Below, one piece after another: positions 1 to 64,000 of a DNA stretch of 64,000 bases (position 1 is the stretch's first letter; each line of letters opens with the position of its first letter). Source of the DNA: Brevundimonas sp. (GTDB lineage: Bacteria; Pseudomonadota; Alphaproteobacteria; Caulobacterales; Caulobacteraceae); NCBI GenBank assembly GCA_016742215.1, contig JACVCC010000001.1, positions 372,001 through 436,000 on the forward strand. Reading direction: 5' to 3'. The notes beneath the pieces were generated by a model that saw nothing but the letters and a program-made list of their open reading frames with translations, made no database searches and had not been told where the DNA came from. A program made the translations under genes and the position numbers.

Positions 1-74
1 CCTCCGGATGGGCCCTGACTACAGGCGGACAGGGCGATCGGAGCGAGCATTGCGGAGACGAGAATGCGTTTCAT
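1..74 (-). CDS. Lipoprotein, N-terminal fragment (cut by window edge)
   Basis: Only the first 24 codons are in the window. They read MKRILVSAMLAPIALSAC then SQGPSG: a positively charged start, a hydrophobic stretch and a lipobox (LSAC) with Cys18 as the lipid-modified residue, so the product is probably a membrane-anchored lipoprotein. An AAGGA ribosome site lies about 8 bases before the ATG. It starts 12 bases after the PepSY gene ends on the same strand, so it is probably the last visible member of that operon. Its function cannot be told from this fragment. It was too short for the ORF track. Confidence 0.6.
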   Translation of the reverse strand, partial: MKRILVSAMLAPIALSACSQGPSG

Positions 75-86
75 GGAACGATCCTT

Positions 87-1418
87 TCAGGACGCAGCGG
101 GCTTGAGCCGCATCGCCGCCCGGACTGCCTGATCCAGCAGCAGGGCGACGAGAAGACTAAGTCCCGTCAGGGGATAGAGGATGCAGAACGGGATGACGAT
201 GCCGAGAACCGCCGCTCTGACGCGCGGGCCCGGCGGGGCGGTTGGGGCGCCGACACGGCCCTTGGGTCGCCTGCGCCACCACATGACTAGCCCGCTGATC
301 GCCAGCACCCAGACCGCGATGCAGCCCAGCAGCATGAGGATGCGGTTGATCTGGCCATACTGGGTGCCCTGGTGGGTCGCGATGCCCCACTCGATGGCCT
401 TTGCCGCCGGGCCGAACTGCTCGTAGCCGATATCGGCCGCCACCAGCCCGTCGGGACGCACATAAAGCGTGCGGGTGTCCTGGACCCGCATGACCTGAGC
501 GGTCGCTGTCCAGGTCGCGTTCGGATCGGACGGGATCGACAGGATGTAGGGGCGAGCGAGGGCCCGCGCGTCCACCACTGCAAGGGCGGCGGTCAGGTCT
601 GCGGGCGCATGGGGGCGAGCGTGAAGGTTGACGCCCTCAAGGGTCCAGCCCGCTCCGGCAGGGGTGTCGTCATGATGAGCTGTCTGCCAAGCCCCGGCGA
701 CCGGAGCAGGAGGTCGACCCCAGGCCGTGTTTTTCACGGCTCCCATCACCTGTTCGCCCCAGACTGCGGACCAGGGCATGCCGGTGATGGCGAGAAAGGC
801 GATGATGCCGCCCGCGTAAAGGCCGGTGACGGCGTGCAGGTCGCGCCAGAATGGCCGCCCCACCCTCGCCTTGACGGTCAGCACGCCCCCATCCCGTCTG
901 CGCGGCCACCAGAGAAAGATCCCCGTCGCGACGAGGATGATCGCCCAACCAGCCACGATCTCGATCAGCAGGTTCGCCCACGGACCGACGATGGCAAGGC
1001 TGTGGATCTGCTTGACGATTTCGGTCACGCCGCCCGCAGGCGTTACGCCGGTCACGCGCGCATTATGTGGATCGACAAAGACGAACCGCTCTTCGCCGTC
1101 CGGCGAGCGGACGGTGAAGCGAACGGCCCGATCTTCACGGGCGGGTCTCAGTAGATTGATCACCGTCCCCGGCCGGGCCGCCTTCACCGAAGCAAGCCAG
1201 GCATCCGGTGACGCCTGGGTCGACGCCGGGTTAACCGCGGCGACCGGCCGCTGGAGGGCATCATCGATCTCGGGCTGGAACAGATAGATGCCGCCCGTCA
1301 GGGCCAGCAGCATCAGGAAGGGCAGGACAAGAAGTCCGGCGTAGAAATGCCAGCGCCAGACTACCCGGTATGCGCCGCTGATCGGCGCGCGTTCGATACT
1401 CGCCATCGGCTTTCCCAT
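87..1418 (-). CDS. PepSY-associated transmembrane protein
   Basis: The 443-residue inner-membrane protein has the PepSY_TM layout: an N-terminal membrane helix (about 24-46, with WRWHFYAGLLVLPFL), further helices near 150-172 and 200-222, a periplasmic loop, and two C-terminal helices near 360-385 and 405-435. Family members usually sit beside TonB-dependent siderophore or metal receptors and are thought to help with ferric or metal reduction or uptake. The ATG shares one base with the TGA of the upstream receptor stub (TGATG), which suggests translational coupling. An in-frame ATG four codons later (MASIER) is an equally possible start. The downstream lipoprotein begins 12 bases after the stop. 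Confidence 0.85.
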   Translation of the reverse strand: MGKPMASIERAPISGAYRVVWRWHFYAGLLVLPFLMLLALTGGIYLFQPEIDDALQRPVAAVNPASTQASPDAWLASVKAARPGTVINLLRPAREDRAVRFTVRSPDGEERFVFVDPHNARVTGVTPAGGVTEIVKQIHSLAIVGPWANLLIEIVAGWAIILVATGIFLWWPRRRDGGVLTVKARVGRPFWRDLHAVTGLYAGGIIAFLAITGMPWSAVWGEQVMGAVKNTAWGRPPAPVAGAWQTAHHDDTPAGAGWTLEGVNLHARPHAPADLTAALAVVDARALARPYILSIPSDPNATWTATAQVMRVQDTRTLYVRPDGLVAADIGYEQFGPAAKAIEWGIATHQGTQYGQINRILMLLGCIAVWVLAISGLVMWWRRRPKGRVGAPTAPPGPRVRAAVLGIVIPFCILYPLTGLSLLVALLLDQAVRAAMRLKPAAS

Positions 1419-1573
1419 CAGAAGGCGAAGCGAACGTTGACGAAGACCGGGTCATCGGCATCTCGCTGCCCGGTAAAGATGACGGTGTCCGGGTCAGCGT
1501 CCTGGGCGAAGGCGGGGGCGGCCAAAGCCGCGAGCAGCAGCGCGCACGGCGCCGCACGGGTCATGAGAGACAT
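1418..1573 (-). pseudogene. TonB-dependent receptor remnant: signal peptide fused in frame to the C-terminus
   Basis: The 51-codon reading frame starts MSLMTRAAP with a clear signal peptide (hydrophobic core LLLAALAAPAFAQ). It passes through TVIFTGQ, which resembles the VTGxR segment at the start of TonB receptor plugs, then ends at once in PVFVNVRFAF, which looks like the last beta strand of an outer-membrane barrel with a terminal Phe. A receptor of this kind is expected here, between DUF2946-like and PepSY genes, so I infer an in-frame deletion of almost the whole receptor. AGGA lies 6 bases before the ATG at 1573. A natural small exported peptide is the alternative. Confidence 0.5.
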
Positions 1574-1650
1574 GGGAAATCCTGAAACAGAGAAGATCGC
1601 CACGCGGCCGGATGGCGGCGTGGGGCGACGCGCGAGGCGTCAGGTCTGCT

Positions 1651-2010
1651 TCAGGCGAGGGGAGGGGCGGTCGAGGGCGGTCGCGGCGGCGCACGAGCCG
1701 GCGGAGGCGGGCTGACGCTTTCCGCAATCCAGACCGCGGCAGGGGCGACAGCGGGAGCGGCCGAGGGGCAAGGCGTCGGGGGGACGGGCAGCGCCGCCAG
1801 CAGCGGCATGACGCAGGCGGCGCATTTGGCGGGTTTGGCCTTGCCGCCGGGCCCGTCCACCTCGCCGCCTACCTGAACGGTCTGCGGCCCTTCGGCCGTA
1901 CAGAAGATCACGGTTTCGCCCGGCCGGGCGGCCGCCATGGCCCCGAACGGAAGGAGGGTCCCGAGCACGATCGCGAACGTCGCGGCCAGGAAGACCAGCG
2001 AGCGGGACAT
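1651..2010 (-). CDS. DUF2946-like exported protein, Cys-rich
   Basis: A protein of 119 residues with an N-terminal hydrophobic segment (about 4-27), then TVIFC near residue 37, a CAAC motif near 63-66 and a Pro-rich tail. Size, the CxxC pair after a short exported domain and the position next to receptor-type and PepSY genes fit the DUF2946 family, small proteins often found with metal (copper or iron) uptake loci. The start at 2010 is chosen because the signal-like segment begins there; the much longer ORF in the track runs antisense through the DUF4139 gene. It is probably the first gene of the operon running to the left window edge. The family call is by pattern only. Confidence 0.6.
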   Translation of the reverse strand: MSRSLVFLAATFAIVLGTLLPFGAMAAARPGETVIFCTAEGPQTVQVGGEVDGPGGKAKPAKCAACVMPLLAALPVPPTPCPSAAPAVAPAAVWIAESVSPPPPARAPPRPPSTAPPLA

Positions 2011-2154
2011 CGACCAGTGATCAGCGGAGTTGCGGCTCACACCAGCCGCATAGCGGTCCTGTTCCCGTTCGGGAAGTGGGCGTCGTGTCACCCCGCCGAT
2101 AGACAGACTTTGGCAGCCGTGACAGCCTCGCCATTCAACCGTGGAGCGTGTCGC

Positions 2155-3588
2155 ATGATTGACCGTCTGGCCCTGCTGACCGGCGTCGCTGTTTCGGTCC
2201 TCGCGACATGCCCGGTCGCCGCTCAATCCGCGCAGGATGGATCCGGCGGCCCGGATTCCGTGTCGTTGACGGTCTATAACCAGAATATCGCCCTGGTGGA
2301 GGACACACGGTCCATGACGCTTCCCGCCGGTCGCTCGCGCCGGGAGTTCCCCGGGGTGTCGGCGAGCATTCGCCCGGAAACCGTCGGGCTGTCCGGCCGG
2401 GGTCTTTCTGTGGTCGAGCAGAATTTCGACTACGACCTGCTGACGCCGAACCGTTTGATGCAGGCGGCCGTCGGCGGGGAGATCGGCATTGTCCGCACCA
2501 ATCCCGGCTCGGGCGCCCAGGAGACGGAGCGAGCCCGCGTGCTTGCCGCGAACGAGGGCGTGGTGCTTGAGGTCGATGGCCGGATCGAGGTTTTGCGCGA
2601 CGACGGCGTGCCGACCCGCGTGATATTCGATGAGGTGCCGACGAACCTCCGGCCTCGTCCGACGCTCAGCGTCACCCTGGACGCAAGCAACGGTGGCCAG
2701 CGCGACGTGACGCTGACCTATCTGACGACGGGCCTTCAGTGGAAGGCGGACTATGTGGCCCGGTTCGATGAGGCGAACAATCGGCTGGATCTGACCGGCT
2801 GGGTCACCCTGACCAATGCGTCCGGAGTTACCTTCGCCAATGCGCGCACCAGCGTGGTCGCCGGTGATGTCGCCCTCGCCGATCAGAACCCGGTCAACCG
2901 GGGGCGGGGCTACCCGCAGCAACCGCCACGGGCGGTCAGGGGCGCGGGAACCGAGGCCGGCGGGGCCCAGGGCGTCGGAGACGTCTATGTCTATCCGCTG
3001 CCGGAACCGGTCACTGTCGCGAACAACCAGACCAAGCAGGTGGGATTGATCGACGTGGCCAATGTGCCCGCCTCGAAACGCTACATGTTCCGGTCGGAGT
3101 GGCTTCAGACCGAGGAGGAGCCGCGTGCGGCCGAGGTCGCAGTCGTGTTTTCCAACGGGCGCGCCTCCGGCATCGGCGCCCAACTGCCCGCGGGGATAGC
3201 GCGCGTCTACGTCAACGACGCCTCCGGTGAACCCCGGTTCGTCGGCGAGGATCGGGTACCCCATACCCCGACAGGCTCGGATATCGTCGTCACGACGGGC
3301 CAGGCCTTTGACGTCACGGTGCAGCCGAGGGTGGTCTCCAGCACCACGGTTCCGGGCTACAGCTCCCGACGCACCCGCACGCGCTATGTGATGGAATACA
3401 CGGTCCGCAACGCCCGCTCGCAGGACGTCGTCGTCGAGGTTCGGCAGGGTGGATTCTGGCGTAACACCGAGCTGTCCGAGCAGTCCATCGTTGGCGAGAT
3501 GCGGGACAGCCGGACGGCGGTCTGGAGCGTGCCTGTGTCCGCCAACGGCGAGACGAAGCTGACCGCCACCATCACTACCGGCTACTGA
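2155..3588 (+). CDS. DUF4139 domain exported protein (copy 1)
   Basis: The 477-residue product has a signal peptide (to about residue 24, CPVAAQS). The body matches the DUF4139 layout: an early SLTVYNQNIALVED strand, a DLTGWVTLTNASG segment and a TKQVGLIDVANVPASKRY region, with C-terminal strands (TRYVMEYTVRNARSQDVVVEV). The family is predicted to be cell-surface or periplasmic; the role is unknown. The real start is the ATG at 2155, with GGAG 9 bases upstream; the track ORF begins far upstream. Copy 2 follows after only 2 bases, so the two are surely co-transcribed and probably arose by duplication. Confidence 0.8.
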   Translation: MIDRLALLTGVAVSVLATCPVAAQSAQDGSGGPDSVSLTVYNQNIALVEDTRSMTLPAGRSRREFPGVSASIRPETVGLSGRGLSVVEQNFDYDLLTPNRLMQAAVGGEIGIVRTNPGSGAQETERARVLAANEGVVLEVDGRIEVLRDDGVPTRVIFDEVPTNLRPRPTLSVTLDASNGGQRDVTLTYLTTGLQWKADYVARFDEANNRLDLTGWVTLTNASGVTFANARTSVVAGDVALADQNPVNRGRGYPQQPPRAVRGAGTEAGGAQGVGDVYVYPLPEPVTVANNQTKQVGLIDVANVPASKRYMFRSEWLQTEEEPRAAEVAVVFSNGRASGIGAQLPAGIARVYVNDASGEPRFVGEDRVPHTPTGSDIVVTTGQAFDVTVQPRVVSSTTVPGYSSRRTRTRYVMEYTVRNARSQDVVVEVRQGGFWRNTELSEQSIVGEMRDSRTAVWSVPVSANGETKLTATITTGY

Positions 3589-3590
3589 TC

Positions 3591-5186
3591 ATGAGGCGGG
3601 CCTTGCTGATTGCAGCAGGGACGACGGTGCTGGCTGTGTGGCCGGCGCTGGCGCTCGCGCAACAGCAGGTGATCTCGTCCGCTCCCGAGAGGGCGGGCGT
3701 CGTCGTCTATCGGGATCGCCCGGTGAATACCGCTGAGCTGCTCGAACGTTCGGGGCGCACCTGGGAAAGGCTGGATCGCGAAGGCCTGGCGCTGATCGTG
3801 GAGACACGCACGCTGGACCTTCCAGCGGGCGACAGCGTCGTGCAGTTCCGGGGGGTGGCGACAGGGATCGTCACCCAGACGGCGACCCTTGAGGGCCTGC
3901 CGGGGCGAGTGAGCGAGAGAAACACCGAGTTCAACCTGCTCAGTCCCGGTTCGATCCTCGAGCATTCGGTCGGCGAGGTCGTCAGCGTGGTCCGCACCAA
4001 TCCGGTGACGGGAGAACAAATCAGGCGACCCGCCATCGTCCGGGCCGCAGCCGGGGGCGCTGTTCTGGAAATCGACGGTCGGCTTGAGGCGCTCGACTGT
4101 TCCGGCCTGACGGAACGCATCATCTTTGATCGCGTCCCGGAGGGATTGGGGGATCAGCCTGTGCTGTCGGTTCGGACGACCACGCCGGCCGCTGGCCGTT
4201 ACACGGTCACACTGGCTTATCTTGCGACCGGCCTTCAGTGGTCGGCCGACTATGTGGCCACCATCCATCCGAATGGCCGCACCCTGTCCCTGACGGGTTG
4301 GATCACCCTGGCGAACTTCGGCGGCACCGGCTTTCCCGATGCGCCGGTGCAGGTCGTGGCGGGAAACCTGAATCGCGATGACGATACCGTCCCCGTCGAT
4401 CCGGACCGACATCAGATTTCCCCTTCATGCTGGCCCCAGGACCGGACGACCGGTGTGCCCTTTGGCGGGGCAATCCCGCCCCCGCCCGCGCACCCGACGC
4501 TCTCCGTAGCGCTCCATGCGCCGATGCTGGACGAGATCGTCGTGACGGGCTCGCGCGTCCGTCGTGACAATCTGGTGGCCATCCAGGGCGACCTTGGGGA
4601 CTACAAGATCTACACCCTGCCGACGCGGACCGACGTCCGGGCCCGGCAGACCAAGCAGGTCCGCTTCCTCGAACAGGATAACGTCCGGTTCACCCGGATC
4701 TACAGGGCGACGCTCAGCTCGTCAGACTCGTCGGACGATCATGCGCCGCAACGCCTGCTGCGATTGCGCAACCGGACCCGCGATGGCCTGGGGCTGCCGC
4801 TCCCCGGCGGTGGCGTCGCTCTGATGGAGAGGCACGGCGGGGCATCCCTGTTCACCGGGGAGGCGCGGTTCGATGATCGACCGGTCGATCTTCCGGTCGA
4901 ACTGGAGTTCGGCCAGGCGTCGGATCTGGCAGTCAGCCATGAGACGCGCCAGCTCGAACCCACTGGCGATCGGGTTCGTTATTCGGTGACCGTGACGGTG
5001 AGGAACGACAAGCCTGAAGCGGTCGAGGTCGAACTGGCTCCTGAGGAGAGCCAGTGGCGCAACTTCCGGATCCTGCAGTCCAGCGAGCCCTCTGTCGTCA
5101 CTGATGCTGGAACGCCGGCCTGGCGGCTCAGCGTTCCATCCGGGCAGGCGAGGGAACTGACCTACACCGTGGAGTTCGGCGGCTAG
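3591..5186 (+). CDS. DUF4139 domain exported protein (copy 2)
   Basis: The 531-residue paralogue of the upstream gene shares its sequence of motifs (FRGV, NxLxPGSILEHSVGE, VRTNPVTGE, LATGLQWSADYVA, LTGWITLANFG, RQTKQVRFLE). Residues 1-24 form a signal peptide ending ALALAQQ. It differs in an inserted stretch near 310-325 that reads EIVVTGSRVRRDNL, almost the plug-domain signature of TonB-dependent receptors. The start follows the stop of copy 1 by 2 bases. Its TAG overlaps that of the convergent pth gene in a shared CTAG. Function unknown; surface or periplasmic location is inferred from the signal peptide. Confidence 0.8.
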   Translation: MRRALLIAAGTTVLAVWPALALAQQQVISSAPERAGVVVYRDRPVNTAELLERSGRTWERLDREGLALIVETRTLDLPAGDSVVQFRGVATGIVTQTATLEGLPGRVSERNTEFNLLSPGSILEHSVGEVVSVVRTNPVTGEQIRRPAIVRAAAGGAVLEIDGRLEALDCSGLTERIIFDRVPEGLGDQPVLSVRTTTPAAGRYTVTLAYLATGLQWSADYVATIHPNGRTLSLTGWITLANFGGTGFPDAPVQVVAGNLNRDDDTVPVDPDRHQISPSCWPQDRTTGVPFGGAIPPPPAHPTLSVALHAPMLDEIVVTGSRVRRDNLVAIQGDLGDYKIYTLPTRTDVRARQTKQVRFLEQDNVRFTRIYRATLSSSDSSDDHAPQRLLRLRNRTRDGLGLPLPGGGVALMERHGGASLFTGEARFDDRPVDLPVELEFGQASDLAVSHETRQLEPTGDRVRYSVTVTVRNDKPEAVEVELAPEESQWRNFRILQSSEPSVVTDAGTPAWRLSVPSGQARELTYTVEFGG

Positions 5187-5803
5187 TCTTCGCCGCGCGC
5201 GGCTTGTCGCGGGCTGAACTTGGGCGCCGGGGCCAGCCGCATGACCTCGCCCTGATACCGCTCGTCGTCACCGGCGAGGGCGAAGGGAAGGGCGTCGGCG
5301 CAGGCGTCGAGCATGGCTTGCAGCCACGGCTGGTCGGCCTTGGCGAAGTCGCCCAGCACATGGTGATGCACAAGCTGCGGATCGCCCGGATGGCCGACGC
5401 CCATGCGCGCGCGGCGGAACTCGGCGCCCAGCTGGCTGATCATGGAGCGCACGCCGTTCTGGCCGGCGGCGCCGCCGCCCTTCTTCATGCGGAAGCGGCC
5501 CGGGGCCAGATCGATCTCGTCATGGAAGACGATGACCTCTTCCGGCTTCACCTTGTAGAAGCGCGCGGCCTCGCCGACCGCCCGACCGCTCTCGTTCATG
5601 TAGGTCTGTGGCTTCATCAGCAGGACCTTCACCGGTCCGCTCGCCGTCTGAACCTCGCCCTCGCGGATCACAGACTGGAATTTCGCCCGCTCGGGTCCGA
5701 AGTTCCAGCGGCGCGCGATCTCGTCAGCCGCCATGAAGCCGATGTTGTGGCGGTTCTTCTCGTATTTCGGGCCCGGGTTGCCGAGGCCGGCGACGATGAT
5801 CAT
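5183..5803 (-). CDS. pth: Peptidyl-tRNA hydrolase
   Basis: This cytosolic enzyme frees tRNA from peptidyl-tRNAs that drop off the ribosome. The 206-residue protein starts MIIVAGLGNPGPKYEKNRHN, which holds the family's Asn and catalytic His (RHNIGF), followed by the conserved KPQTYMNESG and the FHDEIDLAPG segment with the catalytic Asp. Length is normal. The start at 5803 matches the family N-terminus; the track's ten extra residues do not belong. It lies downstream of rplY, a common alphaproteobacterial pairing, separated from it by a hairpin. Confidence 0.96.
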   Translation of the reverse strand: MIIVAGLGNPGPKYEKNRHNIGFMAADEIARRWNFGPERAKFQSVIREGEVQTASGPVKVLLMKPQTYMNESGRAVGEAARFYKVKPEEVIVFHDEIDLAPGRFRMKKGGGAAGQNGVRSMISQLGAEFRRARMGVGHPGDPQLVHHHVLGDFAKADQPWLQAMLDACADALPFALAGDDERYQGEVMRLAPAPKFSPRQAARGED

Positions 5804-5824
5804 GACGTGCTCCGGACAAGGAAA

Positions 5825-5852
5825 CGGCCCCATCCGTAACCGGAAGGGGCCG
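5825..5852 (-). terminator. Hairpin between rplY and pth
   Basis: On the minus strand CGGCCCC and GGGGCCG form a 7-bp outer stem around an inner TCCG/CGGA stem with a GTTA loop, followed by TTT. It lies after the rplY stop. Because it sits just ahead of and slightly upstream of the pth start, it may only partly stop transcription and could set the rplY:pth ratio. Confidence 0.55.
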
Positions 5853-5878
5853 CTCCAGAAAACAGTCGATCGAAGGAT

Positions 5879-6583
5879 TTAGCCTTCGGTCGTTTCGCCC
5901 TCGGCGGCTTCGTCGCCTTCGGCCGATTGCTCGGTGGCCGGCACTTCGTCGGCAGCAGCGGCCTCGGCAGCGGCGGTTTCCTCGGCGATTGCCTCTTCGA
6001 TCTCGTCAGCAGCCTTGGCGGCCGAAGAGGTCTTGATCGAGGCGATCACGAAGTCGCGGTCGGTGATGGTCGGCTCGACGCCCTTCGGGACCTTCAGGTC
6101 CGACCAGCGGATGGTGTCGCCCAGCTTGTGGCCGGCCAGGTCGACGATCAGGTCTTCCGGGATGTGATCGGCGCGGACGGCGATCTCGACCGAGTGACGG
6201 ACGATTTCCAGCGAGCCGCCCTGACGGAAGGCCTTGCACTGGTCTTCGTTGATGAAGTGCACCGGCACTTCGATCTTGATGGTTTGCTTTTCATCGACGC
6301 GCATCAGGTCGAAGTGCAGCGGACGGTCCGACACCGGGTCGAACTGCACGTCGCGGGCGATGACCGGCTGGGTCTCTTCGCCGTACTTCAGGGTCACCAG
6401 GTGGCCCAGCAGCTTGCCGGTGTACAGCGACTTGCGGAAGTCCTTCTCGTTCACCGAGATGGCGACGGGGGCCTTGTCGCCGCCGTACAGGATGCCCGGC
6501 ACCATGCCGGCGCGACGCGCGGCGCGGGCGCCACCGGTGCCCACGCCTTCACGGACGTCAACGTTCAGAATGATCTCAGCCAT
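5879..6583 (-). CDS. rplY: 50S ribosomal protein L25 (TL5/CTC type)
   Basis: A 5S-rRNA-binding ribosomal protein of the long form, 234 residues. The N-terminal L25 domain (about 1-95) contains ARAARRAGMVPGILYG and VARDVQFDPVSDRPLHFD. A beta-rich C-terminal domain follows, then an acidic, Ala/Glu-rich tail (from about 200) common in alphaproteobacterial copies. It is upstream of pth on the same strand. In many relatives prs is directly upstream; here two lipoprotein genes intervene. Confidence 0.95.
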   Translation of the reverse strand: MAEIILNVDVREGVGTGGARAARRAGMVPGILYGGDKAPVAISVNEKDFRKSLYTGKLLGHLVTLKYGEETQPVIARDVQFDPVSDRPLHFDLMRVDEKQTIKIEVPVHFINEDQCKAFRQGGSLEIVRHSVEIAVRADHIPEDLIVDLAGHKLGDTIRWSDLKVPKGVEPTITDRDFVIASIKTSSAAKAADEIEEAIAEETAAAEAAAADEVPATEQSAEGDEAAEGETTEG

Positions 6584-6730
6584 CTGGCTCGCCTCAACAG
6601 AAACAGAAACGCCGCGCCAACCGTGGCCCGCGCGGCGGGGTGTGAACCCTCGAATTCAAGAGCGCGGGCTATTACACGCAAGCGCCGGTGGACGCAACCG
6701 CCCACCGGCGCCAATCGCGTATTAACGGAC

Positions 6731-7822
6731 TCAGCGACCTGCGTTCAGCGCCGCGGTGCTGGAAACCGAAGCGGCCGCGGCGGCGGCGTCGGCTGCGACC
6801 GGCGACTGCGTCGGTGCATCGGCGACCGCCGTAGCGGGGATTTCAGCCGGAGTCGGCGTGATGTTCTGGGCGGTGCAGGTCGACAGGTCGCGGGCGATGT
6901 GTCGACCGATGCAGAACATGTCCTCATAGCTGGGACGCGAGGCCGCGAGGCACTGGAACAGCATCAGCTTGGACATGTTGAGGCAGAACTCGCTGTTCTG
7001 GTCGACCGTCATGGCTTCGGTGTGCGGACGCGAGTCCTCGCCGCCGGCGCCAAGAGCTGCAAGGGCGGCCAGCGCTAGCGCGCGGGTCACGGCCGGCGTG
7101 TACGGCGGACCCGAGCGACCACCGGACAGCTCCAGTCCGCCGCCCGAATGGGCCGCGGTGAACAGCCGGGTGGATTCCTCAGCCGATGGCAGCATGGCGG
7201 CCGCGGACAGGGTCTTGGCGTTCTGCAGGCGATTCTCGCGGTTCGGAATCGGGGTGACCGCCCAGCGACGACGCGGGTCACGACGTTCCTGGATCGTATA
7301 GGCGTCGGCCTCGACGCCCTCGGCGATCCGATGCATGGCCGCGACGTCGCGGCCCAGAATGTCGACGATCAGGCCGGCAGCGGCCTCGGCCCCCGGCAGG
7401 GTCGCGGCGGTCGCGGGGTCGGCGATGAGGCGGGCGACCAGTTCCTGACGAATGGCAGGGTCGACTGCGAAGGTCCGCACGCCGGCGACGAACTCCGGCG
7501 ACTGCAGGGCGAGGATCGAGCCGTAGGCGATCATGCCGCGCGACAACTGGGCGGGCTCATAGGCGGCGCCCTTGCGGATGGCGGCCTGGATCGACTCGGC
7601 GTCCTGGAAGCCGCCGGCGGGAATGGTGCCGACGTCCCGCATGAACGAAACATAGATGGAGGCGGCCTGCGCAACGCCCTCGTTCAGGGTCAGGGCCGGC
7701 GGCGGCGGCGGAGGGGGCGGCGGCGGCGCGGGAGGCGGTTCGTCGGTAGCGCAACTGGCGAGCAGGGCCGCAGCGGCGACGGCGGCCAGCGCAAGGCCGC
7801 GGCGCATATGAGCTTGAAGCAT
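6731..7822 (-). CDS. Proline-rich lipoprotein, tandem paralogue A
   Basis: The 363-residue product has a lipoprotein signal with lipobox LLASC (Cys24) followed by a run of about ten prolines (PPPAPPPPPP) that could act as a spacer. The body is mostly alpha-helical in appearance, with ASIYVSFMRDVGTI, LALQSPEFVAGVR and ERRDPRRRWAV. Near the end is a Cys-containing segment (EFCLNMSKLMLFQCLAASRPSYEDMFCIGRHI). It has a close paralogue next to it (7959-9146) sharing these segments in the same order. I do not recognise the family. GGGGG lies about 8 bases before the ATG. Probably envelope-bound. Confidence 0.75.
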   Translation of the reverse strand: MLQAHMRRGLALAAVAAAALLASCATDEPPPAPPPPPPPPPPALTLNEGVAQAASIYVSFMRDVGTIPAGGFQDAESIQAAIRKGAAYEPAQLSRGMIAYGSILALQSPEFVAGVRTFAVDPAIRQELVARLIADPATAATLPGAEAAAGLIVDILGRDVAAMHRIAEGVEADAYTIQERRDPRRRWAVTPIPNRENRLQNAKTLSAAAMLPSAEESTRLFTAAHSGGGLELSGGRSGPPYTPAVTRALALAALAALGAGGEDSRPHTEAMTVDQNSEFCLNMSKLMLFQCLAASRPSYEDMFCIGRHIARDLSTCTAQNITPTPAEIPATAVADAPTQSPVAADAAAAAASVSSTAALNAGR

Positions 7823-7958
7823 TACAGAACCCCCGTCGACCGCGCCGCCAGATGGCGCAGCGCCCCCCAGATTGTTTAAGGGGCTTATATCGCGGTGAAA
7901 CAGGTTCTCCGAGCGTTAATCCAAGCGTTGCCGCACGCTCGCAATCACGTGATCGCCC

Positions 7959-9146
7959 CTATCCGCCGGGTGTGCTGTTCAGGCGCTCGGTCGGCGTCAG
8001 CGTCCTTTGGGGCGCCGGAGCCGGGGTCGGTGTAATTGTCACCGCAGTTCGAGCAGGCGGAGTTTCGGGCGCGACCGGGGCCGGCTCAAGCGTGGAAGGT
8101 TCGATCCGGGGGGCGGGCGGAGGCGCTGCGACCGAAAGGTTGGAGACCGACACGATGGCCGCCGGCTGTGATGCCCCGCGCGTGCAGGTCGCCAGATCGC
8201 GCACGATGTGGCGCCCGACGCAGAACATGTCCTCATAGGCCGGACGAGACGCGGCGAGGCACTGATACAGGTTCAGCTTGGACTCGGTCAGGCAGGTCTG
8301 GCTGACTGTCTCCGTCTGCAAGGCGGTGGTGCGCGCGACGTCGGCATTGCCGGCCTCGCCCAGGGCCGCCAGCGCGGCCAGGGCCAGGGCGCGCTCCACG
8401 ACGGGAGGGAAGGGCCCCTCGCGCCGCCTGTCGGTGCTGACGCCGAGGCCCTGTCCCGATCGAGCAGCCGAGAGCAGGCGGGCGGAATCCTCCGCAGAGG
8501 GGAGCATGACCCGGGTGGCGGCGGCCTTGACGTTGTCCAGCCGTTGCTGACGGTCCGCGACATGGGCCACCGCCCAACTGCGGCGCGGGTCCCAGCGGTT
8601 CTGGATGGTGTAGGCGTCGTTCTCGATCGAATCGGCGGCGTCGTTGAGGGCGTCGATATCCTGCCTCAGCACCGACATGACCAGGCTGGCAGCGGAATCG
8701 GCACCCGGCAGGGTCAGGACCCAGCGCGGGTCGTTGCTGATGTTGTTGGCCAGCTCTTCCCGGACGCTCGCATGGGAGGCGTACTGCCGGACGCCCGCCA
8801 CGAACTCCGGCGATTGCAGGGCGATGATGGCGCCATAGGCGACCATGCCTTGCGAAAGCTGGGCGGGATCATAGGCGGCGCCACGTTGCAGGGCGGCCTG
8901 GATCGAGGCTGCATCCGCGAAGCCGCCGCGAATGGTGGCTATGTCGCGCGTGAAGCTCAGATAGATGGACGCGGACTCGGCGATGCTGTCGGCCAGGGCG
9001 ACAGGCGGCGGCGTGCGCGCGGCGAGTTCCGCGGCGATGCGGGCCGCCTCGGCCTCGGCGGCCTTTTCCGCCGCGGTGGTTCCGCAGCTGACCAGCAGAA
9101 GGGCGGCGGCTGCGACGCACAGGCCGCGTACCGGAACTCTAGCCAT
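7959..9146 (-). CDS. Lipoprotein, tandem paralogue B
   Basis: The 395-residue paralogue of the neighbouring gene has lipobox LLLVSC. Instead of a polyproline spacer it has a short Ala/Glu-rich helix (KAAEAEAARIAAELAA). Shared landmarks are ASIYLSFTRDIATI, ALQSPEFVAGVR, NRWDPRRSWAV, MLPSAEDSARL, LALAALAALG and LYQCLAASRPAYEDMFCVGRHI. The C-terminus is Pro/Thr-rich. The ATG at 9146 is preferred over the GTG two codons upstream because AGGAG lies 5 bases before it. A 136-base gap separates the copies. Function unknown; the conserved Cys residues near the end suggest a disulfide-bonded periplasmic domain. Confidence 0.75.
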   Translation of the reverse strand: MARVPVRGLCVAAAALLLVSCGTTAAEKAAEAEAARIAAELAARTPPPVALADSIAESASIYLSFTRDIATIRGGFADAASIQAALQRGAAYDPAQLSQGMVAYGAIIALQSPEFVAGVRQYASHASVREELANNISNDPRWVLTLPGADSAASLVMSVLRQDIDALNDAADSIENDAYTIQNRWDPRRSWAVAHVADRQQRLDNVKAAATRVMLPSAEDSARLLSAARSGQGLGVSTDRRREGPFPPVVERALALAALAALGEAGNADVARTTALQTETVSQTCLTESKLNLYQCLAASRPAYEDMFCVGRHIVRDLATCTRGASQPAAIVSVSNLSVAAPPPAPRIEPSTLEPAPVAPETPPARTAVTITPTPAPAPQRTLTPTERLNSTPGG

Positions 9147-9233
9147 GAACACTCCTCGATCCGCCCCCGGAAGCGCCGATGCTAGATCGACGGTTCTGGC
9201 GTGAATGAGGCGAGGCCCAAGCGGTTCCCTCGA

Positions 9234-10169
<936 letters not shown>

Positions 10170-10424
10170 GTCCGGTCATCCTTTCGGCGCAATCGCCCGG
10201 CTGACAATGCTGCCGCGCGTTGGCGCGCTTCATATCAGCGGATCGCCGGGCCACAAGGCATGGGGACGTCTTTTTCAGCGTCTCTTCATGCATTGGCGCA
10301 GGGTTGTTCGCTGGTGTAGAGATCGCGTCACGTTCGGGGCGTCGCGGGTCGTTGCCCACGGCATTTCATGTTCAGGGGCCTGAAAAAGGCCGGAAGGCCG
10401 CAGGGCCAAGCACAGAGGTTGTCC

Positions 10425-11270
10425 TTGTCCGCTACGAAGTTTCGCTCCGGCCTGATGCTTGCGGTCGCCGCCGTGTCGGTCCTGTCGATCACGGCCTGTT
10501 CCAACACCCGCCAGCGTCCCCGTCTGGCCTATGAAGAGCGTCCGGTAGAGCAGCTGTACAACACCGGCTACCAGCGTCTCGAATCGCGCCGCTGGGCGGA
10601 CGCCGTCGACTACTTCCAGGAGGTCGAGCGCCAGCATCCGTATTCCGAGTGGTCGCGTCGCGCGATCCTGATGCAGATCTACGCCTACTATCAGAACAAC
10701 AATTACATCGAGGCGATCCAGGCGGCCGACCGCTTCATTGCCCTGTTCCCCGGCAATCCCAGCGCGCCCTACGCGTTCTATATGAAGGCCATCTGCAACT
10801 TCGAGCAGATCACGGACGTCGGCCGCGACCAGGGCTATGCCCAAGCGGCGCTGGACGGCCTTCGCGATGTCGCGCGTCGCTATCCGGGGACGTCCTACGC
10901 CATCGACGCCACGGTCAAGATCGACATGGTCAACGATCAGCTGGCGGGCAAGGAGATGGCCATCGGCCGTTACTATCAGCGCGCCAACCAGCCGCTGGCC
11001 GCGATCAATCGGTACAAGGCCGTGATCGACAACGAGGCCTATCAGCGGACCTCGCACACGCCGGAAGCCCTCTACCGTCTGGTCGAGGTCTATACCCAGC
11101 TGGGCCTGAAGGATGAGGCGAACCGCAACGGTTCGGTTCTCGGCTACAACTATCCGGGCAGCCCATGGTACGCCGAGGCCTATGACCTGCTGACCCGCGA
11201 AGGCGAAACGCCAACGGTCCAGCCGACCGGCCAGCGCGAGAGCTGGCTGCGCCGCATAATCCCGGGCTGA
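10425..11270 (+). CDS. bamD: Outer membrane assembly lipoprotein BamD (ComL)
   Basis: BamD is an inner-leaflet outer-membrane lipoprotein of the BAM complex that inserts beta-barrel proteins. The sequence has a signal peptide with lipobox SITAC, then TPR-like repeats (EQLYNTGYQRLESRRWADAV, IEAIQAADRFIALFPGNP, RANQPLAAINRYKAVI, ALYRLVEVYTQLGL). I prefer the TTG at 10425 because AGAGG lies 6 bases before it and the signal peptide is then of normal length; the ATG at 10368 would add 19 residues and has no ribosome site. It is followed by recN, the usual alphaproteobacterial order lpxC-bamD-recN, but lpxC is not next to it here. Confidence 0.92.
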   Translation: MSATKFRSGLMLAVAAVSVLSITACSNTRQRPRLAYEERPVEQLYNTGYQRLESRRWADAVDYFQEVERQHPYSEWSRRAILMQIYAYYQNNNYIEAIQAADRFIALFPGNPSAPYAFYMKAICNFEQITDVGRDQGYAQAALDGLRDVARRYPGTSYAIDATVKIDMVNDQLAGKEMAIGRYYQRANQPLAAINRYKAVIDNEAYQRTSHTPEALYRLVEVYTQLGLKDEANRNGSVLGYNYPGSPWYAEAYDLLTREGETPTVQPTGQRESWLRRIIPG

Positions 11271-11358
11271 CGTTTTCGATATGTTCCGCTAGCTTCGGGC
11301 TTCCCCGAGGCGGCGGCGCACCGCAGTCTCGGGCTTCGTTCCCGGAGATCGATTCGTC

Positions 11359-13062
11359 TTGCTGACCGCGCTTTCCATCCGCGACATCGTTCTGGTCGAT
11401 GCGCTGGATCTCGATGTCCGCGACGGCCTGACCGTGCTGACCGGCGAGACCGGAGCGGGGAAGTCGATCATTCTTGATGCCCTCGGACTTGCACTGGGCG
11501 CCCGCGGCGACGCCGGACTGGTGCGGGCCGGGGCCAAACAGGCCAGCGCGACGGCGGTCTTCACTGCGCCGGATGACGCCGCCCTGCTGGACCTCATCAC
11601 CGAAAGGGGCTTCGACGTTGCGCCGGGCGAGGACCTGATCCTGCGTCGCGTCGTCGCCAGCGATGGCCGCAGCCGCGCCTTCGTCAACGATCAGCCCGCG
11701 GGCGTCACGGCCCTTCGCGAGATCGGTCAGGCGCTGGTCGAGGTCCATGGCCAGCACGAGACCGTTGGCCTGCTGGACTGGAAGACCCACCGCGCCCTGC
11801 TGGACAACTACGGCGGCCTGCAGCCCCAACTGGCGGGCGTGGCCCAGGCAGCGGAGCGACTGAAGACCGCCGAGCGGGAGGTCGCGGACCTGATCGCCGC
11901 CGCCGCGGACGCCGCCGCCCACGCCGAGGAACTGACAAACAACCTCGCCGACCTCGATGAACTGGACCCCCGTCCCGACGAGGAAACCGAACTGGCCGGC
12001 GAACGCGCCGTGCTGGGTGCGGCCGAAAAGGCCATGGCCGACCTGACCGACGCCCGCGCCTCGCTGGGCGGGGACAAGCTGTCTCGCAATCTCGCCGCCG
12101 CCCTGCGCGCCGTGGAGCATGCCCGGACTCGCGCAGGTCAGTCAGGTGTCGAGGCCGACCATCCGCTGATGCAGAAGTTGTCCGCCGCCGCCGAGGCTAT
12201 CGACCGCACCCTGGTCGAGGCGGAAGAGGCGCTGGCCTGCGTCGACGCGGCCGCCGGGGCCTTCGACTTCGAGCCGGGCCGGTTGGACAAGACCGAGGAG
12301 CGGCTGTTCGCCCTGCGGGCCGCGGCCCGCAAGCTGAACACCTCCGTCGAACTGCTTCCGGTCCTGCGTGAGCGCTTCCGCGAGCAACTGCGGATGATCG
12401 AGAGCGGAGCGGACGCCATCGCTGAGGCCGAGCGCCGGGCCGCTGAGGCCCGCGAAGGTTACGATCTGGCAGCCACCCTGCTGAGCTCGGCCCGTGAGGC
12501 CGCCGCGGATCGCCTGACGACCTCGGTCATGGAGGAGCTGGGCCCGCTCAAGCTGGAGCGCGCGCGTTTCCGCGTCGCCTTCGAGCCGGTCGCCGATGGG
12601 CGTCGCGGTCCTCTGGGCGTCGAGACGGTCCGTTTTGAGATCGCCACCAACGCCGGCACGCCCTTCGGCCCGCTGGACGCCATTGCGTCGGGTGGTGAAC
12701 TGGCCCGCTTCGCCCTGGCCATGAAGGCCGCGCTGGCGGGGCGCGAGGATCAGCGCCAGCCGGTCATGATCTTCGACGAGGTGGATCAGGGCGTCGGCGG
12801 CGCAGTGGCCGAGGCCGTCGGTACCCGGCTGGAGCGGTTGTCACGCGGGGCGCAGGTGCTGGTCGTGACCCACAGTCCGCAGGTCGCCGCCCGGGGCCAT
12901 GCGCACTGGAAGGTCCGCAAGGCCGACGCCGGCGGAATGACCACCACGACGGTCGATACGCTGGACGACGATCAGCGGCGCGAGGAGATTGCCCGCATGC
13001 TGTCCGGCGCCACCGTCACGGACGAGGCCCGCGCCGCCGCCCGGGCGCTTATCGGCGCATGA
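11359..13062 (+). CDS. recN: DNA repair protein RecN
   Basis: An SMC-like ATPase for double-strand break repair. The 567-residue protein has Walker A GETGAGKS at 29-36, the Gln-containing VEVHGQHET motif, a long Ala/Glu-rich coiled-coil middle, the ASGGELARFALAMK signature and Walker B PVMIFDEVDQGVGG near the end. It starts with TTG, with a GGAG about 11 bases upstream. It follows bamD by 88 bases. Its last 14 bases overlap the convergent glpQ-like gene. Confidence 0.96.
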   Translation: MLTALSIRDIVLVDALDLDVRDGLTVLTGETGAGKSIILDALGLALGARGDAGLVRAGAKQASATAVFTAPDDAALLDLITERGFDVAPGEDLILRRVVASDGRSRAFVNDQPAGVTALREIGQALVEVHGQHETVGLLDWKTHRALLDNYGGLQPQLAGVAQAAERLKTAEREVADLIAAAADAAAHAEELTNNLADLDELDPRPDEETELAGERAVLGAAEKAMADLTDARASLGGDKLSRNLAAALRAVEHARTRAGQSGVEADHPLMQKLSAAAEAIDRTLVEAEEALACVDAAAGAFDFEPGRLDKTEERLFALRAAARKLNTSVELLPVLRERFREQLRMIESGADAIAEAERRAAEAREGYDLAATLLSSAREAAADRLTTSVMEELGPLKLERARFRVAFEPVADGRRGPLGVETVRFEIATNAGTPFGPLDAIASGGELARFALAMKAALAGREDQRQPVMIFDEVDQGVGGAVAEAVGTRLERLSRGAQVLVVTHSPQVAARGHAHWKVRKADAGGMTTTTVDTLDDDQRREEIARMLSGATVTDEARAAARALIGA

Positions 13063-14077
13063 CTCTTACGGCCTCGACCGCGATCACCGGCTGATCGGCG
13101 AAAACGGCATCGAGGCCCAGCCTCAGGAAGCGTTCGACCATCTCGTCCATCCGGCCACGCGTGACGGGATCGTCACCGATCCGGTCAGCGTCCGCGAGGA
13201 AGGCGTTCTCCGCCCGGAAGGTCCAGGCCGCGACCTTCAGCCCGGCGGCGTGCGCATCATCGATCAGCGCCGTCGGCGCACCGGGGCGGGGCTCGATCAG
13301 CCGGGTGTTCACGCCCACCCAGTCGGCATACTCACGAATCGCCAGCAGGCCGTCGGGCGTGATCATCGCGGCATAGGTCTGTTCCGGCAGATCCGCCGGG
13401 CCGCCCGACGCGTCGATCAACTGCACCAATGGTGTCTCAATCATACCGTTCAGGGTCTTCAGCGTCCCGACCTCGAAACACTGGACGAACACCGCCGCAT
13501 CCGCCCCCGTCAGACCGTGCGACTCCAGTACGGCGACCAGCGCTGTCTGCATCGGCAGTCCCCGACCGGCGAAGTAGGTCGGGTGCTTCAGTTCGGGCGC
13601 GATGCCGATCGTCCTGCCCGTCCGCTCCGTGCCCGCGCGAGCGATCGCGATGACCTCCTCGAAGGTCAGGATAGGCTCCCGCCGGTCGTAGGCGGTATTG
13701 GCCGGCCGCAACTGAGGCAACCGTTCCCGCGCCCGCAGGCTCTTCAGTTCGGCGAGGGTGAAGTCCTCGGTGAACCAGCCGCTCACTTCGCGGCCGTCGA
13801 TGAAGCGGGTCGCGCGACGATCTGCAAACTCGGGCCGGTCGGCGACGTCGGTGGTTTCGCCGATCTCGTTCTCGTGGCGCACGACCAGCACGCCGTCCCG
13901 GCTCATCACCAGATCCGGCTCGATCACGTCCGCGCCCTGGTCGATGGCCAGGTCGTAGGCCATGCGCGTGTGCTCCGGGCGTTCGCCCGAGGCCCCGCGG
14001 TGGGCGATGATCAGAGGTTCGGCGACGACAGGCGAGGCGGTCATCAGGGCGAGTGCCGTCAACAGTTTCCCGAGCAT
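13049..14077 (-). CDS. glpQ: Glycerophosphodiester phosphodiesterase, exported
   Basis: Hydrolyses glycerophosphodiesters to glycerol-3-phosphate and an alcohol. The 342-residue protein has a signal peptide (to about 19, SPVVA), then the GDPD hallmark IIAHRGASGERPEHT, EPDLVMSRDGVLVVRHE and later ELKHPTYF and HAAGLKVAAWTFR, all expected for the periplasmic GlpQ type. Catalytic His and Glu residues are present. It converges on recN with a 14-base overlap. The symbol is assigned by family. Confidence 0.9.
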   Translation of the reverse strand: MLGKLLTALALMTASPVVAEPLIIAHRGASGERPEHTRMAYDLAIDQGADVIEPDLVMSRDGVLVVRHENEIGETTDVADRPEFADRRATRFIDGREVSGWFTEDFTLAELKSLRARERLPQLRPANTAYDRREPILTFEEVIAIARAGTERTGRTIGIAPELKHPTYFAGRGLPMQTALVAVLESHGLTGADAAVFVQCFEVGTLKTLNGMIETPLVQLIDASGGPADLPEQTYAAMITPDGLLAIREYADWVGVNTRLIEPRPGAPTALIDDAHAAGLKVAAWTFRAENAFLADADRIGDDPVTRGRMDEMVERFLRLGLDAVFADQPVIAVEAVRVMRR

Positions 14078-14121
14078 GCGCCGAGGCTAGCCGCGGCGCA
14101 TGACAGGACATCAACGCAGCC

Positions 14122-14928
14122 TTACGCCGCCTGCAATACCTTGCGCAGGGCGGTATGGATCTCGGGGTTCGCCGCGATGATCTGCTTGCCGTTCTTGGGG
14201 TCGCCATCGACGTCGATCGTCGTCACCAGACCGCCGGCCTCGGTGACGAACAGGATGCCCGCCGCAACGTCCCAGGCGTTCAGATTGCGCTCGTAATAGG
14301 CGTCGTACCGGCCGGCGGCGACCCAGGCGAAGTCCAGCGCGGCCGAGCCGAGGCGGCGGATGCCCGCCACCCGCTGGCCGACGGCGTGGATGTCCTTGAT
14401 GGCCTGGGCGTGGCCGGCCTTGCCGATAAAGGGCAGGCCGGTGGCGATCAGGCTGTCGGCCAGGTCACGGCGCGCCGCAACGCGGATGCGGCCTTCGTTC
14501 AGGTAGCAGCCCTTGCCCTTTTCGGCCCAGAACATCTCGTTCATGACCGGGTTGTAGGTCACGCCGGCGACGATCTCCGACGAGCCGTCCGGCGCGAAGC
14601 GCTCCAGCCCCACGGTGATGGCGAAGTGCGGCATCGCGTGGATGAAGTTGGTCGTGCCGTCGATCGGGTCGACAATCCAGCGGTGCGACTTGTCGGTGCC
14701 CTCGACCATGCCGCGTTCCTCGCCGAGGAAGCCGTAGCCGGGACGCGCCTTCATCAGCAGCTCGAACAGGGTCTCCTCGGCCTTGATGTCGGCGGCCGTG
14801 ACGAAGTCGCCCGGCCCCTTGCGCGACGTCTGCAACTGGCTGACTTCGCCGAAGTCGCGCAGCATCGGGCGGGCGGTCTTGCGGACCGCGTCCATCATGA
14901 CTTGAAGCAGGGCAGAGGCGAGAGCCAT
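14122..14928 (-). CDS. suhB: Inositol-1-monophosphatase family protein
   Basis: The 268-residue Mg-dependent phosphatase carries the Li-sensitive fold motifs: GEERG, WIVDPIDGTTNFIH (metal-binding DPxDGT) and the late WDVAAGILFVTEAGG. In bacteria SuhB hydrolyses inositol monophosphate and can also act in rRNA antitermination. It is downstream of efp on the same strand, with an efp terminator hairpin between them. The start at 14928 has GGAGATTC just upstream. Confidence 0.94.
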   Translation of the reverse strand: MALASALLQVMMDAVRKTARPMLRDFGEVSQLQTSRKGPGDFVTAADIKAEETLFELLMKARPGYGFLGEERGMVEGTDKSHRWIVDPIDGTTNFIHAMPHFAITVGLERFAPDGSSEIVAGVTYNPVMNEMFWAEKGKGCYLNEGRIRVAARRDLADSLIATGLPFIGKAGHAQAIKDIHAVGQRVAGIRRLGSAALDFAWVAAGRYDAYYERNLNAWDVAAGILFVTEAGGLVTTIDVDGDPKNGKQIIAANPEIHTALRKVLQAA

Positions 14929-14996
14929 CGGGAATCTCCTGGTCCGCAGGTCCTCAAAGGCGAATGCCCGGACAGGCGGAGAAGTTCAGAAAGAGA

Positions 14997-15014
14997 CGGC
15001 CCCCGAAGGGGCCG
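14997..15014 (-). terminator. efp terminator hairpin
   Basis: CGGCCCC and GGGGCCG form a 7-bp stem with a 4-base loop directly after the efp stop codon. In the minus-strand direction it is followed by the pyrimidine-rich TCTCTTTC. A classical rho-independent terminator in shape, with a weak U tract. Confidence 0.65.
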
Positions 15015-15023
15015 CTGGAAATC

Positions 15024-15593
15024 TTAGTCCGCGCGGCGGACGTATTCACCGGTCGCGGTGTCGACGACGATCTTCTCGCCGGCCGACATGTACGGCGGGA
15101 TCATGATGCGGACACCGTTCGAGGCGATGGCCGGCTTGTACGACGACGAGGCGGTCTGGCCCTTCACGGTCGGCTCGGTCTCGGCGACCTCGAGCGTGAC
15201 CTGATCCGGCAGCGACAGGCCGATCGGACGATCCTCGTGCGACTCGATCACGACCTTCATGCCTTCCTGCAGGTACGGGATCCGCTCTTCGCCGACCCAT
15301 TCCTTCTGCAGTTCGATCTGCTCGTAGTTCTCGTCGTTCATGAAGACGAGCGTCTCGCCGCCGTCGTACAGGTACGAGTAGTCCTTCTGCTCCAGCGTGA
15401 CGCGCTCGACCTTGTCTTCCGACCGGAAGCGTTCGTTCAGCTTGTTGCCGGTCTCGAGGTTCTTGGCCTCGACGTTGGCGAAGGCGCCGCCCTTGCCGGG
15501 CTTGACGTGGCTGGCCTTGGTGACGACCCACAGGCCGCCGTTGTGCTGCAGGACCATGCCGGGCTTGATGGTGTTGCCGTTAATCTTGGCCAT
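15024..15593 (-). CDS. efp: Elongation factor P
   Basis: Binds ribosomes stalled on polyproline and stimulates peptide bond formation. The 189-residue protein has three EF-P domains; the first has the tip loop [11 protein letters not shown] with Lys34 at the position of the modified lysine of E. coli EF-P. The family signature TGEYVRR lies at the end. No EpmA/EpmB-like gene is in the window. Many proteins encoded nearby are Pro-rich (7.7 kb, 20 kb, 34 kb), clients that would need EF-P. Confidence 0.97.
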
Positions 15594-15678
15594 GATGTCT
15601 CGGAAGTGTTGAGGCGCAGCCCTTGCGGCGCGCGCGAGCGGCCGCAGTCCCTAAAGGAAGCCGGGGCTTACGGCAAGG

Positions 15679-16227
15679 TCAGTGCAGGGTCTGACCGGCC
15701 TCGCGGGATTTGCGACCGATCATGTTGGCGACCGCCACCTCGCCGCCGACCGGAGCGGCCAGCTTGCCCGCGCGGGCGTCCAGCTTGCGGGCCTCGTGGG
15801 CGAAGGCCGCCGCCATCCCGGCGGACGACATCGCCGCGGCGATCTGCAGGCCGCGACTGGCGGGACGCATGGCGATCCAGACAGCGTTCAGCGCCTGCGC
15901 CGCCGCCCACAGGCCCATGGCGACGTTGCGCTCCTTGGCCTTCGGGGCATTCCACACCCGCACGGCGGAAAGGGTCGTGGCGGAGAAGACCGCCGGCAGG
16001 ATCAGGCTCAAAGACCCGCGCGGCCGCTCGGTGATTGGCGCGTCGTCCTTCGCCAGATGAACCGGCCGGGGCCTGATTGTCCTGCGGGCGAAGGCCGTAG
16101 CGGCCAGCGCGAACCCGACCGTCAGCGCCACGCCCAGCACCACGTGCGCGACATCGCGCCCTTCGGCGTTCAGAAAGTCGCTAGCCGCGTCCTGCACGTC
16201 GTCGAACACGTCATCGATGTCGGTCAT
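15679..16227 (-). CDS. Small membrane protein, unknown function
   Basis: The 182-residue protein begins MTDIDDVFDDVQDAASDFLNAEG, an acidic soluble stretch, then has hydrophobic segments near 30-48, 75-95, 100-118 and 125-140, so about three or four membrane helices are likely. The ATG at 16227 is chosen for the strong GGAGGAG about 6 bases upstream; the track ORF starts within the bfr gene. It lies between efp and bfr on the same strand but I cannot connect it with either. No family recognised. Confidence 0.65.
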   Translation of the reverse strand: MTDIDDVFDDVQDAASDFLNAEGRDVAHVVLGVALTVGFALAATAFARRTIRPRPVHLAKDDAPITERPRGSLSLILPAVFSATTLSAVRVWNAPKAKERNVAMGLWAAAQALNAVWIAMRPASRGLQIAAAMSSAGMAAAFAHEARKLDARAGKLAAPVGGEVAVANMIGRKSREAGQTLH

Positions 16228-16271
16228 CCCGGCTCCTCCAGCTTGCCGGAGGGGAATGAGCCGGGGAGGGG

Positions 16272-16772
16272 TCAGTTCCCCGTCGCGCTCTTGTCCGGAG
16301 CGATCTCGGTCATGGCGGATTGCAGGTAGTTCTGCTCGCCCAACTGCTCGACCAGCTTGTGTTGCGCTTCGAGGAAGTCGATGTGCTCTTCGGTGTCCGA
16401 CAGGATGCGCATCACCAGATCGCGGCTGACGAAGTCCTTGGCGGCCTCGAACTGGGCGACGGCGGCGACCACGGTGTCGCGCGAGCCGAGTTCCAGTTGC
16501 AGGTCGGCGCCCAGGCACTCGAAGACGTTCTCGCCGATCTTCAGCTTGTGCAGGTCCTGCAGGTTGGGCAGGCCGTCCAGGAACAGGATGCGCTTGATCA
16601 GCATGTCGGCGTGACGCATCTCGCCGATCGACTCGTCATAGATGATCTGGCCGAGGTGCTTCAGGCCCCAGCTTTCGAACATGCGGGCGTGCAGGAAGTA
16701 CTGGTTCACCGCCGTCAGTTCGTTGGTCAGGATCGCGTTCAGCGTCCGGATGATCGCGGGGTCGCCCTTCAT
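16272..16772 (-). CDS. bfr: Bacterioferritin
   Basis: A 24-meric iron-storage protein of 166 residues. Glu18, Glu51, His54 and Glu94 of the ferroxidase site and the haem ligand Met52 (IGEMRHADML) are present by direct counting, with YFLHARMFESWGL and RILFLDGLPNLQDL typical of the family. Counting without gaps against E. coli Bfr as I remember it, the residue at Glu127 is Thr in DTEEH, with His130 kept. AAGGAA precedes the ATG. The [2Fe-2S] partner bfd is just upstream on the same strand. Confidence 0.96.
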   Translation of the reverse strand: MKGDPAIIRTLNAILTNELTAVNQYFLHARMFESWGLKHLGQIIYDESIGEMRHADMLIKRILFLDGLPNLQDLHKLKIGENVFECLGADLQLELGSRDTVVAAVAQFEAAKDFVSRDLVMRILSDTEEHIDFLEAQHKLVEQLGEQNYLQSAMTEIAPDKSATGN

Positions 16773-16852
16773 GGCCGTGTTCCTTGCAGCGCCGGCGCCT
16801 CCGCTCCGGAGTCGCCCTGTTGGACGCCGTTCATAACACGCGAAAACGCCTT

Positions 16853-16870
16853 GTGTTCACTTGCGAACAC
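16853..16870. promoter_or_regulatory. Perfect inverted repeat upstream of bfr
   Basis: GTGTTC-ACTTGC-GAACAC is a perfect 6-bp inverted repeat with a 6-base centre, about 80 bases upstream of the bfr start and after the bfd terminator. Position and symmetry suggest a protein-binding operator for bfr; the regulator is not identifiable from the sequence. Confidence 0.4.
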
Positions 16871-16895
16871 TTATCACGACATTGATTTTGCGAGT

Positions 16896-16921
16896 AAAAA
16901 TCGCCCGCAGCGATCGCTGCG
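16896..16921 (-). terminator. bfd terminator
   Basis: Directly after the bfd stop codon lies a perfect 16-base palindrome, CGCAGCGATCGCTGCG, followed in the minus-strand direction by GGCGATTTTT. A hairpin plus T run fits a rho-independent terminator separating bfd from bfr. Confidence 0.65.
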
Positions 16922-16925
16922 AATG

Positions 16926-17111
16926 CTACTCAGCCGCCAGGGCGAAGGCCTGTTGCGACTGCTGGATCATCTCACGCATTTCGCAGACGCATTTGGCGCA
17001 CTGGGCCTGGCACTGATGCCGGGCGAACACCTCGCGCGGACGCGTCGCGCCCGCCTCGATGGCCGAGGCGACGTCACGTTTGCGAAGACCGTTGCAGTTG
17101 CAGACGTACAA
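16926..17111 (-). CDS. bfd: Bacterioferritin-associated ferredoxin
   Basis: A [2Fe-2S] protein that reduces stored iron in bacterioferritin for release. The Cys ligands appear as YVCNCNGLRKRDV near the start and CAKCVCEM near residue 45, the Fer2_BFD pattern. I take the TTG at 17111 as start, giving 61 residues and the family's usual N-terminus (M)YVCNCNG. The track's ATG at 17183 adds 24 residues without family character. It is upstream of bfr, with a terminator between. Confidence 0.88.
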   Translation of the reverse strand: MYVCNCNGLRKRDVASAIEAGATRPREVFARHQCQAQCAKCVCEMREMIQQSQQAFALAAE

Positions 17112-17167
17112 GGACGTGAAACCCACCGACTGAGAATGGTTCGCTATAGCAGGGTGATTAAGGCAAA

Positions 17168-17182
17168 TGCAAGTCGTTCGCA
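17168..17182. promoter_or_regulatory. Fur-box-like dyad between bfd and thiE
   Basis: TGCAAGTCGTTCGCA is an imperfect dyad (TGCAA/TCGCA, one mismatch) resembling the TGCAA...TTGCA half-sites of alphaproteobacterial Fur sites. It lies about 60 bases upstream of the bfd start. Iron control of bfd is expected from the family; this site is a by-eye candidate only. Confidence 0.3.
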
Positions 17183-17230
17183 CCCTTGCGACATGTTGAC
17201 GACGCGCCCTGTTCGTCGCAGGTCCGGCAC

Positions 17231-17890
17231 ATGGCCAGAGAACCTGTCGTCCCGCCGCGTCCGCCCTGTGCGCTGTATCTGATCACGCCGCCCTCGATCG
17301 CCGATCTGCCGGCGTTCGCGAAGACGCTGGCCGATGCCTTGGACGCCGGGCCGGTGGCGGCGCTGCAGATCCGGCTGAAGGATGTATCCGACGATACGAT
17401 CCTCGCTGCCATCGCGGCGCTGAAGCCGGTGGCCCAGGCACGCGGGGTCGCTGTGATCCTGAACGATCGTCCGGACCTTGCCGCACGCTCGGGCTGCGAC
17501 GGCGTGCACGTCGGCCAGTCTGACGCCTCCTATGCCGAGGCGCGCCGGGCGATGGGACCGAACGCCATGATCGGGGTGACCTGCCACGACAGCCGCGAGC
17601 TGGCGATGGACGCGGCCGAGGCGGGCGCCGACTACGTCGCCTTCGGCGCCTTCTTCCCGACCTCGACCAAGGAGACCACGCACAGGCCCGAAGTCGAGAC
17701 TCTGACCATCTGGCAGGAGACCGTGGAGACCCCCTGTGTCGCCATCGGCGGCATCACGGCGCAGAACGCCGGCGATCTGGCGCGGGCGGGGGCGGACTTC
17801 GTCGCCGTCTCGGCTGCGGTCTGGGGGCATCCAGACGGCGCTGCCGCCGCGGTTCGCGAGTTCGATCAGGTGCTTGCGACGGCATTCTGA
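17231..17890 (+). CDS. thiE: Thiamine-phosphate synthase
   Basis: Joins HMP-PP and thiazole phosphate into thiamine phosphate in the cytosol. The 219-residue TIM-barrel protein shows [45 protein letters not shown] (phosphate-binding) and VAIGGIT. The ATG at 17231 is preferred; the track's TTG start adds 15 residues reading over the bfd promoter region. It stands alone, divergent from bfd. Confidence 0.92.
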
Positions 17891-17955
17891 CCTTCAGGGG
17901 ATGTTAGGAAGCCGGGCGTTAGGAAACCGAAAGACATTCCGCGTTCCCGGATCCG

Positions 17956-19644
17956 ATGATGATGATGATGAGCCGCGCGCTCGACTCCAGGCCAAACGCC
18001 CAGACGACCGGCGCCCCGATGGCGGCGGCGCGTGCGGGCGTGGCGACGCCATCCGGTTTCGGTCAGCCCTTCGCGCCGGTCTTCACCGCCATGGCGGTGA
18101 TGGTTCTCGTCGTCCTGTCGCTCACCTACGCGCGTTCAGCCGACGCTGTCGCGGCTCTTTGGGGGGCGGGCGGCGTTGCCGTCGCGGTCTGGCTGAGAAC
18201 CTCGCGCGGTCCGCTCTATGATCTGAGTTTCGGCGCCCTGGTTGCGCTCGGCGTCGCTGCCGGAAACCTGCTGGCCGGCAACTCGACCCAGCTGACCGCC
18301 CTGTTCACGGTTGCCAATCTCCTCGACATCTATCTGGCCGTTCTGCTGGCGCGCCGCTTCGCGCCGACGCTGAATTTGGCGACTGTCGAGGGGGCCTGTC
18401 GCTTCCTCATCAGCGCGGCGCTCGTTGCGCCCCTGCCTGCTGCCGCCTTCGTCGGCGGCTTCCTCTGGTACATGAATGGCGCCGACTTCCTTGAGACGGC
18501 CCAGACCTGGTGGTTCGGTCACGCGCTGAGCATCGCCGTTATCGGCAGCTTCGGCCTTGCGATGACCAAGCGGGATCTGATCCGGTTCAGGGCGCCCGCA
18601 CGGGCGATCGAAGCCCTGGTGCTGATCGGGCTTTTGACCGCCGCATCGGCCGCCATTTTCCTGAACCAGGCGCTCCCGATCACCTTCGTCACCCTTCCGC
18701 TTCTGCTGATCGTGGCGGTCCGTCTGCGAATGCTGGGCGTCACGGCCGCGCTGGTGATCATGACCGTGCTGTCGGTGGGCGGCGCCATGGCCGACAAGGG
18801 GCCCTATTCGGCGTCATTCGACGGCCCGGACCGGGCGATGATGGCGCAGTTGCTGGTTCTGTTCGGCTACATGCCGATCATGCTGGTGGCCGCCCTTCTG
18901 GAGGAGCGCGACAGGCTTTCGGATCGCGCTCGACTGGGGCAGGTCCGCGCGGAACGGGCGTCGGAGGCGAAATCACGTCTGCTGGCCAACGTGGCGCACG
19001 AGATCAAGAGCCCGGTCGGCGGCATCATCGGGATCGGCGAGCTCTGGAAGTCCGGCCAGCTTGGGGCGATCACCGCGACGCAGACCGAGATGGCGGACAT
19101 GCTGGTCAAGACCGCGCGCCAGATCGAGGCGCTGTCTCACGACCTGCTCGACGTCGCTCGTGCGGAATCCGGAGCGGTGAAGGTGGAGCTGCGCCCCACC
19201 GATGTGCCGGGTGTTCTGGAAGATGTTCGCCGCTCGACCGCCTTGCGTCCCGAGGCTGCCGGTGTGCGTCTGGACGTTGTCAGCGAAGGCGACGGCCTCG
19301 TCGCGCTCGCCGATTCCCAACGCCTGTCGCAGGTCGTCGCCAATCTGGCCTCCAACGCCGTGAAGTACGGCGCCGAAGGGGGCTCGGTGACCCTGCGCGC
19401 CTTCCGCATCCATGACGGCGTCCGCATCGAGGTCATCGACCGCGGACCGGGTCTGACGGCCGACAAGCAGGCGCAGTTGTTCGAGCCGTTCAACCGACTT
19501 GGTCTGGAGCGCTCGGCTGTCGAAGGTCACGGCATTGGCCTGGCCATCGCCAGGCGACTGGTCGAACTGCAGCGTGGCACGATCGGGGTCGAATCGACGC
19601 CGGGCGAGGGGGCGACCTTCTGGGTCGAACTTCCGGCCGCCTGA
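17956..19644 (+). CDS. Membrane sensor histidine kinase with MASE1-like domain
   Basis: The 562-residue protein has an N-terminal membrane region with about eight helices (40-310) resembling MASE1, and a cytosolic kinase core: H-box NVAHEIKSPVGGIIG with the phospho-His, N-box NLASNAVKYG, G1 DRGPGLT and G2 GHGIGLAIARRL. Residues just before the H-box form a short coiled coil. No response regulator gene adjoins it, so it is an orphan. The gene opens with five ATG codons in a row before AGC CGC, leaving the exact start uncertain by a few residues. Confidence 0.9.
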   Translation: MMMMMSRALDSRPNAQTTGAPMAAARAGVATPSGFGQPFAPVFTAMAVMVLVVLSLTYARSADAVAALWGAGGVAVAVWLRTSRGPLYDLSFGALVALGVAAGNLLAGNSTQLTALFTVANLLDIYLAVLLARRFAPTLNLATVEGACRFLISAALVAPLPAAAFVGGFLWYMNGADFLETAQTWWFGHALSIAVIGSFGLAMTKRDLIRFRAPARAIEALVLIGLLTAASAAIFLNQALPITFVTLPLLLIVAVRLRMLGVTAALVIMTVLSVGGAMADKGPYSASFDGPDRAMMAQLLVLFGYMPIMLVAALLEERDRLSDRARLGQVRAERASEAKSRLLANVAHEIKSPVGGIIGIGELWKSGQLGAITATQTEMADMLVKTARQIEALSHDLLDVARAESGAVKVELRPTDVPGVLEDVRRSTALRPEAAGVRLDVVSEGDGLVALADSQRLSQVVANLASNAVKYGAEGGSVTLRAFRIHDGVRIEVIDRGPGLTADKQAQLFEPFNRLGLERSAVEGHGIGLAIARRLVELQRGTIGVESTPGEGATFWVELPAA

Positions 19645-19690
19645 CGCACAGGCCTTGCCGTCCCCGGGCCGAGAGGCGAAGGTCGCAGGC

Positions 19691-20590
19691 ATGAAAGCCG
19701 CGCTCCTTGGTACCGCCCTCCTGCTCGCTGCAGGTTCTGCCGCCGCACAGACTGCACCGACGTCGCCACCGGCGCAGCCTGATCCGGGCTCCAGCCTGAC
19801 GCGCGACCTGAACAGCGGTCCGCCGAGGCCTGCGGTCTATCTGGCTCCGGAACCCGCGCCGATCCGGACGCCTGCGCCCGTGACGGCCGCTCCGGCGGCG
19901 CCCACAGCCACGAACGCCCCCGCGCCTTCTGCACCCGCTGCGAGCACGACCCCGGCGCCGCGTCCATCCACCAGCGCCGCTCCCGCGCCCCGAGCAACGG
20001 TTACCCCGACCCCGACCCCGACGCCCGCTCCAGCTTCGGCAGCGCCGGCTCCGACCCCGCGACCGACGCCGGCGCCAGCGGCGCCAACCATGACGGCGCC
20101 GAGGCCGGCTCCCGCTCCGGCTCACACTCCGACGCCGGCTACGGTGGCTACGCCCGCTCCGGCCGCCGCACCACCACCCGCTCCGAACGTCGCCACGGCC
20201 ACCGTTCTTGACGCGTCGGCGCGCGCCGCTCTGCCCTTCACCGTTGATCTGCCGCGCGGCTTCCAGATCGAGACCGGCCGTCCGGGTCCGACCTTCCGCG
20301 TCTATACGATCCGCCGCGGCGAGCGGTCGTTCGCCATGGTCTACGTGGGCTCAGGCGCGCGCTTCCCGATCTACAGCGGCGAAACGATCGAGGCAGCCGG
20401 CCGCCTGTCCCTCGTGTCCACCGAGGACGGCGAGCGTCACGCCAAGGAGCATCTGTTCCGCCGCGACGGCTCGCCCGACGTTCACGTCTGGACGATGACC
20501 CTCGACGGCGAGGATCGGGTGATCGCCGAGCGCATCGCCCAGTCGGTGGATGTTCGTCCCGCTACGCCCGCCGCACCGGCGCGTCCGTAG
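19691..20590 (+). CDS. Exported Pro/Ala-rich protein, unknown function
   Basis: The 299-residue protein has a signal peptide (LLLAAGSAAAQT), then a roughly 150-residue low-complexity linker of Pro, Ala and Thr, then a compact C-terminal domain of about 125 residues (LPFTVDLPRGFQIETG, RRGERSFAMVYVGSGA, GETIEAAGRLSL, HVWTMTLDGED). I do not recognise that domain; its beta-rich look suggests a periplasmic binding or surface module on a flexible stalk. The ATG at 19691 follows CAGGC. It starts 46 bases after the kinase gene and may be co-transcribed with it. Confidence 0.65.
   Translation: MKAALLGTALLLAAGSAAAQTAPTSPPAQPDPGSSLTRDLNSGPPRPAVYLAPEPAPIRTPAPVTAAPAAPTATNAPAPSAPAASTTPAPRPSTSAAPAPRATVTPTPTPTPAPASAAPAPTPRPTPAPAAPTMTAPRPAPAPAHTPTPATVATPAPAAAPPPAPNVATATVLDASARAALPFTVDLPRGFQIETGRPGPTFRVYTIRRGERSFAMVYVGSGARFPIYSGETIEAAGRLSLVSTEDGERHAKEHLFRRDGSPDVHVWTMTLDGEDRVIAERIAQSVDVRPATPAAPARP
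20003..20020 (+). repeat. Tandem hexamer ACCCCG x3 within the linker
   Basis: Three perfect ACCCCG units encode Thr-Pro repeats in the low-complexity linker of the exported protein. Such arrays can change length by slippage without breaking the frame. Confidence 0.6.
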
Positions 20591-20966
20591 GTCCCAGCCG
20601 GACGCCGCGCTGGCCGGCGAAGACCAGCACCTCCTGTCCGGGGGCGGCGGCCCAGCGCCGCAGGGTCGCCTCGTAGGGCGCGCGTCGCCAGTCGTGCGGC
20701 CGCGCGGCGTCGCACTCCACGACCAGCCGCGCGCCACCCTGTTCGCTGTGTAGAACAAAGCCGGAGACGCTGGGCTTCCAGTTGTCGTCGAGGGCCTCGG
20801 TCAGCAGCCACAGGCAGTTGAAGATACGGCAGTCGTCGGGCCGCGTTTCGTAGATGGCGCAGCCCGACGTCTTGCTGAACTGGCGGCACCATTTGCCGGC
20901 GGGCTTGTCCAGGCCGGACACGCCCATCAGCTTGCAGCACAGTCCGCAATCGCCGCAGCTCTTCAT
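20562..20966 (-). CDS. YkgJ-family cysteine cluster protein
   Basis: The 134-residue cytosolic protein opens MKSCGDCGLCCKLMG, the CxxCxxCC cluster of the YkgJ (zinc/iron-chelating) family, with further Cys in KWCRQF, SGCAIYETRPDDCRIFNC. Such proteins are thought to bind a metal or Fe-S cluster; the role is unknown. Its last 29 bases overlap the end of the convergent exported-protein gene. A second family member lies at 28260-28811. It is followed by the VOC gene's end only 5 bases upstream, so both may be co-transcribed. Confidence 0.85.
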   Translation of the reverse strand: MKSCGDCGLCCKLMGVSGLDKPAGKWCRQFSKTSGCAIYETRPDDCRIFNCLWLLTEALDDNWKPSVSGFVLHSEQGGARLVVECDAARPHDWRRAPYEATLRRWAAAPGQEVLVFAGQRGVRLGPTDAPVRRA

Positions 20967-20971
20967 CCGGC

Positions 20972-21310
20972 TCAGGTCCCGGACCAGACCGCCAGTTCGT
21001 TTCCGGCCGGATCCCGGAAATGGAAGCGCCGGCCGCCGGGGAAGGCGAAGATCGGCTTCACGACCGTGCCGCCCGCGGCCTCGACCTTGGCCAGCATTGC
21101 TTCCAGATCGTGGGCATAGAGGACCGGCAGGGGCGTCCGGACCGCGTCGGACTGGGCGTCGAACCCGCCATCCAGCCCCTCATTGAAGGCTGCGTACTCC
21201 GGGCCGTAGTCCTGGAACGTCCAGCCGAAGGCGGCGCCGTAGAAGCTCTTCACCTCGTCAAGCCGGCCGCCGGGCAGCTCGATGTAGTTCAGTTTTCCAT
21301 CTTCAGGCAT
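20972..21310 (-). CDS. VOC (glyoxalase-like) family protein
   Basis: A protein of 112 residues with the paired beta-alpha-beta-beta-beta units of the VOC fold: NYIELPGGRLDEVKSFYGAAFGW, YAAFNEGLDGGF, PVLYAHDLEAMLAKVEAAGG, and the C-terminal FHFRDPAGNELAVWS. The substrate cannot be inferred. The ATG at 21310 has GGGAG about 7 bases upstream. The YkgJ gene follows after 5 bases. Confidence 0.85.
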   Translation of the reverse strand: MPEDGKLNYIELPGGRLDEVKSFYGAAFGWTFQDYGPEYAAFNEGLDGGFDAQSDAVRTPLPVLYAHDLEAMLAKVEAAGGTVVKPIFAFPGGRRFHFRDPAGNELAVWSGT

Positions 21311-21474
21311 GGGATGCTCCCGTCTCGAACGCCAACCGACCCCGCCATCTGGCCTGAGCGAAGGAGGGACGGGAAGGGGCGATCTCACGACCGCGCGACT
21401 TTTCGACAGTCCCGCTTGCCACCGGCGGATTCGTGCGCAACGCTGCAAATCGTTCGCAATCGCAGGAGGTGGCC

Positions 21475-21624
21475 ATGATCGTGCTGACCACAGGCCCGGC
21501 GTCGCTGGCCCGGCTTATGAGACGGGATGAGCCTTCACAGCACCTCGCGCCGCGTCAGGTGGGCGACCATCAGCGCAAGGGCGACCAGGCCGAGTCCGCC
21601 ACCCAGCCCCAGCGCCGCCTGTAG
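21475..21624 (+). CDS. Possible small ORF behind a perfect Shine-Dalgarno
   Basis: AGGAGGT stands 5 bases before an ATG and opens a 49-codon frame, MIVLTTGPASLARLMRRDEP and on. The first 20 codons lie in otherwise empty sequence; the rest runs antisense over the end of the ABC permease gene, where composition looks like a shadow. It may be a true small protein, or the surviving start of a gene cut when the ABC locus arrived. No homology recognised. Confidence 0.2.
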   Translation: MIVLTTGPASLARLMRRDEPSQHLAPRQVGDHQRKGDQAESATQPQRRL

Positions 21625-22263
21625 CCGCCAGCCTTCACCCATCAGAACATTGACCGGCATCTGCCAGGGCAGGAAGGCGCCCTGCTTGGACGCCGTTGCG
21701 ACGACCGAGAAAAAGGTCCCGCCGATGCCGAGAACCAGTCCCGGAACGAAGCTGGCGTAGCGCAGCGCGGTCCAGAGCTGCACCGCGACAAGCAGCAGCC
21801 CGGCCAGAAACATCTGGCCCAGAAGGATTGCGTACCGACCGACCTCGAGAACGCCGGTCGGCTCGACCTGCGGCTTGATCTCGACCGCTGCCTGAACCGC
21901 CAGCCAGGTCAGCGCCGGCGCCGCCACACTCATCAGTCCGACCACGATGACCACGCAGATCGCCTTGGCGGCATACAGTTTCCAGCGCGCGACGGGCAGG
22001 GCCCGCAGGTGATCCCAGGACTTCGGCCCGTGCTCCATATGCGCCACCAGGGCGGTCAGGGCGGTGACGCTCATGGGCAGCATGAAGAACGCCCAGATGC
22101 TGATCCCGCCGACCATCCACATCTCCCAGGGCTGGCCTGTCTTTCCGCGCAGGATGTTGAAGAAGGTGAAGACGGCGATCAGCGTGGGGGCGGCGATCGC
22201 AAGGAGGGCGGCCAGGGACCGGTTCAGCTTGCGAGCTTCGACGGAGAGAACAGCCAGCATCAC
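21535..22263 (-). CDS. ABC-2 type transporter permease
   Basis: The 242-residue inner-membrane protein has six likely helices (near 20-38, 50-75, 100-125, 145-165, 172-195, 212-235), the size and layout of ABC-2 permeases of the bacitracin/lantibiotic self-protection type (MLAVLSVEARKLNRSL start). It overlaps the ATPase gene by 4 bases (ATGA), so the two form one transport unit. The substrate is unknown. Confidence 0.85.
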   Translation of the reverse strand: MMLAVLSVEARKLNRSLAALLAIAAPTLIAVFTFFNILRGKTGQPWEMWMVGGISIWAFFMLPMSVTALTALVAHMEHGPKSWDHLRALPVARWKLYAAKAICVVIVVGLMSVAAPALTWLAVQAAVEIKPQVEPTGVLEVGRYAILLGQMFLAGLLLVAVQLWTALRYASFVPGLVLGIGGTFFSVVATASKQGAFLPWQMPVNVLMGEGWRLQAALGLGGGLGLVALALMVAHLTRREVL

Positions 22264-23201
22264 GCGGCCTCCGGAATGGACTGGACAGAAGAAGGAGAGG
22301 CGACCTGCCGATAGATGCCCTCCAGAGACCGTGCCTGCGGGCCGATCAGGAACACCGCGATTCCGGCCTCGACCAGCGCGCGATTGAGGGTCGAGGCGGC
22401 GAGGTTCGCATCATCGCCGGCGTTCAGGTGAACGACGATGGCGTCGCCGCTCGCCACCGCAGAAAGGCCTCTCGAGCGAACCACCTGCGCCGCCCGTGCG
22501 GTGTCGTCGGCTTTCAGCAGGATCTCCGGCGCCAGATCGGCCTTCATCCGCTCCAGTTCGCCTTCCAGCACCAGCCGGCCCTCGTTCAGGATGCCGATGT
22601 GGGTCGCCGTCTGCTCGATTTCGCCCAGCAGGTGGCTGGACAGCAGAACTGTCGCGCCCGTCCGTTCAGGCAGGCTGCGCAGGAACTGTCTCATGTCAGC
22701 GATGCCGTCCGGATCCAGGCCGTTCGTCGGCTCGTCCAGGACCAGAACCGGAGGCGCTCCGAGCATCGCCCGCGCCAGCCCCAGCCGCTGCCGCATCCCG
22801 AGCGAATAGTCCGAGACCCGCCGACCGGCGTCGTCACTCATCTCCACGACCTCGAGAACGCGATTGATCTCGGTCTTCGGAAGCCCCAGCAGTGCCCGCG
22901 TCAGGTCCAGGTTCTCGCGCCCCGACAGGTTGCCGTAGAAGCCGTGAGCCTCCAGCAGCGCTCCGACCTTCCTTGCGGCGCCCAGCCGCTCGCGCGCCAC
23001 ATCGTGTCCGACGACGTGCGCCGTTCCGGAGGTCGGAGCGATCAGACCCAACAACATCTTCAACGTGGTCGTCTTGCCCGCGCCGTTCCGGCCGAGGAAG
23101 CCATAGACGGCACGTTCGGGCACGGTCATCGACACGGCGTCGACCGCGAGATGGTTCCGGAAGCGGCGCGTCAGCGCATGGGTCTGGATGGCGCTGCCCA
23201 T
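22260..23201 (-). CDS. ABC transporter ATP-binding protein
   Basis: The 313-residue ATPase has Walker A GRNGAGKTTTLK, signature YSLGMRQRLGLARAML, Walker B VLVLDEPTNGLDPDG and the switch His in LLSSHLLGEIE. A C-terminal extension of about 80 residues is typical of ABC-2 drug or peptide exporters. It precedes the permease with a 4-base overlap. Its promoter region, shared with the divergent DUF2975 gene, holds two matching operator-like repeats. Confidence 0.93.
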   Translation of the reverse strand: MGSAIQTHALTRRFRNHLAVDAVSMTVPERAVYGFLGRNGAGKTTTLKMLLGLIAPTSGTAHVVGHDVARERLGAARKVGALLEAHGFYGNLSGRENLDLTRALLGLPKTEINRVLEVVEMSDDAGRRVSDYSLGMRQRLGLARAMLGAPPVLVLDEPTNGLDPDGIADMRQFLRSLPERTGATVLLSSHLLGEIEQTATHIGILNEGRLVLEGELERMKADLAPEILLKADDTARAAQVVRSRGLSAVASGDAIVVHLNAGDDANLAASTLNRALVEAGIAVFLIGPQARSLEGIYRQVASPSSVQSIPEAA

Positions 23202-23215
23202 GGCGGCCTCCTTTG

Positions 23216-23232
23216 TTTAAGTCATATTTAAA
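23216..23232. promoter_or_regulatory. Operator-like repeat, copy 1
   Basis: TTTAAGTCATATTTAAA, an imperfect dyad with TTTAA/TTAAA ends. It matches copy 2 at 14 of 17 positions and is spaced 34 bases from it (start to start). It lies 15 bases upstream of the ABC ATPase start. Confidence 0.55.
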
Positions 23233-23249
23233 TTTGCGAACGCTCGATC

Positions 23250-23266
23250 TTTAAGTCAAGATTAAA
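23250..23266. promoter_or_regulatory. Operator-like repeat, copy 2
   Basis: TTTAAGTCAAGATTAAA, the second copy of the AT-rich dyad. It lies 25 bases ahead of the DUF2975 gene. The pair is the only AT-rich island in this neighbourhood and a natural target for the XRE regulator encoded at 23791. Confidence 0.55.
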
Positions 23267-23290
23267 GATAAGACAGCTTCGGAGCCCGCC

Positions 23291-23791
23291 TTGAGCCAGA
23301 CCGATCTCGCCCGCTTCCGCCTGCGGTGCCGTCAATTCAACTGGCTGGCCATCTTCATGGTCTGCAGCGTCGGGGCGCTGCTGGCGCTGACCAATCTGAT
23401 TGGGCCAGCGATGCACTATCTGGGGACGGCGTCGGATTCCTATGAGCCGCGATATCTGGTCGGGCTGATCTGGGCCGTCCCCCCAATCTGCTATCTGACG
23501 GGAGTCTGGGCGATCGGCGCGGCGATGGGGCAACTGGCGAAGGGCAGGCTGATCCAGCCGACCCTGTCCGTCGCCTTGCGGCGGGTGGGTCTGGCGCTGG
23601 GAATCGGGGGGGTGTTCAGCGTCTTCGTGATGAGCAACCTGATCCGGCTGGTCGAGGGCGGACGAGGCGGCTACCTGCATTTCGACGTGGCCGGAATGAC
23701 GTTGGGCATGATCGGCGGGGCGCTGTTCCTGCTGGGGCGTGTCATGGAGCAGGCGGGGCGGGTCCAGGCCGAGCTGGACGAGATGATCTGA
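23291..23791 (+). CDS. DUF2975-like membrane protein
   Basis: A protein of 166 residues with four likely membrane helices (about 18-38, 55-75, 98-120, 135-152). Size, topology and the direct coupling to a small XRE regulator fit the DUF2975 family, whose function is unknown. It starts at TTG with GGAG 6 bases upstream. Its TGA shares a base with the ATG of the regulator, so the two are translationally coupled. It is divergent from the ABC exporter. Confidence 0.7.
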   Translation: MSQTDLARFRLRCRQFNWLAIFMVCSVGALLALTNLIGPAMHYLGTASDSYEPRYLVGLIWAVPPICYLTGVWAIGAAMGQLAKGRLIQPTLSVALRRVGLALGIGGVFSVFVMSNLIRLVEGGRGGYLHFDVAGMTLGMIGGALFLLGRVMEQAGRVQAELDEMI

Positions 23792-24030
23792 TGCCCATCC
23801 GCGTGACCCTCGACCAGCTGATCGTGAAACGGGGCATCAAGGCCCGGGATCTGGCCCAGCAGGTCGGTCTCAGCGAGACCCAGTTGTCCCTGTTCCGGTC
23901 CGGCAAGGTGAAGGGCATCCGGTTCCGGACGCTGGCGAAGCTGTGCGCGGCGCTGGAGTGCCGGCCGCGGGATCTGCTGGACTATGACTTCGAGCCCGCC
24001 GATCTGCTGGAGGCTGACGAGGGCGAGTGA
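23791..24030 (+). CDS. XRE-family transcriptional regulator (YozG-like)
   Basis: The 79-residue protein is little more than one helix-turn-helix: LDQLIVKRGIKARDLAQQVGLSETQLSLFRSGK followed by RTLAKLCAALECRPRDLLDY, the pattern of YozG-type Cro/CI regulators. It is translationally coupled to the DUF2975 gene. I infer that it binds the paired TTTAAGTCA repeats and so controls both its own operon and the divergent ABC exporter. The opposite-strand hydrolase frame runs over 161 bases of it. Confidence 0.88.
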   Translation: MPIRVTLDQLIVKRGIKARDLAQQVGLSETQLSLFRSGKVKGIRFRTLAKLCAALECRPRDLLDYDFEPADLLEADEGE

Positions 24031-25000
24031 GCGCACAGGCCTGAAGCCAGCCTTGGCGGCGGCCCCAGGCGAGAGCGAAGGAGGGCCAGGCCTCGGCCGG
24101 CTTGCCGACGATCAGGCGGACGCCGAAGCCGTGGCCGCCTTCCTCGAACAGGTGAGCTTCGGTCAGCGCGCCGGCCGCGCGGCGGGCCTCCAGCAGGCGC
24201 AGGCTGTTCTCGACCGGGACGGAAGCGTCGTCCATCGCGTGAAGCAGGAACATGGGCGGGTTTCCGGTCCAGTCCGCCTGCTCGAGGGAATGACGGGCGA
24301 TGGCCTCCGCCGAAGGCGTCTCGCCCAGCAGGTGGAGGCGGGAGCCGGCGTGGGCGTGCGGCTCCGTCAGGGTGACGACCGGGTAAAGCAGGATGCCCAG
24401 GCAGGGCGGGACTGGCGGCCCGTCGCCGGAAACGTCGTCCCGGCGGCTGAGCAGGGTTCCGGCCAGATGGCCGCCGGCGGAGGCGCCCAGGACGGCGATG
24501 CGGTTCGGGTCGAGCCCGTCGGCGGCGGCGCGCTGGCGGATCAGGGTCATGGCCCGCTGGGCGTCCTGAAGGGGGGCGTCAGGGCCGGCGGCCCAGCCGT
24601 CGGCGGGCAGGCGGTAGCGCAGAACGAAGCAGGTCACGCCGGCCGCGGCGAAGACCCGGGCGCAGTCCAGTCCCTCCTTGTCGATCACGGCCCAGCGGTA
24701 GCCGCCGCCGGGGATCAGAAGCAGGGACGCGCCGTTCGGGCGCTGCGGGCGGACGACGCTCAGCAGCGGGTCGATCGTGTACTGGGCGTAGCGGTCGTGG
24801 AAGGCCGGGTCGGTCGAGCGCTCGACGACCCGGGGCGTGACCGTGACGCGCTCGCCGCCGGGCGCGCCGTCGGGCCACAGGCGGATGGTCTCGGTCGGAT
24901 CGGGCGGGGCGAGCTGAGACACCGGTGTCAGGGCGCGGGCCGAAGCGGGCGTCGCAGCCAGGGCGGCGAGGCCCAGCGCGCCTCTGCGGTTCAGGATCAT
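23870..25000 (-). CDS. Alpha/beta hydrolase, exported, acetyl-esterase type
   Basis: The 376-residue protein begins with a Tat/Sec-like leader (LNRRGALGLAALAATPASARA). The hydrolase body shows the oxyanion segment LLLIPGGGYRWAVID, nucleophile elbow VLGASAGGHLAG, Asp in AMDDASVPVENS and His in EEGGHGFGVR, as in acetyl-xylan-esterase-like enzymes. The domain should end near FALAWGRRQGWLQ (about residue 322). The last roughly 55 residues, rich in Pro, Arg and Thr, lie mostly antisense to the XRE gene and look like read-through of a lost stop. The start at 25000 has GGAG just upstream. Confidence 0.82.
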   Translation of the reverse strand: MILNRRGALGLAALAATPASARALTPVSQLAPPDPTETIRLWPDGAPGGERVTVTPRVVERSTDPAFHDRYAQYTIDPLLSVVRPQRPNGASLLLIPGGGYRWAVIDKEGLDCARVFAAAGVTCFVLRYRLPADGWAAGPDAPLQDAQRAMTLIRQRAAADGLDPNRIAVLGASAGGHLAGTLLSRRDDVSGDGPPVPPCLGILLYPVVTLTEPHAHAGSRLHLLGETPSAEAIARHSLEQADWTGNPPMFLLHAMDDASVPVENSLRLLEARRAAGALTEAHLFEEGGHGFGVRLIVGKPAEAWPSFALAWGRRQGWLQACALTRPRQPPADRRARSHSPADPAAGTPAPRTASPASGTGCPSPCRTGTGTTGSR

Positions 25001-25048
25001 GGGAGCCTCCGGGCGGGAGGCTAGGCCGGGCAGGGGCTGGCGGCAAGA

Positions 25049-25074
25049 AGCCCGCCTCCGGTCGGAAGCGGGCT
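25049..25074 (-). terminator. Thiolase terminator hairpin
   Basis: AGCCCGC and GCGGGCT form a 7-bp stem around an inner TCCG/CGGA stem, 24 bases after the thiolase stop. The minus-strand continuation is CTTCTTGC, a weak U tract. Confidence 0.6.
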
Positions 25075-25097
25075 CCAAAGCGTAACTAAGTTACCGA

Positions 25098-26279
25098 TCA
25101 GGCCAGTTCGACGGCCATGGCCACGGCTTCGCCGCCGCCGATGCACAGGGAGGCGACGCCCTTGGTGCCGCCGCGCGCCTTCAGGGCCGCCAGCAGGGTG
25201 GCCAGAACGCGGGCGCCCGAAGCGCCGATCGGGTGGCCCAGGGCGGTCGCGCCGCCGTTGACGTTCAGCTTCGCCCGGTCGATGCCCAGTTCGTGCATGG
25301 CGATCATGGGGACGATGGCGAAGGCCTCGTTGATCTCCCAAAGGTCGACGTCAGCGACCGACCAGCCGGCCTTCTCCAGCGTCTTCTGCATGGCCGGAAC
25401 CGGGGCGGTGGTGAACTTGGCCGGCTCGTGGGCGTGAGCCGAGTGGGCGACGATGCGCGCCTCGATCTTCAGGCCCAGAGCCTTGGCGGTGCTCTCGCGG
25501 GCCACGACCACGGCGGCGGCGCCGTCCGAGATCGAGGCCGAGGAGGCGGCGGTGATGGTGCCGTCCTTCGCGAAGGCGGGCTTCAGGTTCGGGATCTTGT
25601 CCGGCATGGCGTTGCCGGGCTGCTCGTCGTTGGAGACGGTGACCGGGCCCTTGCGGGTCTGGACCTCGACCGGAACGACCTCGGCGGCGAAGGCGCCGGA
25701 GTTCACGGCCTCGACCGCGCGGGTCAGGCTCTCAATGGCGTAGGTGTCCTGCGCCTCGCGGGTGAACTGGTACTCGTTGGCGGTGTCCTGGGCGAAGGAG
25801 CCCATCGGCTTGCCGGGCTGATAGGCGTCCTCGAGGCCGTCCATCATCATCGAGTCGACGATCACGTCATGGCCGATCCGGGCGCCGCCGCGGTGCTTGT
25901 TCATCACGTAGGGCGCGCCGGTCATGGACTCCATGCCGCCGGCGACGATGACCTGGGCCGAGCCGGCCAGCAGGGCGTCAGAGGCCATCATGACCGACTG
26001 CAGGCCCGAGCCGCACATCTTGTTCACGGTGGTCGCCTCGACGTGCTGGCCGAGGCCGGCGGCGATGGCGGCCTGACGGGCCGGGGCCTGGCCGAGGCCG
26101 GCGGGCAGGACGCAGCCCATGTAGATCTGGTCGACCTTCTCGGGGGCGACGCCGGCGCGCTCGACGGCGGCCTTGACCGCGGCGGCGCCCAGATCGGTGG
26201 CCTTCACCCCGGCCAGAGCGCCCTGGAAACCGCCCATCGGCGTGCGGGCGAAGGAACAGATGACGACGGGATCAGACAT
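25098..26279 (-). CDS. Acetyl-CoA acetyltransferase (thiolase)
   Basis: Condenses or cleaves acyl-CoA units (acetoacetyl-CoA). The 393-residue protein has the nucleophile Cys89 in VNKMCGSGLQSV, GGMESMTGAPY, NEAFAIVP, HPIGASGAR with the base His, and the second Cys in LCIGGGEAVAM. Its length is that of biosynthetic thiolases (PhaA/AtoB type). No phaB or fad gene adjoins it, so the pathway is left open. It stands alone, followed by its own terminator. Confidence 0.94.
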   Translation of the reverse strand: MSDPVVICSFARTPMGGFQGALAGVKATDLGAAAVKAAVERAGVAPEKVDQIYMGCVLPAGLGQAPARQAAIAAGLGQHVEATTVNKMCGSGLQSVMMASDALLAGSAQVIVAGGMESMTGAPYVMNKHRGGARIGHDVIVDSMMMDGLEDAYQPGKPMGSFAQDTANEYQFTREAQDTYAIESLTRAVEAVNSGAFAAEVVPVEVQTRKGPVTVSNDEQPGNAMPDKIPNLKPAFAKDGTITAASSASISDGAAAVVVARESTAKALGLKIEARIVAHSAHAHEPAKFTTAPVPAMQKTLEKAGWSVADVDLWEINEAFAIVPMIAMHELGIDRAKLNVNGGATALGHPIGASGARVLATLLAALKARGGTKGVASLCIGGGEAVAMAVELA

Positions 26280-26361
26280 TTCACCACATCCTGAATTGAA
26301 CTCACGCGGCTAGATCGACCGTTTCACATTGTGGTGCAAGAGGCTTTGCCGCACCGCACAA

Positions 26362-27165
26362 TCAGGCCTCCGTGACCAGCCAGTCGGGACGGCGTGCCTG
26401 TACGGGCCGCCCATCGACGGTCAGAACCCCGTCCAGCCGATCCAGACGAACCAGGGCCATGGCGCTTCCGTCCCGCCCGGTCAGCACTTCACCAGCGCGC
26501 AGTTCGCCGTTCAGGATCTCGGCTCCCACGGCGGGGGGAGGGCCGTCGAAGGCGATCGGCAGCATCCGGTTGCGGATCGAGCCGCGCCGCTTCATGCGCG
26601 AGGTGGTCTCCTGACCGATAAAGCAGCCCTTCCTGAAGTCGATGCCGTTCAACAGGTCGAAATTGGCCTCGATGGGATAGGTCTTGTCGTCCGGCGCATC
26701 GGCTGTCGGATCGGGAACGCCGACGGCCAGGCGGTGGGCCTGCCAGTCGTCCTCGGTCGCGTTGGTCACGACGTCTCCGCCATAGCGGCGACCGCCGAGG
26801 GCGGGCATCCGGGGGTCGGTTGCAAAGCCTTCGACCTCGCCGTCCCAGCAGACGAACACCGGCTGTTCGTCGGCCTCTACGGCGACCTGGGCCCGCAGCT
26901 TGTACATCGACAGGCGCTGGATCAGGGCGTCGCGGCGGTCGGCGGCGACGTCGAGCAGTATGATGCCATCGATGCAATTGATGCATTCGATGAAAAGATC
27001 GAACAGCAGCCGGCCGGGCGGGGACAGCAGGGCGCCGAAGCGCAGCTCGCCATCGGCCATGGATTCAACGTCCTGCGTCAGCAGATTGTGCAGGAAGGAC
27101 CGCGCATCGGGGCCGGAGACCCGGACAAGGGCTCGGCTGGTCAGTTGGGCGATGCGGGCGGTCAT
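26362..27165 (-). CDS. ygfZ: Folate-binding YgfZ family protein
   Basis: The 267-residue protein is a tetrahydrofolate-dependent helper for [4Fe-4S] enzymes. Its signature KGCFIGQETTSRM (K-G-C-x-G-Q-E) is intact, along with FLHNLLTQDVESM near the start, GRLLFDLFI and TYPIEANFDLLNGIDF. The start at 27165 (MTARIAQL) fits the family. The track's extension upstream is over another gene. The small membrane protein gene ends 40 bases upstream on the same strand. Confidence 0.93.
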   Translation of the reverse strand: MTARIAQLTSRALVRVSGPDARSFLHNLLTQDVESMADGELRFGALLSPPGRLLFDLFIECINCIDGIILLDVAADRRDALIQRLSMYKLRAQVAVEADEQPVFVCWDGEVEGFATDPRMPALGGRRYGGDVVTNATEDDWQAHRLAVGVPDPTADAPDDKTYPIEANFDLLNGIDFRKGCFIGQETTSRMKRRGSIRNRMLPIAFDGPPPAVGAEILNGELRAGEVLTGRDGSAMALVRLDRLDGVLTVDGRPVQARRPDWLVTEA

Positions 27166-27205
27166 GGACGCCAGATAGGGACCGCCCCGCCCACGGCCAA
27201 GATGG

Positions 27206-27508
27206 TCAGTGGAAGATGCCGACGGCGCCTTCGATCCAGACGAGCGCAACCGCCGCCAGCACGCCGAGAACCAGGGCGATCCGCACCGGCGTCGAACGCG
27301 CCTTCCAGACCGCGAGTTCGACCAGGGCGCCCGCGCCGACAAGCAGCAGGCCGGCGAACAGGAAGTCGCTGGCGGTCCAGGCGACCTCGTTGGTGAACTG
27401 CATGGCCACAGCCGGGGCCAGAAGGATCGCTGCGACGGCGCCCCAGCCGGCGATGCGCCAGCCGTTGAGTCCGCGCCGGGTCTGGTTGTTGTCGTTCGTC
27501 AGGGTCAT
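27206..27508 (-). CDS. Small membrane protein, unknown function
   Basis: The 100-residue protein has three likely membrane helices (about 18-38, 47-65, 75-93), in the strings GWGAVAAILLAPAVAM, DFLFAGLLLVGAGALVELAVW and IALVLGVLAAVALVWI. GGAGG lies about 7 bases before the ATG at 27508. It precedes ygfZ on the same strand. No family recognised. Confidence 0.65.
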   Translation of the reverse strand: MTLTNDNNQTRRGLNGWRIAGWGAVAAILLAPAVAMQFTNEVAWTASDFLFAGLLLVGAGALVELAVWKARSTPVRIALVLGVLAAVALVWIEGAVGIFH

Positions 27509-27660
27509 CGTCAGCCTCCACCGTACAGACGGGACAATGCGCGCGGCGACGCCCGGCGTCACGTGGAGTTCCCAAGGTTCCGTTGTGCAGGAGTTGTGCA
27601 GAGCCTTGCGTCGCGCCGTGGGCCGTTTAGAGGTCGGGTCTCCGGGGTGGGGGATTTTCG

Positions 27661-28257
27661 ATGCTGACGACGGCCTTGTTCGCGTTTCTGTTGCAGGCCT
27701 CTGCACCGGCCCCGGCAGATCCGCCGCCCGCGACCGAGCGGCTGCGCGCTGCGGCTCCGCTGGCGGCCGCTTTCCCCAATACGACCCTGCTGGGCTACGA
27801 GGTCACCGGGCGATCACCCCGGTCGGTCCGGGAATCGATCAATGAGTCGAAGCCGGCGGACCCGCAGGGTCAACGCCACGACGCCGTCACCCGTTGGCGC
27901 TATCAGCCGCGGTGGATGGGGCGGAACGGCCAGTGCCTCCCCGAGAGCGCGACGGTGGAGCTGCAGATCACCATCATCCTGCCGGACCTCGCGACCCGTA
28001 GCGCCCTGCCGGGCCGGGAGGGGGAGGCCTGGGACCGGTATTTCGATGCGCTGGTCGCCCATGAGGTCAATCACGCTCGCGTCGCGCAGGCCGGCGCCGA
28101 GCAGATGCAGGTGGCGATGCGTGCGGCCACGGACTGCGCCGGGATGCAGGCGGCCGTCCAGGGAGTGAACAGCGCCGTTCAGGCCGCCAATGACCAGTAT
28201 GATCAGCAGACGGGCCATGGCCGCACCGAAGGCGCGGTCTATCCCCGGTCGCGCTGA
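27661..28257 (+). CDS. DUF922 zinc-protease-like exported protein
   Basis: The 198-residue protein starts with a hydrophobic leader (LTTALFAFLLQASAPA). The central ALVAHEVNHARVAQAG contains HEVNH, an HExxH zinc-protease motif, in the setting typical of DUF922 proteins (WDRYFDALVAHE preceding it). Two Cys (GQCLPES, TDCAGM) could form a disulfide. It is predicted periplasmic; substrate unknown. Convergent with the YkgJ gene, 2 bases apart. Confidence 0.83.
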   Translation: MLTTALFAFLLQASAPAPADPPPATERLRAAAPLAAAFPNTTLLGYEVTGRSPRSVRESINESKPADPQGQRHDAVTRWRYQPRWMGRNGQCLPESATVELQITIILPDLATRSALPGREGEAWDRYFDALVAHEVNHARVAQAGAEQMQVAMRAATDCAGMQAAVQGVNSAVQAANDQYDQQTGHGRTEGAVYPRSR

Positions 28258-28259
28258 CG

Positions 28260-28811
28260 TCAGGTCTCGCCCACCGCGTAGCGCGGTTCGATCCCGTCCG
28301 GCTGCCAGTCATGCTGTTCCAGCCGGTCCAGCGACAGCAGGACCCGACGGATGAAGTCGTCCGGATCGCCGGCCTCCACCGCCGGGCGCAACCAGTCGCT
28401 GACCACCGCTCGCGCCGGGTAGGTCCCGACGGGGCCGGGCACGCTCAATGCCACCTCGACGCCCTCGGCCAGCCAGCCGGCGACGACCGCGAACATTTCC
28501 TCGGAGGCCAGAAACTCCGAGCGGCGCACGACGAACAGGGTGATGACCCCGTCCTCGATGCCGTCGGGCCGCACCACGACGCCGCTGCGGTCCGGCCGCC
28601 AGTCGTCCGACAGCTCGATGACCCGCCACAGGCAGAACCATGTCCGGCAGGTCTGCGGACGGATGGCGTGAACCGAGCAGCCCGCGCCGTCGACGCAATA
28701 GGCGCACAGCTGGCCCGTCGGCTTGGACAGCTCCGGCAGGTTCAGGGGGATCACCCGGCAGCACTCGACGCAGCCGCCGCACTCCCGGTCGGGAAGCAGG
28801 GGAATGCTCAT
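28260..28811 (-). CDS. YkgJ-family cysteine cluster protein, second copy
   Basis: The 183-residue protein carries ECGGCVECCRVIP near residues 10-22, then CAYC, AGCSVHAIRPQTCRTWFCLW, the same Cys layout as the protein at 20562-20966 but with a longer C-terminal half (LFVVRRSEFLASEEMFAVV). Predicted metal- or cluster-binding, cytosolic, role unknown. Its start faces the glycosyltransferase gene across a 137-base divergent region. Confidence 0.83.
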   Translation of the reverse strand: MSIPLLPDRECGGCVECCRVIPLNLPELSKPTGQLCAYCVDGAGCSVHAIRPQTCRTWFCLWRVIELSDDWRPDRSGVVVRPDGIEDGVITLFVVRRSEFLASEEMFAVVAGWLAEGVEVALSVPGPVGTYPARAVVSDWLRPAVEAGDPDDFIRRVLLSLDRLEQHDWQPDGIEPRYAVGET

Positions 28812-28948
28812 GACAGGAGGGCGCTGACAGTCATCGCCGATGCCAGACCGGAAAGCCGCGCCCGGGTCAACAGCAGGCCGTCCACAGCTTGATTACAGGG
28901 ATGCGTCATGTCCCGCTTCCGCGACGAGAATCTCTGTACAACCGGCTC

Positions 28949-29908
28949 ATGGCGGGCCGTTTCCCCATCCTCTACCTCGCAGAGGCCGACGCCGAAGACG
29001 CAATCCTGTCGTCCGGTGTTCTGGCCTATCTCGTCGAGGCCATGCCGCAGGCGACCTTCACGATCGTCGGCTCGCCTGCCAGCGCCCCCCTGTTCGCCGA
29101 TACGCCCCGCCTGGATCGCGTGATCGTTCTGGAGAAGGAAGGCCGGCTGGAATGGCTGGGCCTCTGGAACCAGGTGCGGGCGACCAAGTGGGGGCTGGTC
29201 GTCGACATGCGCGGCACCACCTTCTCGGGCAAGCTGAGCCGGCAGAAGCGCGCCGTGCGCACAAAGGATGAGCCGGGCGTGCACAAGGTCGAGCTGGCCG
29301 CTCGCGTGCTGCAGCTGGACGAGGTCCCGGCGCCGCGACTGTTCGCCTCCGACATCACCCGCACCAAGGTCGAGGCCCGCGTACCCGCCGATGGCGCGCC
29401 CCTGCTGGTGATCGCGCCGGGCGCGGACTGGATGGGCCGGCAGTGGCCCGCCGAGCGCTTTGCGAGCCTCGCCGCCAACTTGACGAACGATGGCCCCCTG
29501 GCCGGTGGTCGCGTCGTGGTGCTGGGCGACGACAAGGATCGCGACGCGGCCCACACCATCCGTCTGGCCATGCCGCGCAACCGCACGGTCGAGCTGCAGG
29601 GCAAGTTGTCGAAGCAGGAGGCTCTGGCCGTGCTGGAGCGCGCCGACCTGTATCTGGGCGGGGACTCGATCTGGACCCATCTGGCCACGGCCGCCGGCGC
29701 GCCCGTGGTCGCCGCCTTCGGTCCGTCCGACGACACAGTGCGCGGACCCTGGGGCGGGGCCGTCGTGCGCGGCCCCCGCTCGGTGGACGAGTTCCGCAAG
29801 ATCGATCCGGGCCTCAACCAGGCGATCCAGCACATGAACGAGGTCCCGGCCGACCGCATGCTGAAGGCGGCGAAGAAGGTGCTCGCCGAACGCGCCGCGG
29901 CGACCTGA
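28949..29908 (+). CDS. Glycosyltransferase family 9 (heptosyltransferase-like)
   Basis: A transferase of 319 residues for LPS-core-type sugars at the inner membrane's cytosolic face. GT9 landmarks: FPILYLAEADAEDAILSSGVL at the start, VVDMRGTTFSG, LLVIAPGADWMGRQWPAERFA, VVVLGD and the donor-site DLYLGGDSIWTHLATAAGAPVVAAFGPSD. The ATG at 28949 is chosen because the family N-terminus begins there; ATG 28901 and TTG 28889 would add 16-20 residues. Followed by a palindromic repeat. Confidence 0.88.
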   Translation: MAGRFPILYLAEADAEDAILSSGVLAYLVEAMPQATFTIVGSPASAPLFADTPRLDRVIVLEKEGRLEWLGLWNQVRATKWGLVVDMRGTTFSGKLSRQKRAVRTKDEPGVHKVELAARVLQLDEVPAPRLFASDITRTKVEARVPADGAPLLVIAPGADWMGRQWPAERFASLAANLTNDGPLAGGRVVVLGDDKDRDAAHTIRLAMPRNRTVELQGKLSKQEALAVLERADLYLGGDSIWTHLATAAGAPVVAAFGPSDDTVRGPWGGAVVRGPRSVDEFRKIDPGLNQAIQHMNEVPADRMLKAAKKVLAERAAAT

Positions 29909-29923
29909 CATCCACCTCACGCA

Positions 29924-29956
29924 CCGTCACCCTCGGGTCAAGCCCGAGGGTGACGG
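29924..29956. repeat. Intergenic palindromic repeat, perfect 14-bp stem
   Basis: CCGTCACCCTCGGG-TCAAG-CCCGAGGGTGACGG is a perfect 14-bp inverted repeat with a 5-base loop, 15 bases after the glycosyltransferase stop. The sequence resembles a dispersed palindrome family (GTCACCCTCGGGCTTGACCCGAGGGTGAC) common in alphaproteobacteria. It may also end transcription, though no T run follows. Confidence 0.75.
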
Positions 29957-30049
29957 CGTAGGGGGGCGGAGGGAGCGAGTGTGGGGCTCCCCGCATTTTT
30001 TCCGCGCGCCCCCTGCCATCGGCGGCGTTTCCGACTATTCAGACAGGCC

Positions 30050-31375
30050 ATGACCTATGACCTGATCGTTCGTGGCGGCGAAGTCGCAAATCATGCGGGA
30101 CGGGGGCTGGCGGATGTCGGCGTCCGGGACGGCCGCATCGTCTTCGTCGGCGACCTGTCGCAGGCTTCGGCCGGGGAGGTGTTCGACGCCACCGGCCTGA
30201 CGGTTCTGCCGGGCGTGATCGACACCCAGGTCCACTTCCGCGAGCCGGGACTGGAGTGGAAGGAAGACCTCGAGACCGGCTCACGCGCCGCCGCTTTGGG
30301 CGGGGTCACCGCCGTGTTCGAGATGCCGAACACCGAGCCGAACACTACCGATCCGGCGACGCTGGAAGACAAGCTGGATCGCGCCCGCGACCGCATGTGG
30401 ACCGACCACGCCTTCTACATCGGCGGCACCCACGAGAACGCCAAATACCTCGGCGAGCTGGAGCGCCTGCCGGGCTGCTGCGGCGTGAAGGTCTTCATGG
30501 GCGCCTCGACCGGCACCCTGCTGGTGGCCGACGACGACGGCGTGCGCGAGGTGCTGAGCCATGTGAAGCGCCGCGCCACCTTCCACTCCGAGGACGAATA
30601 CCGTCTGGTCGAGCGCCGCCCGCTGGCGCGCACCGGCGACTGGACCAGCCACCCGGAGGTCCGCGACCCCGAGAGCGCCATCATGTCGACCCGTCGCCTC
30701 GTGCGGCTGGCCCGCGAGACCGGCGCCCGGATCCACGTCCTGCACGTCACGACGGCCGAGGAGATCGACTTCCTGGCCCACAACAAGGACGTCGCGACCG
30801 TCGAGGTCACGCCCCAGCACCTGACGCTGGACGGCGACGAGGCCTATGCGCGGCTGAAGGGTCTGGCCCAGATGAACCCGCCGATCCGCAACGCGTATCA
30901 CATCGCGGGCCTGTGGCGCGGCATCGAGCACGGCGTCGCCGACGTGCTGGGCTCGGACCACGCGCCGCATACGCTGGAAGAGAAGGCGCGCCCGTATCCG
31001 GCCTCGCCGTCGGGCATGCCGGGGGTGCAGACGCTGGTGCCGGTCATGCTGACCCACGTCGCCAACGGCCGCCTGTCGCTGGACCGCTTCATCGACCTGA
31101 CCAGCCACGGCGCGAACCGGGTGTTCGGCATCGCCGGCAAGGGACGCATGGCCGAGGGCTATGACGCCGATCTGACCATCGTCGATCTGAAGGCGAAACA
31201 CGTCCTGAAGCACGAGGACATGGCGACCCGCTCGGCCTGGACGCCGTTCGACGGCATGGAGTGCACCGGCAAGGCGGTGGCCACCATCGTGCGCGGCCGG
31301 GTCGTGATGCGTGACGGAGAGCTGCAGGGTACGGCCCATGGGCAGGCGGTCCGCTTCCAGGAGACGCTGGCGTGA
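30050..31375 (+). CDS. pyrC: Dihydroorotase
   Basis: A 441-residue amidohydrolase of the long (class I) dihydroorotase type for pyrimidine synthesis. It shows GVIDTQVHFREPGLEWKEDL, EMPNTEPNTTD, GVKVFMGASTG with the candidate carboxylated Lys, HVLHVTTAEE, VEVTPQHLTLD, MNPPIR and GSDHAPHT. The usual HxH metal pair reads QVH here. The start at 30050 gives the family N-terminus (MTYDLIVRGG). The stop overlaps the receiver gene by 4 bases. AllB-like allantoinase is a less likely alternative. Confidence 0.88.
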   Translation: MTYDLIVRGGEVANHAGRGLADVGVRDGRIVFVGDLSQASAGEVFDATGLTVLPGVIDTQVHFREPGLEWKEDLETGSRAAALGGVTAVFEMPNTEPNTTDPATLEDKLDRARDRMWTDHAFYIGGTHENAKYLGELERLPGCCGVKVFMGASTGTLLVADDDGVREVLSHVKRRATFHSEDEYRLVERRPLARTGDWTSHPEVRDPESAIMSTRRLVRLARETGARIHVLHVTTAEEIDFLAHNKDVATVEVTPQHLTLDGDEAYARLKGLAQMNPPIRNAYHIAGLWRGIEHGVADVLGSDHAPHTLEEKARPYPASPSGMPGVQTLVPVMLTHVANGRLSLDRFIDLTSHGANRVFGIAGKGRMAEGYDADLTIVDLKAKHVLKHEDMATRSAWTPFDGMECTGKAVATIVRGRVVMRDGELQGTAHGQAVRFQETLA

Positions 31376-31752
31376 GCGCGAGCATCCTCGTCGTCGACGA
31401 TGACGCCGAGCTGGCGGCCGCGGCCGTCCTGTTCCTGACGCAGGCGGGCTACGAGGCGCGGTCGGCTCCCAACGGCGCCGCGGCTCTGGTTCAGCTGGTC
31501 GATGCGCCGGTCGATCTGGTGCTGATGGACATCCGCATGCAGGGGATGGACGGGGTCGAGACCCTGCGCCGCATCCGCAAGTCGGGGAACGATGTGCCGG
31601 TGGTGATGATGACCGCCGACGGCCGGCCGGAGGTCGTGCGCGACGTTCTGGCCACCGGCGGCAACGGCTATCTGATGAAGCCGTTCGAGCCGGAAGACGT
31701 CATCGCGCGCGTCCGCAAGGCGCTGGACGCGGCGAAGATCGCGCCGCGCTAG
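31372..31752 (+). CDS. Stand-alone receiver-domain response regulator
   Basis: The 126-residue protein is a single CheY-like receiver: acidic pocket VVDDDAE at 8-13, phospho-acceptor Asp53 in LMDIRM, Thr in MMTADG and Lys in YLMKPFEP. It has no output domain, so it must act through protein contacts or a phosphorelay. Its GTG start lies in the GTGA overlap with the dihydroorotase stop. No kinase gene is adjacent; the orphan kinase at 17956 is 12 kb away. Confidence 0.92.
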   Translation: MSASILVVDDDAELAAAAVLFLTQAGYEARSAPNGAAALVQLVDAPVDLVLMDIRMQGMDGVETLRRIRKSGNDVPVVMMTADGRPEVVRDVLATGGNGYLMKPFEPEDVIARVRKALDAAKIAPR

Positions 31753-31758
31753 GGTCGG

Positions 31759-32136
31759 CTAGATCGAGAAGCTGACGCCGCAGCCGCAGCTGGACGCGGC
31801 GTTCGGGTTGCGAACCACGAACTGGGCGCCCGACAGGTCGTCGACGAAGGCGATCTCCGAACCCTTCAGGAAGGGCAGGGAGACCGGGTCGACCACGGCG
31901 GCCTGACCGTCGGCGCGGATCACGATGTCCCCGGCGTCCGCGGCCTCGATGAGTTCGAGCCGGTACTGGAAGCCCGAGCAGCCGCCGCCGTCGACGGCGA
32001 CCCGCAGCATGACCGGATGACCCTCGGCCTCGCCCAGCTTCGCCAGCCGGCGCGCGGCGCTGTCGGCCAGCGTCAGGCCGTGGCCGCCGGTCGAGGGCGA
32101 CAGTTCGAAGACGGGGGAGGCCAAGGGACTACTCAT
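31759..32136 (-). CDS. erpA: HesB/IscA-type iron-sulfur carrier (ErpA-like)
   Basis: A-type carrier that delivers Fe-S clusters to apo-proteins. The 125-residue protein has the three ligand Cys: GGGCSGFQYRL in the middle and SSCGCGVSFSI at the end (CxnCxC). FVDDLSGAQFVVRNP between them is typical. The start at 32136 gives the core plus about 15 extra N-terminal residues. Divergent from dgt, as in many alphaproteobacteria. The symbol is a best guess between erpA and iscA. Confidence 0.88.
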   Translation of the reverse strand: MSSPLASPVFELSPSTGGHGLTLADSAARRLAKLGEAEGHPVMLRVAVDGGGCSGFQYRLELIEAADAGDIVIRADGQAAVVDPVSLPFLKGSEIAFVDDLSGAQFVVRNPNAASSCGCGVSFSI

Positions 32137-32191
32137 TGGACGGTGCTCACGCGGCTCTATATGAGGCGCGGACGGGCGTTCGCAAAGACCC

Positions 32192-33391
32192 GTGATCACA
32201 GACGAGCCGCCGACGTTGTTCCCCGAACGCGCACCCTGGGCCGAATACCCCGAACACAGCCGCGGCCGGCTGTCTCCCGAGCCGATCAGCCGCACCCGCA
32301 ACGCCTTCGCCCGCGACCGCGACCGCATCATCCATGCGACCGCCTTCCGTCGGCTGAAGGAGAAGACGCAGGTCTTCGTGGCGCATGAGGGCGACCACTA
32401 CCGCACCCGCCTGACCCACTCGCTGGAGGTGGCGCAGATCGCGCGGTCGCTGGCGCATGCGCTGCGGCTGGATACGGACCTCGCCGAGACGGTCGCGCTC
32501 GCGCACGATTTGGGCCACCCGCCGTTCGGACACGCGGGCGAGGACGAGCTTCAGGCGCAGATGCAGCCGTGGGGCGGCTTCGACCACAACGTCCAGACCT
32601 TCCGCGTCGTGACCAAGCTGGAGGAGCGCTATCCGCAGTTCGAGGGGCTGAACCTCAGCTGGGAGACGGCCGAGGGCGTGGTCAAGCACAACGGCCCGGT
32701 CAGCCATCGGCTCGGCGAACCCGCGTGGCAGGCCATCGCCGACTATGCGAAGGACTGGGACCTGCGGCTGGGGACCTTCGCCTCGCTGGAGGCGCAGGCG
32801 GCGGCCATCGCGGACGACATCGCCTACAACAACCATGACGTGGACGACGGGGTGCAGGCGGGACTGTTCACCCTGGACGACCTCGCCGATGTGCCGCTGA
32901 TCGGGCCTGTGCTGCATGGCGTGCGCAAGGACTGGCCGGGCATCGACGCCCGCATGGTGCGGATCGAGGCTGTGCGGCGGATGATCGGCGTGATGGTCGA
33001 GGACGTGCTGGCCGAGACCGAGGCCCGGATCGAGGCGGACGAGATCCGCTCGACCGAGGACGTGCGGATGGCGAAACGGACGCTGGTGTCGTTCTCGCCG
33101 GCTATGCTGGCGGACCTGGGCGTGCTGCGGAAGTTCCTGTTCGAGCGGATGTATCGCCACTACCGGGTCAACCGGACGCGCAGCCAGGCCCGGCGGATCC
33201 TCGGCGAGATGTTCCAGCTTTTCATGGCCGAGCCGGAAACCATGCCGCCGGAATGGTCGGGCAAGGCCATCAGCGGCGACGAGACCAAACGGGCTCGCGC
33301 CGTGTGCGACTACATCGCCGGCATGACCGACCGCTACGCCATTGAAGAGCATCGCAAGCTGTTCAGCCTCGACCTCGCCCTGGATCTGTGA
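32192..33391 (+). CDS. dgt: dGTP triphosphohydrolase-like protein
   Basis: An HD-domain enzyme of 399 residues that removes triphosphate from dGTP/dNTPs. N-terminal [22 protein letters not shown] and [19 protein letters not shown] provide the first His; [19 protein letters not shown] is the HD core; [17 protein letters not shown] the later Asp. The start codon is GTG. It faces erpA divergently. In many relatives argS lies downstream, but not here. Confidence 0.94.
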
Positions 33392-33426
33392 TTCGTAAGG
33401 TCGCCGGGGCGGGTTAGGATGCTGTC

Positions 33427-33450
33427 CGGCCGCGCCGATTCGCGCGGCCG
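33427..33450. terminator. GC-rich hairpin between dgt and SPOR gene
   Basis: CGGCCGCG and CGCGGCCG form an 8-bp stem with an 8-base loop, 36 bases after the dgt stop. No T run follows, so termination is uncertain. Confidence 0.4.
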
Positions 33451-33468
33451 CTCCTGAAAGGCGCGGTC

Positions 33469-34230
33469 ATGTCCCACGAAGATCCCTATCGTCCGAACCC
33501 GGGTCGCGACCGTGGCGCCTATACGCCACCGACCGAGGACGACCTGCCCTTCAACCGGCAGGGCTACGACCCGCGCCGGGGCGGCGGCGGAGGGGGCGGC
33601 GGCAAGGCTCCGCCGATGACGCTGATCATCTCGGCCGTAGTCCTGCTGCTGCTGATCATCGCCGTGGTGGTCTATTACCGCGCCGGGCCGCGCGCCTCGG
33701 GCGATGCGCCGCCGGCCGTGGGCCGCGAGGTCGGAGCGATGAAGGCCGATGCGCCGATCGACGCCCAGCCGATCGACCCGGAAGCCGGCATCGACGTCTA
33801 TTCCAACGCCCAGACCCCGACCGACGCTCCGACCTTCACTCCGCCGCCTGAGACGCCGCAGCCGCGCCCCGCGCCGCAGCCGGATCCGATCGTCGCCGCC
33901 CCGCTGCCGTCGGCGACCACGCCCGCGACCCGCCCGGCCACTCCGCCGGCCGAGAAGGCCGAGCCGCGGCCGGCCGCGCCCGCCGCCGGCGGAACCTCCG
34001 CCGTCCAGATCGGCGCCTTCTCGACCCCGGCCATCGCCGAGCGCGAGTACGCCTCGGTCGTCGGCCGCTATTCGCAGTTCACCTCGGGCGCCAGCCGCCG
34101 GGTGCAGGAAGTCACGGCCTCGAACGGCAACACCGTCTATCGCACCACGGTGACCGGCCTGAGCCGCGAGCAGGCGGCCGGCCTGTGCAGCGCCATCAAG
34201 GCGTCCGGCGGCGACTGCATCGTTCGGTGA
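33469..34230 (+). CDS. SPOR-domain membrane protein
   Basis: The 253-residue bitopic inner-membrane protein has a cytosolic Gly-rich N-terminus (RRGGGGGGGGKAPP), one membrane helix (MTLIISAVVLLLLIIAVVVYY, about 46-66), a Pro-rich periplasmic linker, and a C-terminal SPOR domain (SAVQIGAFSTPAIAEREYASV to the end). SPOR domains bind denuded septal peptidoglycan, so a role at division is inferred. Its stop overlaps the GTG of nagZ. Confidence 0.9.
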   Translation: MSHEDPYRPNPGRDRGAYTPPTEDDLPFNRQGYDPRRGGGGGGGGKAPPMTLIISAVVLLLLIIAVVVYYRAGPRASGDAPPAVGREVGAMKADAPIDAQPIDPEAGIDVYSNAQTPTDAPTFTPPPETPQPRPAPQPDPIVAAPLPSATTPATRPATPPAEKAEPRPAAPAAGGTSAVQIGAFSTPAIAEREYASVVGRYSQFTSGASRRVQEVTASNGNTVYRTTVTGLSREQAAGLCSAIKASGGDCIVR

Positions 34231-35270
34231 CGACGGCCGCGATCTACGGCTGCGAGGGCCATCGGCTGACCGAGGCGGAGAAGGCCTTCTTCGCCGAGGT
34301 CCGGCCGTGGGGCTTCATCCTGTTCCGGCGCAACGTCGGGAGCCCGGACCAGCTGCGCGCCCTGACCGCCGAGCTGCGGGCCTGCATCGACAACCCTGAC
34401 GCCCCCATCCTGATCGATCAGGAAGGCGGCCGGGTGCAGCGGATGGGGCCGCCGCACTGGCCCAAATACCCACCGGGCGACGCCTATCTGAAGGCGACGA
34501 ACGATCCGCTTGCCGCGCGCGAGCTGGCCCGGCTGGGCGCCCGGCTGATGGCGCATGACCTGAAAGAGGTCGGCATCAACGTCGACTGCGTGCCGGTGCT
34601 GGATGTGCCGGTGCCCGGCGCTCACGACATCATCGGCGACCGCGCCTATGCCCGCGATCCGGCGACGGTGGCGCAGCTGGGCCGGGCGGCCGCCGAAGGG
34701 CTGCTGGCGGGCGGCGTCCTGCCGGTGATCAAGCACATGCCCGGCCACGGCCGCGCTTTCGCCGACACGCACAAGGAGCTGCCGACGGTCCATGCGGACC
34801 TCGAGACGCTGGACGCCTGGGACTTCGCGCCATTCAAAGCGCTGTCGGACATGCCGATCGGCATGACGGCGCACATCGTCTTCACCGCCATCGACAGGAA
34901 GCGGCCGGCGACCCAGTCCCGGAAGGCGATCAGGCTGATCCGCGAACGGCTGGGCTTCGGCGGCCTGCTGCTGTCCGACGATCTGGTGATGAACGCCCTG
35001 TCCGGCACCCTGACCGAACGGGCGGAGAAGTCGCTGAAGGCAGGCTGCGATCTGGTGATCCACTGGAACGGGATCATGGAAGAGATGAAGCAGGTGGCCG
35101 CGGGCGTCGGGAAGCTGAAGGGCGGGGCCGCGCGCCGCGCCGAGGCCGCCCTTGCGCGCATCGTCCACACACCCGAGCCACTGGATGTCCACGAGGCCCG
35201 CCTCCGCTTCGGCGCGGCGATGGCCGGTCGGCTGGATGCGGCCAGGGGGCCGGATGTGGCGGAGGCCTGA
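34227..35270 (+). CDS. nagZ: Beta-N-acetylhexosaminidase (NagZ)
   Basis: A cytosolic GH3 enzyme of peptidoglycan recycling that removes GlcNAc from anhydro-muropeptides. The 347-residue protein has WGFILFRRNVGS, LIDQEGGRVQRM, VIKHMPGHGRAFADTHKELP (catalytic His loop) and LLLSDDLVMNAL with the nucleophile Asp. The GTG at 34227, inside the GTGA overlap with the SPOR gene, is the family-like start. Runs into scpA after 2 bases. Confidence 0.94.
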   Translation: MTTAAIYGCEGHRLTEAEKAFFAEVRPWGFILFRRNVGSPDQLRALTAELRACIDNPDAPILIDQEGGRVQRMGPPHWPKYPPGDAYLKATNDPLAARELARLGARLMAHDLKEVGINVDCVPVLDVPVPGAHDIIGDRAYARDPATVAQLGRAAAEGLLAGGVLPVIKHMPGHGRAFADTHKELPTVHADLETLDAWDFAPFKALSDMPIGMTAHIVFTAIDRKRPATQSRKAIRLIRERLGFGGLLLSDDLVMNALSGTLTERAEKSLKAGCDLVIHWNGIMEEMKQVAAGVGKLKGGAARRAEAALARIVHTPEPLDVHEARLRFGAAMAGRLDAARGPDVAEA

Positions 35271-35272
35271 GG

Positions 35273-36106
35273 GTGACCGAAGCCTTCCAGCCCAATCTGG
35301 ATTTTCAGGCCGTCGACCAGGCGGATGAGCGCGACGCCTTTGTCGTGGATCTGGAGGGCTATGAAGGCCCGTTGCACGTGCTGCTGGCGCTGGCGCGGAC
35401 GCAGAAAGTCGATTTGCTGAAGCTGTCCATCACCCGGCTGGCGGAACAGTATCTGGCCTTCGTTCACGAGGCCCGGCGGCGCAATTTCGCGCTGGCGGCC
35501 GACTATCTCGTGATGGCGTCGTGGCTGGCCTATCTGAAGTCCCGCCTGCTGCTGCCGCGCAACGAGAAGGCCAAGAGCGACGAACTGCCGGCCGAGGAAA
35601 TGGCCATGGCGCTGGCCTTCCGGCTGCAGAAGCTGGAGGCCATGCGCAAGGCGGTTGAGGCGATCCAGTCGCGACCGCAGCTGAAGCGCGACGTCTTCAC
35701 CCGCGGCGATCCCGAGGCTTTGGTCATCGTGCCGTCCGACCGGATCGACGCCAGCCTGTATGAGCTGATGGCCGCCTATGTCACCCAGCGCCGTCGCGAG
35801 GAGCAGCGCCGCTACAATCCCGGTCAGCGGGTCGAGGCCTTCCAGCTGGAGGCCGCGCGCGACTGGCTGCGCGAGGTGCTGCCGCGTCTGGAGCAGTGGA
35901 CGCCGCTGGACCGCATCGCGCCGGAGAAGCACGGGGAGGAGGGCCCCTCGCAGGCCAGCTTTACCGCCTCGACCCTGTCGGCCAGTCTGGAGCTGGTGAA
36001 GGAGGGGGCGATGGACGTGAAACAGGCCGAGGCGTTCGCCGACATCTTCCTGAAGCGGCGCGGGCAGGGTCCGGGGCAGGCCCAGCCGCTGGAGCTGACG
36101 CCGTGA
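35273..36106 (+). CDS. scpA: Segregation and condensation protein A
   Basis: The 277-residue kleisin of the SMC-ScpAB condensin. Its N-terminal domain (FVVDLEGYEGPLHVLLALARTQKVDLLKL, ITRLAEQYLAFV, YLVMASWLAYLKSRLLLP) contacts SMC, and the C-terminal winged helix (about 200-265) includes ASFTASTLSASLELVKEGAMDVKQAEAF. GTG start, 2 bases after nagZ. The stop overlaps the scpB start by 4 bases. Confidence 0.95.
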   Translation: MTEAFQPNLDFQAVDQADERDAFVVDLEGYEGPLHVLLALARTQKVDLLKLSITRLAEQYLAFVHEARRRNFALAADYLVMASWLAYLKSRLLLPRNEKAKSDELPAEEMAMALAFRLQKLEAMRKAVEAIQSRPQLKRDVFTRGDPEALVIVPSDRIDASLYELMAAYVTQRRREEQRRYNPGQRVEAFQLEAARDWLREVLPRLEQWTPLDRIAPEKHGEEGPSQASFTASTLSASLELVKEGAMDVKQAEAFADIFLKRRGQGPGQAQPLELTP

Positions 36107-36765
36107 GCCTGCAGTTCGCCCCCGACCACATGGAGATCGAGCGCCGGGTCGAGGCCCTGCTGTTCGCCGCCGCCGGGCCGCTGTCGGCCGCTGAGATCGC
36201 GCGGCGTCTGCCCGAGGGCGCGGACGTGGGTGGAGCCATCTCGGCCCTGCGCGAACGCTATCAGGGGCGGGGCGTCGAGCTGGAGTGCGTCGCCGACCGT
36301 TGGCGTTTCCGCACCGCGCCGGATCTCAGCTTCATGATGACCGAAGAGCGGGAGGAGCCGCGCCGGCTGTCCAAGGCCGCGCTCGAGACCCTGTCGATCA
36401 TCGCCTATCACCAGCCCTGCACCCGCGCCGAGATCGAGAGCGTGCGCGGCGTGTCCCTGTCCAAGGGCACGCTGGACCTGCTGCTGGAGATGGGGTTCGT
36501 GAAGCTGAAAGGGCGTCGCCGCACGCCCGGCCGGCCGGTCACCTACGGTACGACGGACAAGTTCCTCGAACACTTCAGCCTGGCCAGCCTCTACGACCTG
36601 CCCGGCGTGCAGGAGATGAAGGCCGCCGGCCTTCTGGACCTGTCCATCCCGGTCGGCTTCGAGGTGCCCGACCCGACGCGGGCGTCCGACGAGGACGAAA
36701 CGCCGCTGCTGCCGGGCGAGGAGGACTCGCCGGAGTTTGCGCAGGATTTTGTGAGCGAGGACTGA
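36103..36765 (+). CDS. scpB: Segregation and condensation protein B
   Basis: A 220-residue partner of ScpA with two winged-helix domains: IERRVEALLFAAAGPLSAAEIARRL at the start and LSKAALETLSIIAYHQPCTRAEIESVRGV, followed by LLEMGFVKLKGRRRTPGRPVTYGTTDKFLEHF. An acidic tail closes the protein. The GTG at 36103 lies in a GTGA overlap with scpA; the track's start is far upstream in another gene. In relatives tatA usually follows; here a palindromic element and murC do. Confidence 0.95.
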   Translation: MSLQFAPDHMEIERRVEALLFAAAGPLSAAEIARRLPEGADVGGAISALRERYQGRGVELECVADRWRFRTAPDLSFMMTEEREEPRRLSKAALETLSIIAYHQPCTRAEIESVRGVSLSKGTLDLLLEMGFVKLKGRRRTPGRPVTYGTTDKFLEHFSLASLYDLPGVQEMKAAGLLDLSIPVGFEVPDPTRASDEDETPLLPGEEDSPEFAQDFVSED

Positions 36766-36806
36766 GGGCGGGGCTCCAGCGCTCGGAGGTCCATTCCCGT
36801 GTTTGG

Positions 36807-36913
36807 GAAGTGATTAGTGGCTAGTGATTAGTGGCTGCGAGTTCGCTGATCGCGGTTAGCCTGGCGCCGGTGGCGACCGTATCTCCCACTAACCACTAGC
36901 CACTAATCACTTC
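36807..36913. repeat. Long inverted repeat with tandem 14-mers
   Basis: Left arm 36807-36834 and right arm 36886-36913 are 28-base inverted copies differing at one position (still a G-U pair in RNA), around a 51-base centre. The left arm contains AGTGATTAGTGGCT twice in perfect tandem (36809-36836). The element fills most of the scpB-murC gap. It could fold into one large hairpin on either strand or be a miniature mobile or dispersed repeat. No transposase or target duplication was seen. Confidence 0.8.
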
Positions 36914-36968
36914 ACGCGCTCCGCAGCCGGATGATGCATTCGCGTCGAACCCCTGCTAACCCGCTTGG

Positions 36969-38399
36969 ATGATCGCACGCCTTCGCCCCGTTCCGTTCGA
37001 CCTCGGTCCCGTCCACTTCGTCGGCATCGGCGGCATCGGCATGAGCGGCATCGCCGAGATCATGCTGAAGATCGGCTATTCGGTGCAGGGCTCGGACGCC
37101 AAGGCCTCGGCCAATACCGAGCGGCTGGAGAAGCTGGGCGCGAAGATCTTCATCGGTCACGACAGCGCCAACGTCAGCGAAGGCGTCTCGGCCGTCGTCT
37201 ATTCGACCGCGGTGAAAGCCTCGAACCCCGAGATGATGGCCGCCCGCGAGCGCCGCATCCCGCTGGTTCGCCGCGCCGAGATGCTGGCCGAGCTGATGCG
37301 CCTGCAGTTCTCGATCGCCGTCGGCGGCACCCATGGCAAGACGACGACGACCTCGATGGTCGCGGCCCTGCTGGACGCCGCGGGCCTCGACCCGACGGTG
37401 GTCAACGGCGGGATCATCAACGCCTATGGCACCAACGCCAAGGTCGGCGACGGCGACTGGATCGTGGTCGAGGCCGACGAGAGCGACGGCAGCTTCCTGC
37501 GCCTGAAGTCGACGGTGGCGATCGTCACCAACATCGACCCCGAGCATCTGGACCACTACGGCGACTTCGACGGCGTGCGGAAGGCGTTCGTGGACTTCGT
37601 CGAGAACATTCCCTTCTACGGCTTCGCGGCGGTCTGTCTGGACCACCCGGAGGTCCAGCGCCTGGTCGCCTCGATCGATAACCGGCGTCTGGTCACCTAC
37701 GGCCTGAACCCGCAAGCCATGGTTCGCGCCGACAACTGCGACATGGGCCCCGACGGCTGCCGCTTCGACGTGGTGATCCAGCAGCAGGGCCTGGCCGCGC
37801 TGGACGAGCCGATCCGCATCTCCGGCCTGCACCTGCCGATGGCCGGCTGGCACAATGTCTCCAACGCCCTGGCCGCCATCGCCGTGGCGCGCGAGCTGGA
37901 CGTGTCGGACGAAGCCATCAAGACCGGTCTGGCCGGCTTTGGCGGGGTCAAGCGCCGCTTCACCACCACGGGCGTGGCCAATGGCGTGCGGGTCATCGAC
38001 GACTACGGCCACCACCCGGTCGAGATCGCCGCCGTGCTGAAGGCCGCCCGTCAGGTGGCCGAGGGGCGGGTGATCGCCGTGGTCCAGCCGCACCGCTACA
38101 CCCGCTTGCGCGACCTGATGGAGGAGTTCTCGACCTGCTTCTCCGACGCTGACGCGGTCTTCGTCGCCGACGTCTATCCGGCCGGCGAAAACCCCATCGA
38201 AGGCGTCGACAAGCACGCGCTGGTCGACGGCATTCGTCGCTTCGGCCACCGTCAGGTCCAGCCGCTGGAGAACGCCGCAGTCCTGCCGCGCGCGATCAGG
38301 GAAGAGGCGAAGGCCGGCGATCTGGTCGTGCTGCTGGGCGCCGGCGACATCACCAGCTGGGCCTACGCCCTGCCGGCGCAGCTGGAGGCGCTGGGGTGA
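36969..38399 (+). CDS. murC: UDP-N-acetylmuramate--L-alanine ligase
   Basis: Adds L-Ala to UDP-MurNAc, the first peptide step of peptidoglycan. The 476-residue Mur ligase has [16 protein letters not shown] (UDP-binding N-terminus), ATP loop [23 protein letters not shown] and the C-terminal [14 protein letters not shown]. It opens the cell-wall/division cluster; the hypothetical gene at 38396 overlaps it by 4 bases. murG and ftsW, usual upstream neighbours, are not there. Confidence 0.97.
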
Positions 38400-38863
38400 G
38401 CGAACAGAGCGCGCGCCTGCTCGCGGCGCTCTGGCCCGACAGCGTCGCCGGCCACGACCACGAGATCCGCTATCTCGGCGGCAATCTGCGCGAGGCGCTG
38501 GCCCACTACCGGGTCCTGTTTCCGGAACTGATCAGCTATCGGGGCGGCCTGTTTATCGAGAGCCATTTCGATCAGCAGACCATTGATGAAATCCTGGACG
38601 CCTCGGCCTTCGGCGGAGGGGAGGACCCGATCGCCGCGGCGGAACAGCACGTCAACGCCGTCGCGCTGTCGGCCGAGGATGATCAGGCCCATTTCGACAT
38701 CGAGATCGCGAAGGCGAACGCCGCGGCCATCGGCTGGGTCTGGACGCAGTGGATCCGCGACACCTATGCGGTGGAGGTTCGCATCGAGACCTCGATCTCG
38801 GCCGCCGACGACTGCATGATCTGGTTTGAATCCAGCCCGACCGAAGAGGCACGCCTTGGCTGA
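38396..38863 (+). CDS. Hypothetical protein between murC and murB
   Basis: The 155-residue soluble, acidic protein has no signal peptide or membrane segment. Landmarks are [40 protein letters not shown] and [20 protein letters not shown]. It starts at a GTG in a GTGA overlap with murC and overlaps the chosen murB start by 8 bases, so it is certainly translated with them. I do not recognise it; the tight coupling suggests a part in precursor synthesis or its timing. Confidence 0.7.
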
Positions 38864-39764
38864 CACCTACCCCGAAGTCCGCGGCAAGCTGCTGCTGAAC
38901 GAGCCGCTGGGGCCCTACACCTGGTTCCGGGTGGGCGGAGCGGCGGATGCGCTGTTCATCCCGGCGGACGCCGACGATCTGGCCGACTTCCTGAAGGCGC
39001 TGGACCCGGCTGTGCCGGTGACCGTGCTGGGTGTCGGTTCCAACGTCATCGTGCGCGACGGCGGGGTCGAGGGCGTGGTCGTCCGTCTGGCGGGGCGCCC
39101 CTGGGCTCAGGTGACGGCCGACGGCGAAACCATCACCGCCGGGGCGGGCGCGCTGGATTCCATGGTGGCCAAGGCCTCGGCAAAGGCCGGTCTGGCAGGG
39201 CTGGAGTTCTACGCCGGCATTCCGGGCACCATCGGCGGCGCCCTGACCATGAACGCGGGCTGCTACGGCTCGGAGACCAAGGATGTGCTGGTCTCGGCGC
39301 GCGGCGTGACGCGGGCCGGGGAGTGGGTCGAGTATGCGCTGGCCGATTTCGGCTACACCTACCGCCACAGCGTCGTGCCCGAGAACGAGATCATCTGGGT
39401 CGAGGCGACCTATCGCGGGACCGCGGACGCGCCGGAGGCCGTGCAGGCCCGGATCGACGAGATCACCAGCCGTCGCGAACAGACCCAGCCGATCCGCGAC
39501 AAGACCGGCGGCTCGACCTTCAAGAACCCCGAGGGTCACTCCTCGTGGAAGCTGGTCGACGAGGCCGGCTGGCGCGGCAAGCTGCACGTGGTGAACGGCG
39601 GCGGGGCGAAGTTCAGCGAGCTGCACTCCAACTTCATGATCAACCCCGGCGAGGCGACCGCCGCTGACATCGAGGGTCTGGGCGAGGCTGTCCGCGCCGA
39701 CGTGAAGGCCAAGACCGGCGTCCAGCTGGACTGGGAGATCAAGCGGATCGGCCGCAAGGGCTGA
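38856..39764 (+). CDS. murB: UDP-N-acetylenolpyruvoylglucosamine reductase
   Basis: FAD enzyme making UDP-MurNAc. The 302-residue protein has the FAD-binding [12 protein letters not shown] and [29 protein letters not shown], and [33 protein letters not shown] near the end. The TTG at 38856 is preferred because GAAGAGG lies about 7 bases before it; the track's TTG at 38826 has no such site. The upstream hypothetical gene overlaps by 8 bases. Confidence 0.95.
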
Positions 39765-39813
39765 TCTGCGGATAGGGGATCACCCCCAATTTATCTCGCG
39801 CGGGCGGGGTTCT

Positions 39814-39831
39814 GGTTAAGGCTTCTTAACC
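39814..39831. promoter_or_regulatory. CtrA-like dyad upstream of ddlB
   Basis: GGTTAAG-GCTT-CTTAACC is a perfect inverted repeat with two TTAA boxes 6 bases apart. The Caulobacter CtrA site is TTAA-N7-TTAA, so the spacing is one short. It lies 50 bases upstream of the ddlB start in the only gap within the murB-ftsA run. Confidence 0.35.
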
Positions 39832-39880
39832 GTCCCCGCGGCAATCGGTTGAGGGGCGCTGAAGATGCCCGGAGCCGATC

Positions 39881-40819
39881 ATGACCCGTCCTCTTGCAGA
39901 GCTTCACGTCGCCGTCCTGATGGGCGGGCTGTCGTCCGAGCGCGAGGTGTCGCTGAGCTCGGGCAAGGGCTGCGCCGATGCGCTGGAAGGGCAGGTGGCC
40001 AAGGTCAGTCGCGTCGACGCAGGGCGCGATCTGGCGCAGGTGCTGGCCGCGCTGAAGCCCGATGTGGTGCTGAACGCCCTGCATGGCGAATGGGGCGAGG
40101 ACGGCTGCGTGCAGGGCATCCTCGAGACCCTGCAAATCCCTTACAGCCACTCCGGCCTGCTGGCCTCGGCCCTGACGATGGACAAGGACAAGACCAAGGC
40201 GGTGCTGCGCGCTGCTGGCGTCGAGGTGCCTGGCGGCGGCCTGTTCGACCGGCACGAGGTGGCGACGCGCCACGTCATCCCGCCGCCCTATGTGATCAAG
40301 CCGAACGCCGAGGGCTCGTCCGTCGGGGTCTATCTGGTGCCCGAGGGCGCCAACGGCCCGCAGGCCGAGGTCGGCGCGCCCGACTGGACCTATGGCGAGG
40401 AGGTGATGGTCGAGCCCTACATCCCGGGCAAGGAGCTGTGCGTGACCGTGCTGGGCGAGGTCACCGGCCCCCGCGCGCTGACCGTGACCGACATCACCCC
40501 GGTGAAGGGCTTCTACGATTACGAGGCCAAGTACGCACCGGGCGGCTCGGTCCACAAGCTGCCGGCCGAGCTGCCGCAGCACATCTTCGAGCTGGCGATG
40601 CGCGAGGCCGAGCTGGCCCACCGGGCGCTTGGTTGCCGGGGCGTTAGCCGATCCGACTTCCGTTATGACGATGTTAAGGACGTTCTGGTCCTCTTGGAAG
40701 TCAACACCCAGCCCGGCATGACGCCGACCTCGCTCGTCCCCGAGCAGGCCGCCTATTGCGGGATGGCGTACAAAGACCTGGTCCGGTGGATGGTGGAGGA
40801 CGCCTCATGCCCGCGGTAG
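39881..40819 (+). CDS. ddlB: D-alanine--D-alanine ligase
   Basis: ATP-grasp enzyme making D-Ala-D-Ala for peptidoglycan. The 312-residue protein shows [51 protein letters not shown] and the terminal [24 protein letters not shown] lies about 7 bases before the ATG. ftsQ begins inside its last 13 bases. Confidence 0.97.
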
Positions 40820-41694
40820 TTCGCGGCGGTCGGCGACAGAGTACGAACCCGCCCGCAAAACGCGGCGGCGCGCCCGGACAGAAGGGACGCGGCCGCGCGC
40901 CCCGCAATGCTCCGGCCACGCCCGGAAAGCTTGCTGCAATCGGACGCCTGGACCTTTCCCCCCGCGCGGTCGTGCTGTCGATCGCGGCGGGCGTCGTGCT
41001 GCTGGGCGCCGTGCTGGCGACCGGGGCGCGGGCCGAGCGGATCGGCGCCTCGATCAGCAACGGCTTCGGCGACCTGACCGCCGGGATGGGGCTGAAGCTG
41101 GAGCGGGTCTATATCGAGGGCGAGAGCGCCGAGGCGACCGCCTCGATCCAGCGCGCCGTGCAACTGAACGCCGACCAGCCGTTGCTGTCGGTCAACCTCG
41201 ACGAGGTTCGCCAGCGGGTCGAGCAGGTGGGCTGGGTCAAGTCGGCCCGCGTGGTGCGCCTGCTGCCCAACACCCTGATCGTCCACGTCACCGAGCATGA
41301 TCGCCTCGCCGTCTGGCAGACCGCGGGCAAGGCCTGGGTCATCGACGGCCACGGCCAGGTGATCCAGGGCGCCGACCCCGGTCGCTATCCGAACCTGCCG
41401 CTGGTCGTCGGCAAGGGCGCCGAGCAGGCGGCCTCCGAGGTGCTGCCGCTGGTCGCCCAGCGGCCGCGTCTGGCCAGCCGTCTCGATGCGCTGGTGCGCG
41501 TGGACGAGCGCCGCTGGGACCTGCGCCTGAAGGACGGCAGCCTGATCCAGCTTCCGGCCACCAACCAGGAAGCGGCCCTGATCCAGCTGGATGCGCTGGA
41601 CCAGCGCGAACGCCTGCTGGAGCTGGGCTTCGCCCGGATCGATCTGAGAACCCCCGAGGAGGTCGCCGTCCGGCCCTCCGCTCGCGACGCTTGA
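40807..41694 (+). CDS. ftsQ: Cell division protein FtsQ
   Basis: The 295-residue bitopic divisome protein has a basic Pro/Gly-rich cytosolic tail (1-50), one membrane helix (about 53-75), a POTRA domain ([43 protein letters not shown]) and the FtsQ beta domain ([17 protein letters not shown]). The ATG at 40807 has GGAGG about 7 bases upstream; the track ORF begins 17 codons earlier inside ddlB. ftsA follows after 19 bases. Confidence 0.95.
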
Positions 41695-41713
41695 GAGACT
41701 GAGGAACCACGGA

Positions 41714-43039
41714 ATGGCTGGACGGGCTGGCAAGGGCGCGGTTGAGACCAAGGGCGCATCGGGACGCGCTCCGATCGTGGCTGCGCTGGATCTCGGCGCG
41801 TCGAAGGTCGGCTGCTTCATCATGAAGCCCGAGGGCGTGCGCCATGCCGACCGGACCATCCGCGTCGCCGGGGCAGGGCATGTGCAGTCGCGCGGCATTC
41901 GCGGCGGCGGCATCGTCAACATGGATGAGGCGGCCCAGGCCATCGGCCACGCGGTCGAGCGCGCCGAGCGCGCCGCCGGCACCGCGGTCTCGGGCGTCGT
42001 CGTCACCACGGCCATCGGCCAGATGGCCAGCCACCGCGTCCAGGCCCGGGTCTCGCTGAGCCAGCATCCGGTCGGCGACGCCGATCTCGCCCGCGCCATC
42101 GCCATGGCGCTGGCCCAGATCAAGCTGCCGAACCGCCGCCCGATCCACGTCCTGCCCATCGCCTGGTCGGTGGACGGCGCGCGCGGCGTGCACGATCCGC
42201 GCTCGATGCGCGGCCACTCGCTGGGCCTCGACCTGCTGGTCGTCTCCATGGCCGAGGGCGCGTTCAACGCCCTGAGCCACTGCCTGGAGCTGGCGCACCT
42301 GGACCTGCAGGGCGTGGTGGCGGCGCCGGTGGCCTCGTCGCTGGCGGCGCTGGAAGACGACGAGATGGATCTTGGCTGCGTCTGCATCGACATGGGCGGC
42401 GGCGCGACCTCCGCGGCGGTCTGGGGCGGACGCTCCCTGTTGCACATCGAATCGATCAACGTCGGCGGCGACCATGTCACCGCCGACATCGCCCGCGGCC
42501 TGTCGACCTCGCGCGCGGGCGCGGAGCGACTGAAGACCCTGCACGGCTCGGCTATGGCCAGCGCCAACGAGGACCGCGAGATGCTGGAGGCCCCGCCGCG
42601 TGGCGAGGATCCGTCCGCCGGCCCGGTCGTGGTGCCGCGCGCCATGCTGAAGACCGTTATCGCTCCGCGCGTCGAGGAGACCCTGGAACTGCTGCGCGAC
42701 CGCCTGCGTAACGCCGGCGTGGGGCTGGAGCCGGGAGCGGGGCTGGTCCTGACCGGCGGCGCCAGTCAGCTGAACGGCGTGCGCGAACTGGCGGTCCGCG
42801 TGTTCGACCGCCCGGTGCGACTCGGCAAACCCCAGCGCGCCCCGCACCTGGCCGATGCCGCGTCCGGCCCGGCCTTCTGCTCGGCCGCCGGCGTGCTGCT
42901 GCGGGCTGCCTATGGCCCCCGCGAAGCCGTCTCGGCGCGCAAGCTCATGTCACGCCAAATTACGGCCGCAGATGCGCCGCGAGCGCATTCGGGCGGGCTG
43001 GTTGCTCGCGCCGCCGGATGGCTGCGCGAGAACCTCTAG
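41714..43039 (+). CDS. ftsA: Cell division protein FtsA
   Basis: Actin-like protein tethering FtsZ to the membrane. The 441-residue protein has APIVAALDLGASKVGCFI (phosphate 1), IRGGGIVNMDEAAQAIGHAV, CIDMGGGATSAAVW (phosphate 2), VLTGGASQLNGV and a C-terminal amphipathic tail (GLVARAAGWLRENL) for membrane binding. The usual next gene, ftsZ, is 3.9 kb away because a TonB receptor gene intervenes. Confidence 0.96.
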   Translation: MAGRAGKGAVETKGASGRAPIVAALDLGASKVGCFIMKPEGVRHADRTIRVAGAGHVQSRGIRGGGIVNMDEAAQAIGHAVERAERAAGTAVSGVVVTTAIGQMASHRVQARVSLSQHPVGDADLARAIAMALAQIKLPNRRPIHVLPIAWSVDGARGVHDPRSMRGHSLGLDLLVVSMAEGAFNALSHCLELAHLDLQGVVAAPVASSLAALEDDEMDLGCVCIDMGGGATSAAVWGGRSLLHIESINVGGDHVTADIARGLSTSRAGAERLKTLHGSAMASANEDREMLEAPPRGEDPSAGPVVVPRAMLKTVIAPRVEETLELLRDRLRNAGVGLEPGAGLVLTGGASQLNGVRELAVRVFDRPVRLGKPQRAPHLADAASGPAFCSAAGVLLRAAYGPREAVSARKLMSRQITAADAPRAHSGGLVARAAGWLRENL

Positions 43040-43068
43040 GCGGCCTGAAACCCCCAAGATACGGGCTT

Positions 43069-43082
43069 TGCAACCGGTTGCA
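43069..43082. promoter_or_regulatory. LacI-type operator-like palindrome
   Basis: TGCAACCGGTTGCA is a perfect 14-base palindrome with the AACCGGTT centre typical of LacI-family operators. It sits 30 bases after ftsA and about 190 bases upstream of the receptor start. LacI-type control of TonB receptors for sugars is known in Caulobacterales and related groups; no LacI gene lies in the window. Confidence 0.4.
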
Positions 43083-43274
43083 GGCAACCGGCGCGATGTT
43101 TCGCCTGCATGGCGAGACTGTGTCCAGATTGTAACAACCAGCGTTCGGATTGGACGCTATGCAGCCACAATCACTTGTCCGCGACGTCTTTGCTGCTAGC
43201 GTGAAATGCGAAGCAGTGTGCCGTCGGAGGGCGGGACGCTGTGCTTTGCATCATCACTGGTTGGGGCCCACCAC

Positions 43275-46200
43275 ATGCTAATCAAGCGCAAGTATCTCTT
43301 TGGAACCACGATCCTGGCCGGGATCATGGCCGTGACGGCTCCGGCCTTCGCTCAGACCGCGCCGTCGTCGCAGGAAGAGCAGACCGAGATCGGCGAAGTC
43401 GTCGTCACCGGTTCGCGTATCCGTCGTGACCCGACCACGGCTCCGACGCCGCTGATCCAGGTTCAGCGCGAGCAGCTGCTGGAAACCGGTCTGGCGACCG
43501 TGGTTGACTACCTGGCCACCATCCCGGCCCTGTCGAACTCGCTGGTTCCGTCGGACACGACCGGCTCGAACCTGAACGACGGTGGTCTGGAGTTCGCCAA
43601 CCTGCGCTCGCTGGGTTCGGGCCGCACGCTGACCCTGGTCGACGGTCGTCGCCACGTGGGTTCGGCCGCCGGTAACCTGGCCGTCGACGTTTCGGTCGTT
43701 CCGCGTCTGCTGATCGAGAACATCGAAATCATCACCGGCGGTGGTTCGTCGGTTTACGGCGCCGACGCCGTGTCGGGCGTCGTCAACTACATCCTCCGCA
43801 AGGACTTTGAAGGTCTCGAAATCGACGCCAACTACGGCCAGCTCGTTCAGGGCGGCGCCGCGGACTCGCGTCGTATCTCGGTTCTGGCCGGCGCCAACCT
43901 CTTCGACGACCGCATGAACGTTTACGTCCACGGTGAATATGAGCGCACCGAGGAAGTGTACGCCGAGCACATCAACTGGCTGCGCGACGGCCGCCTCCGT
44001 CTGGGCATCGACGCCGACCCGACCAACAGCGCGTTCGGTCCGGCCTCGGACGGCTTCCTGGACACCGGCCAGTTCTACGGCGGCCGTCGTCTGGATCGCC
44101 CGCAGTGGGGTTCGACCACCCTGGCGAACATGCAGCGTCCGAGCCCGAACAACGATCCGGACGTTGGTTTCTCTGACTGCGCCGGCGGCAACACCACCAG
44201 CGCCAACTGCTTCAACGTCGATCCGAACTACACCTGGTGGTTCGATGGCACGACCGCTCGCCTGGCCAACTTCGGTCAGCGTATCGGCGTGACCGGCACC
44301 AACCGTCCGTGGAACATCGGCGGTGACGGCGAGCCGGCCAACCTGACGAGCTTCGACCAGCGTTCGCGCTCTCCGTTCCAAGAGTCGAAGCGCTTCCAGG
44401 CCGGCCTGAACTTCGACGTTTCGGACAACGTCCGTCTGAGCCTCGAAGCCAAGTACACCACCGAAGACGCCTTCGACGTGGGCCAGAAGTCGTTCTGGGA
44501 TATCTACATCAACAACGGCCTGTTCGCGTGCGGTGGCCAAGCAGTTACGATCGCGTGTAACAGCGGCAACGGCCCGACCGGTTCTCCGGGTCTGATCTCG
44601 GGCACTTCGGCCTTCACCACCCGCATCGACAACGCCTTCCTGCCGGCGAACCTGCGTGCGGCCATTCTGGCCAATACGTTCCAGCGCTATTCGCAGCCGA
44701 GCACGGTCGATCCGTCGCAGCCGGGTGCTCCGAGCGCCATCGTCGCCTCGGCGGCCGCTATCCACCGCGGCTTCGGTATCGATCGTAACCAGACCAACAA
44801 CCGCGAGATCTTCCGCTACGTCGCGGCCCTGGAAGGCAACTACGACCGTCTCGGCTTCATCGACAACTTCAACTGGGAAGTGTCGTACGTTTACGGCGAG
44901 ATGAACAACGTCAACCGTGAAGCCGGTCCGGACGCCATCCGGTTCGCTCACGCGATGGACTCGGTTGTCGACGCCGCCGGTGTGGTCAACGGCCGTCCGG
45001 GCGAGATCGTCTGCCGCGTGCAGCTGCTGCGTGCCCAAGGCGCGACGGTCATCGAGCAGAACCCGTTCACCGCTCGCACCACCTATGGCACGGGCGCCGC
45101 GATCAACGATCCGGAAGTCAACGGCTGCGTTCCGCTGAACGTCTTCGGCGCTGGCAACCAGAGCCAGGCTGCCCTGGACTACATCTCGACCGCGATCCGC
45201 GTGTTCGAAACCAACGAGCAGGAAAGCGCTCTGGCTTCGTTCGGCGGTCAGCTGTGGGATATGTGGGGCGCCGGCCCGATCGGCTTCGCCGTCGGTGCTG
45301 AATACCGCCGCGAGTTCACCGAAGGTGTGGGCCGTAGCCGCGAAACCAACAACCGCGTGCTGCAGCTGAACACCGGCGCTGACTTCCTGGGCGCCGAGTA
45401 CGAGTCGGAAGAGTTCTTCGCCGAAGTCGCCATCCCGCTGTTCCGTGACAGCTGGCTGGGCGAGTACGCCGAACTGTCGGGTTCGTACCGCTACTTCGAC
45501 TACACGACTGCCGGCACCGGCGACGTGTACGGCGTGAACCTGGTCTATCGTCCGATCCAGGACATCACCTTCAAGACCAGCTTCAACACCTCGTTCCGCG
45601 CTCCGAACCTGACGGAAAACTTCCGTCCGCTGTCGCAGACCTTCGTCAACGCCTTCGTTGATCCGTGCGACACCCGTCAGATCGCCGGCTTCACCGGTGA
45701 GAACGCGGCGACGGTCAAGGCGAACCGTATCGCCAACTGCACCACCCTGGCGGCGCAGAAGGGTCTGACCTACGACTTCGCCCAGAGCACCGTCACCATC
45801 GCTGACGACTATCGTCCGACCTACTCGTCGGGCATCGCCTCGGCGCTGGGCGGCAACCCGAACCTGAAGCCGGAACAGTCGGAATCGTTCACCTTCTCGA
45901 CGGTTCTGCAGCCGCGCTTCTTCCCGAACCTGTCGGTGGTTCTCGACTACTACGAGATCACCATCAGCGACGTGATCGTGACCCCGAGCGGTCAGTTCCT
46001 GGCTGACGACTGCGTCAGCTCGGGCGCTTCGCTGAACCCGGTCACCTGTGCGTTCGTCTTCCGCAACAACCCGACCACCGGCGACGTGTTCGACGTCTTC
46101 AAGGTCGGTGCGCCGGCGAGCGACGCGAACGGCGGCTTCATCCTGGCCGGCATCAACAACGCCAAGCTGGAAACCCGCGGTCTGGACTTCACGATCAACT

Positions 46201-46682
46201 ACAGCCTGGACGCAATGGAAACGTTCGGTTGGGACATCGGTACGTTCAACTGGAGCCTCGGCGGCCTGTGGCTGATCGAGCAGAAGAACTTCACCAACCC
46301 GGCCAACCCGGCGGCGTTCACGGACTCGACCTCGAGCGTGTTCTTCCCGCGCGCCGAGTTCGTCTCGCGTCTGACCTGGCAGCCGAACGATCAGTGGTCG
46401 GTCACCTGGACCGCCGACTGGATGGCTTCGCAGGACCTGCGCAAGGCTCGCGACGTCATCGCCACGGGCAACCTGGACATCGACATGGTCGAGGAGTGGA
46501 CCACCGGAAACTTCGTCCGGAACGACTTCTCGGTTCGCTACAACGTGCGTGACGACCTGTCGCTGCGCTTCGGTGTGACGAACGCCTTCGATGCAGAGCC
46601 GCCGGCATACCTCGGCTTCGCCTCGAGCTTCGACCCCTACGGTCGTCGCTTCAACATCGGCCTGAACTACCGTCCGTACTAA
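43275..46682 (+). CDS. TonB-dependent outer membrane receptor
   Basis: The 1135-residue outer-membrane transporter has a signal peptide (AVTAPAFAQT, cleavage near 26), plug motifs EVVVTGSRIRRD (41-52), DGRRHVGS, IENIEIITGGGSSVYGADAVSGVVNYIL, then a long barrel ending GRRFNIGLNYRPY. Its substrate is unknown; the plug style and LacI-like upstream palindrome hint at a carbohydrate. GGT and CGT codons are markedly common, unlike neighbours, as in highly expressed genes. The ATG at 43275 is chosen as the start of the signal peptide. Its own promoter region (235 bases) and strong terminator isolate it from ftsA and ftsZ. Confidence 0.93.
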   Translation: MLIKRKYLFGTTILAGIMAVTAPAFAQTAPSSQEEQTEIGEVVVTGSRIRRDPTTAPTPLIQVQREQLLETGLATVVDYLATIPALSNSLVPSDTTGSNLNDGGLEFANLRSLGSGRTLTLVDGRRHVGSAAGNLAVDVSVVPRLLIENIEIITGGGSSVYGADAVSGVVNYILRKDFEGLEIDANYGQLVQGGAADSRRISVLAGANLFDDRMNVYVHGEYERTEEVYAEHINWLRDGRLRLGIDADPTNSAFGPASDGFLDTGQFYGGRRLDRPQWGSTTLANMQRPSPNNDPDVGFSDCAGGNTTSANCFNVDPNYTWWFDGTTARLANFGQRIGVTGTNRPWNIGGDGEPANLTSFDQRSRSPFQESKRFQAGLNFDVSDNVRLSLEAKYTTEDAFDVGQKSFWDIYINNGLFACGGQAVTIACNSGNGPTGSPGLISGTSAFTTRIDNAFLPANLRAAILANTFQRYSQPSTVDPSQPGAPSAIVASAAAIHRGFGIDRNQTNNREIFRYVAALEGNYDRLGFIDNFNWEVSYVYGEMNNVNREAGPDAIRFAHAMDSVVDAAGVVNGRPGEIVCRVQLLRAQGATVIEQNPFTARTTYGTGAAINDPEVNGCVPLNVFGAGNQSQAALDYISTAIRVFETNEQESALASFGGQLWDMWGAGPIGFAVGAEYRREFTEGVGRSRETNNRVLQLNTGADFLGAEYESEEFFAEVAIPLFRDSWLGEYAELSGSYRYFDYTTAGTGDVYGVNLVYRPIQDITFKTSFNTSFRAPNLTENFRPLSQTFVNAFVDPCDTRQIAGFTGENAATVKANRIANCTTLAAQKGLTYDFAQSTVTIADDYRPTYSSGIASALGGNPNLKPEQSESFTFSTVLQPRFFPNLSVVLDYYEITISDVIVTPSGQFLADDCVSSGASLNPVTCAFVFRNNPTTGDVFDVFKVGAPASDANGGFILAGINNAKLETRGLDFTINYSLDAMETFGWDIGTFNWSLGGLWLIEQKNFTNPANPAAFTDSTSSVFFPRAEFVSRLTWQPNDQWSVTWTADWMASQDLRKARDVIATGNLDIDMVEEWTTGNFVRNDFSVRYNVRDDLSLRFGVTNAFDAEPPAYLGFASSFDPYGRRFNIGLNYRPY

Positions 46683-46707
46683 GGACGGCCCTACGGCCAA
46701 AGGAACG

Positions 46708-46736
46708 GGGGCGGCTCGCGAGAGCCGCCCCTTTTT
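46708..46736 (+). terminator. Strong terminator after the TonB receptor gene
   Basis: GGGGCGGCTC-GCGA-GAGCCGCCCC is a perfect 10-bp stem followed by TTTTT, 26 bases after the stop codon. It should separate receptor transcription from ftsZ. Confidence 0.9.
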
Positions 46737-46782
46737 CTGTTGCGGAGGATCTGTCGGCCGGCCGTGCCCGGAATTCTCCGGC

Positions 46783-46887
46783 AAAGGTTAACCTTTTTGA
46801 TGGTCCGGCCTCCGACTCACCGTATCCGGTAACCTTCCATTAAGGCGTGAGCGCGATCCTTAACGCGCTCATAACCATAGGCGAATC
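46783..46887 (+). promoter_or_regulatory. ftsZ leader with palindrome and two GANTC sites
   Basis: The ftsZ leader contains the 14-base palindrome AAAGGTTAACCTTT (46783-46796, with a TTAACC CtrA half-site), GACTC (46814-46818) and GAATC (46883-46887), both CcrM GANTC methylation sites, and further TTAA boxes at 46840 and 46860. In Caulobacter crescentus ftsZ is controlled by CtrA and GcrA/CcrM; the layout here suggests the same. Confidence 0.5.
46818..46836 (+). promoter_or_regulatory. Shared promoter motif, ftsZ copy
   Basis: CACCGTATCCGGTAACCTT recurs as CACCATATCCGGCAACCCTT before ubiK (52466), with a TTAA box and a GANTC site near both copies. It is about 105 bases upstream of the ftsZ start. 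Likely a common promoter or activator site. Confidence 0.4.
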
Positions 46888-46939
46888 GGCGGGGGTTCGT
46901 TTCTGGGGCTACAGGGCAGGGTCGGAAGGTCGAAATCGA

Positions 46940-48523
46940 ATGTCTCTCTCGCTGGTGCGTCCGCAAAACACGGAACTGAAGCCTCGCATCGTCGTCTTCG
47001 GCGTAGGCGGGGCGGGCGGAAACGCCGTCAACAACATGATCGACGCCGGCCTTGAAGGGGTCGAGTTCGTCGTCGCCAACACCGACGCGCAGCACCTGTC
47101 GTTCGCCAAGACCGACCGCCGCATCCAGCTGGGCGAGACCATCACCCAAGGTCTGGGCGCCGGCGCGCATCCCGAAGTCGGCATGAACGCCGCCGAGGAG
47201 TCGGCCGAAGAGATTTACGGGCACCTGGACGGTGCCCACATGGTGTTCATCACCGCCGGCATGGGCGGCGGCACCGGCACCGGCGCTGCTCCGGTCATCG
47301 CCAAATGCGCCCGCGACCGCGGCATCCTGACCGTCGGCGTCGTGACCAAGCCCTTCACCTTTGAAGGCCGTCACCGCATGCGTCTGGCCGATGCGGGCAT
47401 CGCCGAGCTGCAGCGTTACGTCGACACCCTGATCGTCATTCCGAACCAGAACCTGTTCCGCGTCGCCAACGAGCGCACGACCTTCGCGGACGCGTTCAAC
47501 ATGGCCGACCAGGTTCTGCACTCGGGCGTTCGCTCGATCACCGACCTGATGATCCTGCCGGGCCTGATCAACCTCGACTTCGCCGACGTCCGTGCCGTCA
47601 TGTCCGAGATGGGCAAGGCGATGATGGGCACGGGCGAGGCCTCGGGCGACGACCGCGCCCTGATGGCGGCCCAGAACGCCATCGCCAACCCGCTGCTGGA
47701 CGAGACGTCGCTGAAGGGCGCCAAGGCCGTGCTGGTGAACATCACCGGCGGCATGGACATGACCCTGCTGGAAGTCGACGAAGCCGCCAACGCCATTGCG
47801 GCCGAGGTGGACGGCGACGCCAACATCATCTTCGGCGCCGCCTTCGATCCGGCGCTGGAAGGCAAGATCCGCGTGTCGGTCGTCGCGACCGGCATGGAAG
47901 ACCTGGCCGCCGCCAAGGCGCCGCCGTCGGCCTCGACCTCGATCTTCGAGAACCGCCGCCCGGCTGCTCCGGCCCCGCGCCCGGCCGAGCCGGCCCGCTC
48001 GGTCGAGACCCGCGCCGAGCCGGTCCGCGCCGAAGCGCCGCGCGCCCGGGTGGAAGAGGCTCCGGTCGTTCCGACCTTTCAGTCCGCCCAGCCAACCTAC
48101 GGCGCTGTGGCCCGGGCTCCGGAACCGCAACCCGAGCCGGTGATCCACGTCGCCGAGGAACGTAACCTCGAGCCGATCATCGATCCGTGGGTCGAGGAGT
48201 ACGAGTCGGCGCCGCGTCCGGCCGCTCGCGCGACCGCCCCGGCGGCCCAGGGCGAGCTGCATCTGGACCGCGAGGAGCCGCAGGCTGAAACCGTGCGCCC
48301 GGAACCGGCCTACGACGACTACGACGATCGCGACCACCGCAAGAGCGGCTGGAGCCTGTTTGGCAAGAAGCGCCAGCAGCCGCAGCCGACCTATCCGGCT
48401 CCGGGCTCGCGCCAGACCGAAATGCGGGCCACCACCCAGGTCCAGCCGGCCCAGGAGCCGCAACTGGGTGAGGCCGAGGACGATCTGGAAATCCCGTCCT
48501 TCCTGCGCCGACTGGCGAACTAA
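46940..48523 (+). CDS. ftsZ: Cell division protein FtsZ
   Basis: Tubulin-like GTPase that forms the division ring. The 527-residue protein has [23 protein letters not shown] at the start, the GTP loop [10 protein letters not shown] (109-118), synergy residues in NLDFADVR, a long Pro/Ala/Arg-rich linker (about 325-505) usual in Caulobacterales, and the conserved C-terminal peptide [12 protein letters not shown] that binds FtsA. The ATG at 46940 matches Caulobacter FtsZ; the track's start adds 31 leader codons. It is monocistronic between two terminators. Confidence 0.97.
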
Positions 48524-48548
48524 CAAGGCGAGCGCATCGCAGATGGGG

Positions 48549-48572
48549 CCGCTCCGGAGAGATCCGGGGCGG
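48549..48572 (+). terminator. ftsZ terminator hairpin
   Basis: CCGCTCCGGA-GAGA-TCCGGGGCGG pairs over 10 bp with one G-U, 25 bases after the ftsZ stop, followed by TCTTGTC. Probably a terminator with a short U tract. Confidence 0.6.
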
Positions 48573-48593
48573 TCTTGTCATGTCCGCGCGTCT

Positions 48594-48608
48594 GTTTCGT
48601 AACGAAAC
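48594..48608. promoter_or_regulatory. Palindrome in the lpxC leader
   Basis: GTTTCGT-A-ACGAAAC is a perfect 7-bp inverted repeat with a single-base centre, 109 bases upstream of the lpxC start and just beyond the ftsZ terminator. The size and symmetry fit a dimeric regulator site; the regulator is unknown. Confidence 0.4.
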
Positions 48609-48716
48609 AATCCGAAACCCGACTTTCATTTCGCGCTTGCGAACCGGCCGGTACACGGACGGTCAGGCGAACTCCGCACGCAGAGGCGGGGGCGCGGTAT
48701 CGAAAGTGAGTACAGT

Positions 48717-49616
48717 TTGTCGGTTCGCAACGACCATCTCCAGAAGACGACCATCGCCCCTGCGATCATCGCGGGCGTGGGCGTCCACACGGGCGACCGT
48801 GTGCGTCTGGCGGTGCGTCCCGCGGCGGTCGGCACGGGCATCGTCTTCGTGCGCACCGACATCAAGGACCGCGACAATGTCGTGCCGGTGCGCGGTGACG
48901 TGGTCATCGACGCCCGCCTGAACACCCGGATCGCCAACGCCGACGGCGTCGAGGTCTCGACCATCGAGCACCTGATGGCGGCTTTCGCGGCCCTGGGCGT
49001 GTCGAACGCCATCGTCGAGATCGACGGGCACGAGGTGCCGATCATGGACGGCTCGGCCCTGCCGTTCGTCCAGCTGCTGGACCGCGCCGGCTTCCGCAAG
49101 CAGGAAGCCCCGGTCCGCTACATCGAGGTTCTGGAGCCGATCCGCGTTCAGGACGGCGACAAGAGCGCGGCCCTGCTGCCGTGCGACCGCTACGAAATGC
49201 GCTTCGAGATCGATTTCGACAGCAAGGTCATCGGCAACCAGGTCGTGGACTTCGTGGTCGACGAGGACACCTTCCGTCGCGAGATCATGTCGGCCCGCAC
49301 CTTCGGCTTCGCCCACGAGGTCGAGGCGCTGCGCAAGGCGGGTCTGGCCCGCGGCGGCTCGCTGGAGAACGCCGTGGTCATCGACGGCGACGAGATCCTG
49401 AACCCCGGCGGGCTGCGCATGGAGCGCGAGTTCGTGAAGCACAAGGCGCTGGACGCCATCGGCGACCTCTACGTTCTGGGCGCGCCCCTGCTGGGCCGCT
49501 ACGAGGGCGTGAAGGCTGGCCACGCGATCAACAACCTGCTGGTCCGCGAACTGCTGGCCAACCCGCAGGCCTGGCGCGAGGTCGTCCGCGTGCCGGAAAT
49601 GGCGATGGCGGGCTGA
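48717..49616 (+). CDS. lpxC: UDP-3-O-acyl-N-acetylglucosamine deacetylase
   Basis: Zinc enzyme for the committed step of lipid A synthesis. The 299-residue protein has GVGVHTGDRVRL, the first zinc His85 in VSTIEHLMAAF, IMDGSALPFV, and FVKHKALDAIGDLYVLG plus GVKAGHAINN with the other His/Asp ligands. The start codon is TTG. bamD-recN, the usual next genes, are not downstream; they lie at 10.4-13.1 kb. The convergent pgeF gene ends 13 bases away. Confidence 0.96.
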   Translation: MSVRNDHLQKTTIAPAIIAGVGVHTGDRVRLAVRPAAVGTGIVFVRTDIKDRDNVVPVRGDVVIDARLNTRIANADGVEVSTIEHLMAAFAALGVSNAIVEIDGHEVPIMDGSALPFVQLLDRAGFRKQEAPVRYIEVLEPIRVQDGDKSAALLPCDRYEMRFEIDFDSKVIGNQVVDFVVDEDTFRREIMSARTFGFAHEVEALRKAGLARGGSLENAVVIDGDEILNPGGLRMEREFVKHKALDAIGDLYVLGAPLLGRYEGVKAGHAINNLLVRELLANPQAWREVVRVPEMAMAG

Positions 49617-49629
49617 GAGGCCCCGAAAG

Positions 49630-50400
49630 TCAGCCCAGGCTGATCGCGCTCATCAGCCGGCCGAAGTCCGGCTCTCCGTTCAGATACGCACGGCGGTTCG
49701 AGTAGAAGCGGGCCGCATCGACGCGCGTGTCGTCGCCGGTCCAGGCGGCCTCGCCGACGCCGGCCTGTTCCAGACGCCACAGGACGAAGCCGGGCAGGTC
49801 GAACAGTCGCTTGTCCGGGGCGGAGCCGGGGACGAAGAACCGCTCGCTGCCCGGATCGTGGTGGGCGAAGCGTTCCTCGAAGTCGGCGCCGACCTCGTAG
49901 CTGTCCTGCGCGATGCAGGGGCCGACGACGGCCACGATGCGCGACGGCTCGGCGCCCAGCGCCTGCATGCTGGCGACAGTCGAGTGGACGATGCCGCCCA
50001 GCGCGCCCTTCCAGCCGGCGTGCGCCGCGCCGACGACGCCGGCCTCGGCGTCGGCGAACAGGACTGGCGCGCAGTCGGCGGTCAGGACGCCGCAGACGAC
50101 GCCGGGCGCGGCGGTGACGACGGCGTCGCCCTCGGGCCGCTCGCCCTTCCAGCCGGCCTCGGCGACGCGGCAGACGGCCGAATGGATCTGGTAGCAGGCC
50201 GCGATGTCGTCGTGCGTTCCGCCGAACCAGCCGGCGATGCGGCTGCGGTTCTCAAGCACAGCGGCCGGATCGTCCTTCGAGCCGACGCCGGTGTTCAGGC
50301 CTTCGTAAAGGCCGGTGGAGGCGCCGCCTTCGCGCGTGAAGAAGCCGTGGCGAACGCCCGCGCGCTCCAGCAGCGGATGGGAGATCGGCGTGAGTGTCAT
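49630..50400 (-). CDS. pgeF: Peptidoglycan editing factor PgeF (laccase-domain protein)
   Basis: The 256-residue protein shows the family's metal-site residues: YQIHSAVCR (His), LTADCAPVLFAD (Cys) and AAHAGWKGALGG (His), with VGPCIAQDSYEVG after. PgeF removes wrongly incorporated residues from peptidoglycan precursors; older annotation calls it polyphenol oxidase. The start at 50400 overlaps the midA stop by 4 bases; the track's extension lies inside midA. Confidence 0.92.
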   Translation of the reverse strand: MTLTPISHPLLERAGVRHGFFTREGGASTGLYEGLNTGVGSKDDPAAVLENRSRIAGWFGGTHDDIAACYQIHSAVCRVAEAGWKGERPEGDAVVTAAPGVVCGVLTADCAPVLFADAEAGVVGAAHAGWKGALGGIVHSTVASMQALGAEPSRIVAVVGPCIAQDSYEVGADFEERFAHHDPGSERFFVPGSAPDKRLFDLPGFVLWRLEQAGVGEAAWTGDDTRVDAARFYSNRRAYLNGEPDFGRLMSAISLG

Positions 50401-51476
50401 GACGGGTCCTCGAAGCCGGGGACGACCAATGCCCTCGGAGAGAAGATCGCACAGGCCTTGAACAGGGTTCCCATCTGGTCGTCGCCGGTCAGTCGCTCCA
50501 GCTGGCGGTCGATGACGGCTGCGGCGTCCGGACGGCCGGCCTTCAGCCGTTCCGCGCGATGCTCGATGCCCAGCAGGCGCAGGAACTCGCCCTGACCCAG
50601 GCAGCCGGTGATCTCGGCCCCGGCGTGGATGGCGGCTTCCAGCACGGCGGGGAAGTCGGCCCACTGGGTCAGGTCCACCTCGCCCGGATCGGTCAGGGGG
50701 TCGACCTTCTGATGGCGACGCAGGCCTTGCAGGGTGTCGCCCGCGCCGGCCTTGGCGCGGCCGTAGTCGATCAGCAGGGCCGCGCCCGAGGCCGCCTTGA
50801 CCAGTTGAGCCAGATCGCGGCCGAAGCCGGCCTGCTGGTCCGAAATCTCGATCGTCTGGCCGGGCTCGACCGAATATTCCGGTCGCTTGAAGCCACCGGT
50901 GATCTTCGTCAGTCCGAACAGCAGGTCACCGTCGTCGGACACGCCGACGCGGCGCTCGGCCCAGCCATCCCCGGTCTTCACGAACTGACGGGCGGGCAGA
51001 CAGTCCAGCACCTCGTTGGCGATCAGGATGACAGGTGCATCGGTCTCCATGCGATCCAGCGCCGAGACCCAGCGCGGGTGGATGTCACTGTCGGCCAGCA
51101 TGCGGGCCTGGGCTTCACGCAGGGGGGCGCTGGGCTCGATCAGGATCAGGTCGACGGCCTGCAGGAAGTCCGGCGCCAGCCGGGCGGCGCGCAGGGCGTC
51201 GGCCATCAGTGTGCCATCTCCGGGGCCGACCTCGACCAGCCGCACCCGCTCAGGCGCGCCGAGCCGTTGCCAGACCTCGACCGCCCACAGACCGATCAGT
51301 TCGCCGAACATCTGGCTGACCATCGGCGCGGTGATGAAGTCGCCCGCCGCTCCGATGGCCGGGCGCGTGGCGTAGTAGCCGTCCTGCGGGTCGTGCAGGC
51401 AGCGCGTGACGTAATCGGCGATGGTCATCGGCCCGGTGAGGGCGATCTCGCGCGCCAGCCGGTCCTGCAGGCTCAT
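50397..51476 (-). CDS. midA: SAM-dependent methyltransferase, MidA/NDUFAF7 family
   Basis: The 359-residue protein matches the family that methylates an Arg of complex I subunit NDUFS2 in mitochondria. Seen are GDFITAPMVSQMFGELIGLW, the SAM motif VEVGPGDGTLMADALR, NEVLDCLPARQFV and LIDYGRAKAG. It is flanked by lgt (4 bases upstream) and pgeF (4-base overlap), a conserved alphaproteobacterial trio. The bacterial substrate is inferred only. Confidence 0.9.
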   Translation of the reverse strand: MSLQDRLAREIALTGPMTIADYVTRCLHDPQDGYYATRPAIGAAGDFITAPMVSQMFGELIGLWAVEVWQRLGAPERVRLVEVGPGDGTLMADALRAARLAPDFLQAVDLILIEPSAPLREAQARMLADSDIHPRWVSALDRMETDAPVILIANEVLDCLPARQFVKTGDGWAERRVGVSDDGDLLFGLTKITGGFKRPEYSVEPGQTIEISDQQAGFGRDLAQLVKAASGAALLIDYGRAKAGAGDTLQGLRRHQKVDPLTDPGEVDLTQWADFPAVLEAAIHAGAEITGCLGQGEFLRLLGIEHRAERLKAGRPDAAAVIDRQLERLTGDDQMGTLFKACAIFSPRALVVPGFEDPS

Positions 51477-51480
51477 GGCG

Positions 51481-52353
51481 TCAGGCCGCGGCGGAGGGCG
51501 GACGGTTCCAGGCGCGCCAGATCAGCCAGGCGCCGATCAGCATCATCGGGATCGACAGGAACATGCCCATGGTCAGGCCCAACGGCAGGTTTTCCAGACC
51601 GGCGTCCGGCTGGCGCACATTCTCCAGCAGGATGCGGTTCAGACCATAGCCGACCAGGAACAGGCCGGTGACATAGCCGGGCTTGCGCAGCAGGCCGAAC
51701 TTCCAGATCGCCAGCGCCAGCAGGCCGAACAGGAAGACGCCCTCCAGACCCGCTTCGTAGAGCTGGCTGGGGTGGCGCGGCACATCGCCGGCCGGGCAGA
51801 AGCCATAGAGGCTCTGGATCCGCTCGTTGCAGAAGCGGATCGCCCACGGCACGTCCGTGGGGCGCCCCCAGAGCTCGCCGTTGATGAAGTTGGCGATGCG
51901 GCCGAACATCAGGCCCATCGGCGCGGCGGCCAGAGCCACGTCGCCGACGCTCAGCACGTTCAGCTTCAGGCGGTTGGCGAAGGCCAGCACGGCGATCGTG
52001 CAGCCCAGCAGGCCGCCGTGGAAGGACATGCCGCCGTCCCACAGCCGGAACAGGGCCAGCCGCTCGCCCCAGTCGGCGCCGCTGAACAACTGGCCGTACA
52101 GACCCGGTTCGTAGAACAGGGCGAAGCCGAGACGGCCGCCCAGGATGATGCCCAGCGTGACCCACAGGATCAGGTCGTCCAGCTGCTGGGTGTTCATCGG
52201 CGGCTGGCCGGGCGACCACAGGCGGGCTGTCTTGATCAGCTTGGCGGCGTACCACCAGCCCAGCAGGATGCCGGCCACATAGGCGAGCGCGTACCAGCGG
52301 ATATCCAGCGGGCCGATGCTGATGAGGACCGGATCGAACTCAGGAAATTGCAC
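51481..52353 (-). CDS. lgt: Prolipoprotein diacylglyceryl transferase
   Basis: Inner-membrane enzyme that attaches diacylglycerol to lipobox Cys. The 290-residue protein has about seven helices, the signature GRIANFINGELWGRPTDVPWA with its Arg/Asn, DGGMSFHGGLLG and the late YGLNRILLENVRQPD. Several lipoproteins in the window (BamD, the 7-9 kb pair, DUF4349) would be its substrates. First gene of the lgt-midA-pgeF run. Confidence 0.96.
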   Translation of the reverse strand: MQFPEFDPVLISIGPLDIRWYALAYVAGILLGWWYAAKLIKTARLWSPGQPPMNTQQLDDLILWVTLGIILGGRLGFALFYEPGLYGQLFSGADWGERLALFRLWDGGMSFHGGLLGCTIAVLAFANRLKLNVLSVGDVALAAAPMGLMFGRIANFINGELWGRPTDVPWAIRFCNERIQSLYGFCPAGDVPRHPSQLYEAGLEGVFLFGLLALAIWKFGLLRKPGYVTGLFLVGYGLNRILLENVRQPDAGLENLPLGLTMGMFLSIPMMLIGAWLIWRAWNRPPSAAA

Positions 52354-52465
52354 GGGCGCTCCTGCCGAGGTGACTTCGCCCCGCTTCTAGCAAGCGTCGC
52401 GGCGCCCGTCCCTGAAATTTCCGCAACGGACTGCCGCAGGGCAGGTTGGCCGGAAAGGTTTCGTT

Positions 52466-52485
52466 CACCATATCCGGCAACCCTT
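52466..52485 (+). promoter_or_regulatory. Shared promoter motif, ubiK copy
   Basis: CACCATATCCGGCAACCCTT matches the ftsZ leader motif at 46818 apart from two transitions and one extra C. TTGTTAACC follows and a GAGTC (GANTC) site lies at 52506. It is 39 bases ahead of the ubiK start, a promoter-like distance. Confidence 0.4.
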
Positions 52486-52523
52486 GTTAACCAGACGAAC
52501 CCTTTGAGTCGGAGCGTCATTCC

Positions 52524-52802
52524 ATGCAGACCCGCAATCCCATCCTGGACGAGTTCGCCAAGCTGACGACCGGCGCCATGGGCCTGGCCCAGGCCGCCGG
52601 CGAAGAGGCGAAGACCGCCTTCCGGGCGCAGGCCGACCGCTTTGCCGCCGAGATGGATCTGGTGCGTCGCGACGAGTTCGACGTCCTGAAAGCCGAGATC
52701 GCCGCCCTGCGCGCCGAGGTTGAAGCCCTCAAAACCGCCGCGAAGACGCCTCGAAAGGGAACGTCCACAGCGGGGGTTCCCCCCAAGGACGCAGCCGGTT
52801 GA
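52524..52802 (+). CDS. ubiK: UbiK-family accessory factor (BMFP domain)
   Basis: The 92-residue protein is helical: an amphipathic N-terminal half (NPILDEFAKLTTGAMGLAQAAGEEAKTAF) and a coiled coil (VRRDEFDVLKAEIAALRAEVEAL), the BMFP/YqiC layout. UbiK supports ubiquinone synthesis by aiding the Ubi complex. The basic Pro/Thr tail is variable. It is followed by a YbjN gene on the same strand, as in other alphaproteobacteria. Confidence 0.85.
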   Translation: MQTRNPILDEFAKLTTGAMGLAQAAGEEAKTAFRAQADRFAAEMDLVRRDEFDVLKAEIAALRAEVEALKTAAKTPRKGTSTAGVPPKDAAG

Positions 52803-52866
52803 GCCGAATCTGCGAACCCGCCTACGGTTCATTAACAGGGCGTGAGTCGCGCCCGGGGATGACTTG

Positions 52867-53370
52867 ATGGACGCCGCACGGCCCGAAGAAATCGACACGC
52901 CACACGATCCGCTGGACGTGGTCGAGCATGTTCTGGTCGCGGAAAATCTTCCGTTCGACCGGACGGACGAGGGCGATCTGGCCTTCTCCCTGGCCGGCGA
53001 CTGGAAGGACTACGAACTGTGGTTCGCCTGGCGTCCCGAGGGGGATTGCCTGCAACTGTGCTGCGCCCTCGATCTTCAGGCCAGCAAGTCGCGCCGCGCT
53101 GCGGCCTATGAGCTGGTCGGCCTGATCAACCAGCGCACATGGATGGGCCATTTCGAGGTCTGGGCCGAGGACGGCGAGATCGTCTTCCGTCACTCGCTGG
53201 CCCTGCCGATGGGCGAGCGTCCGACGCTGGCCCAGGCGGCCTCGATGATCGACGCGGCCGTCGAGGCGGCCGACCGTTACTACCCCGCGTTCGACTTCAT
53301 GGTCCGTGGCGCGAAGAAGCCGCAGGAGGCGATCGACGCCTGCCTGTTCGAGACCGTCGGCACGGCCTGA
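52867..53370 (+). CDS. YbjN domain-containing protein
   Basis: The 167-residue cytosolic protein has the YbjN pattern: DPLDVVEHVLVAENLPFDRTDEGDLAFSL, YELWFAWRPEGDCLQLCCALDL, AAAYELVGLINQRTWMGHFEV and FRHSLALP. The family is related to type III secretion chaperone folds and has no settled function. The ATG at 52867 is preferred over the TTG one codon upstream. proC follows after 4 bases. Confidence 0.85.
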   Translation: MDAARPEEIDTPHDPLDVVEHVLVAENLPFDRTDEGDLAFSLAGDWKDYELWFAWRPEGDCLQLCCALDLQASKSRRAAAYELVGLINQRTWMGHFEVWAEDGEIVFRHSLALPMGERPTLAQAASMIDAAVEAADRYYPAFDFMVRGAKKPQEAIDACLFETVGTA

Positions 53371-53374
53371 GGCC

Positions 53375-54175
53375 ATGACATCCGATACCGCAACCGGCGC
53401 CGTGGTCCTTGTGGGCTGCGGCCGTCTGGGCTCGGCCATTCTGGAAGGCTGGCTGGCGACATCGACGGTCGCCCCGGCCGACCTGATCATCCTGACGCCC
53501 TCGTCCAAACCTGTCGCCGAGCGGGCGCAGGCGCTGGGCGCCGCGGTCAATCCCGATATCTCCACGCTCGGCCGGGCGCGCGTCGTCGTGCTGGCGGTCA
53601 AGCCGGCCATGTGGCGCGCGGCTCTCGAGCCGCTTGTCGCGCATCTCGCCCCTGATGCCCTGATCGTCTCGGTCATGGCCGGGGTGAAGTCCGGGGATAT
53701 CGCCGCGCTGTCGGCCCGCACGGTCGCCCGTGTCATGCCGACGACCGCGGTGGCGCAGGCCAGCGGCGTGGCCGCGGTGTGGTCCACCGACCCCGCCGCC
53801 TCCGCCGCCGCCCGCAGGTTGTTCGCGCCTCTGGCCGATGTGGTGGAGCTGGACGCCGAGGATCAGATGGACGCGGCAACAGCCGTCGCAGGCTCGGCGC
53901 CCGCCTTCATCTATGCCTTCGTCGCGGCGCTTGCGCAGGCGGGATCAGGACAGGGACTGTCGGAGGAGGCCGCGATGCGGCTGGCGCGTGGCGCGCTCAG
54001 GTCGGCCGGCTCGGGGGCGGGTACGGGCGAGGCGCTGGACGCCCTGATCGCCCGCATCGCCTCGCCTGGCGGGACGACGCGGGCCGGTCTGGATGCGATG
54101 ACCGAAGACGGCGGGCTGACGCGCGCGGCCGGGGCCGCCGTCAGCGCCGCCGTGGATCGGGCGCGGAGCCTCTAG
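53375..54175 (+). CDS. proC: Pyrroline-5-carboxylate reductase
   Basis: Last step of proline synthesis, NAD(P)H dependent. The 266-residue protein has the Rossmann start VVLVGCGRLGSAILEGWL, VVVLAVKPAMW, ARVMPTTAVAQASGVAAV (usual text MPNTPA), AGSAPAFIYAFVAAL and the signature SPGGTTRAGLDAM. It is co-directional and nearly contiguous with the ybjN gene. The ATG at 53375 replaces the track's start inside ybjN. The MPTT variant is mildly unusual. Confidence 0.92.
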   Translation: MTSDTATGAVVLVGCGRLGSAILEGWLATSTVAPADLIILTPSSKPVAERAQALGAAVNPDISTLGRARVVVLAVKPAMWRAALEPLVAHLAPDALIVSVMAGVKSGDIAALSARTVARVMPTTAVAQASGVAAVWSTDPAASAAARRLFAPLADVVELDAEDQMDAATAVAGSAPAFIYAFVAALAQAGSGQGLSEEAAMRLARGALRSAGSGAGTGEALDALIARIASPGGTTRAGLDAMTEDGGLTRAAGAAVSAAVDRARSL

Positions 54176-54235
54176 AGCCTGATCGGTTGAGGTGGAATCG
54201 CTTCGCGATTCCGCTGAGGCCTTGAATCAGGCTCT
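54174..54235. repeat. Nested palindromic repeat, first unit
   Basis: AGAGCCTGAT (54174-54183) and ATCAGGCTCT (54226-54235) form a perfect 10-bp outer stem; inside, GGAATCGC-TTC-GCGATTCC (54194-54212) forms a perfect 8-bp hairpin. It starts on the proC stop codon. The look is that of a dispersed intergenic repeat in Caulobacteraceae. Confidence 0.75.
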
Positions 54236-54247
54236 CGCGTTATGCTG

Positions 54248-54298
54248 GACCGAAATCTGAGCCCACTTGGACTGCGTCCAACTGAACCGATTTCGGTC
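54248..54298. repeat. Nested palindromic repeat, second unit
   Basis: GACCGAAATC (54248-54257) and GATTTCGGTC (54289-54298) form a perfect 10-bp outer stem; inside, TTGGAC-TGC-GTCCAA (54267-54281) forms a 6-bp hairpin. It reaches the last base of the convergent gene. The two units together fill the whole gap between proC and that gene and could stop transcription from both sides. Confidence 0.75.
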
Positions 54299-54789
54299 TA
54301 GCGGACCTCGTAGCGGCCCGTCGCCAGATTGCGAGCGAGGCGGCTGTAGGCGCGATCTGCATCGGTCCAGGTTCCGTGACCGCGCACATCGGCGAGATTG
54401 GACGAGAACCAGTCGTAGCTGACCTCGTGGGTCGAGCCATCGGCCAGAATGACCGTCCCTTCGATCGCGGCGCCGCCGATCGAACGGCTGCGGATCGGGT
54501 CAAGGCCCGGCCGCTTGGCGATCTGCTCCATCGTCGGGCGGTTCGGCTTCAGATCGGTGAGCACCAGTTCGATACGGGCTCCGTCGAGAGCGGCCGTATC
54601 GGCCAGACGGGACTGGAGCACCCAGGTCAGGCGATCGACCTGTTCCTGGACCTCGCGTTCACCGAGGGTCTGGGCCTCGCGCTCAAGCGCATGGCTCAGC
54701 GTCACATTGACCGAAGCGGGCTGGGCGGCCGCGATGCCGGCGAAGGCCACAGCGGCGGCGAGTGGAGCGAAGAAGGCGAGTTTACGCAT
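54298..54789 (-). CDS. Secreted hypothetical protein
   Basis: The 163-residue protein has a signal peptide (LAAAVAFAGIAAAQ). The mature part reads SVNVTLSHALEREAQTLGEREVQEQVDRLTWVLQ (helical) and ARIELVLTDLKPNRPT, then GGAAIEGTVILADGSTHEVSYDWF. It looks like a periplasmic protein conserved in the group, but I cannot name the family. It lies downstream of the EnvZ/OmpR pair on the opposite side of an 83-base gap in the same direction. Confidence 0.65.
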   Translation of the reverse strand: MRKLAFFAPLAAAVAFAGIAAAQPASVNVTLSHALEREAQTLGEREVQEQVDRLTWVLQSRLADTAALDGARIELVLTDLKPNRPTMEQIAKRPGLDPIRSRSIGGAAIEGTVILADGSTHEVSYDWFSSNLADVRGHGTWTDADRAYSRLARNLATGRYEVR

Positions 54790-54872
54790 GTCTGTTCCTC
54801 CATGGCCCCCCGGCCACAGGGGAAAGGTGCGCCGTATGGCTCCGCTTGGCTAGAGGTGTGAGCCAAATGTGA

Positions 54873-56216
54873 TCAGCCGGGCAGGCGGATCAGCGCCTTG
54901 AGGCCGCCCATGTCGCTGCGGCCCAGAGTGATGTCGCCGCCATGGCCGCGGGCCACGTCGCGGGCGATGGCGAGGCCCAGGCCGACGCCCTTGCGGTTCT
55001 GGTTGCGGGATTCGTCCAGGCGCGAGAAGGGCCGGAAGGCCTCCTCGTGCATGTCGTCGGGAATTCCCGGACCGTCATCCTCGATGGCGATCTCGAGCCC
55101 GCCGGAGGGCAGGGCGCGGGCGCCGAGGCGGACATGTTCCCCGTGCGAGGCGGCATTGCCTGCCAGATTGATCACCGCGCGCTTGAATGCCAGTGGACGC
55201 AGGGTGGCGGTCAGACCGTCCTCGACCTGGACCTCGACCTCCGCGCCGGCGCGCTTCGCGTCCTCGGCCGCCGTGTTCAGCAGGTCGGCGATGGAGATCG
55301 GCTGGGCTGCCTCGCCGGCTTCGCCGCGGGCGAAGGCGAGGTATTCGTCGATCATATGCTCCATCTCGTCCATGTCGCCGCGCATGGCCTCGGCGCGCTT
55401 GAACGGCGGGGCAAGGGCCAGCTCCAGCCGAAGGCGGGTGAGGGGCGTGCGCAGGTCGTGGCTGACCGAGGCCAGAAGCGCGGTCCGTTGCTCGATATGC
55501 CGCTGGATCCGGTCGCGCATGTTCAGGAACGCCTGGGCTGCGGCCCGCACTTCCTTGGCGCCGTGGGGCTTGAACCGTTCCTGCGCCTCACCACGGCCAA
55601 AGGCCTCCGCCGCCTCGGCCAGACGCTCGATGGCGCGGACCTGATTACGGATGAACAGGATGGCCACGCCCATCAGCAGCACGGTGGCGATCAGGAGCCA
55701 CAGCACGAAGATATGAGCCTGGGTCGCCACCGCCCGCTCGCGTGGGGCGATGATGCGCAGCACGCCCTGCGGCTGCTGCACGCGAATGTCGACATAGGCG
55801 GGGTAGCGGGTGGTGTCGAACCAGAAGGGCTGATCCAGCCGGGTGGTCAGGGCGCGCTCAAGGGCGCGGTCGATGACCCCCAGGGCCCCGCGACGCGTCT
55901 CTTCGGGCAGGGTCTCGCCCTCGCGCAGTTGCACCGACAGGGACATCGACCGCTCTGCGCGCTCGGTGATGATCTCCATGTTCTGCAGTGACGGATCGTC
56001 CGCATAGCTCTCGACCGCCCAGGCGATGTCGCCGGCCAGGCCGTCGGACAGGCGCGCGGTCACCGTCTGCCAATGCATGTCGAAGAAGGCCCAGGTCACC
56101 GCAACCTGCATGACCAGCACTGGAAGGACGATGATCAGCAGCGACCGGCCCCACAGCGAGGACGGCAGCCGTCGCTTCAGGAACCGCGGCCAGAGGCTGG
56201 CGGGCAGAAGCCGCAT
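54873..56216 (-). CDS. EnvZ-like sensor histidine kinase
   Basis: The 447-residue membrane kinase has a first helix near 26-46, a periplasmic domain, a second helix near 168-190, a HAMP domain (AIERLAEAAEAFGRGEAQERF), H-box SVSHDLRTPLTRLRLELAL, N-box NLAGNAASHG, G1 EDDGPGIPDD and G2 GVGLGLAIARDVARGHGGD. The wording of the H-box is EnvZ-like. It follows its response regulator by 6 bases. Signal unknown. Confidence 0.92.
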   Translation of the reverse strand: MRLLPASLWPRFLKRRLPSSLWGRSLLIIVLPVLVMQVAVTWAFFDMHWQTVTARLSDGLAGDIAWAVESYADDPSLQNMEIITERAERSMSLSVQLREGETLPEETRRGALGVIDRALERALTTRLDQPFWFDTTRYPAYVDIRVQQPQGVLRIIAPRERAVATQAHIFVLWLLIATVLLMGVAILFIRNQVRAIERLAEAAEAFGRGEAQERFKPHGAKEVRAAAQAFLNMRDRIQRHIEQRTALLASVSHDLRTPLTRLRLELALAPPFKRAEAMRGDMDEMEHMIDEYLAFARGEAGEAAQPISIADLLNTAAEDAKRAGAEVEVQVEDGLTATLRPLAFKRAVINLAGNAASHGEHVRLGARALPSGGLEIAIEDDGPGIPDDMHEEAFRPFSRLDESRNQNRKGVGLGLAIARDVARGHGGDITLGRSDMGGLKALIRLPG

Positions 56217-56222
56217 TCAGGG

Positions 56223-56954
56223 TCAGTCCGGAGCCAGCATGTAGCCGATGCCGCGCACCGTCTGCAGGTAGCGCGGGTTCTTCGGGTCGGCTTCCAGCTT
56301 GCGGCGCAGGCGGGTGACCTGAACGTCCACGGCGCGGCCGGTGATATCGGCCGTATCCGGCGACAGGCTCATCCGCTCGACCGGGGCGTGGGCGTGGATG
56401 GCCAGCGTCTTCAGAAGCTGGGCCTCGGCCTCGGTCAGGCGTTGCAGCTTGCCGTCGCGGGTCAGCTCCAGCCGCTCCATGTCGAACACCGCCGGTCCCA
56501 GCTTGATCTCGCGCGGCGTCAGAGGCTTGCCGCCGGTGCGTCGCAGGATGGCGTCCACCCGCAGGGCCAGCTCACGCGGATCGAACGGCTTGGACATGTA
56601 GTCGTCGGCGCCGCGCGACAGGCCCTCGATCCGGTCGTCCGGATCGCCGCGGGCGGTCAGCAGCAGCACCGGTGTCTTCGAGGTCTCTGCCTTGCCGCGA
56701 ATCCAGGTCGTCAGGTCGAACCCGCTTTCGCCCGGCATCATGACGTCCAGGATGATCAGATCGAACTCGATCAGCTCCACCAGACGCTTGGCCGCCGCGG
56801 CGTGGGCGGCGCCGGTGACGCGGTAGCCCTCACGGGTCAGGAATTCCTTCAGCAGCTCGCGGATGCGGTCATCGTCATCGACGACCAGCAGATGGCGACC
56901 GGCGCCAGGGCCGGCGATGGGGCCGGAGCGACCATTGGGGCGAACGTCGCTCAT
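56223..56954 (-). CDS. OmpR-family response regulator
   Basis: The 243-residue regulator has a receiver domain (LLVVDDDDRIRELL, phospho-Asp in IILDVMMPGESGF, TARGDPDD, YMSKPFDPRELALR) and a winged-helix DNA-binding domain (LTEAEAQLLKTLAIHAHAPVERMSL, RAVDVQVTRLRRKLEADPKNPRYLQTVRGIGYML). It precedes its kinase by 6 bases and faces ilvE across an 88-base divergent region. Confidence 0.94.
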   Translation of the reverse strand: MSDVRPNGRSGPIAGPGAGRHLLVVDDDDRIRELLKEFLTREGYRVTGAAHAAAAKRLVELIEFDLIILDVMMPGESGFDLTTWIRGKAETSKTPVLLLTARGDPDDRIEGLSRGADDYMSKPFDPRELALRVDAILRRTGGKPLTPREIKLGPAVFDMERLELTRDGKLQRLTEAEAQLLKTLAIHAHAPVERMSLSPDTADITGRAVDVQVTRLRRKLEADPKNPRYLQTVRGIGYMLAPD

Positions 56955-57042
56955 GCCGATGCACCCTGACGGTCGTCACAGGCGTTGACCTGAGCGATTC
57001 CGGGGGGTCTAAACCGGGGAGCTTTGCGGGAGACGTTCTTCA

Positions 57043-57921
57043 ATGGCCTTCGTTCCTTTCGACGATCGTGACGGCTGGATCTGGATGGACGGCGATTTCG
57101 TGCCCTGGAGGGAAGCGAAAACGCACGTTCTGACCCATGCCCTGCACTACGGCTCGTCGGTGTTCGAGGGTGAGCGTATGTATGGCGGCGAAATCTTCAA
57201 GCTGACGCCCCATTCGGAACGCCTTCAGAAGTCGGCGAACCTGCTGGATTTCGACCTACCCTATAGCGTGGCCGAGATCGACGCCGCCAGCATCGAAACG
57301 TGCAGGAAGATGGGATTGTCGGACTGCTATGTCCGTCCGGTCGCCTATCGCGGGCCAGAACAGGTCTCCGTCTCGGCCGTGAACAACAGGACCCACGTCG
57401 CAATCGCCGTGTGGGAATGGCCCAGCTATTTCGATCCTGAGACCAAGGCGAAGGGGATTCGGCTCGAGTGGGCCAAGTGGCGTCGCCCCGACCCGATGAC
57501 CGCCCCGTCGGCGGCCAAGGCGGCCGGCCTCTACATGATCTGCACCATGTCCAAGATGGCCGCAGAGAAGCGCGGCTATGCCGACGCCATGATGCTGGAC
57601 TGGCGCGGCTATGTGGCCGAGGCCACCGGCGCCAACGTCTTCTTCGTTCAGGATGGCGTGATCCACACCCCGCCGGTCGATGCGATTCTGGACGGCATCA
57701 CCCGCCAGACCGTCATCGAGATGGCCAAGGCGAAGGGTATCGAGGTGGTCGTGCGCCACATCCGTCCGGAAGAGCTGTCGACCTTCTCGGAATGCTTCCT
57801 GACCGGCACCGCCGCCGAGGTGACGCCGGTGAGCGAAGTCGGCGAATACCGCTTCACCCCCGGCGCCCTCAGCCTGGGTCTGATGGAAGACTACGGCAAA
57901 CTGGTCCGCGGCCAGCTCTAG
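57043..57921 (+). CDS. ilvE: Branched-chain amino acid aminotransferase
   Basis: PLP enzyme that makes Leu, Ile and Val from their keto acids. The 292-residue class IV aminotransferase has THALHYGSSVFEGERMY, YVRPVAYRG, the PLP Lys159 in APSAAKAAGLYM, EATGANVFFV and FLTGTAAEVTPV. The stop codon shares a CTAG with the convergent DUF4349 gene. D-amino-acid or aromatic use is less likely. Confidence 0.94.
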   Translation: MAFVPFDDRDGWIWMDGDFVPWREAKTHVLTHALHYGSSVFEGERMYGGEIFKLTPHSERLQKSANLLDFDLPYSVAEIDAASIETCRKMGLSDCYVRPVAYRGPEQVSVSAVNNRTHVAIAVWEWPSYFDPETKAKGIRLEWAKWRRPDPMTAPSAAKAAGLYMICTMSKMAAEKRGYADAMMLDWRGYVAEATGANVFFVQDGVIHTPPVDAILDGITRQTVIEMAKAKGIEVVVRHIRPEELSTFSECFLTGTAAEVTPVSEVGEYRFTPGALSLGLMEDYGKLVRGQL

Positions 57922-58907
57922 GCCGGAGTCGGCTCCTTCCGACGGCGGCGCACCGTGGCCCACCACACCGCGCCGCCGATCACGGCGATCGGCAACAGGA
58001 CCGAGCCGGTGGTGATCAACACCGCCAGCATGCCCATAGACAATCCAAACGCGTTCTGCAGCGCCTTGGCGACCGGGCGCGTCGGGCTGCTGGCGGCCAT
58101 GGCGCCGCCCTCGCGATAATCGATGGTCAGGGTGGCGGATTGCACCCGGCCGTTCAGTTCGCGCAGCTCGATCTGCTGTTGGTCCTGAAGCCGCTGGAGT
58201 TCGGCCAGCTGGCGCTCGATCTCCAGTCGCTGGGCGAGGGTCCCGCCCTGGCGCTGCTGCAGATCGCGAATGCGTTCGGCCAGGGTCGCGGTCGTCTTCG
58301 CACCGGTTTCCGCCTCGTCGATGCCGCGGGTGACATCCTCGCCGACGGTGGCGGCTTCTTCCAGCGCGCCGCCGACGTTGGCGGCGTCCAGCGCCAGACC
58401 GGCGCGGAATCGGTTGATCCATTCCGGCTGACCCCGCAGTTCAAGGCGGCCGCCGGGGTTGTTCGTGGTCCAGTCCGCCTGGGCGGACACCACCTGACAC
58501 AGGCCCGCGCCGGCGGTGACACAGGCGAACTCGTGCCGGCTCATCAGCTCCGGCCCGCGCTCCCTGGGCAGGGCGACGGCGTAGCTGAAGGCGTAGGCGA
58601 TGCGCGCGACCGGGGCGAGCGGTGCAGGTCGGGGCTCGGCGACGGGCGATGGGGTATCGGCCGCGATGCGGTCCTGAGCGGCGGCTTCGGGCGACGCCGC
58701 GACAGACTCGACGGCCTGCGGCACGCGAGCCTGAAGTTTCGGCTGGGGGATGTCGTTCGCCGAGATCGTCCGCTGTTCGGCGGGCGCCGGCTCGATGATC
58801 TCGACCTCGGTCGCGCTGTCCGAGTACGTCTGCTCGTCGGCGCGCTCGGGTGAGCAGGCGGACAGAACCAGTGCGCTGGCCGCGGCCAGCATCAGAGCCT
58901 TTCTCAT
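57918..58907 (-). CDS. DUF4349 domain lipoprotein
   Basis: The 329-residue protein has lipobox LVLSAC (Cys18), a Pro/Ala linker, an extracytoplasmic domain (VARIAYAFSYAVALP, GRLELRGQPEWINRF), a coiled coil (RIRDLQQRQGGTLAQRLEIERQLAELQRLQDQQQIELRELNG) and a C-terminal membrane helix (about 290-318) ending in basic residues. DUF4349 has no known function. The ATG at 58907 has GGGAG 7 bases upstream; another ATG lies two codons earlier. Lipid and helix anchors at both ends are the family's usual layout. Confidence 0.85.
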   Translation of the reverse strand: MRKALMLAAASALVLSACSPERADEQTYSDSATEVEIIEPAPAEQRTISANDIPQPKLQARVPQAVESVAASPEAAAQDRIAADTPSPVAEPRPAPLAPVARIAYAFSYAVALPRERGPELMSRHEFACVTAGAGLCQVVSAQADWTTNNPGGRLELRGQPEWINRFRAGLALDAANVGGALEEAATVGEDVTRGIDEAETGAKTTATLAERIRDLQQRQGGTLAQRLEIERQLAELQRLQDQQQIELRELNGRVQSATLTIDYREGGAMAASSPTRPVAKALQNAFGLSMGMLAVLITTGSVLLPIAVIGGAVWWATVRRRRKEPTPA

Positions 58908-58924
58908 CGTCATTCTCCCTGTCG

Positions 58925-58948
58925 CCGTGATGATCACGGTTCCGTGAT
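58925..58948. promoter_or_regulatory. Alternating inverted repeats CCGTGAT/ATCACGG
   Basis: CCGTGAT-G-ATCACGG-TT-CCGTGAT gives three half-sites in alternating orientation, each adjacent pair being a perfect inverted repeat. It lies 17 bases upstream of the DUF4349 start, in the divergent region shared with the nucleoside transporter gene. Likely an operator; regulator unknown. Confidence 0.4.
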
Positions 58949-59103
58949 GGCGCGCTCCGATAACGGCGAAGTCTGGACGCAGGCGAAGCGGAACCTTGGC
59001 CGTGGCGCGTTCAATTCGCGGCGTGGTTTCCGCCTTGCCAGACCGGCCCGGGTGGCGTTCAACGGGCGAGGGCCGGCGGTGTGTCGGCGGGGAAGTGCAT
59101 TCG

Positions 59104-60372
59104 ATGTTCAGCCTGCTGAATCTCCAGAGCCTGCTCGGGCTTCTGGTCATCGTCGCGGCCTGCTGGGGCCTGTCGGAGAACAGGCGGGCCTTCCCGTGGA
59201 AACTGGCCATCGGCGCTATCGTCGTTCAGGCGGTTCTTGTGCTGGTGCTGTTCAACCCGGCCTCGCACGGCGTGCTGCACGCGGTGAACGCCGCGGTCGA
59301 CGGGCTGGCCCGGGCGACCAGCGTCGGCACCAACTTCGTGTTCGGCTATCTGGCGGGCGGCGGCTTCCAGCAGCCCTATTCGGTGCAGGAGCCGGGCGCC
59401 CTGTTCACCTTCGCCTTCCAGGTCCTGCCGCTGATCCTGGTCATCTCGGCCCTTTCGGCCCTGCTGTGGCATTGGAAGATCCTGAAGTGGATCACCTACG
59501 GCTTCGGCATCCTGTTCCAGAAGACGATGGGGCTGGGCGGCGCCTCGGCGCTGGCGGTGGCCGCCAATATCTTCCTGGGCATGATCGAGAGCCCGATCGT
59601 CATTCGCGCCTATCTCGACAAGCTGACCCGGTCGGAGCTGTTCCTGATGATGGTGGTCGGTCTGGCCACCGTCGCAGGTTCGACCATGGTGGCCTACGCC
59701 CTGATGCTGGCCCCGACCCTGACCAATGCGGCCGGTCACGTGCTGGTGGCCTCGATCATCTCGGCCCCGGCAGGCATCCTGCTGGCCCGCATCATCGTTC
59801 CGGAAAAGCCGGGCGAGGGTGGCGCCCATGCCGAGTATGACTCGCCTCTGAAGTACGACAGCGCCATTGACGCCATCGTGAAGGGCACCTCGGACGGCCT
59901 GATGGTCGTGCTGAACATCTCGGCAGTGCTGATCGTCTTCGTCGCCCTGGTGGCGCTGGTGAACATCATCGTCGGCGGCATTTTCGGCGAGGGCATCAGC
60001 GTCGAGTGGTTCCTCAGCTGGATCTTCGCCCCGGTCGCCTGGCTGACGGGCGTCCAGTGGGCCGACGCCCGCGAGGCCGGCCTGCTGCTGGGCGTCAAGC
60101 TGACCCAGACCGAGTTCAAGGCCTTCATGGACCTCGGCGCCGTTCCGGCCGACGCGATCAGCGAGCGCACCCGCATGCTGCTGACCTACGCCCTGTGCGG
60201 TTTCGCCAACATCGGCTCGGTCGGCATCACGGTCACCGGCCTGTCGGTCCTGATGCCCGAGCGTCGCGAAGAGGTCCTGAGTCTCGTCTGGAAGGCCCTG
60301 TTCGCCGGCTTCCTCGCCACCCTGATGAGCGCTGCCATTGTCGGCATCATGCCCGGCTCCATATTCGGCTGA
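59104..60372 (+). CDS. CNT-family nucleoside transporter (NupC-like)
   Basis: The 422-residue inner-membrane protein has about ten helices and the concentrative nucleoside transporter pattern: FVFGYLAGG, GASALAVAANIFLGMIESPIVIRAYL, STMVAYALML, SDGLMVVLNISAVLIVFVALVALVN and CGFANIGSVGITVTGLSVLMP. These transporters couple uptake to H+ or Na+. The ATG at 59104 follows GGGGAAG; the track ORF is 36 codons longer. GST follows after 14 bases. Confidence 0.92.
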   Translation: MFSLLNLQSLLGLLVIVAACWGLSENRRAFPWKLAIGAIVVQAVLVLVLFNPASHGVLHAVNAAVDGLARATSVGTNFVFGYLAGGGFQQPYSVQEPGALFTFAFQVLPLILVISALSALLWHWKILKWITYGFGILFQKTMGLGGASALAVAANIFLGMIESPIVIRAYLDKLTRSELFLMMVVGLATVAGSTMVAYALMLAPTLTNAAGHVLVASIISAPAGILLARIIVPEKPGEGGAHAEYDSPLKYDSAIDAIVKGTSDGLMVVLNISAVLIVFVALVALVNIIVGGIFGEGISVEWFLSWIFAPVAWLTGVQWADAREAGLLLGVKLTQTEFKAFMDLGAVPADAISERTRMLLTYALCGFANIGSVGITVTGLSVLMPERREEVLSLVWKALFAGFLATLMSAAIVGIMPGSIFG

Positions 60373-60386
60373 ACCGGAGATCGACG

Positions 60387-61007
60387 ATGAAGCTCTACAC
60401 CTCGCACCGCGCCCCCAACCCCCGCCGCGTCCGCTGGGTCATGGCCGAGAAGGGCATCGAGGATGTGGAGATCATCGAGATCGACATCATGGTCGGCGAG
60501 CACAAGTCGCCCGACTATCGTGCGAAGGTCGGCGTGCCCCATGTCCCGGCGCTGGAGCTGGACGACGGTACGGTCTTCTCGGAATCGCTGGCGATTGGCC
60601 GCTATCTCGAGGCCGTCTATCCCGAGCCCAACCTTTTCGGCCACGACGCGCGCGAACAGGCGGTGATCGAGATGTGGACCCGCCGCTGCGAGTTCTATCT
60701 GGCCAATCCGATCATGCTGAACGTGCGCCACTCGCACCCCGCGCTGGCCGCCCTTGAGGCGACCCAGGTCCCGCAGGTGGCCGACTACAACAAGTTGGCC
60801 GCCGAGAAATACATGCGCTCGCTGGACCGCCGTCTGGCCGAGCACGAGTTCATCGCCGAGGACCGCTTCACCATCGCCGACATCGTCGCCGTGGTCGGTC
60901 TCGATTTCGCGCGGCTGATCAAATATCGCCCGCCCGAAGAGCTGACCCATCTGGCCCGCTGGCTCGAAACCTGCCGGGCCCGCCCGGCGGCGAAGGCCGG
61001 CGCCTAG
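60387..61007 (+). CDS. Glutathione S-transferase
   Basis: The 206-residue protein has a thioredoxin-fold N-terminus (MKLYTSHRAPNPRRVRWVMAEKGI; VPALELDDGTVFSESLAIGRYLEAVYP with the GSH-binding ES) and an all-helical C-terminus (LAEHEFIAEDRFTIADIVAVVGLDFA with the N-capping box). It lacks a Cys at the start, so Ser or Tyr chemistry is likely. Probably co-transcribed with the transporter. Its stop shares CTAG with the convergent oxygenase gene. Confidence 0.9.
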   Translation: MKLYTSHRAPNPRRVRWVMAEKGIEDVEIIEIDIMVGEHKSPDYRAKVGVPHVPALELDDGTVFSESLAIGRYLEAVYPEPNLFGHDAREQAVIEMWTRRCEFYLANPIMLNVRHSHPALAALEATQVPQVADYNKLAAEKYMRSLDRRLAEHEFIAEDRFTIADIVAVVGLDFARLIKYRPPEELTHLARWLETCRARPAAKAGA

Positions 61008-62017
61008 AGCTCGAAGTCAAACGGGCCTTCTCGGGCCGGCTCGATCTTCTGGCCCTGATACAGTTGCGCCACCCGGGCGCCGAGCAGGTCGCCGGGGCCC
61101 TGCAGGAAGCGCGGCGCGCCGAAGCGTTCGATGTTGTCCAGCTGGCGGGCGAGGGCGTGGCGGTCCTGCGCGACCACCTTCTCAAGGAAGAACCGGATGG
61201 CCCGCTCCTTCAGCCAGCCCGGCCCGCGCCCCTTGGGCGTGGTGAAGCAGGCGAAGGGCGCCAGAGTGGTCGGCGTCACCGGGGTGAAGAAGACCGTCAC
61301 GCACAACGTCAGCCCGCGCGGTCCCTCCCATCGGGCCTGCACCAGTGTCGGCGAATGGAGCCGCGTCCGGCTGCGATCGCGCGGCGGCTCCAGCATGCGG
61401 GACATCCAGCCCATGTCCGGCTGGGGCTGTTCGATGATCGACTCGATCCAGTCTTCGCCCGCCTCGACCGACAGCCGCACCGGGATGCGCCGGTTGCTGC
61501 GGCGGATGATGCCGTCGTGGATGAAGTTGGTGTGGAACGGGTCCAGCACATTCTCAAGCGCATCCAGCGCCCGGCCGCGCCAGACGCCCTGCGACCACCA
61601 GAAATGATCGTGGTCCGCCGCGCCCCAAGGGCCCGGGTCCGGCAGCTCCGGCCCGCCGGGCTCCAGCCGCACCAGCACCGCGCCGTGGATCTCGCGCGCC
61701 TCGACGGTCTTCGCCTCCAGCCGCTGTCCCTAACCGGCATCCAGAGCACAGCCGGGCACGTCCACGCAGGCGCCGTCCGCTCCGAAGCGCCAGCCGTGGT
61801 AGGGACACTGCACCGTCCCGCCGACGATCTGGCCCTCGGACAGCGGATAGTTGCGGTGCGGACAGCGGTCGATCAGGGCGACGGCTCGGCCCGCCTCGTC
61901 CCGGAACAGCACCAGAGGCGTATCCGCCACCGTCCGCGCCAGCGGCCGATCCTTCAGCTCCCGCGACAGGGCCGCCATCTGCCAGCTTCGGGCGATGCTC
62001 TCGGGCAGGGGCGTCAC
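61004..62017 (-). pseudogene. Rieske [2Fe-2S] oxygenase, interrupted by an in-frame TAG
   Basis: Reading from the GTG at 62017, codons 1-95 encode a Rieske domain with both cluster pairs, CPHR near 52-55 and CPYHGW near 71-76. Codon 96 is TAG (61730-61732). The same frame continues without another stop for 241 codons and encodes the mononuclear-iron domain, including NVLDPFHTNFIHDG, the usual His/His site. Together it would be about 337 residues, normal for vanillate-demethylase or pheophorbide-oxygenase-type enzymes. CAG to TAG is the simplest cause. GTG lies in a GTGA overlap with the ATP-grasp gene, so it is the last gene of that operon. Confidence 0.8.
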
Positions 62018-63138
62018 GTCCGGCTCCAGCGGTCGGGCTCCAGCGGCTGCCCGTTCCACTCGATGTCCGCCGTCATCGCCTCCGTCAACGTCCGGCCGGT
62101 GCGCAAGGCGTCGCAGGCGAAGGCCGCCGCATCCACCAGCGCCCCGAGCGGGGGCAGAGGATCGCCCGGCGCCGACAGCACATCCTCGCCCAGCCCCCGC
62201 GCGCCGCGGCTCCAGACGGCAGGCCCCAGGCATCGCGATCGGTTCGACATCTGCGCTCGCCCCCGCCCCATCAGCGCCCGGCCGAAGTCCGCGCTGCGGT
62301 CGAACAGGTGCACGCCGCTGGTCGCGCGCGGATTGCACTCGATCAGCCACGGCCGACCGTCGGCGTCGATCACCGCGTCGAACGACAGCTGCCCGTCGCC
62401 GGCCCAGGCTGCCAGAGGCTCGATCATGCGCCGCAGCCGCTCCGTCTGTTCCGGCCCCAGCGGCTGGAACGCCAGCGCGGCGCCGCCACGGCTGCGCAGG
62501 GGAGAGCCGTAAGCCGACAGGGCGTCGATCCGTCCGTCGTTGCAGACGGCATAGACGCTGACGTCCTCGCCCCGGATGCGCTGCTGTACGGCCCAGGGCT
62601 CGGTCGGCGAGGGACGCAGCGCCTGCACCTGCTCCGGCGTCGGCCCCACCAGCGTTCTCGCTCCGAACCGCGACCAGACCGGCTTCAGCACCAGCGCCTC
62701 CAGCCCGTCGCGCGGCAGGGCGGCGGCCTCCCTCACCGTCCGGGTCTCGGGCGCGTCCACCCCCAGCGTCCGGCACAGGGCGGCGAACCGGTCCTTGGCG
62801 TGCAGGTCCGCCAGCCGTCCGGCCTCCGGCGCGAACAGCCGGTCGGCGAACCCGTCGACGGCGGCCAGGGCGGACAGGTGGAAGACCTCCTCGCAGGTCG
62901 GGATGATCCGCACCGGATCCAGCCGCGCGATCAGCGCCCGCACATCCTGCGCGAACCGGGCCGGCGTCTGAACCGGCGCGGCGTACCGGTGCACGGGTCC
63001 CGCCGTCCGCGACCAGCGCGCCAGCCGCGCGGGGCTGCAGTCGGCCAGATGCGGCTCGAACCCCGCCGCGCGCAGGCTGCGCGCCAGATCCAGCGCCGCC
63101 GCCGCCCGCGCCCCGGTGATCAGGACCCGCTCAGCCAT
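62014..63138 (-). CDS. ATP-grasp domain enzyme
   Basis: The 374-residue protein starts VLITGARAAAALDLARSLRAAGFEPHLAD, a pre-ATP-grasp Rossmann part, then RIIPTCEEVFHLSAL, LVLKPVWSRFGARTLVG (ATP-binding Lys) and GQLSFDAVIDADGRPWLIECNPRATSGVHLF, the metal-binding end. Such enzymes ligate a carboxylate to an amine or thiol. It overlaps the adenylate-forming gene by 8 bases and the oxygenase by 4, so the three form one operon. Substrate unknown. Confidence 0.88.
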   Translation of the reverse strand: MAERVLITGARAAAALDLARSLRAAGFEPHLADCSPARLARWSRTAGPVHRYAAPVQTPARFAQDVRALIARLDPVRIIPTCEEVFHLSALAAVDGFADRLFAPEAGRLADLHAKDRFAALCRTLGVDAPETRTVREAAALPRDGLEALVLKPVWSRFGARTLVGPTPEQVQALRPSPTEPWAVQQRIRGEDVSVYAVCNDGRIDALSAYGSPLRSRGGAALAFQPLGPEQTERLRRMIEPLAAWAGDGQLSFDAVIDADGRPWLIECNPRATSGVHLFDRSADFGRALMGRGRAQMSNRSRCLGPAVWSRGARGLGEDVLSAPGDPLPPLGALVDAAAFACDALRTGRTLTEAMTADIEWNGQPLEPDRWSRT

Positions 63139-64000
63139 CGATCCAGCGCACGCGCCGGCGTTTGACCACGATCTCCGGCGGCATGCCGTCCGGCGTCACC
63201 GGCAGCTCGAGCCCGCGCCGTCGCAGCAACTCCCGCACCGCGTCGGTCGCTGCGGTGACATCGTCGGGCGCGGCCTCGACCGTCACGCCGCCCGGCCCGG
63301 CGACCGCCCGCCATTCCGCCTCTGCGCCGATGGCCTCGCACACCGCATCGTCCACCGCGCGCGGCGGGATCGCCACCTCGCCCCAGCGCCACAGGTCCTC
63401 CAGCCGCCCCTCCACCGGCCGGATCGCCTGCAGCGGCGAGCGGCAGATGCAGGTCGTCGGCTCCAGCAGATCGCCCAGCCGCACCCGCACCATCGGCTGG
63501 GTGGTGCGTCTCAGATCGGTGATGATCGGCACGAACCGGTTCGTGCCTGGCACGACTTCGCGCTCGACCACCAGCACATCCTCGTTCAGATGCAGGGTCC
63601 CCAGCCGGCAGGGTGAGGCGAGGAAGCCTTCGGTGGCCTGATAGATCGGCGTGGGCCGGCTCTCGAGCACCGCCTCGATCCAGTCCCGCTCGGCGTCGCC
63701 CATGGGCTCGGCGCCTTGCAGCAGGCGACGCGGCGTCCACGGCGCGCCGGTCTCCACCCGCCGCGCCAGATCGGCCAGCACATGGGAAGGGGCGATCACC
63801 ACGTCCGGGGCGAAAGCCGCCAGCCGCTTGATCCGCTCCTCGCCCGGCGTCTCCAGCCCGAGGAACAGGAAGTGGAACGGCCCGGCGCCGGTGACGTCGC
63901 TGTAGAGGCTGGAGGTGGCCCGCAGGCACAGGGCGATCTTCGCGCCGCGGATCAGGGCCAATCGCGGCAGCAGGCGCGCGATCAGATGGCCGAGGTACCC
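63131..64000 (-). CDS. Adenylate-forming enzyme, PaaK/F390-synthetase type (partial)
   Basis: The 3' 289 codons are visible; the frame stays open to the window edge, so the 5' end is missing. Seen are DVVIAPSHVLADLARRV, EPMGDAERDWIEAVL, TPIYQATEGFLAS (adenylate-forming core), VPIITDLRRTTQPMVRVRLGD and the C-terminal IVVKRRRVRWIDG, as in coenzyme F390 synthetase-related and phenylacetate-CoA-ligase-like enzymes. It would activate a carboxylic acid as an AMP ester. It overlaps the ATP-grasp gene by 8 bases. Confidence 0.8.
   Translation of the reverse strand, partial: GYLGHLIARLLPRLALIRGAKIALCLRATSSLYSDVTGAGPFHFLFLGLETPGEERIKRLAAFAPDVVIAPSHVLADLARRVETGAPWTPRRLLQGAEPMGDAERDWIEAVLESRPTPIYQATEGFLASPCRLGTLHLNEDVLVVEREVVPGTNRFVPIITDLRRTTQPMVRVRLGDLLEPTTCICRSPLQAIRPVEGRLEDLWRWGEVAIPPRAVDDAVCEAIGAEAEWRAVAGPGGVTVEAAPDDVTAATDAVRELLRRRGLELPVTPDGMPPEIVVKRRRVRWIDG

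Follow-up and report, generated by a model that had tools for sequence, protein, structure and literature searches.

Introduction

Several described systems resemble parts of the locus reported here. One of them is the olefin/β-lactone pathway OleABCD, likewise four adjacent genes, whose products are a ketosynthase of the thiolase fold, a 3-keto reductase that uses NAD(P), a hydrolase and an adenylating enzyme. The ornithine-lipid (Ols) pathway links a 3-hydroxy acyl chain to an amino acid, after which a PlsC enzyme carries out O-acylation and hydroxylation follows. MxnB and CorB, which belong to the myxopyronin and corallopyronin systems, are the solved structures nearest to the ketosynthase of the present locus. 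FemX, MprF and Sbb17 are aminoacyl-tRNA-dependent transferases that move amino acids onto lipids or peptides. Finally, NCBIfam collects under TIGR02304 ('F390 synthetase-related protein') enzymes of the same family as the adenylate-forming enzyme discussed below, with a description that gives no pathway.

The window, i.e. the whole stretch of 64 000 nucleotides of Brevundimonas DNA that was analysed, ends within a six-gene operon for a type III ketosynthase (KS), a short-chain dehydrogenase (SDR), a metallo-β-lactamase-fold (MBL) hydrolase, an adenylate-forming enzyme (AFE), an ATP-grasp ligase and a Rieske oxygenase. The first four form a core that recurs elsewhere. In contrast to OleABCD, the KS lies, by model scores and solved relatives, closer to FabH and CorB, the AFE is of the PaaK branch, the hydrolase has the MBL fold, and there are extra genes that could provide a head group. 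Although PlsC or an OlsE-like hydroxylase adjoins the core in some genomes, the chain would here be built by KS, SDR, MBL and AFE, unlike in the Ols pathway, and no OlsB or OlsF was recognized in the clusters. Unlike the systems of MxnB and CorB, no polyketide synthase genes were seen. Judging from the sequences, the genes in the window may well be the 3′ half of an operon for an undescribed lipid, a proposal that we regard as evenly poised.

No description of the gene set was found in the open-access literature searched. A paper on ladderanes (PMC2649909) mentions, within a cluster of fatty-acid genes, one that resembles F390 synthetase, and nothing ties that gene to the KS-SDR-MBL-AFE set.

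Organization of the operon

The preliminary description of this DNA had noted three minus-strand genes that overlap by 8 and 4 bases, open at the right edge of the window. Translation confirmed the three frames, in the order AFE, ATP-grasp, Rieske (61004-64000), and the overlaps between AFE and ATP-grasp (63131-63138) and between ATP-grasp and Rieske (62014-62017). The genes had been taken for a three-gene cluster; the continuation of the contig, of which the window covers 372001-436000, however, carries three more overlapping genes on the same strand upstream of the AFE, which gives six genes, with three of the four core genes outside the window. The features are listed below; coordinates marked L006 are window positions minus 54000.

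63131-64000, minus strand: AFE (F390-synthetase-related/PaaK-like), 3′ part (TIGR02304, 2.5e-58, under the cut-off of the model)
62014-63138, minus strand: ATP-grasp ligase, 374 aa, PRK06849-like (predicted fold and invariant residues)
61004-62017, minus strand: Rieske non-haem oxygenase gene, interrupted, 337 codons, DdmC/VanA-like (Rieske domain, 7e-25; VanA_C, 4.5e-10)
61730-61732, minus strand: in-frame TAG in the Rieske gene, codon 96 of 337 (translation; codons of relatives)
L006 10374-11219, same strand as AFE, outside the window: MBL hydrolase
L006 11216-12205, same strand as AFE, outside the window: SDR (OleD-like dehydrogenase)
L006 12202-13197, same strand as AFE, outside the window: ketosynthase III (KS, FabH/CorB-like)

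The whole AFE gene (L006 9131-10387) begins with GTG and extends 387 bases past the right edge of the window. The operon spans about 6.2 kb, and all of its five junctions are overlapping (4, 4, 14, 8 and 4 bases). It is flanked by a two-component system upstream and by a convergent glutathione S-transferase gene downstream. Because every adjacent pair overlaps by 4-14 bases and further genera and phyla show the same gene order, the grouping is more than chance, and a mere chance neighbourhood was rejected. The operon genes are under purifying selection (dN/dS 0.15-0.45), and in each of the six families the catalytic residues vary hardly or not at all among the 42-79 relatives compared.

The interrupted Rieske gene

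The Rieske gene had been read as whole, the in-frame TAG at 61730-61732 having been missed, and only two of the three genes have intact frames. The C-x-H...C-x2-H cluster and the D-x2-H-x4-H site are both present, and both are invariant in 42 relatives; the TAG separates the Rieske cluster from the iron site, and the frame expected of a Rieske oxygenase is therefore broken. DdmC was the nearest solved structure when an intact relative was used for the search. At the position of the stop, Brevundimonas relatives have Glu or Asp (GAG, GAC, GAT). Compared with two relatives, the window gene shows a dN/dS of 0.19-0.30, equal before and after the TAG, the value between the intact relatives being 0.22. 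Since constraint is normal on both sides, the TAG would be either a loss of very recent date or a wrong base in the assembly. The Rieske gene is also absent from several loci of the Brevundimonas group in which the ATP-grasp region is complete (L050-L053, L088 and L031), so that its loss is tolerated. The Rieske step has probably been lost, or is being lost, in the window genome.

The TAG and the Rieske-less loci might also be taken to mean that the operon as a whole is decaying in this organism, with the Rieske gene already a pseudogene and the final product no longer made, which would fit any reading of the core. We consider this somewhat doubtful: the dN/dS of the Rieske gene before and after the TAG (0.19-0.29) matches that of the intact relatives, the other five genes of the operon are under purifying selection, and a single base may be an error in a draft genome that is 70% complete.

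The core enzymes

The KS was matched best by PRK07204 (326.8 bits) and by FabH types, and reached 106 bits against PRK09258, whose cut-off is 285; its Cys-His-Asn triad is conserved. MxnB and CorB were the first of its solved relatives, and the solved OleA was not among the matches at 1e-20, the distance from OleA being judged here from models and solved structures. The closeness of the KS to FabH and to the pyrone-forming CorB and MxnB is compatible with a possible polyketide-like product. The SDR, in which Tyr-x3-Lys is conserved, found its best NCBIfam matches in two OleD models, at 168.6 and 161.6 bits far below the cut-off of 580. The MBL hydrolase has the Lactamase_B fold and a conserved HxHxDH motif, and by family is an AHL-lactonase-like zinc hydrolase.

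The AFE of the window scored 198.1 bits (2.5e-58) against TIGR02304 and thus lies under the cut-off of 251.9, unlike its relatives from E. coli ST131 (748.5 bits), Streptococcus (530 bits) and Xenorhabdus, all above it. Across 79 relatives, its A3 motif, YQATEG and C-terminal Lys show no or almost no variation. The solved relatives are PaaK, AjiA1 and PaaK-like ligases; there was no match to PF00501 in the AFE, only PaaK-like relatives being found.

The correspondence with OleABCD is one for one, in that KS could stand for OleA, SDR for OleD, AFE for OleC (forming a β-lactone) and MBL for OleB in a non-orthologous route to a β-lactone or a long-chain olefin, and the OleD models (168 and 162 bits) are indeed the best NCBIfam matches of the SDR. 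Such a route nevertheless seems improbable, given that the KS resembles FabH and CorB more closely than it does OleA-type models, that the AFE is PaaK-like and not of the PF00501 type, that the hydrolase has the MBL fold and not the alpha/beta-hydrolase fold of OleB, and that the SDR falls far short of the OleD cut-off; moreover, an olefin needs no ATP-grasp, glycosyltransferase or sulfotransferase genes.

The distant relationship of the AFE to phenylacetate-CoA ligase, together with the frequent role of VanA/DdmC-like Rieske enzymes in the degradation of aromatics, would suggest ordinary phenylacetate or aromatic catabolism, an outcome that the preliminary description had itself envisaged. 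This can hardly be entertained, and a phenylacetate operon was rejected: the AFE scored only 18 bits against the PaaK model, whose cut-off is 646, no paa or ring-cleavage gene lies within 20 kb, and the constant partners of the AFE are KS, SDR and MBL.

The ATP-grasp ligase and its GNAT partner

The ATP-grasp protein was predicted with a pLDDT of 95.5, and its model is nearest to PurD/PurK, PylC and L-amino-acid ligases (Z = 25.7 for PurD, 21.6 for PylC and 20.7 for BacD); as a model, it resembles amide ligases. The conserved Lys and the E-x-N metal ligands of the fold are present, and K152, E267, N269 and R271 are invariant in 53 relatives.

In Caulobacter and Asticcacaulis, a seventh gene, for a GNAT-family protein (Acetyltransf_6), lies between ATP-grasp and Rieske. 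This GNAT partner replaces or accompanies ATP-grasp and Rieske in many relatives, whereas the window operon has none. It has a tandem GNAT fold in common with Sbb17 (Z = 18.9), FemX (18.0) and MprF (15.8) over about 250-280 residues, the overall range of these matches being Z 14-19, with less than 20% identity. This structural likeness is not proof that the GNAT protein uses aminoacyl-tRNA.

Distribution

A scan of genome and viral contigs with the single AFE sequence of the window returned no relative, and a profile scan of genome contigs returned 383, of which the best 80 were analysed. An AFE relative was present in 20 of the 199 Caulobacteraceae genomes, with the operon in nearly all of these 20; its occurrence within the family is thus patchy. 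In Brevundimonas lenta DSM 23960, of the same genus as the window, the operon is complete. The KS-SDR-MBL-AFE core is kept from Alphaproteobacteria to Actinobacteria, Firmicutes, Cyanobacteria and E. coli, and the gene set occurs in nine phylum-level groups. In the AFE tree, the Halomonadaceae are nested with strong support in a Sphingomonadales group, a sign of transfer between classes, here to the Halomonadaceae, and a cluster confined to Caulobacterales was accordingly rejected. The possibility that the genes are neighbours only in this genome, raised in the preliminary description, is clearly contradicted by the occurrence of the same set in other genera and phyla, while the conserved set with further tailoring genes that it had anticipated emerged from contig extension and neighbourhood comparison.

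Among the matches listed, the full KS-SDR-MBL-AFE-ATP-grasp-Rieske arrangement was found 24 times, the same with GNAT 13 times, the bare core 12 times, and the arrangement without Rieske six times. Permuted arrangements were also found among these matches, such as KS-ATP-grasp-SDR-MBL-AFE-GNAT, which lacks Rieske, in gut lineages and Paenibacillaceae. The absence of the oxygen-using Rieske enzyme from gut anaerobes is as one would expect.

Genes adjoining the core

In three of the 80 loci analysed (L067, L115 and L125), LplT-PlsC-Aas lies beside the core, and in L125 the AFE overlaps Aas by 4 bases; a crude Poisson estimate for the Aas neighbour is about 1.5e-5, for a gene picked after inspection of the data. 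A GT28 or GT21 (ceramide glucosyltransferase-like) gene is present in nine of the matches listed, all of them lacking ATP-grasp (hypergeometric 3.5e-6, or about 1e-3 when collapsed to five lineages). In Moraxella and Verrucomicrobiales, PAP2_3 lies upstream of KS; in E. coli it follows AFE. A Flavobacteriales bin has FA_desaturase and a sulfotransferase at the core, Paracoccus and Ketogulonicigenium have a sulfotransferase, and Rhizobium has a DUF3419 protein, which we take to belong to the family of the betaine-lipid enzyme BtaA. The best NCBIfam match of the E. coli FA_hydroxylase is the ornithine-lipid hydroxylase OlsE, far below the cut-off; a solved-structure search with this protein and the DUF3419 protein gave no match. 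These lipid-type neighbours were chosen post hoc, and any one kind is present in few loci. For most Alphaproteobacteria, the window among them, no gene of the operon is by itself diagnostic of lipids, and none of the clusters had a gene identified as coding for an acyl carrier protein.

The variable neighbours are mostly of lipid type and therefore suggest a lipid backbone with exchangeable head groups. Tentatively, then, the operon could make a new class of bacterial membrane lipid, in which KS-SDR-MBL-AFE would produce, by a route separate from those of glycerolipids and sphingolipids, a backbone that has two chains or is hydroxylated, with amino acids, sugars, sulfate or other groups added by swappable genes; this is possible, if some way short of probable. 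The preliminary description had proposed an undescribed biosynthetic system for a small molecule. A conserved biosynthetic set has indeed been found, but the neighbours in other genomes point to a lipid and not to an unspecified molecule.

A diffusible specialized metabolite or signal (a short acyl or polyketide amide, or a pyrone) would be the other main candidate: the KS would join two short chains as CorB and MxnB do, ATP-grasp would add an amino acid, and Rieske would tailor the product for export. The nearest solved relatives of the KS, MxnB and CorB, are in keeping with this, as are AjiA1 and a PaaK-like ligase among the solved PaaK-like AFEs, the TetR regulator frequently divergent from KS and the ABC exporter inside the Limnothrix cluster. 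The gene set also shows patchy spread, plasmid carriage and transfer, as is typical of specialized metabolites. On the other hand, in several phyla the core is coupled to LplT-PlsC-Aas, PAP2, FA hydroxylase and desaturase, and GT21, and we consider a diffusible product rather unlikely.

Proposed pathway

For the membrane-lipid reading, we infer the following chemistry from gene order, conserved active sites, selective constraint and family membership. The KS would join an acyl thioester to a second acyl or malonyl thioester through a C-C bond; the OleD-like SDR would turn the 3-keto group into an alcohol; the MBL hydrolase would release the acid from a thioester or lactone; and the PaaK-like AFE would re-activate that carboxylate as an adenylate. 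The output of the core would be a hydroxylated backbone derived from fatty acids, to which a second, exchangeable module would add a polar group. In the version found in the window, ATP-grasp may couple an amine or amino acid through an amide bond, and the Rieske oxygenase may then hydroxylate or desaturate the product, the most likely order being KS condensation, SDR reduction, MBL release, AFE activation, ATP-grasp amide formation and Rieske oxidation. In other genomes, a FemX/MprF-like transferase, glycosyltransferases, DUF3419, sulfotransferases, and PAP2 or PlsC enzymes would fill the head-group slot. A single core with head-group genes exchanged around it would represent a clear case of modular evolution in the assembly of lipids or metabolites.

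The gene set in E. coli

The core is present in 672 of 5426 complete E. coli genomes (about one in eight), ST131 included, and is nearly always chromosomal; no relative of the E. coli AFE was found in phage records. A conserved set with this frequency in E. coli, and present in nine phylum-level groups, would change the picture of cell envelopes or of chemical signals, and its position beside the nar genes in a tractable species makes the question answerable there. Identity between the core proteins of E. coli and those of the window operon is 33-37%. Protein searching of plasmid records retrieved an E. coli record in which narI and purU flank the core and PAP2, FA_hydroxylase and FA_desaturase follow it. 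Strain 4993 of ST131 has the core in the interval from narI to tRNA-Tyr, which in K-12 MG1655 is occupied by ychS, rttR and tpr.

Variants of the operon in other genomes

The four-gene core, encoding a ketosynthase III (KS), an OleD-like dehydrogenase (SDR), a metallo-beta-lactamase-fold hydrolase (MBL) and the F390-synthetase-related adenylate-forming enzyme (AFE), also opens a seven-gene cluster of E. coli and is found on the Rhizobium plasmid pMK-2.

E. coli NZ_CP103557.1, 2948962-2955843 (locus L165:4001-10882): KS-SDR-MBL-AFE-PAP2-FA hydroxylase-FA desaturase, seven genes
Rhizobium pMK-2, L163:10316-12479: DUF3419 protein and 368-aa protein, after the core

The E. coli cluster is carried by 672 of 5426 complete genomes, and in ST131 it is located between narI and tRNA-Tyr/purU; K-12 MG1655 lacks it, the corresponding place being occupied by ychS-rttR-tpr. 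The 368-aa Rhizobium protein had no match in Pfam or NCBIfam. At three Asticcacaulis loci (L071:7900-12900, L075 and L084), SDR and MBL are missing and KS-AFE-ATP-grasp ligase-acetyltransferase (GNAT)-Rieske oxygenase are kept.

A solitary F390-synthetase-related gene lies on the Pseudomonas amygdali megaplasmid pMPPla107 (L158:8905-10203), with KS, SDR and MBL all absent near it at this locus. In Psa3, a transposon mutant of IYO_RS29540, which carries the annotation 'Coenzyme F390 synthetase' and may belong to the AFE family, is reported among those with reduced virulence (PMC9823363).

Flanks of the Brevundimonas operon

Window 60387-61007: gene for a glutathione S-transferase

This gene and the Rieske gene are convergent, and their ends overlap by 4 bases. 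The glutathione S-transferase flank is shared with other operon-bearing Brevundimonas, and the opposite flank varies.
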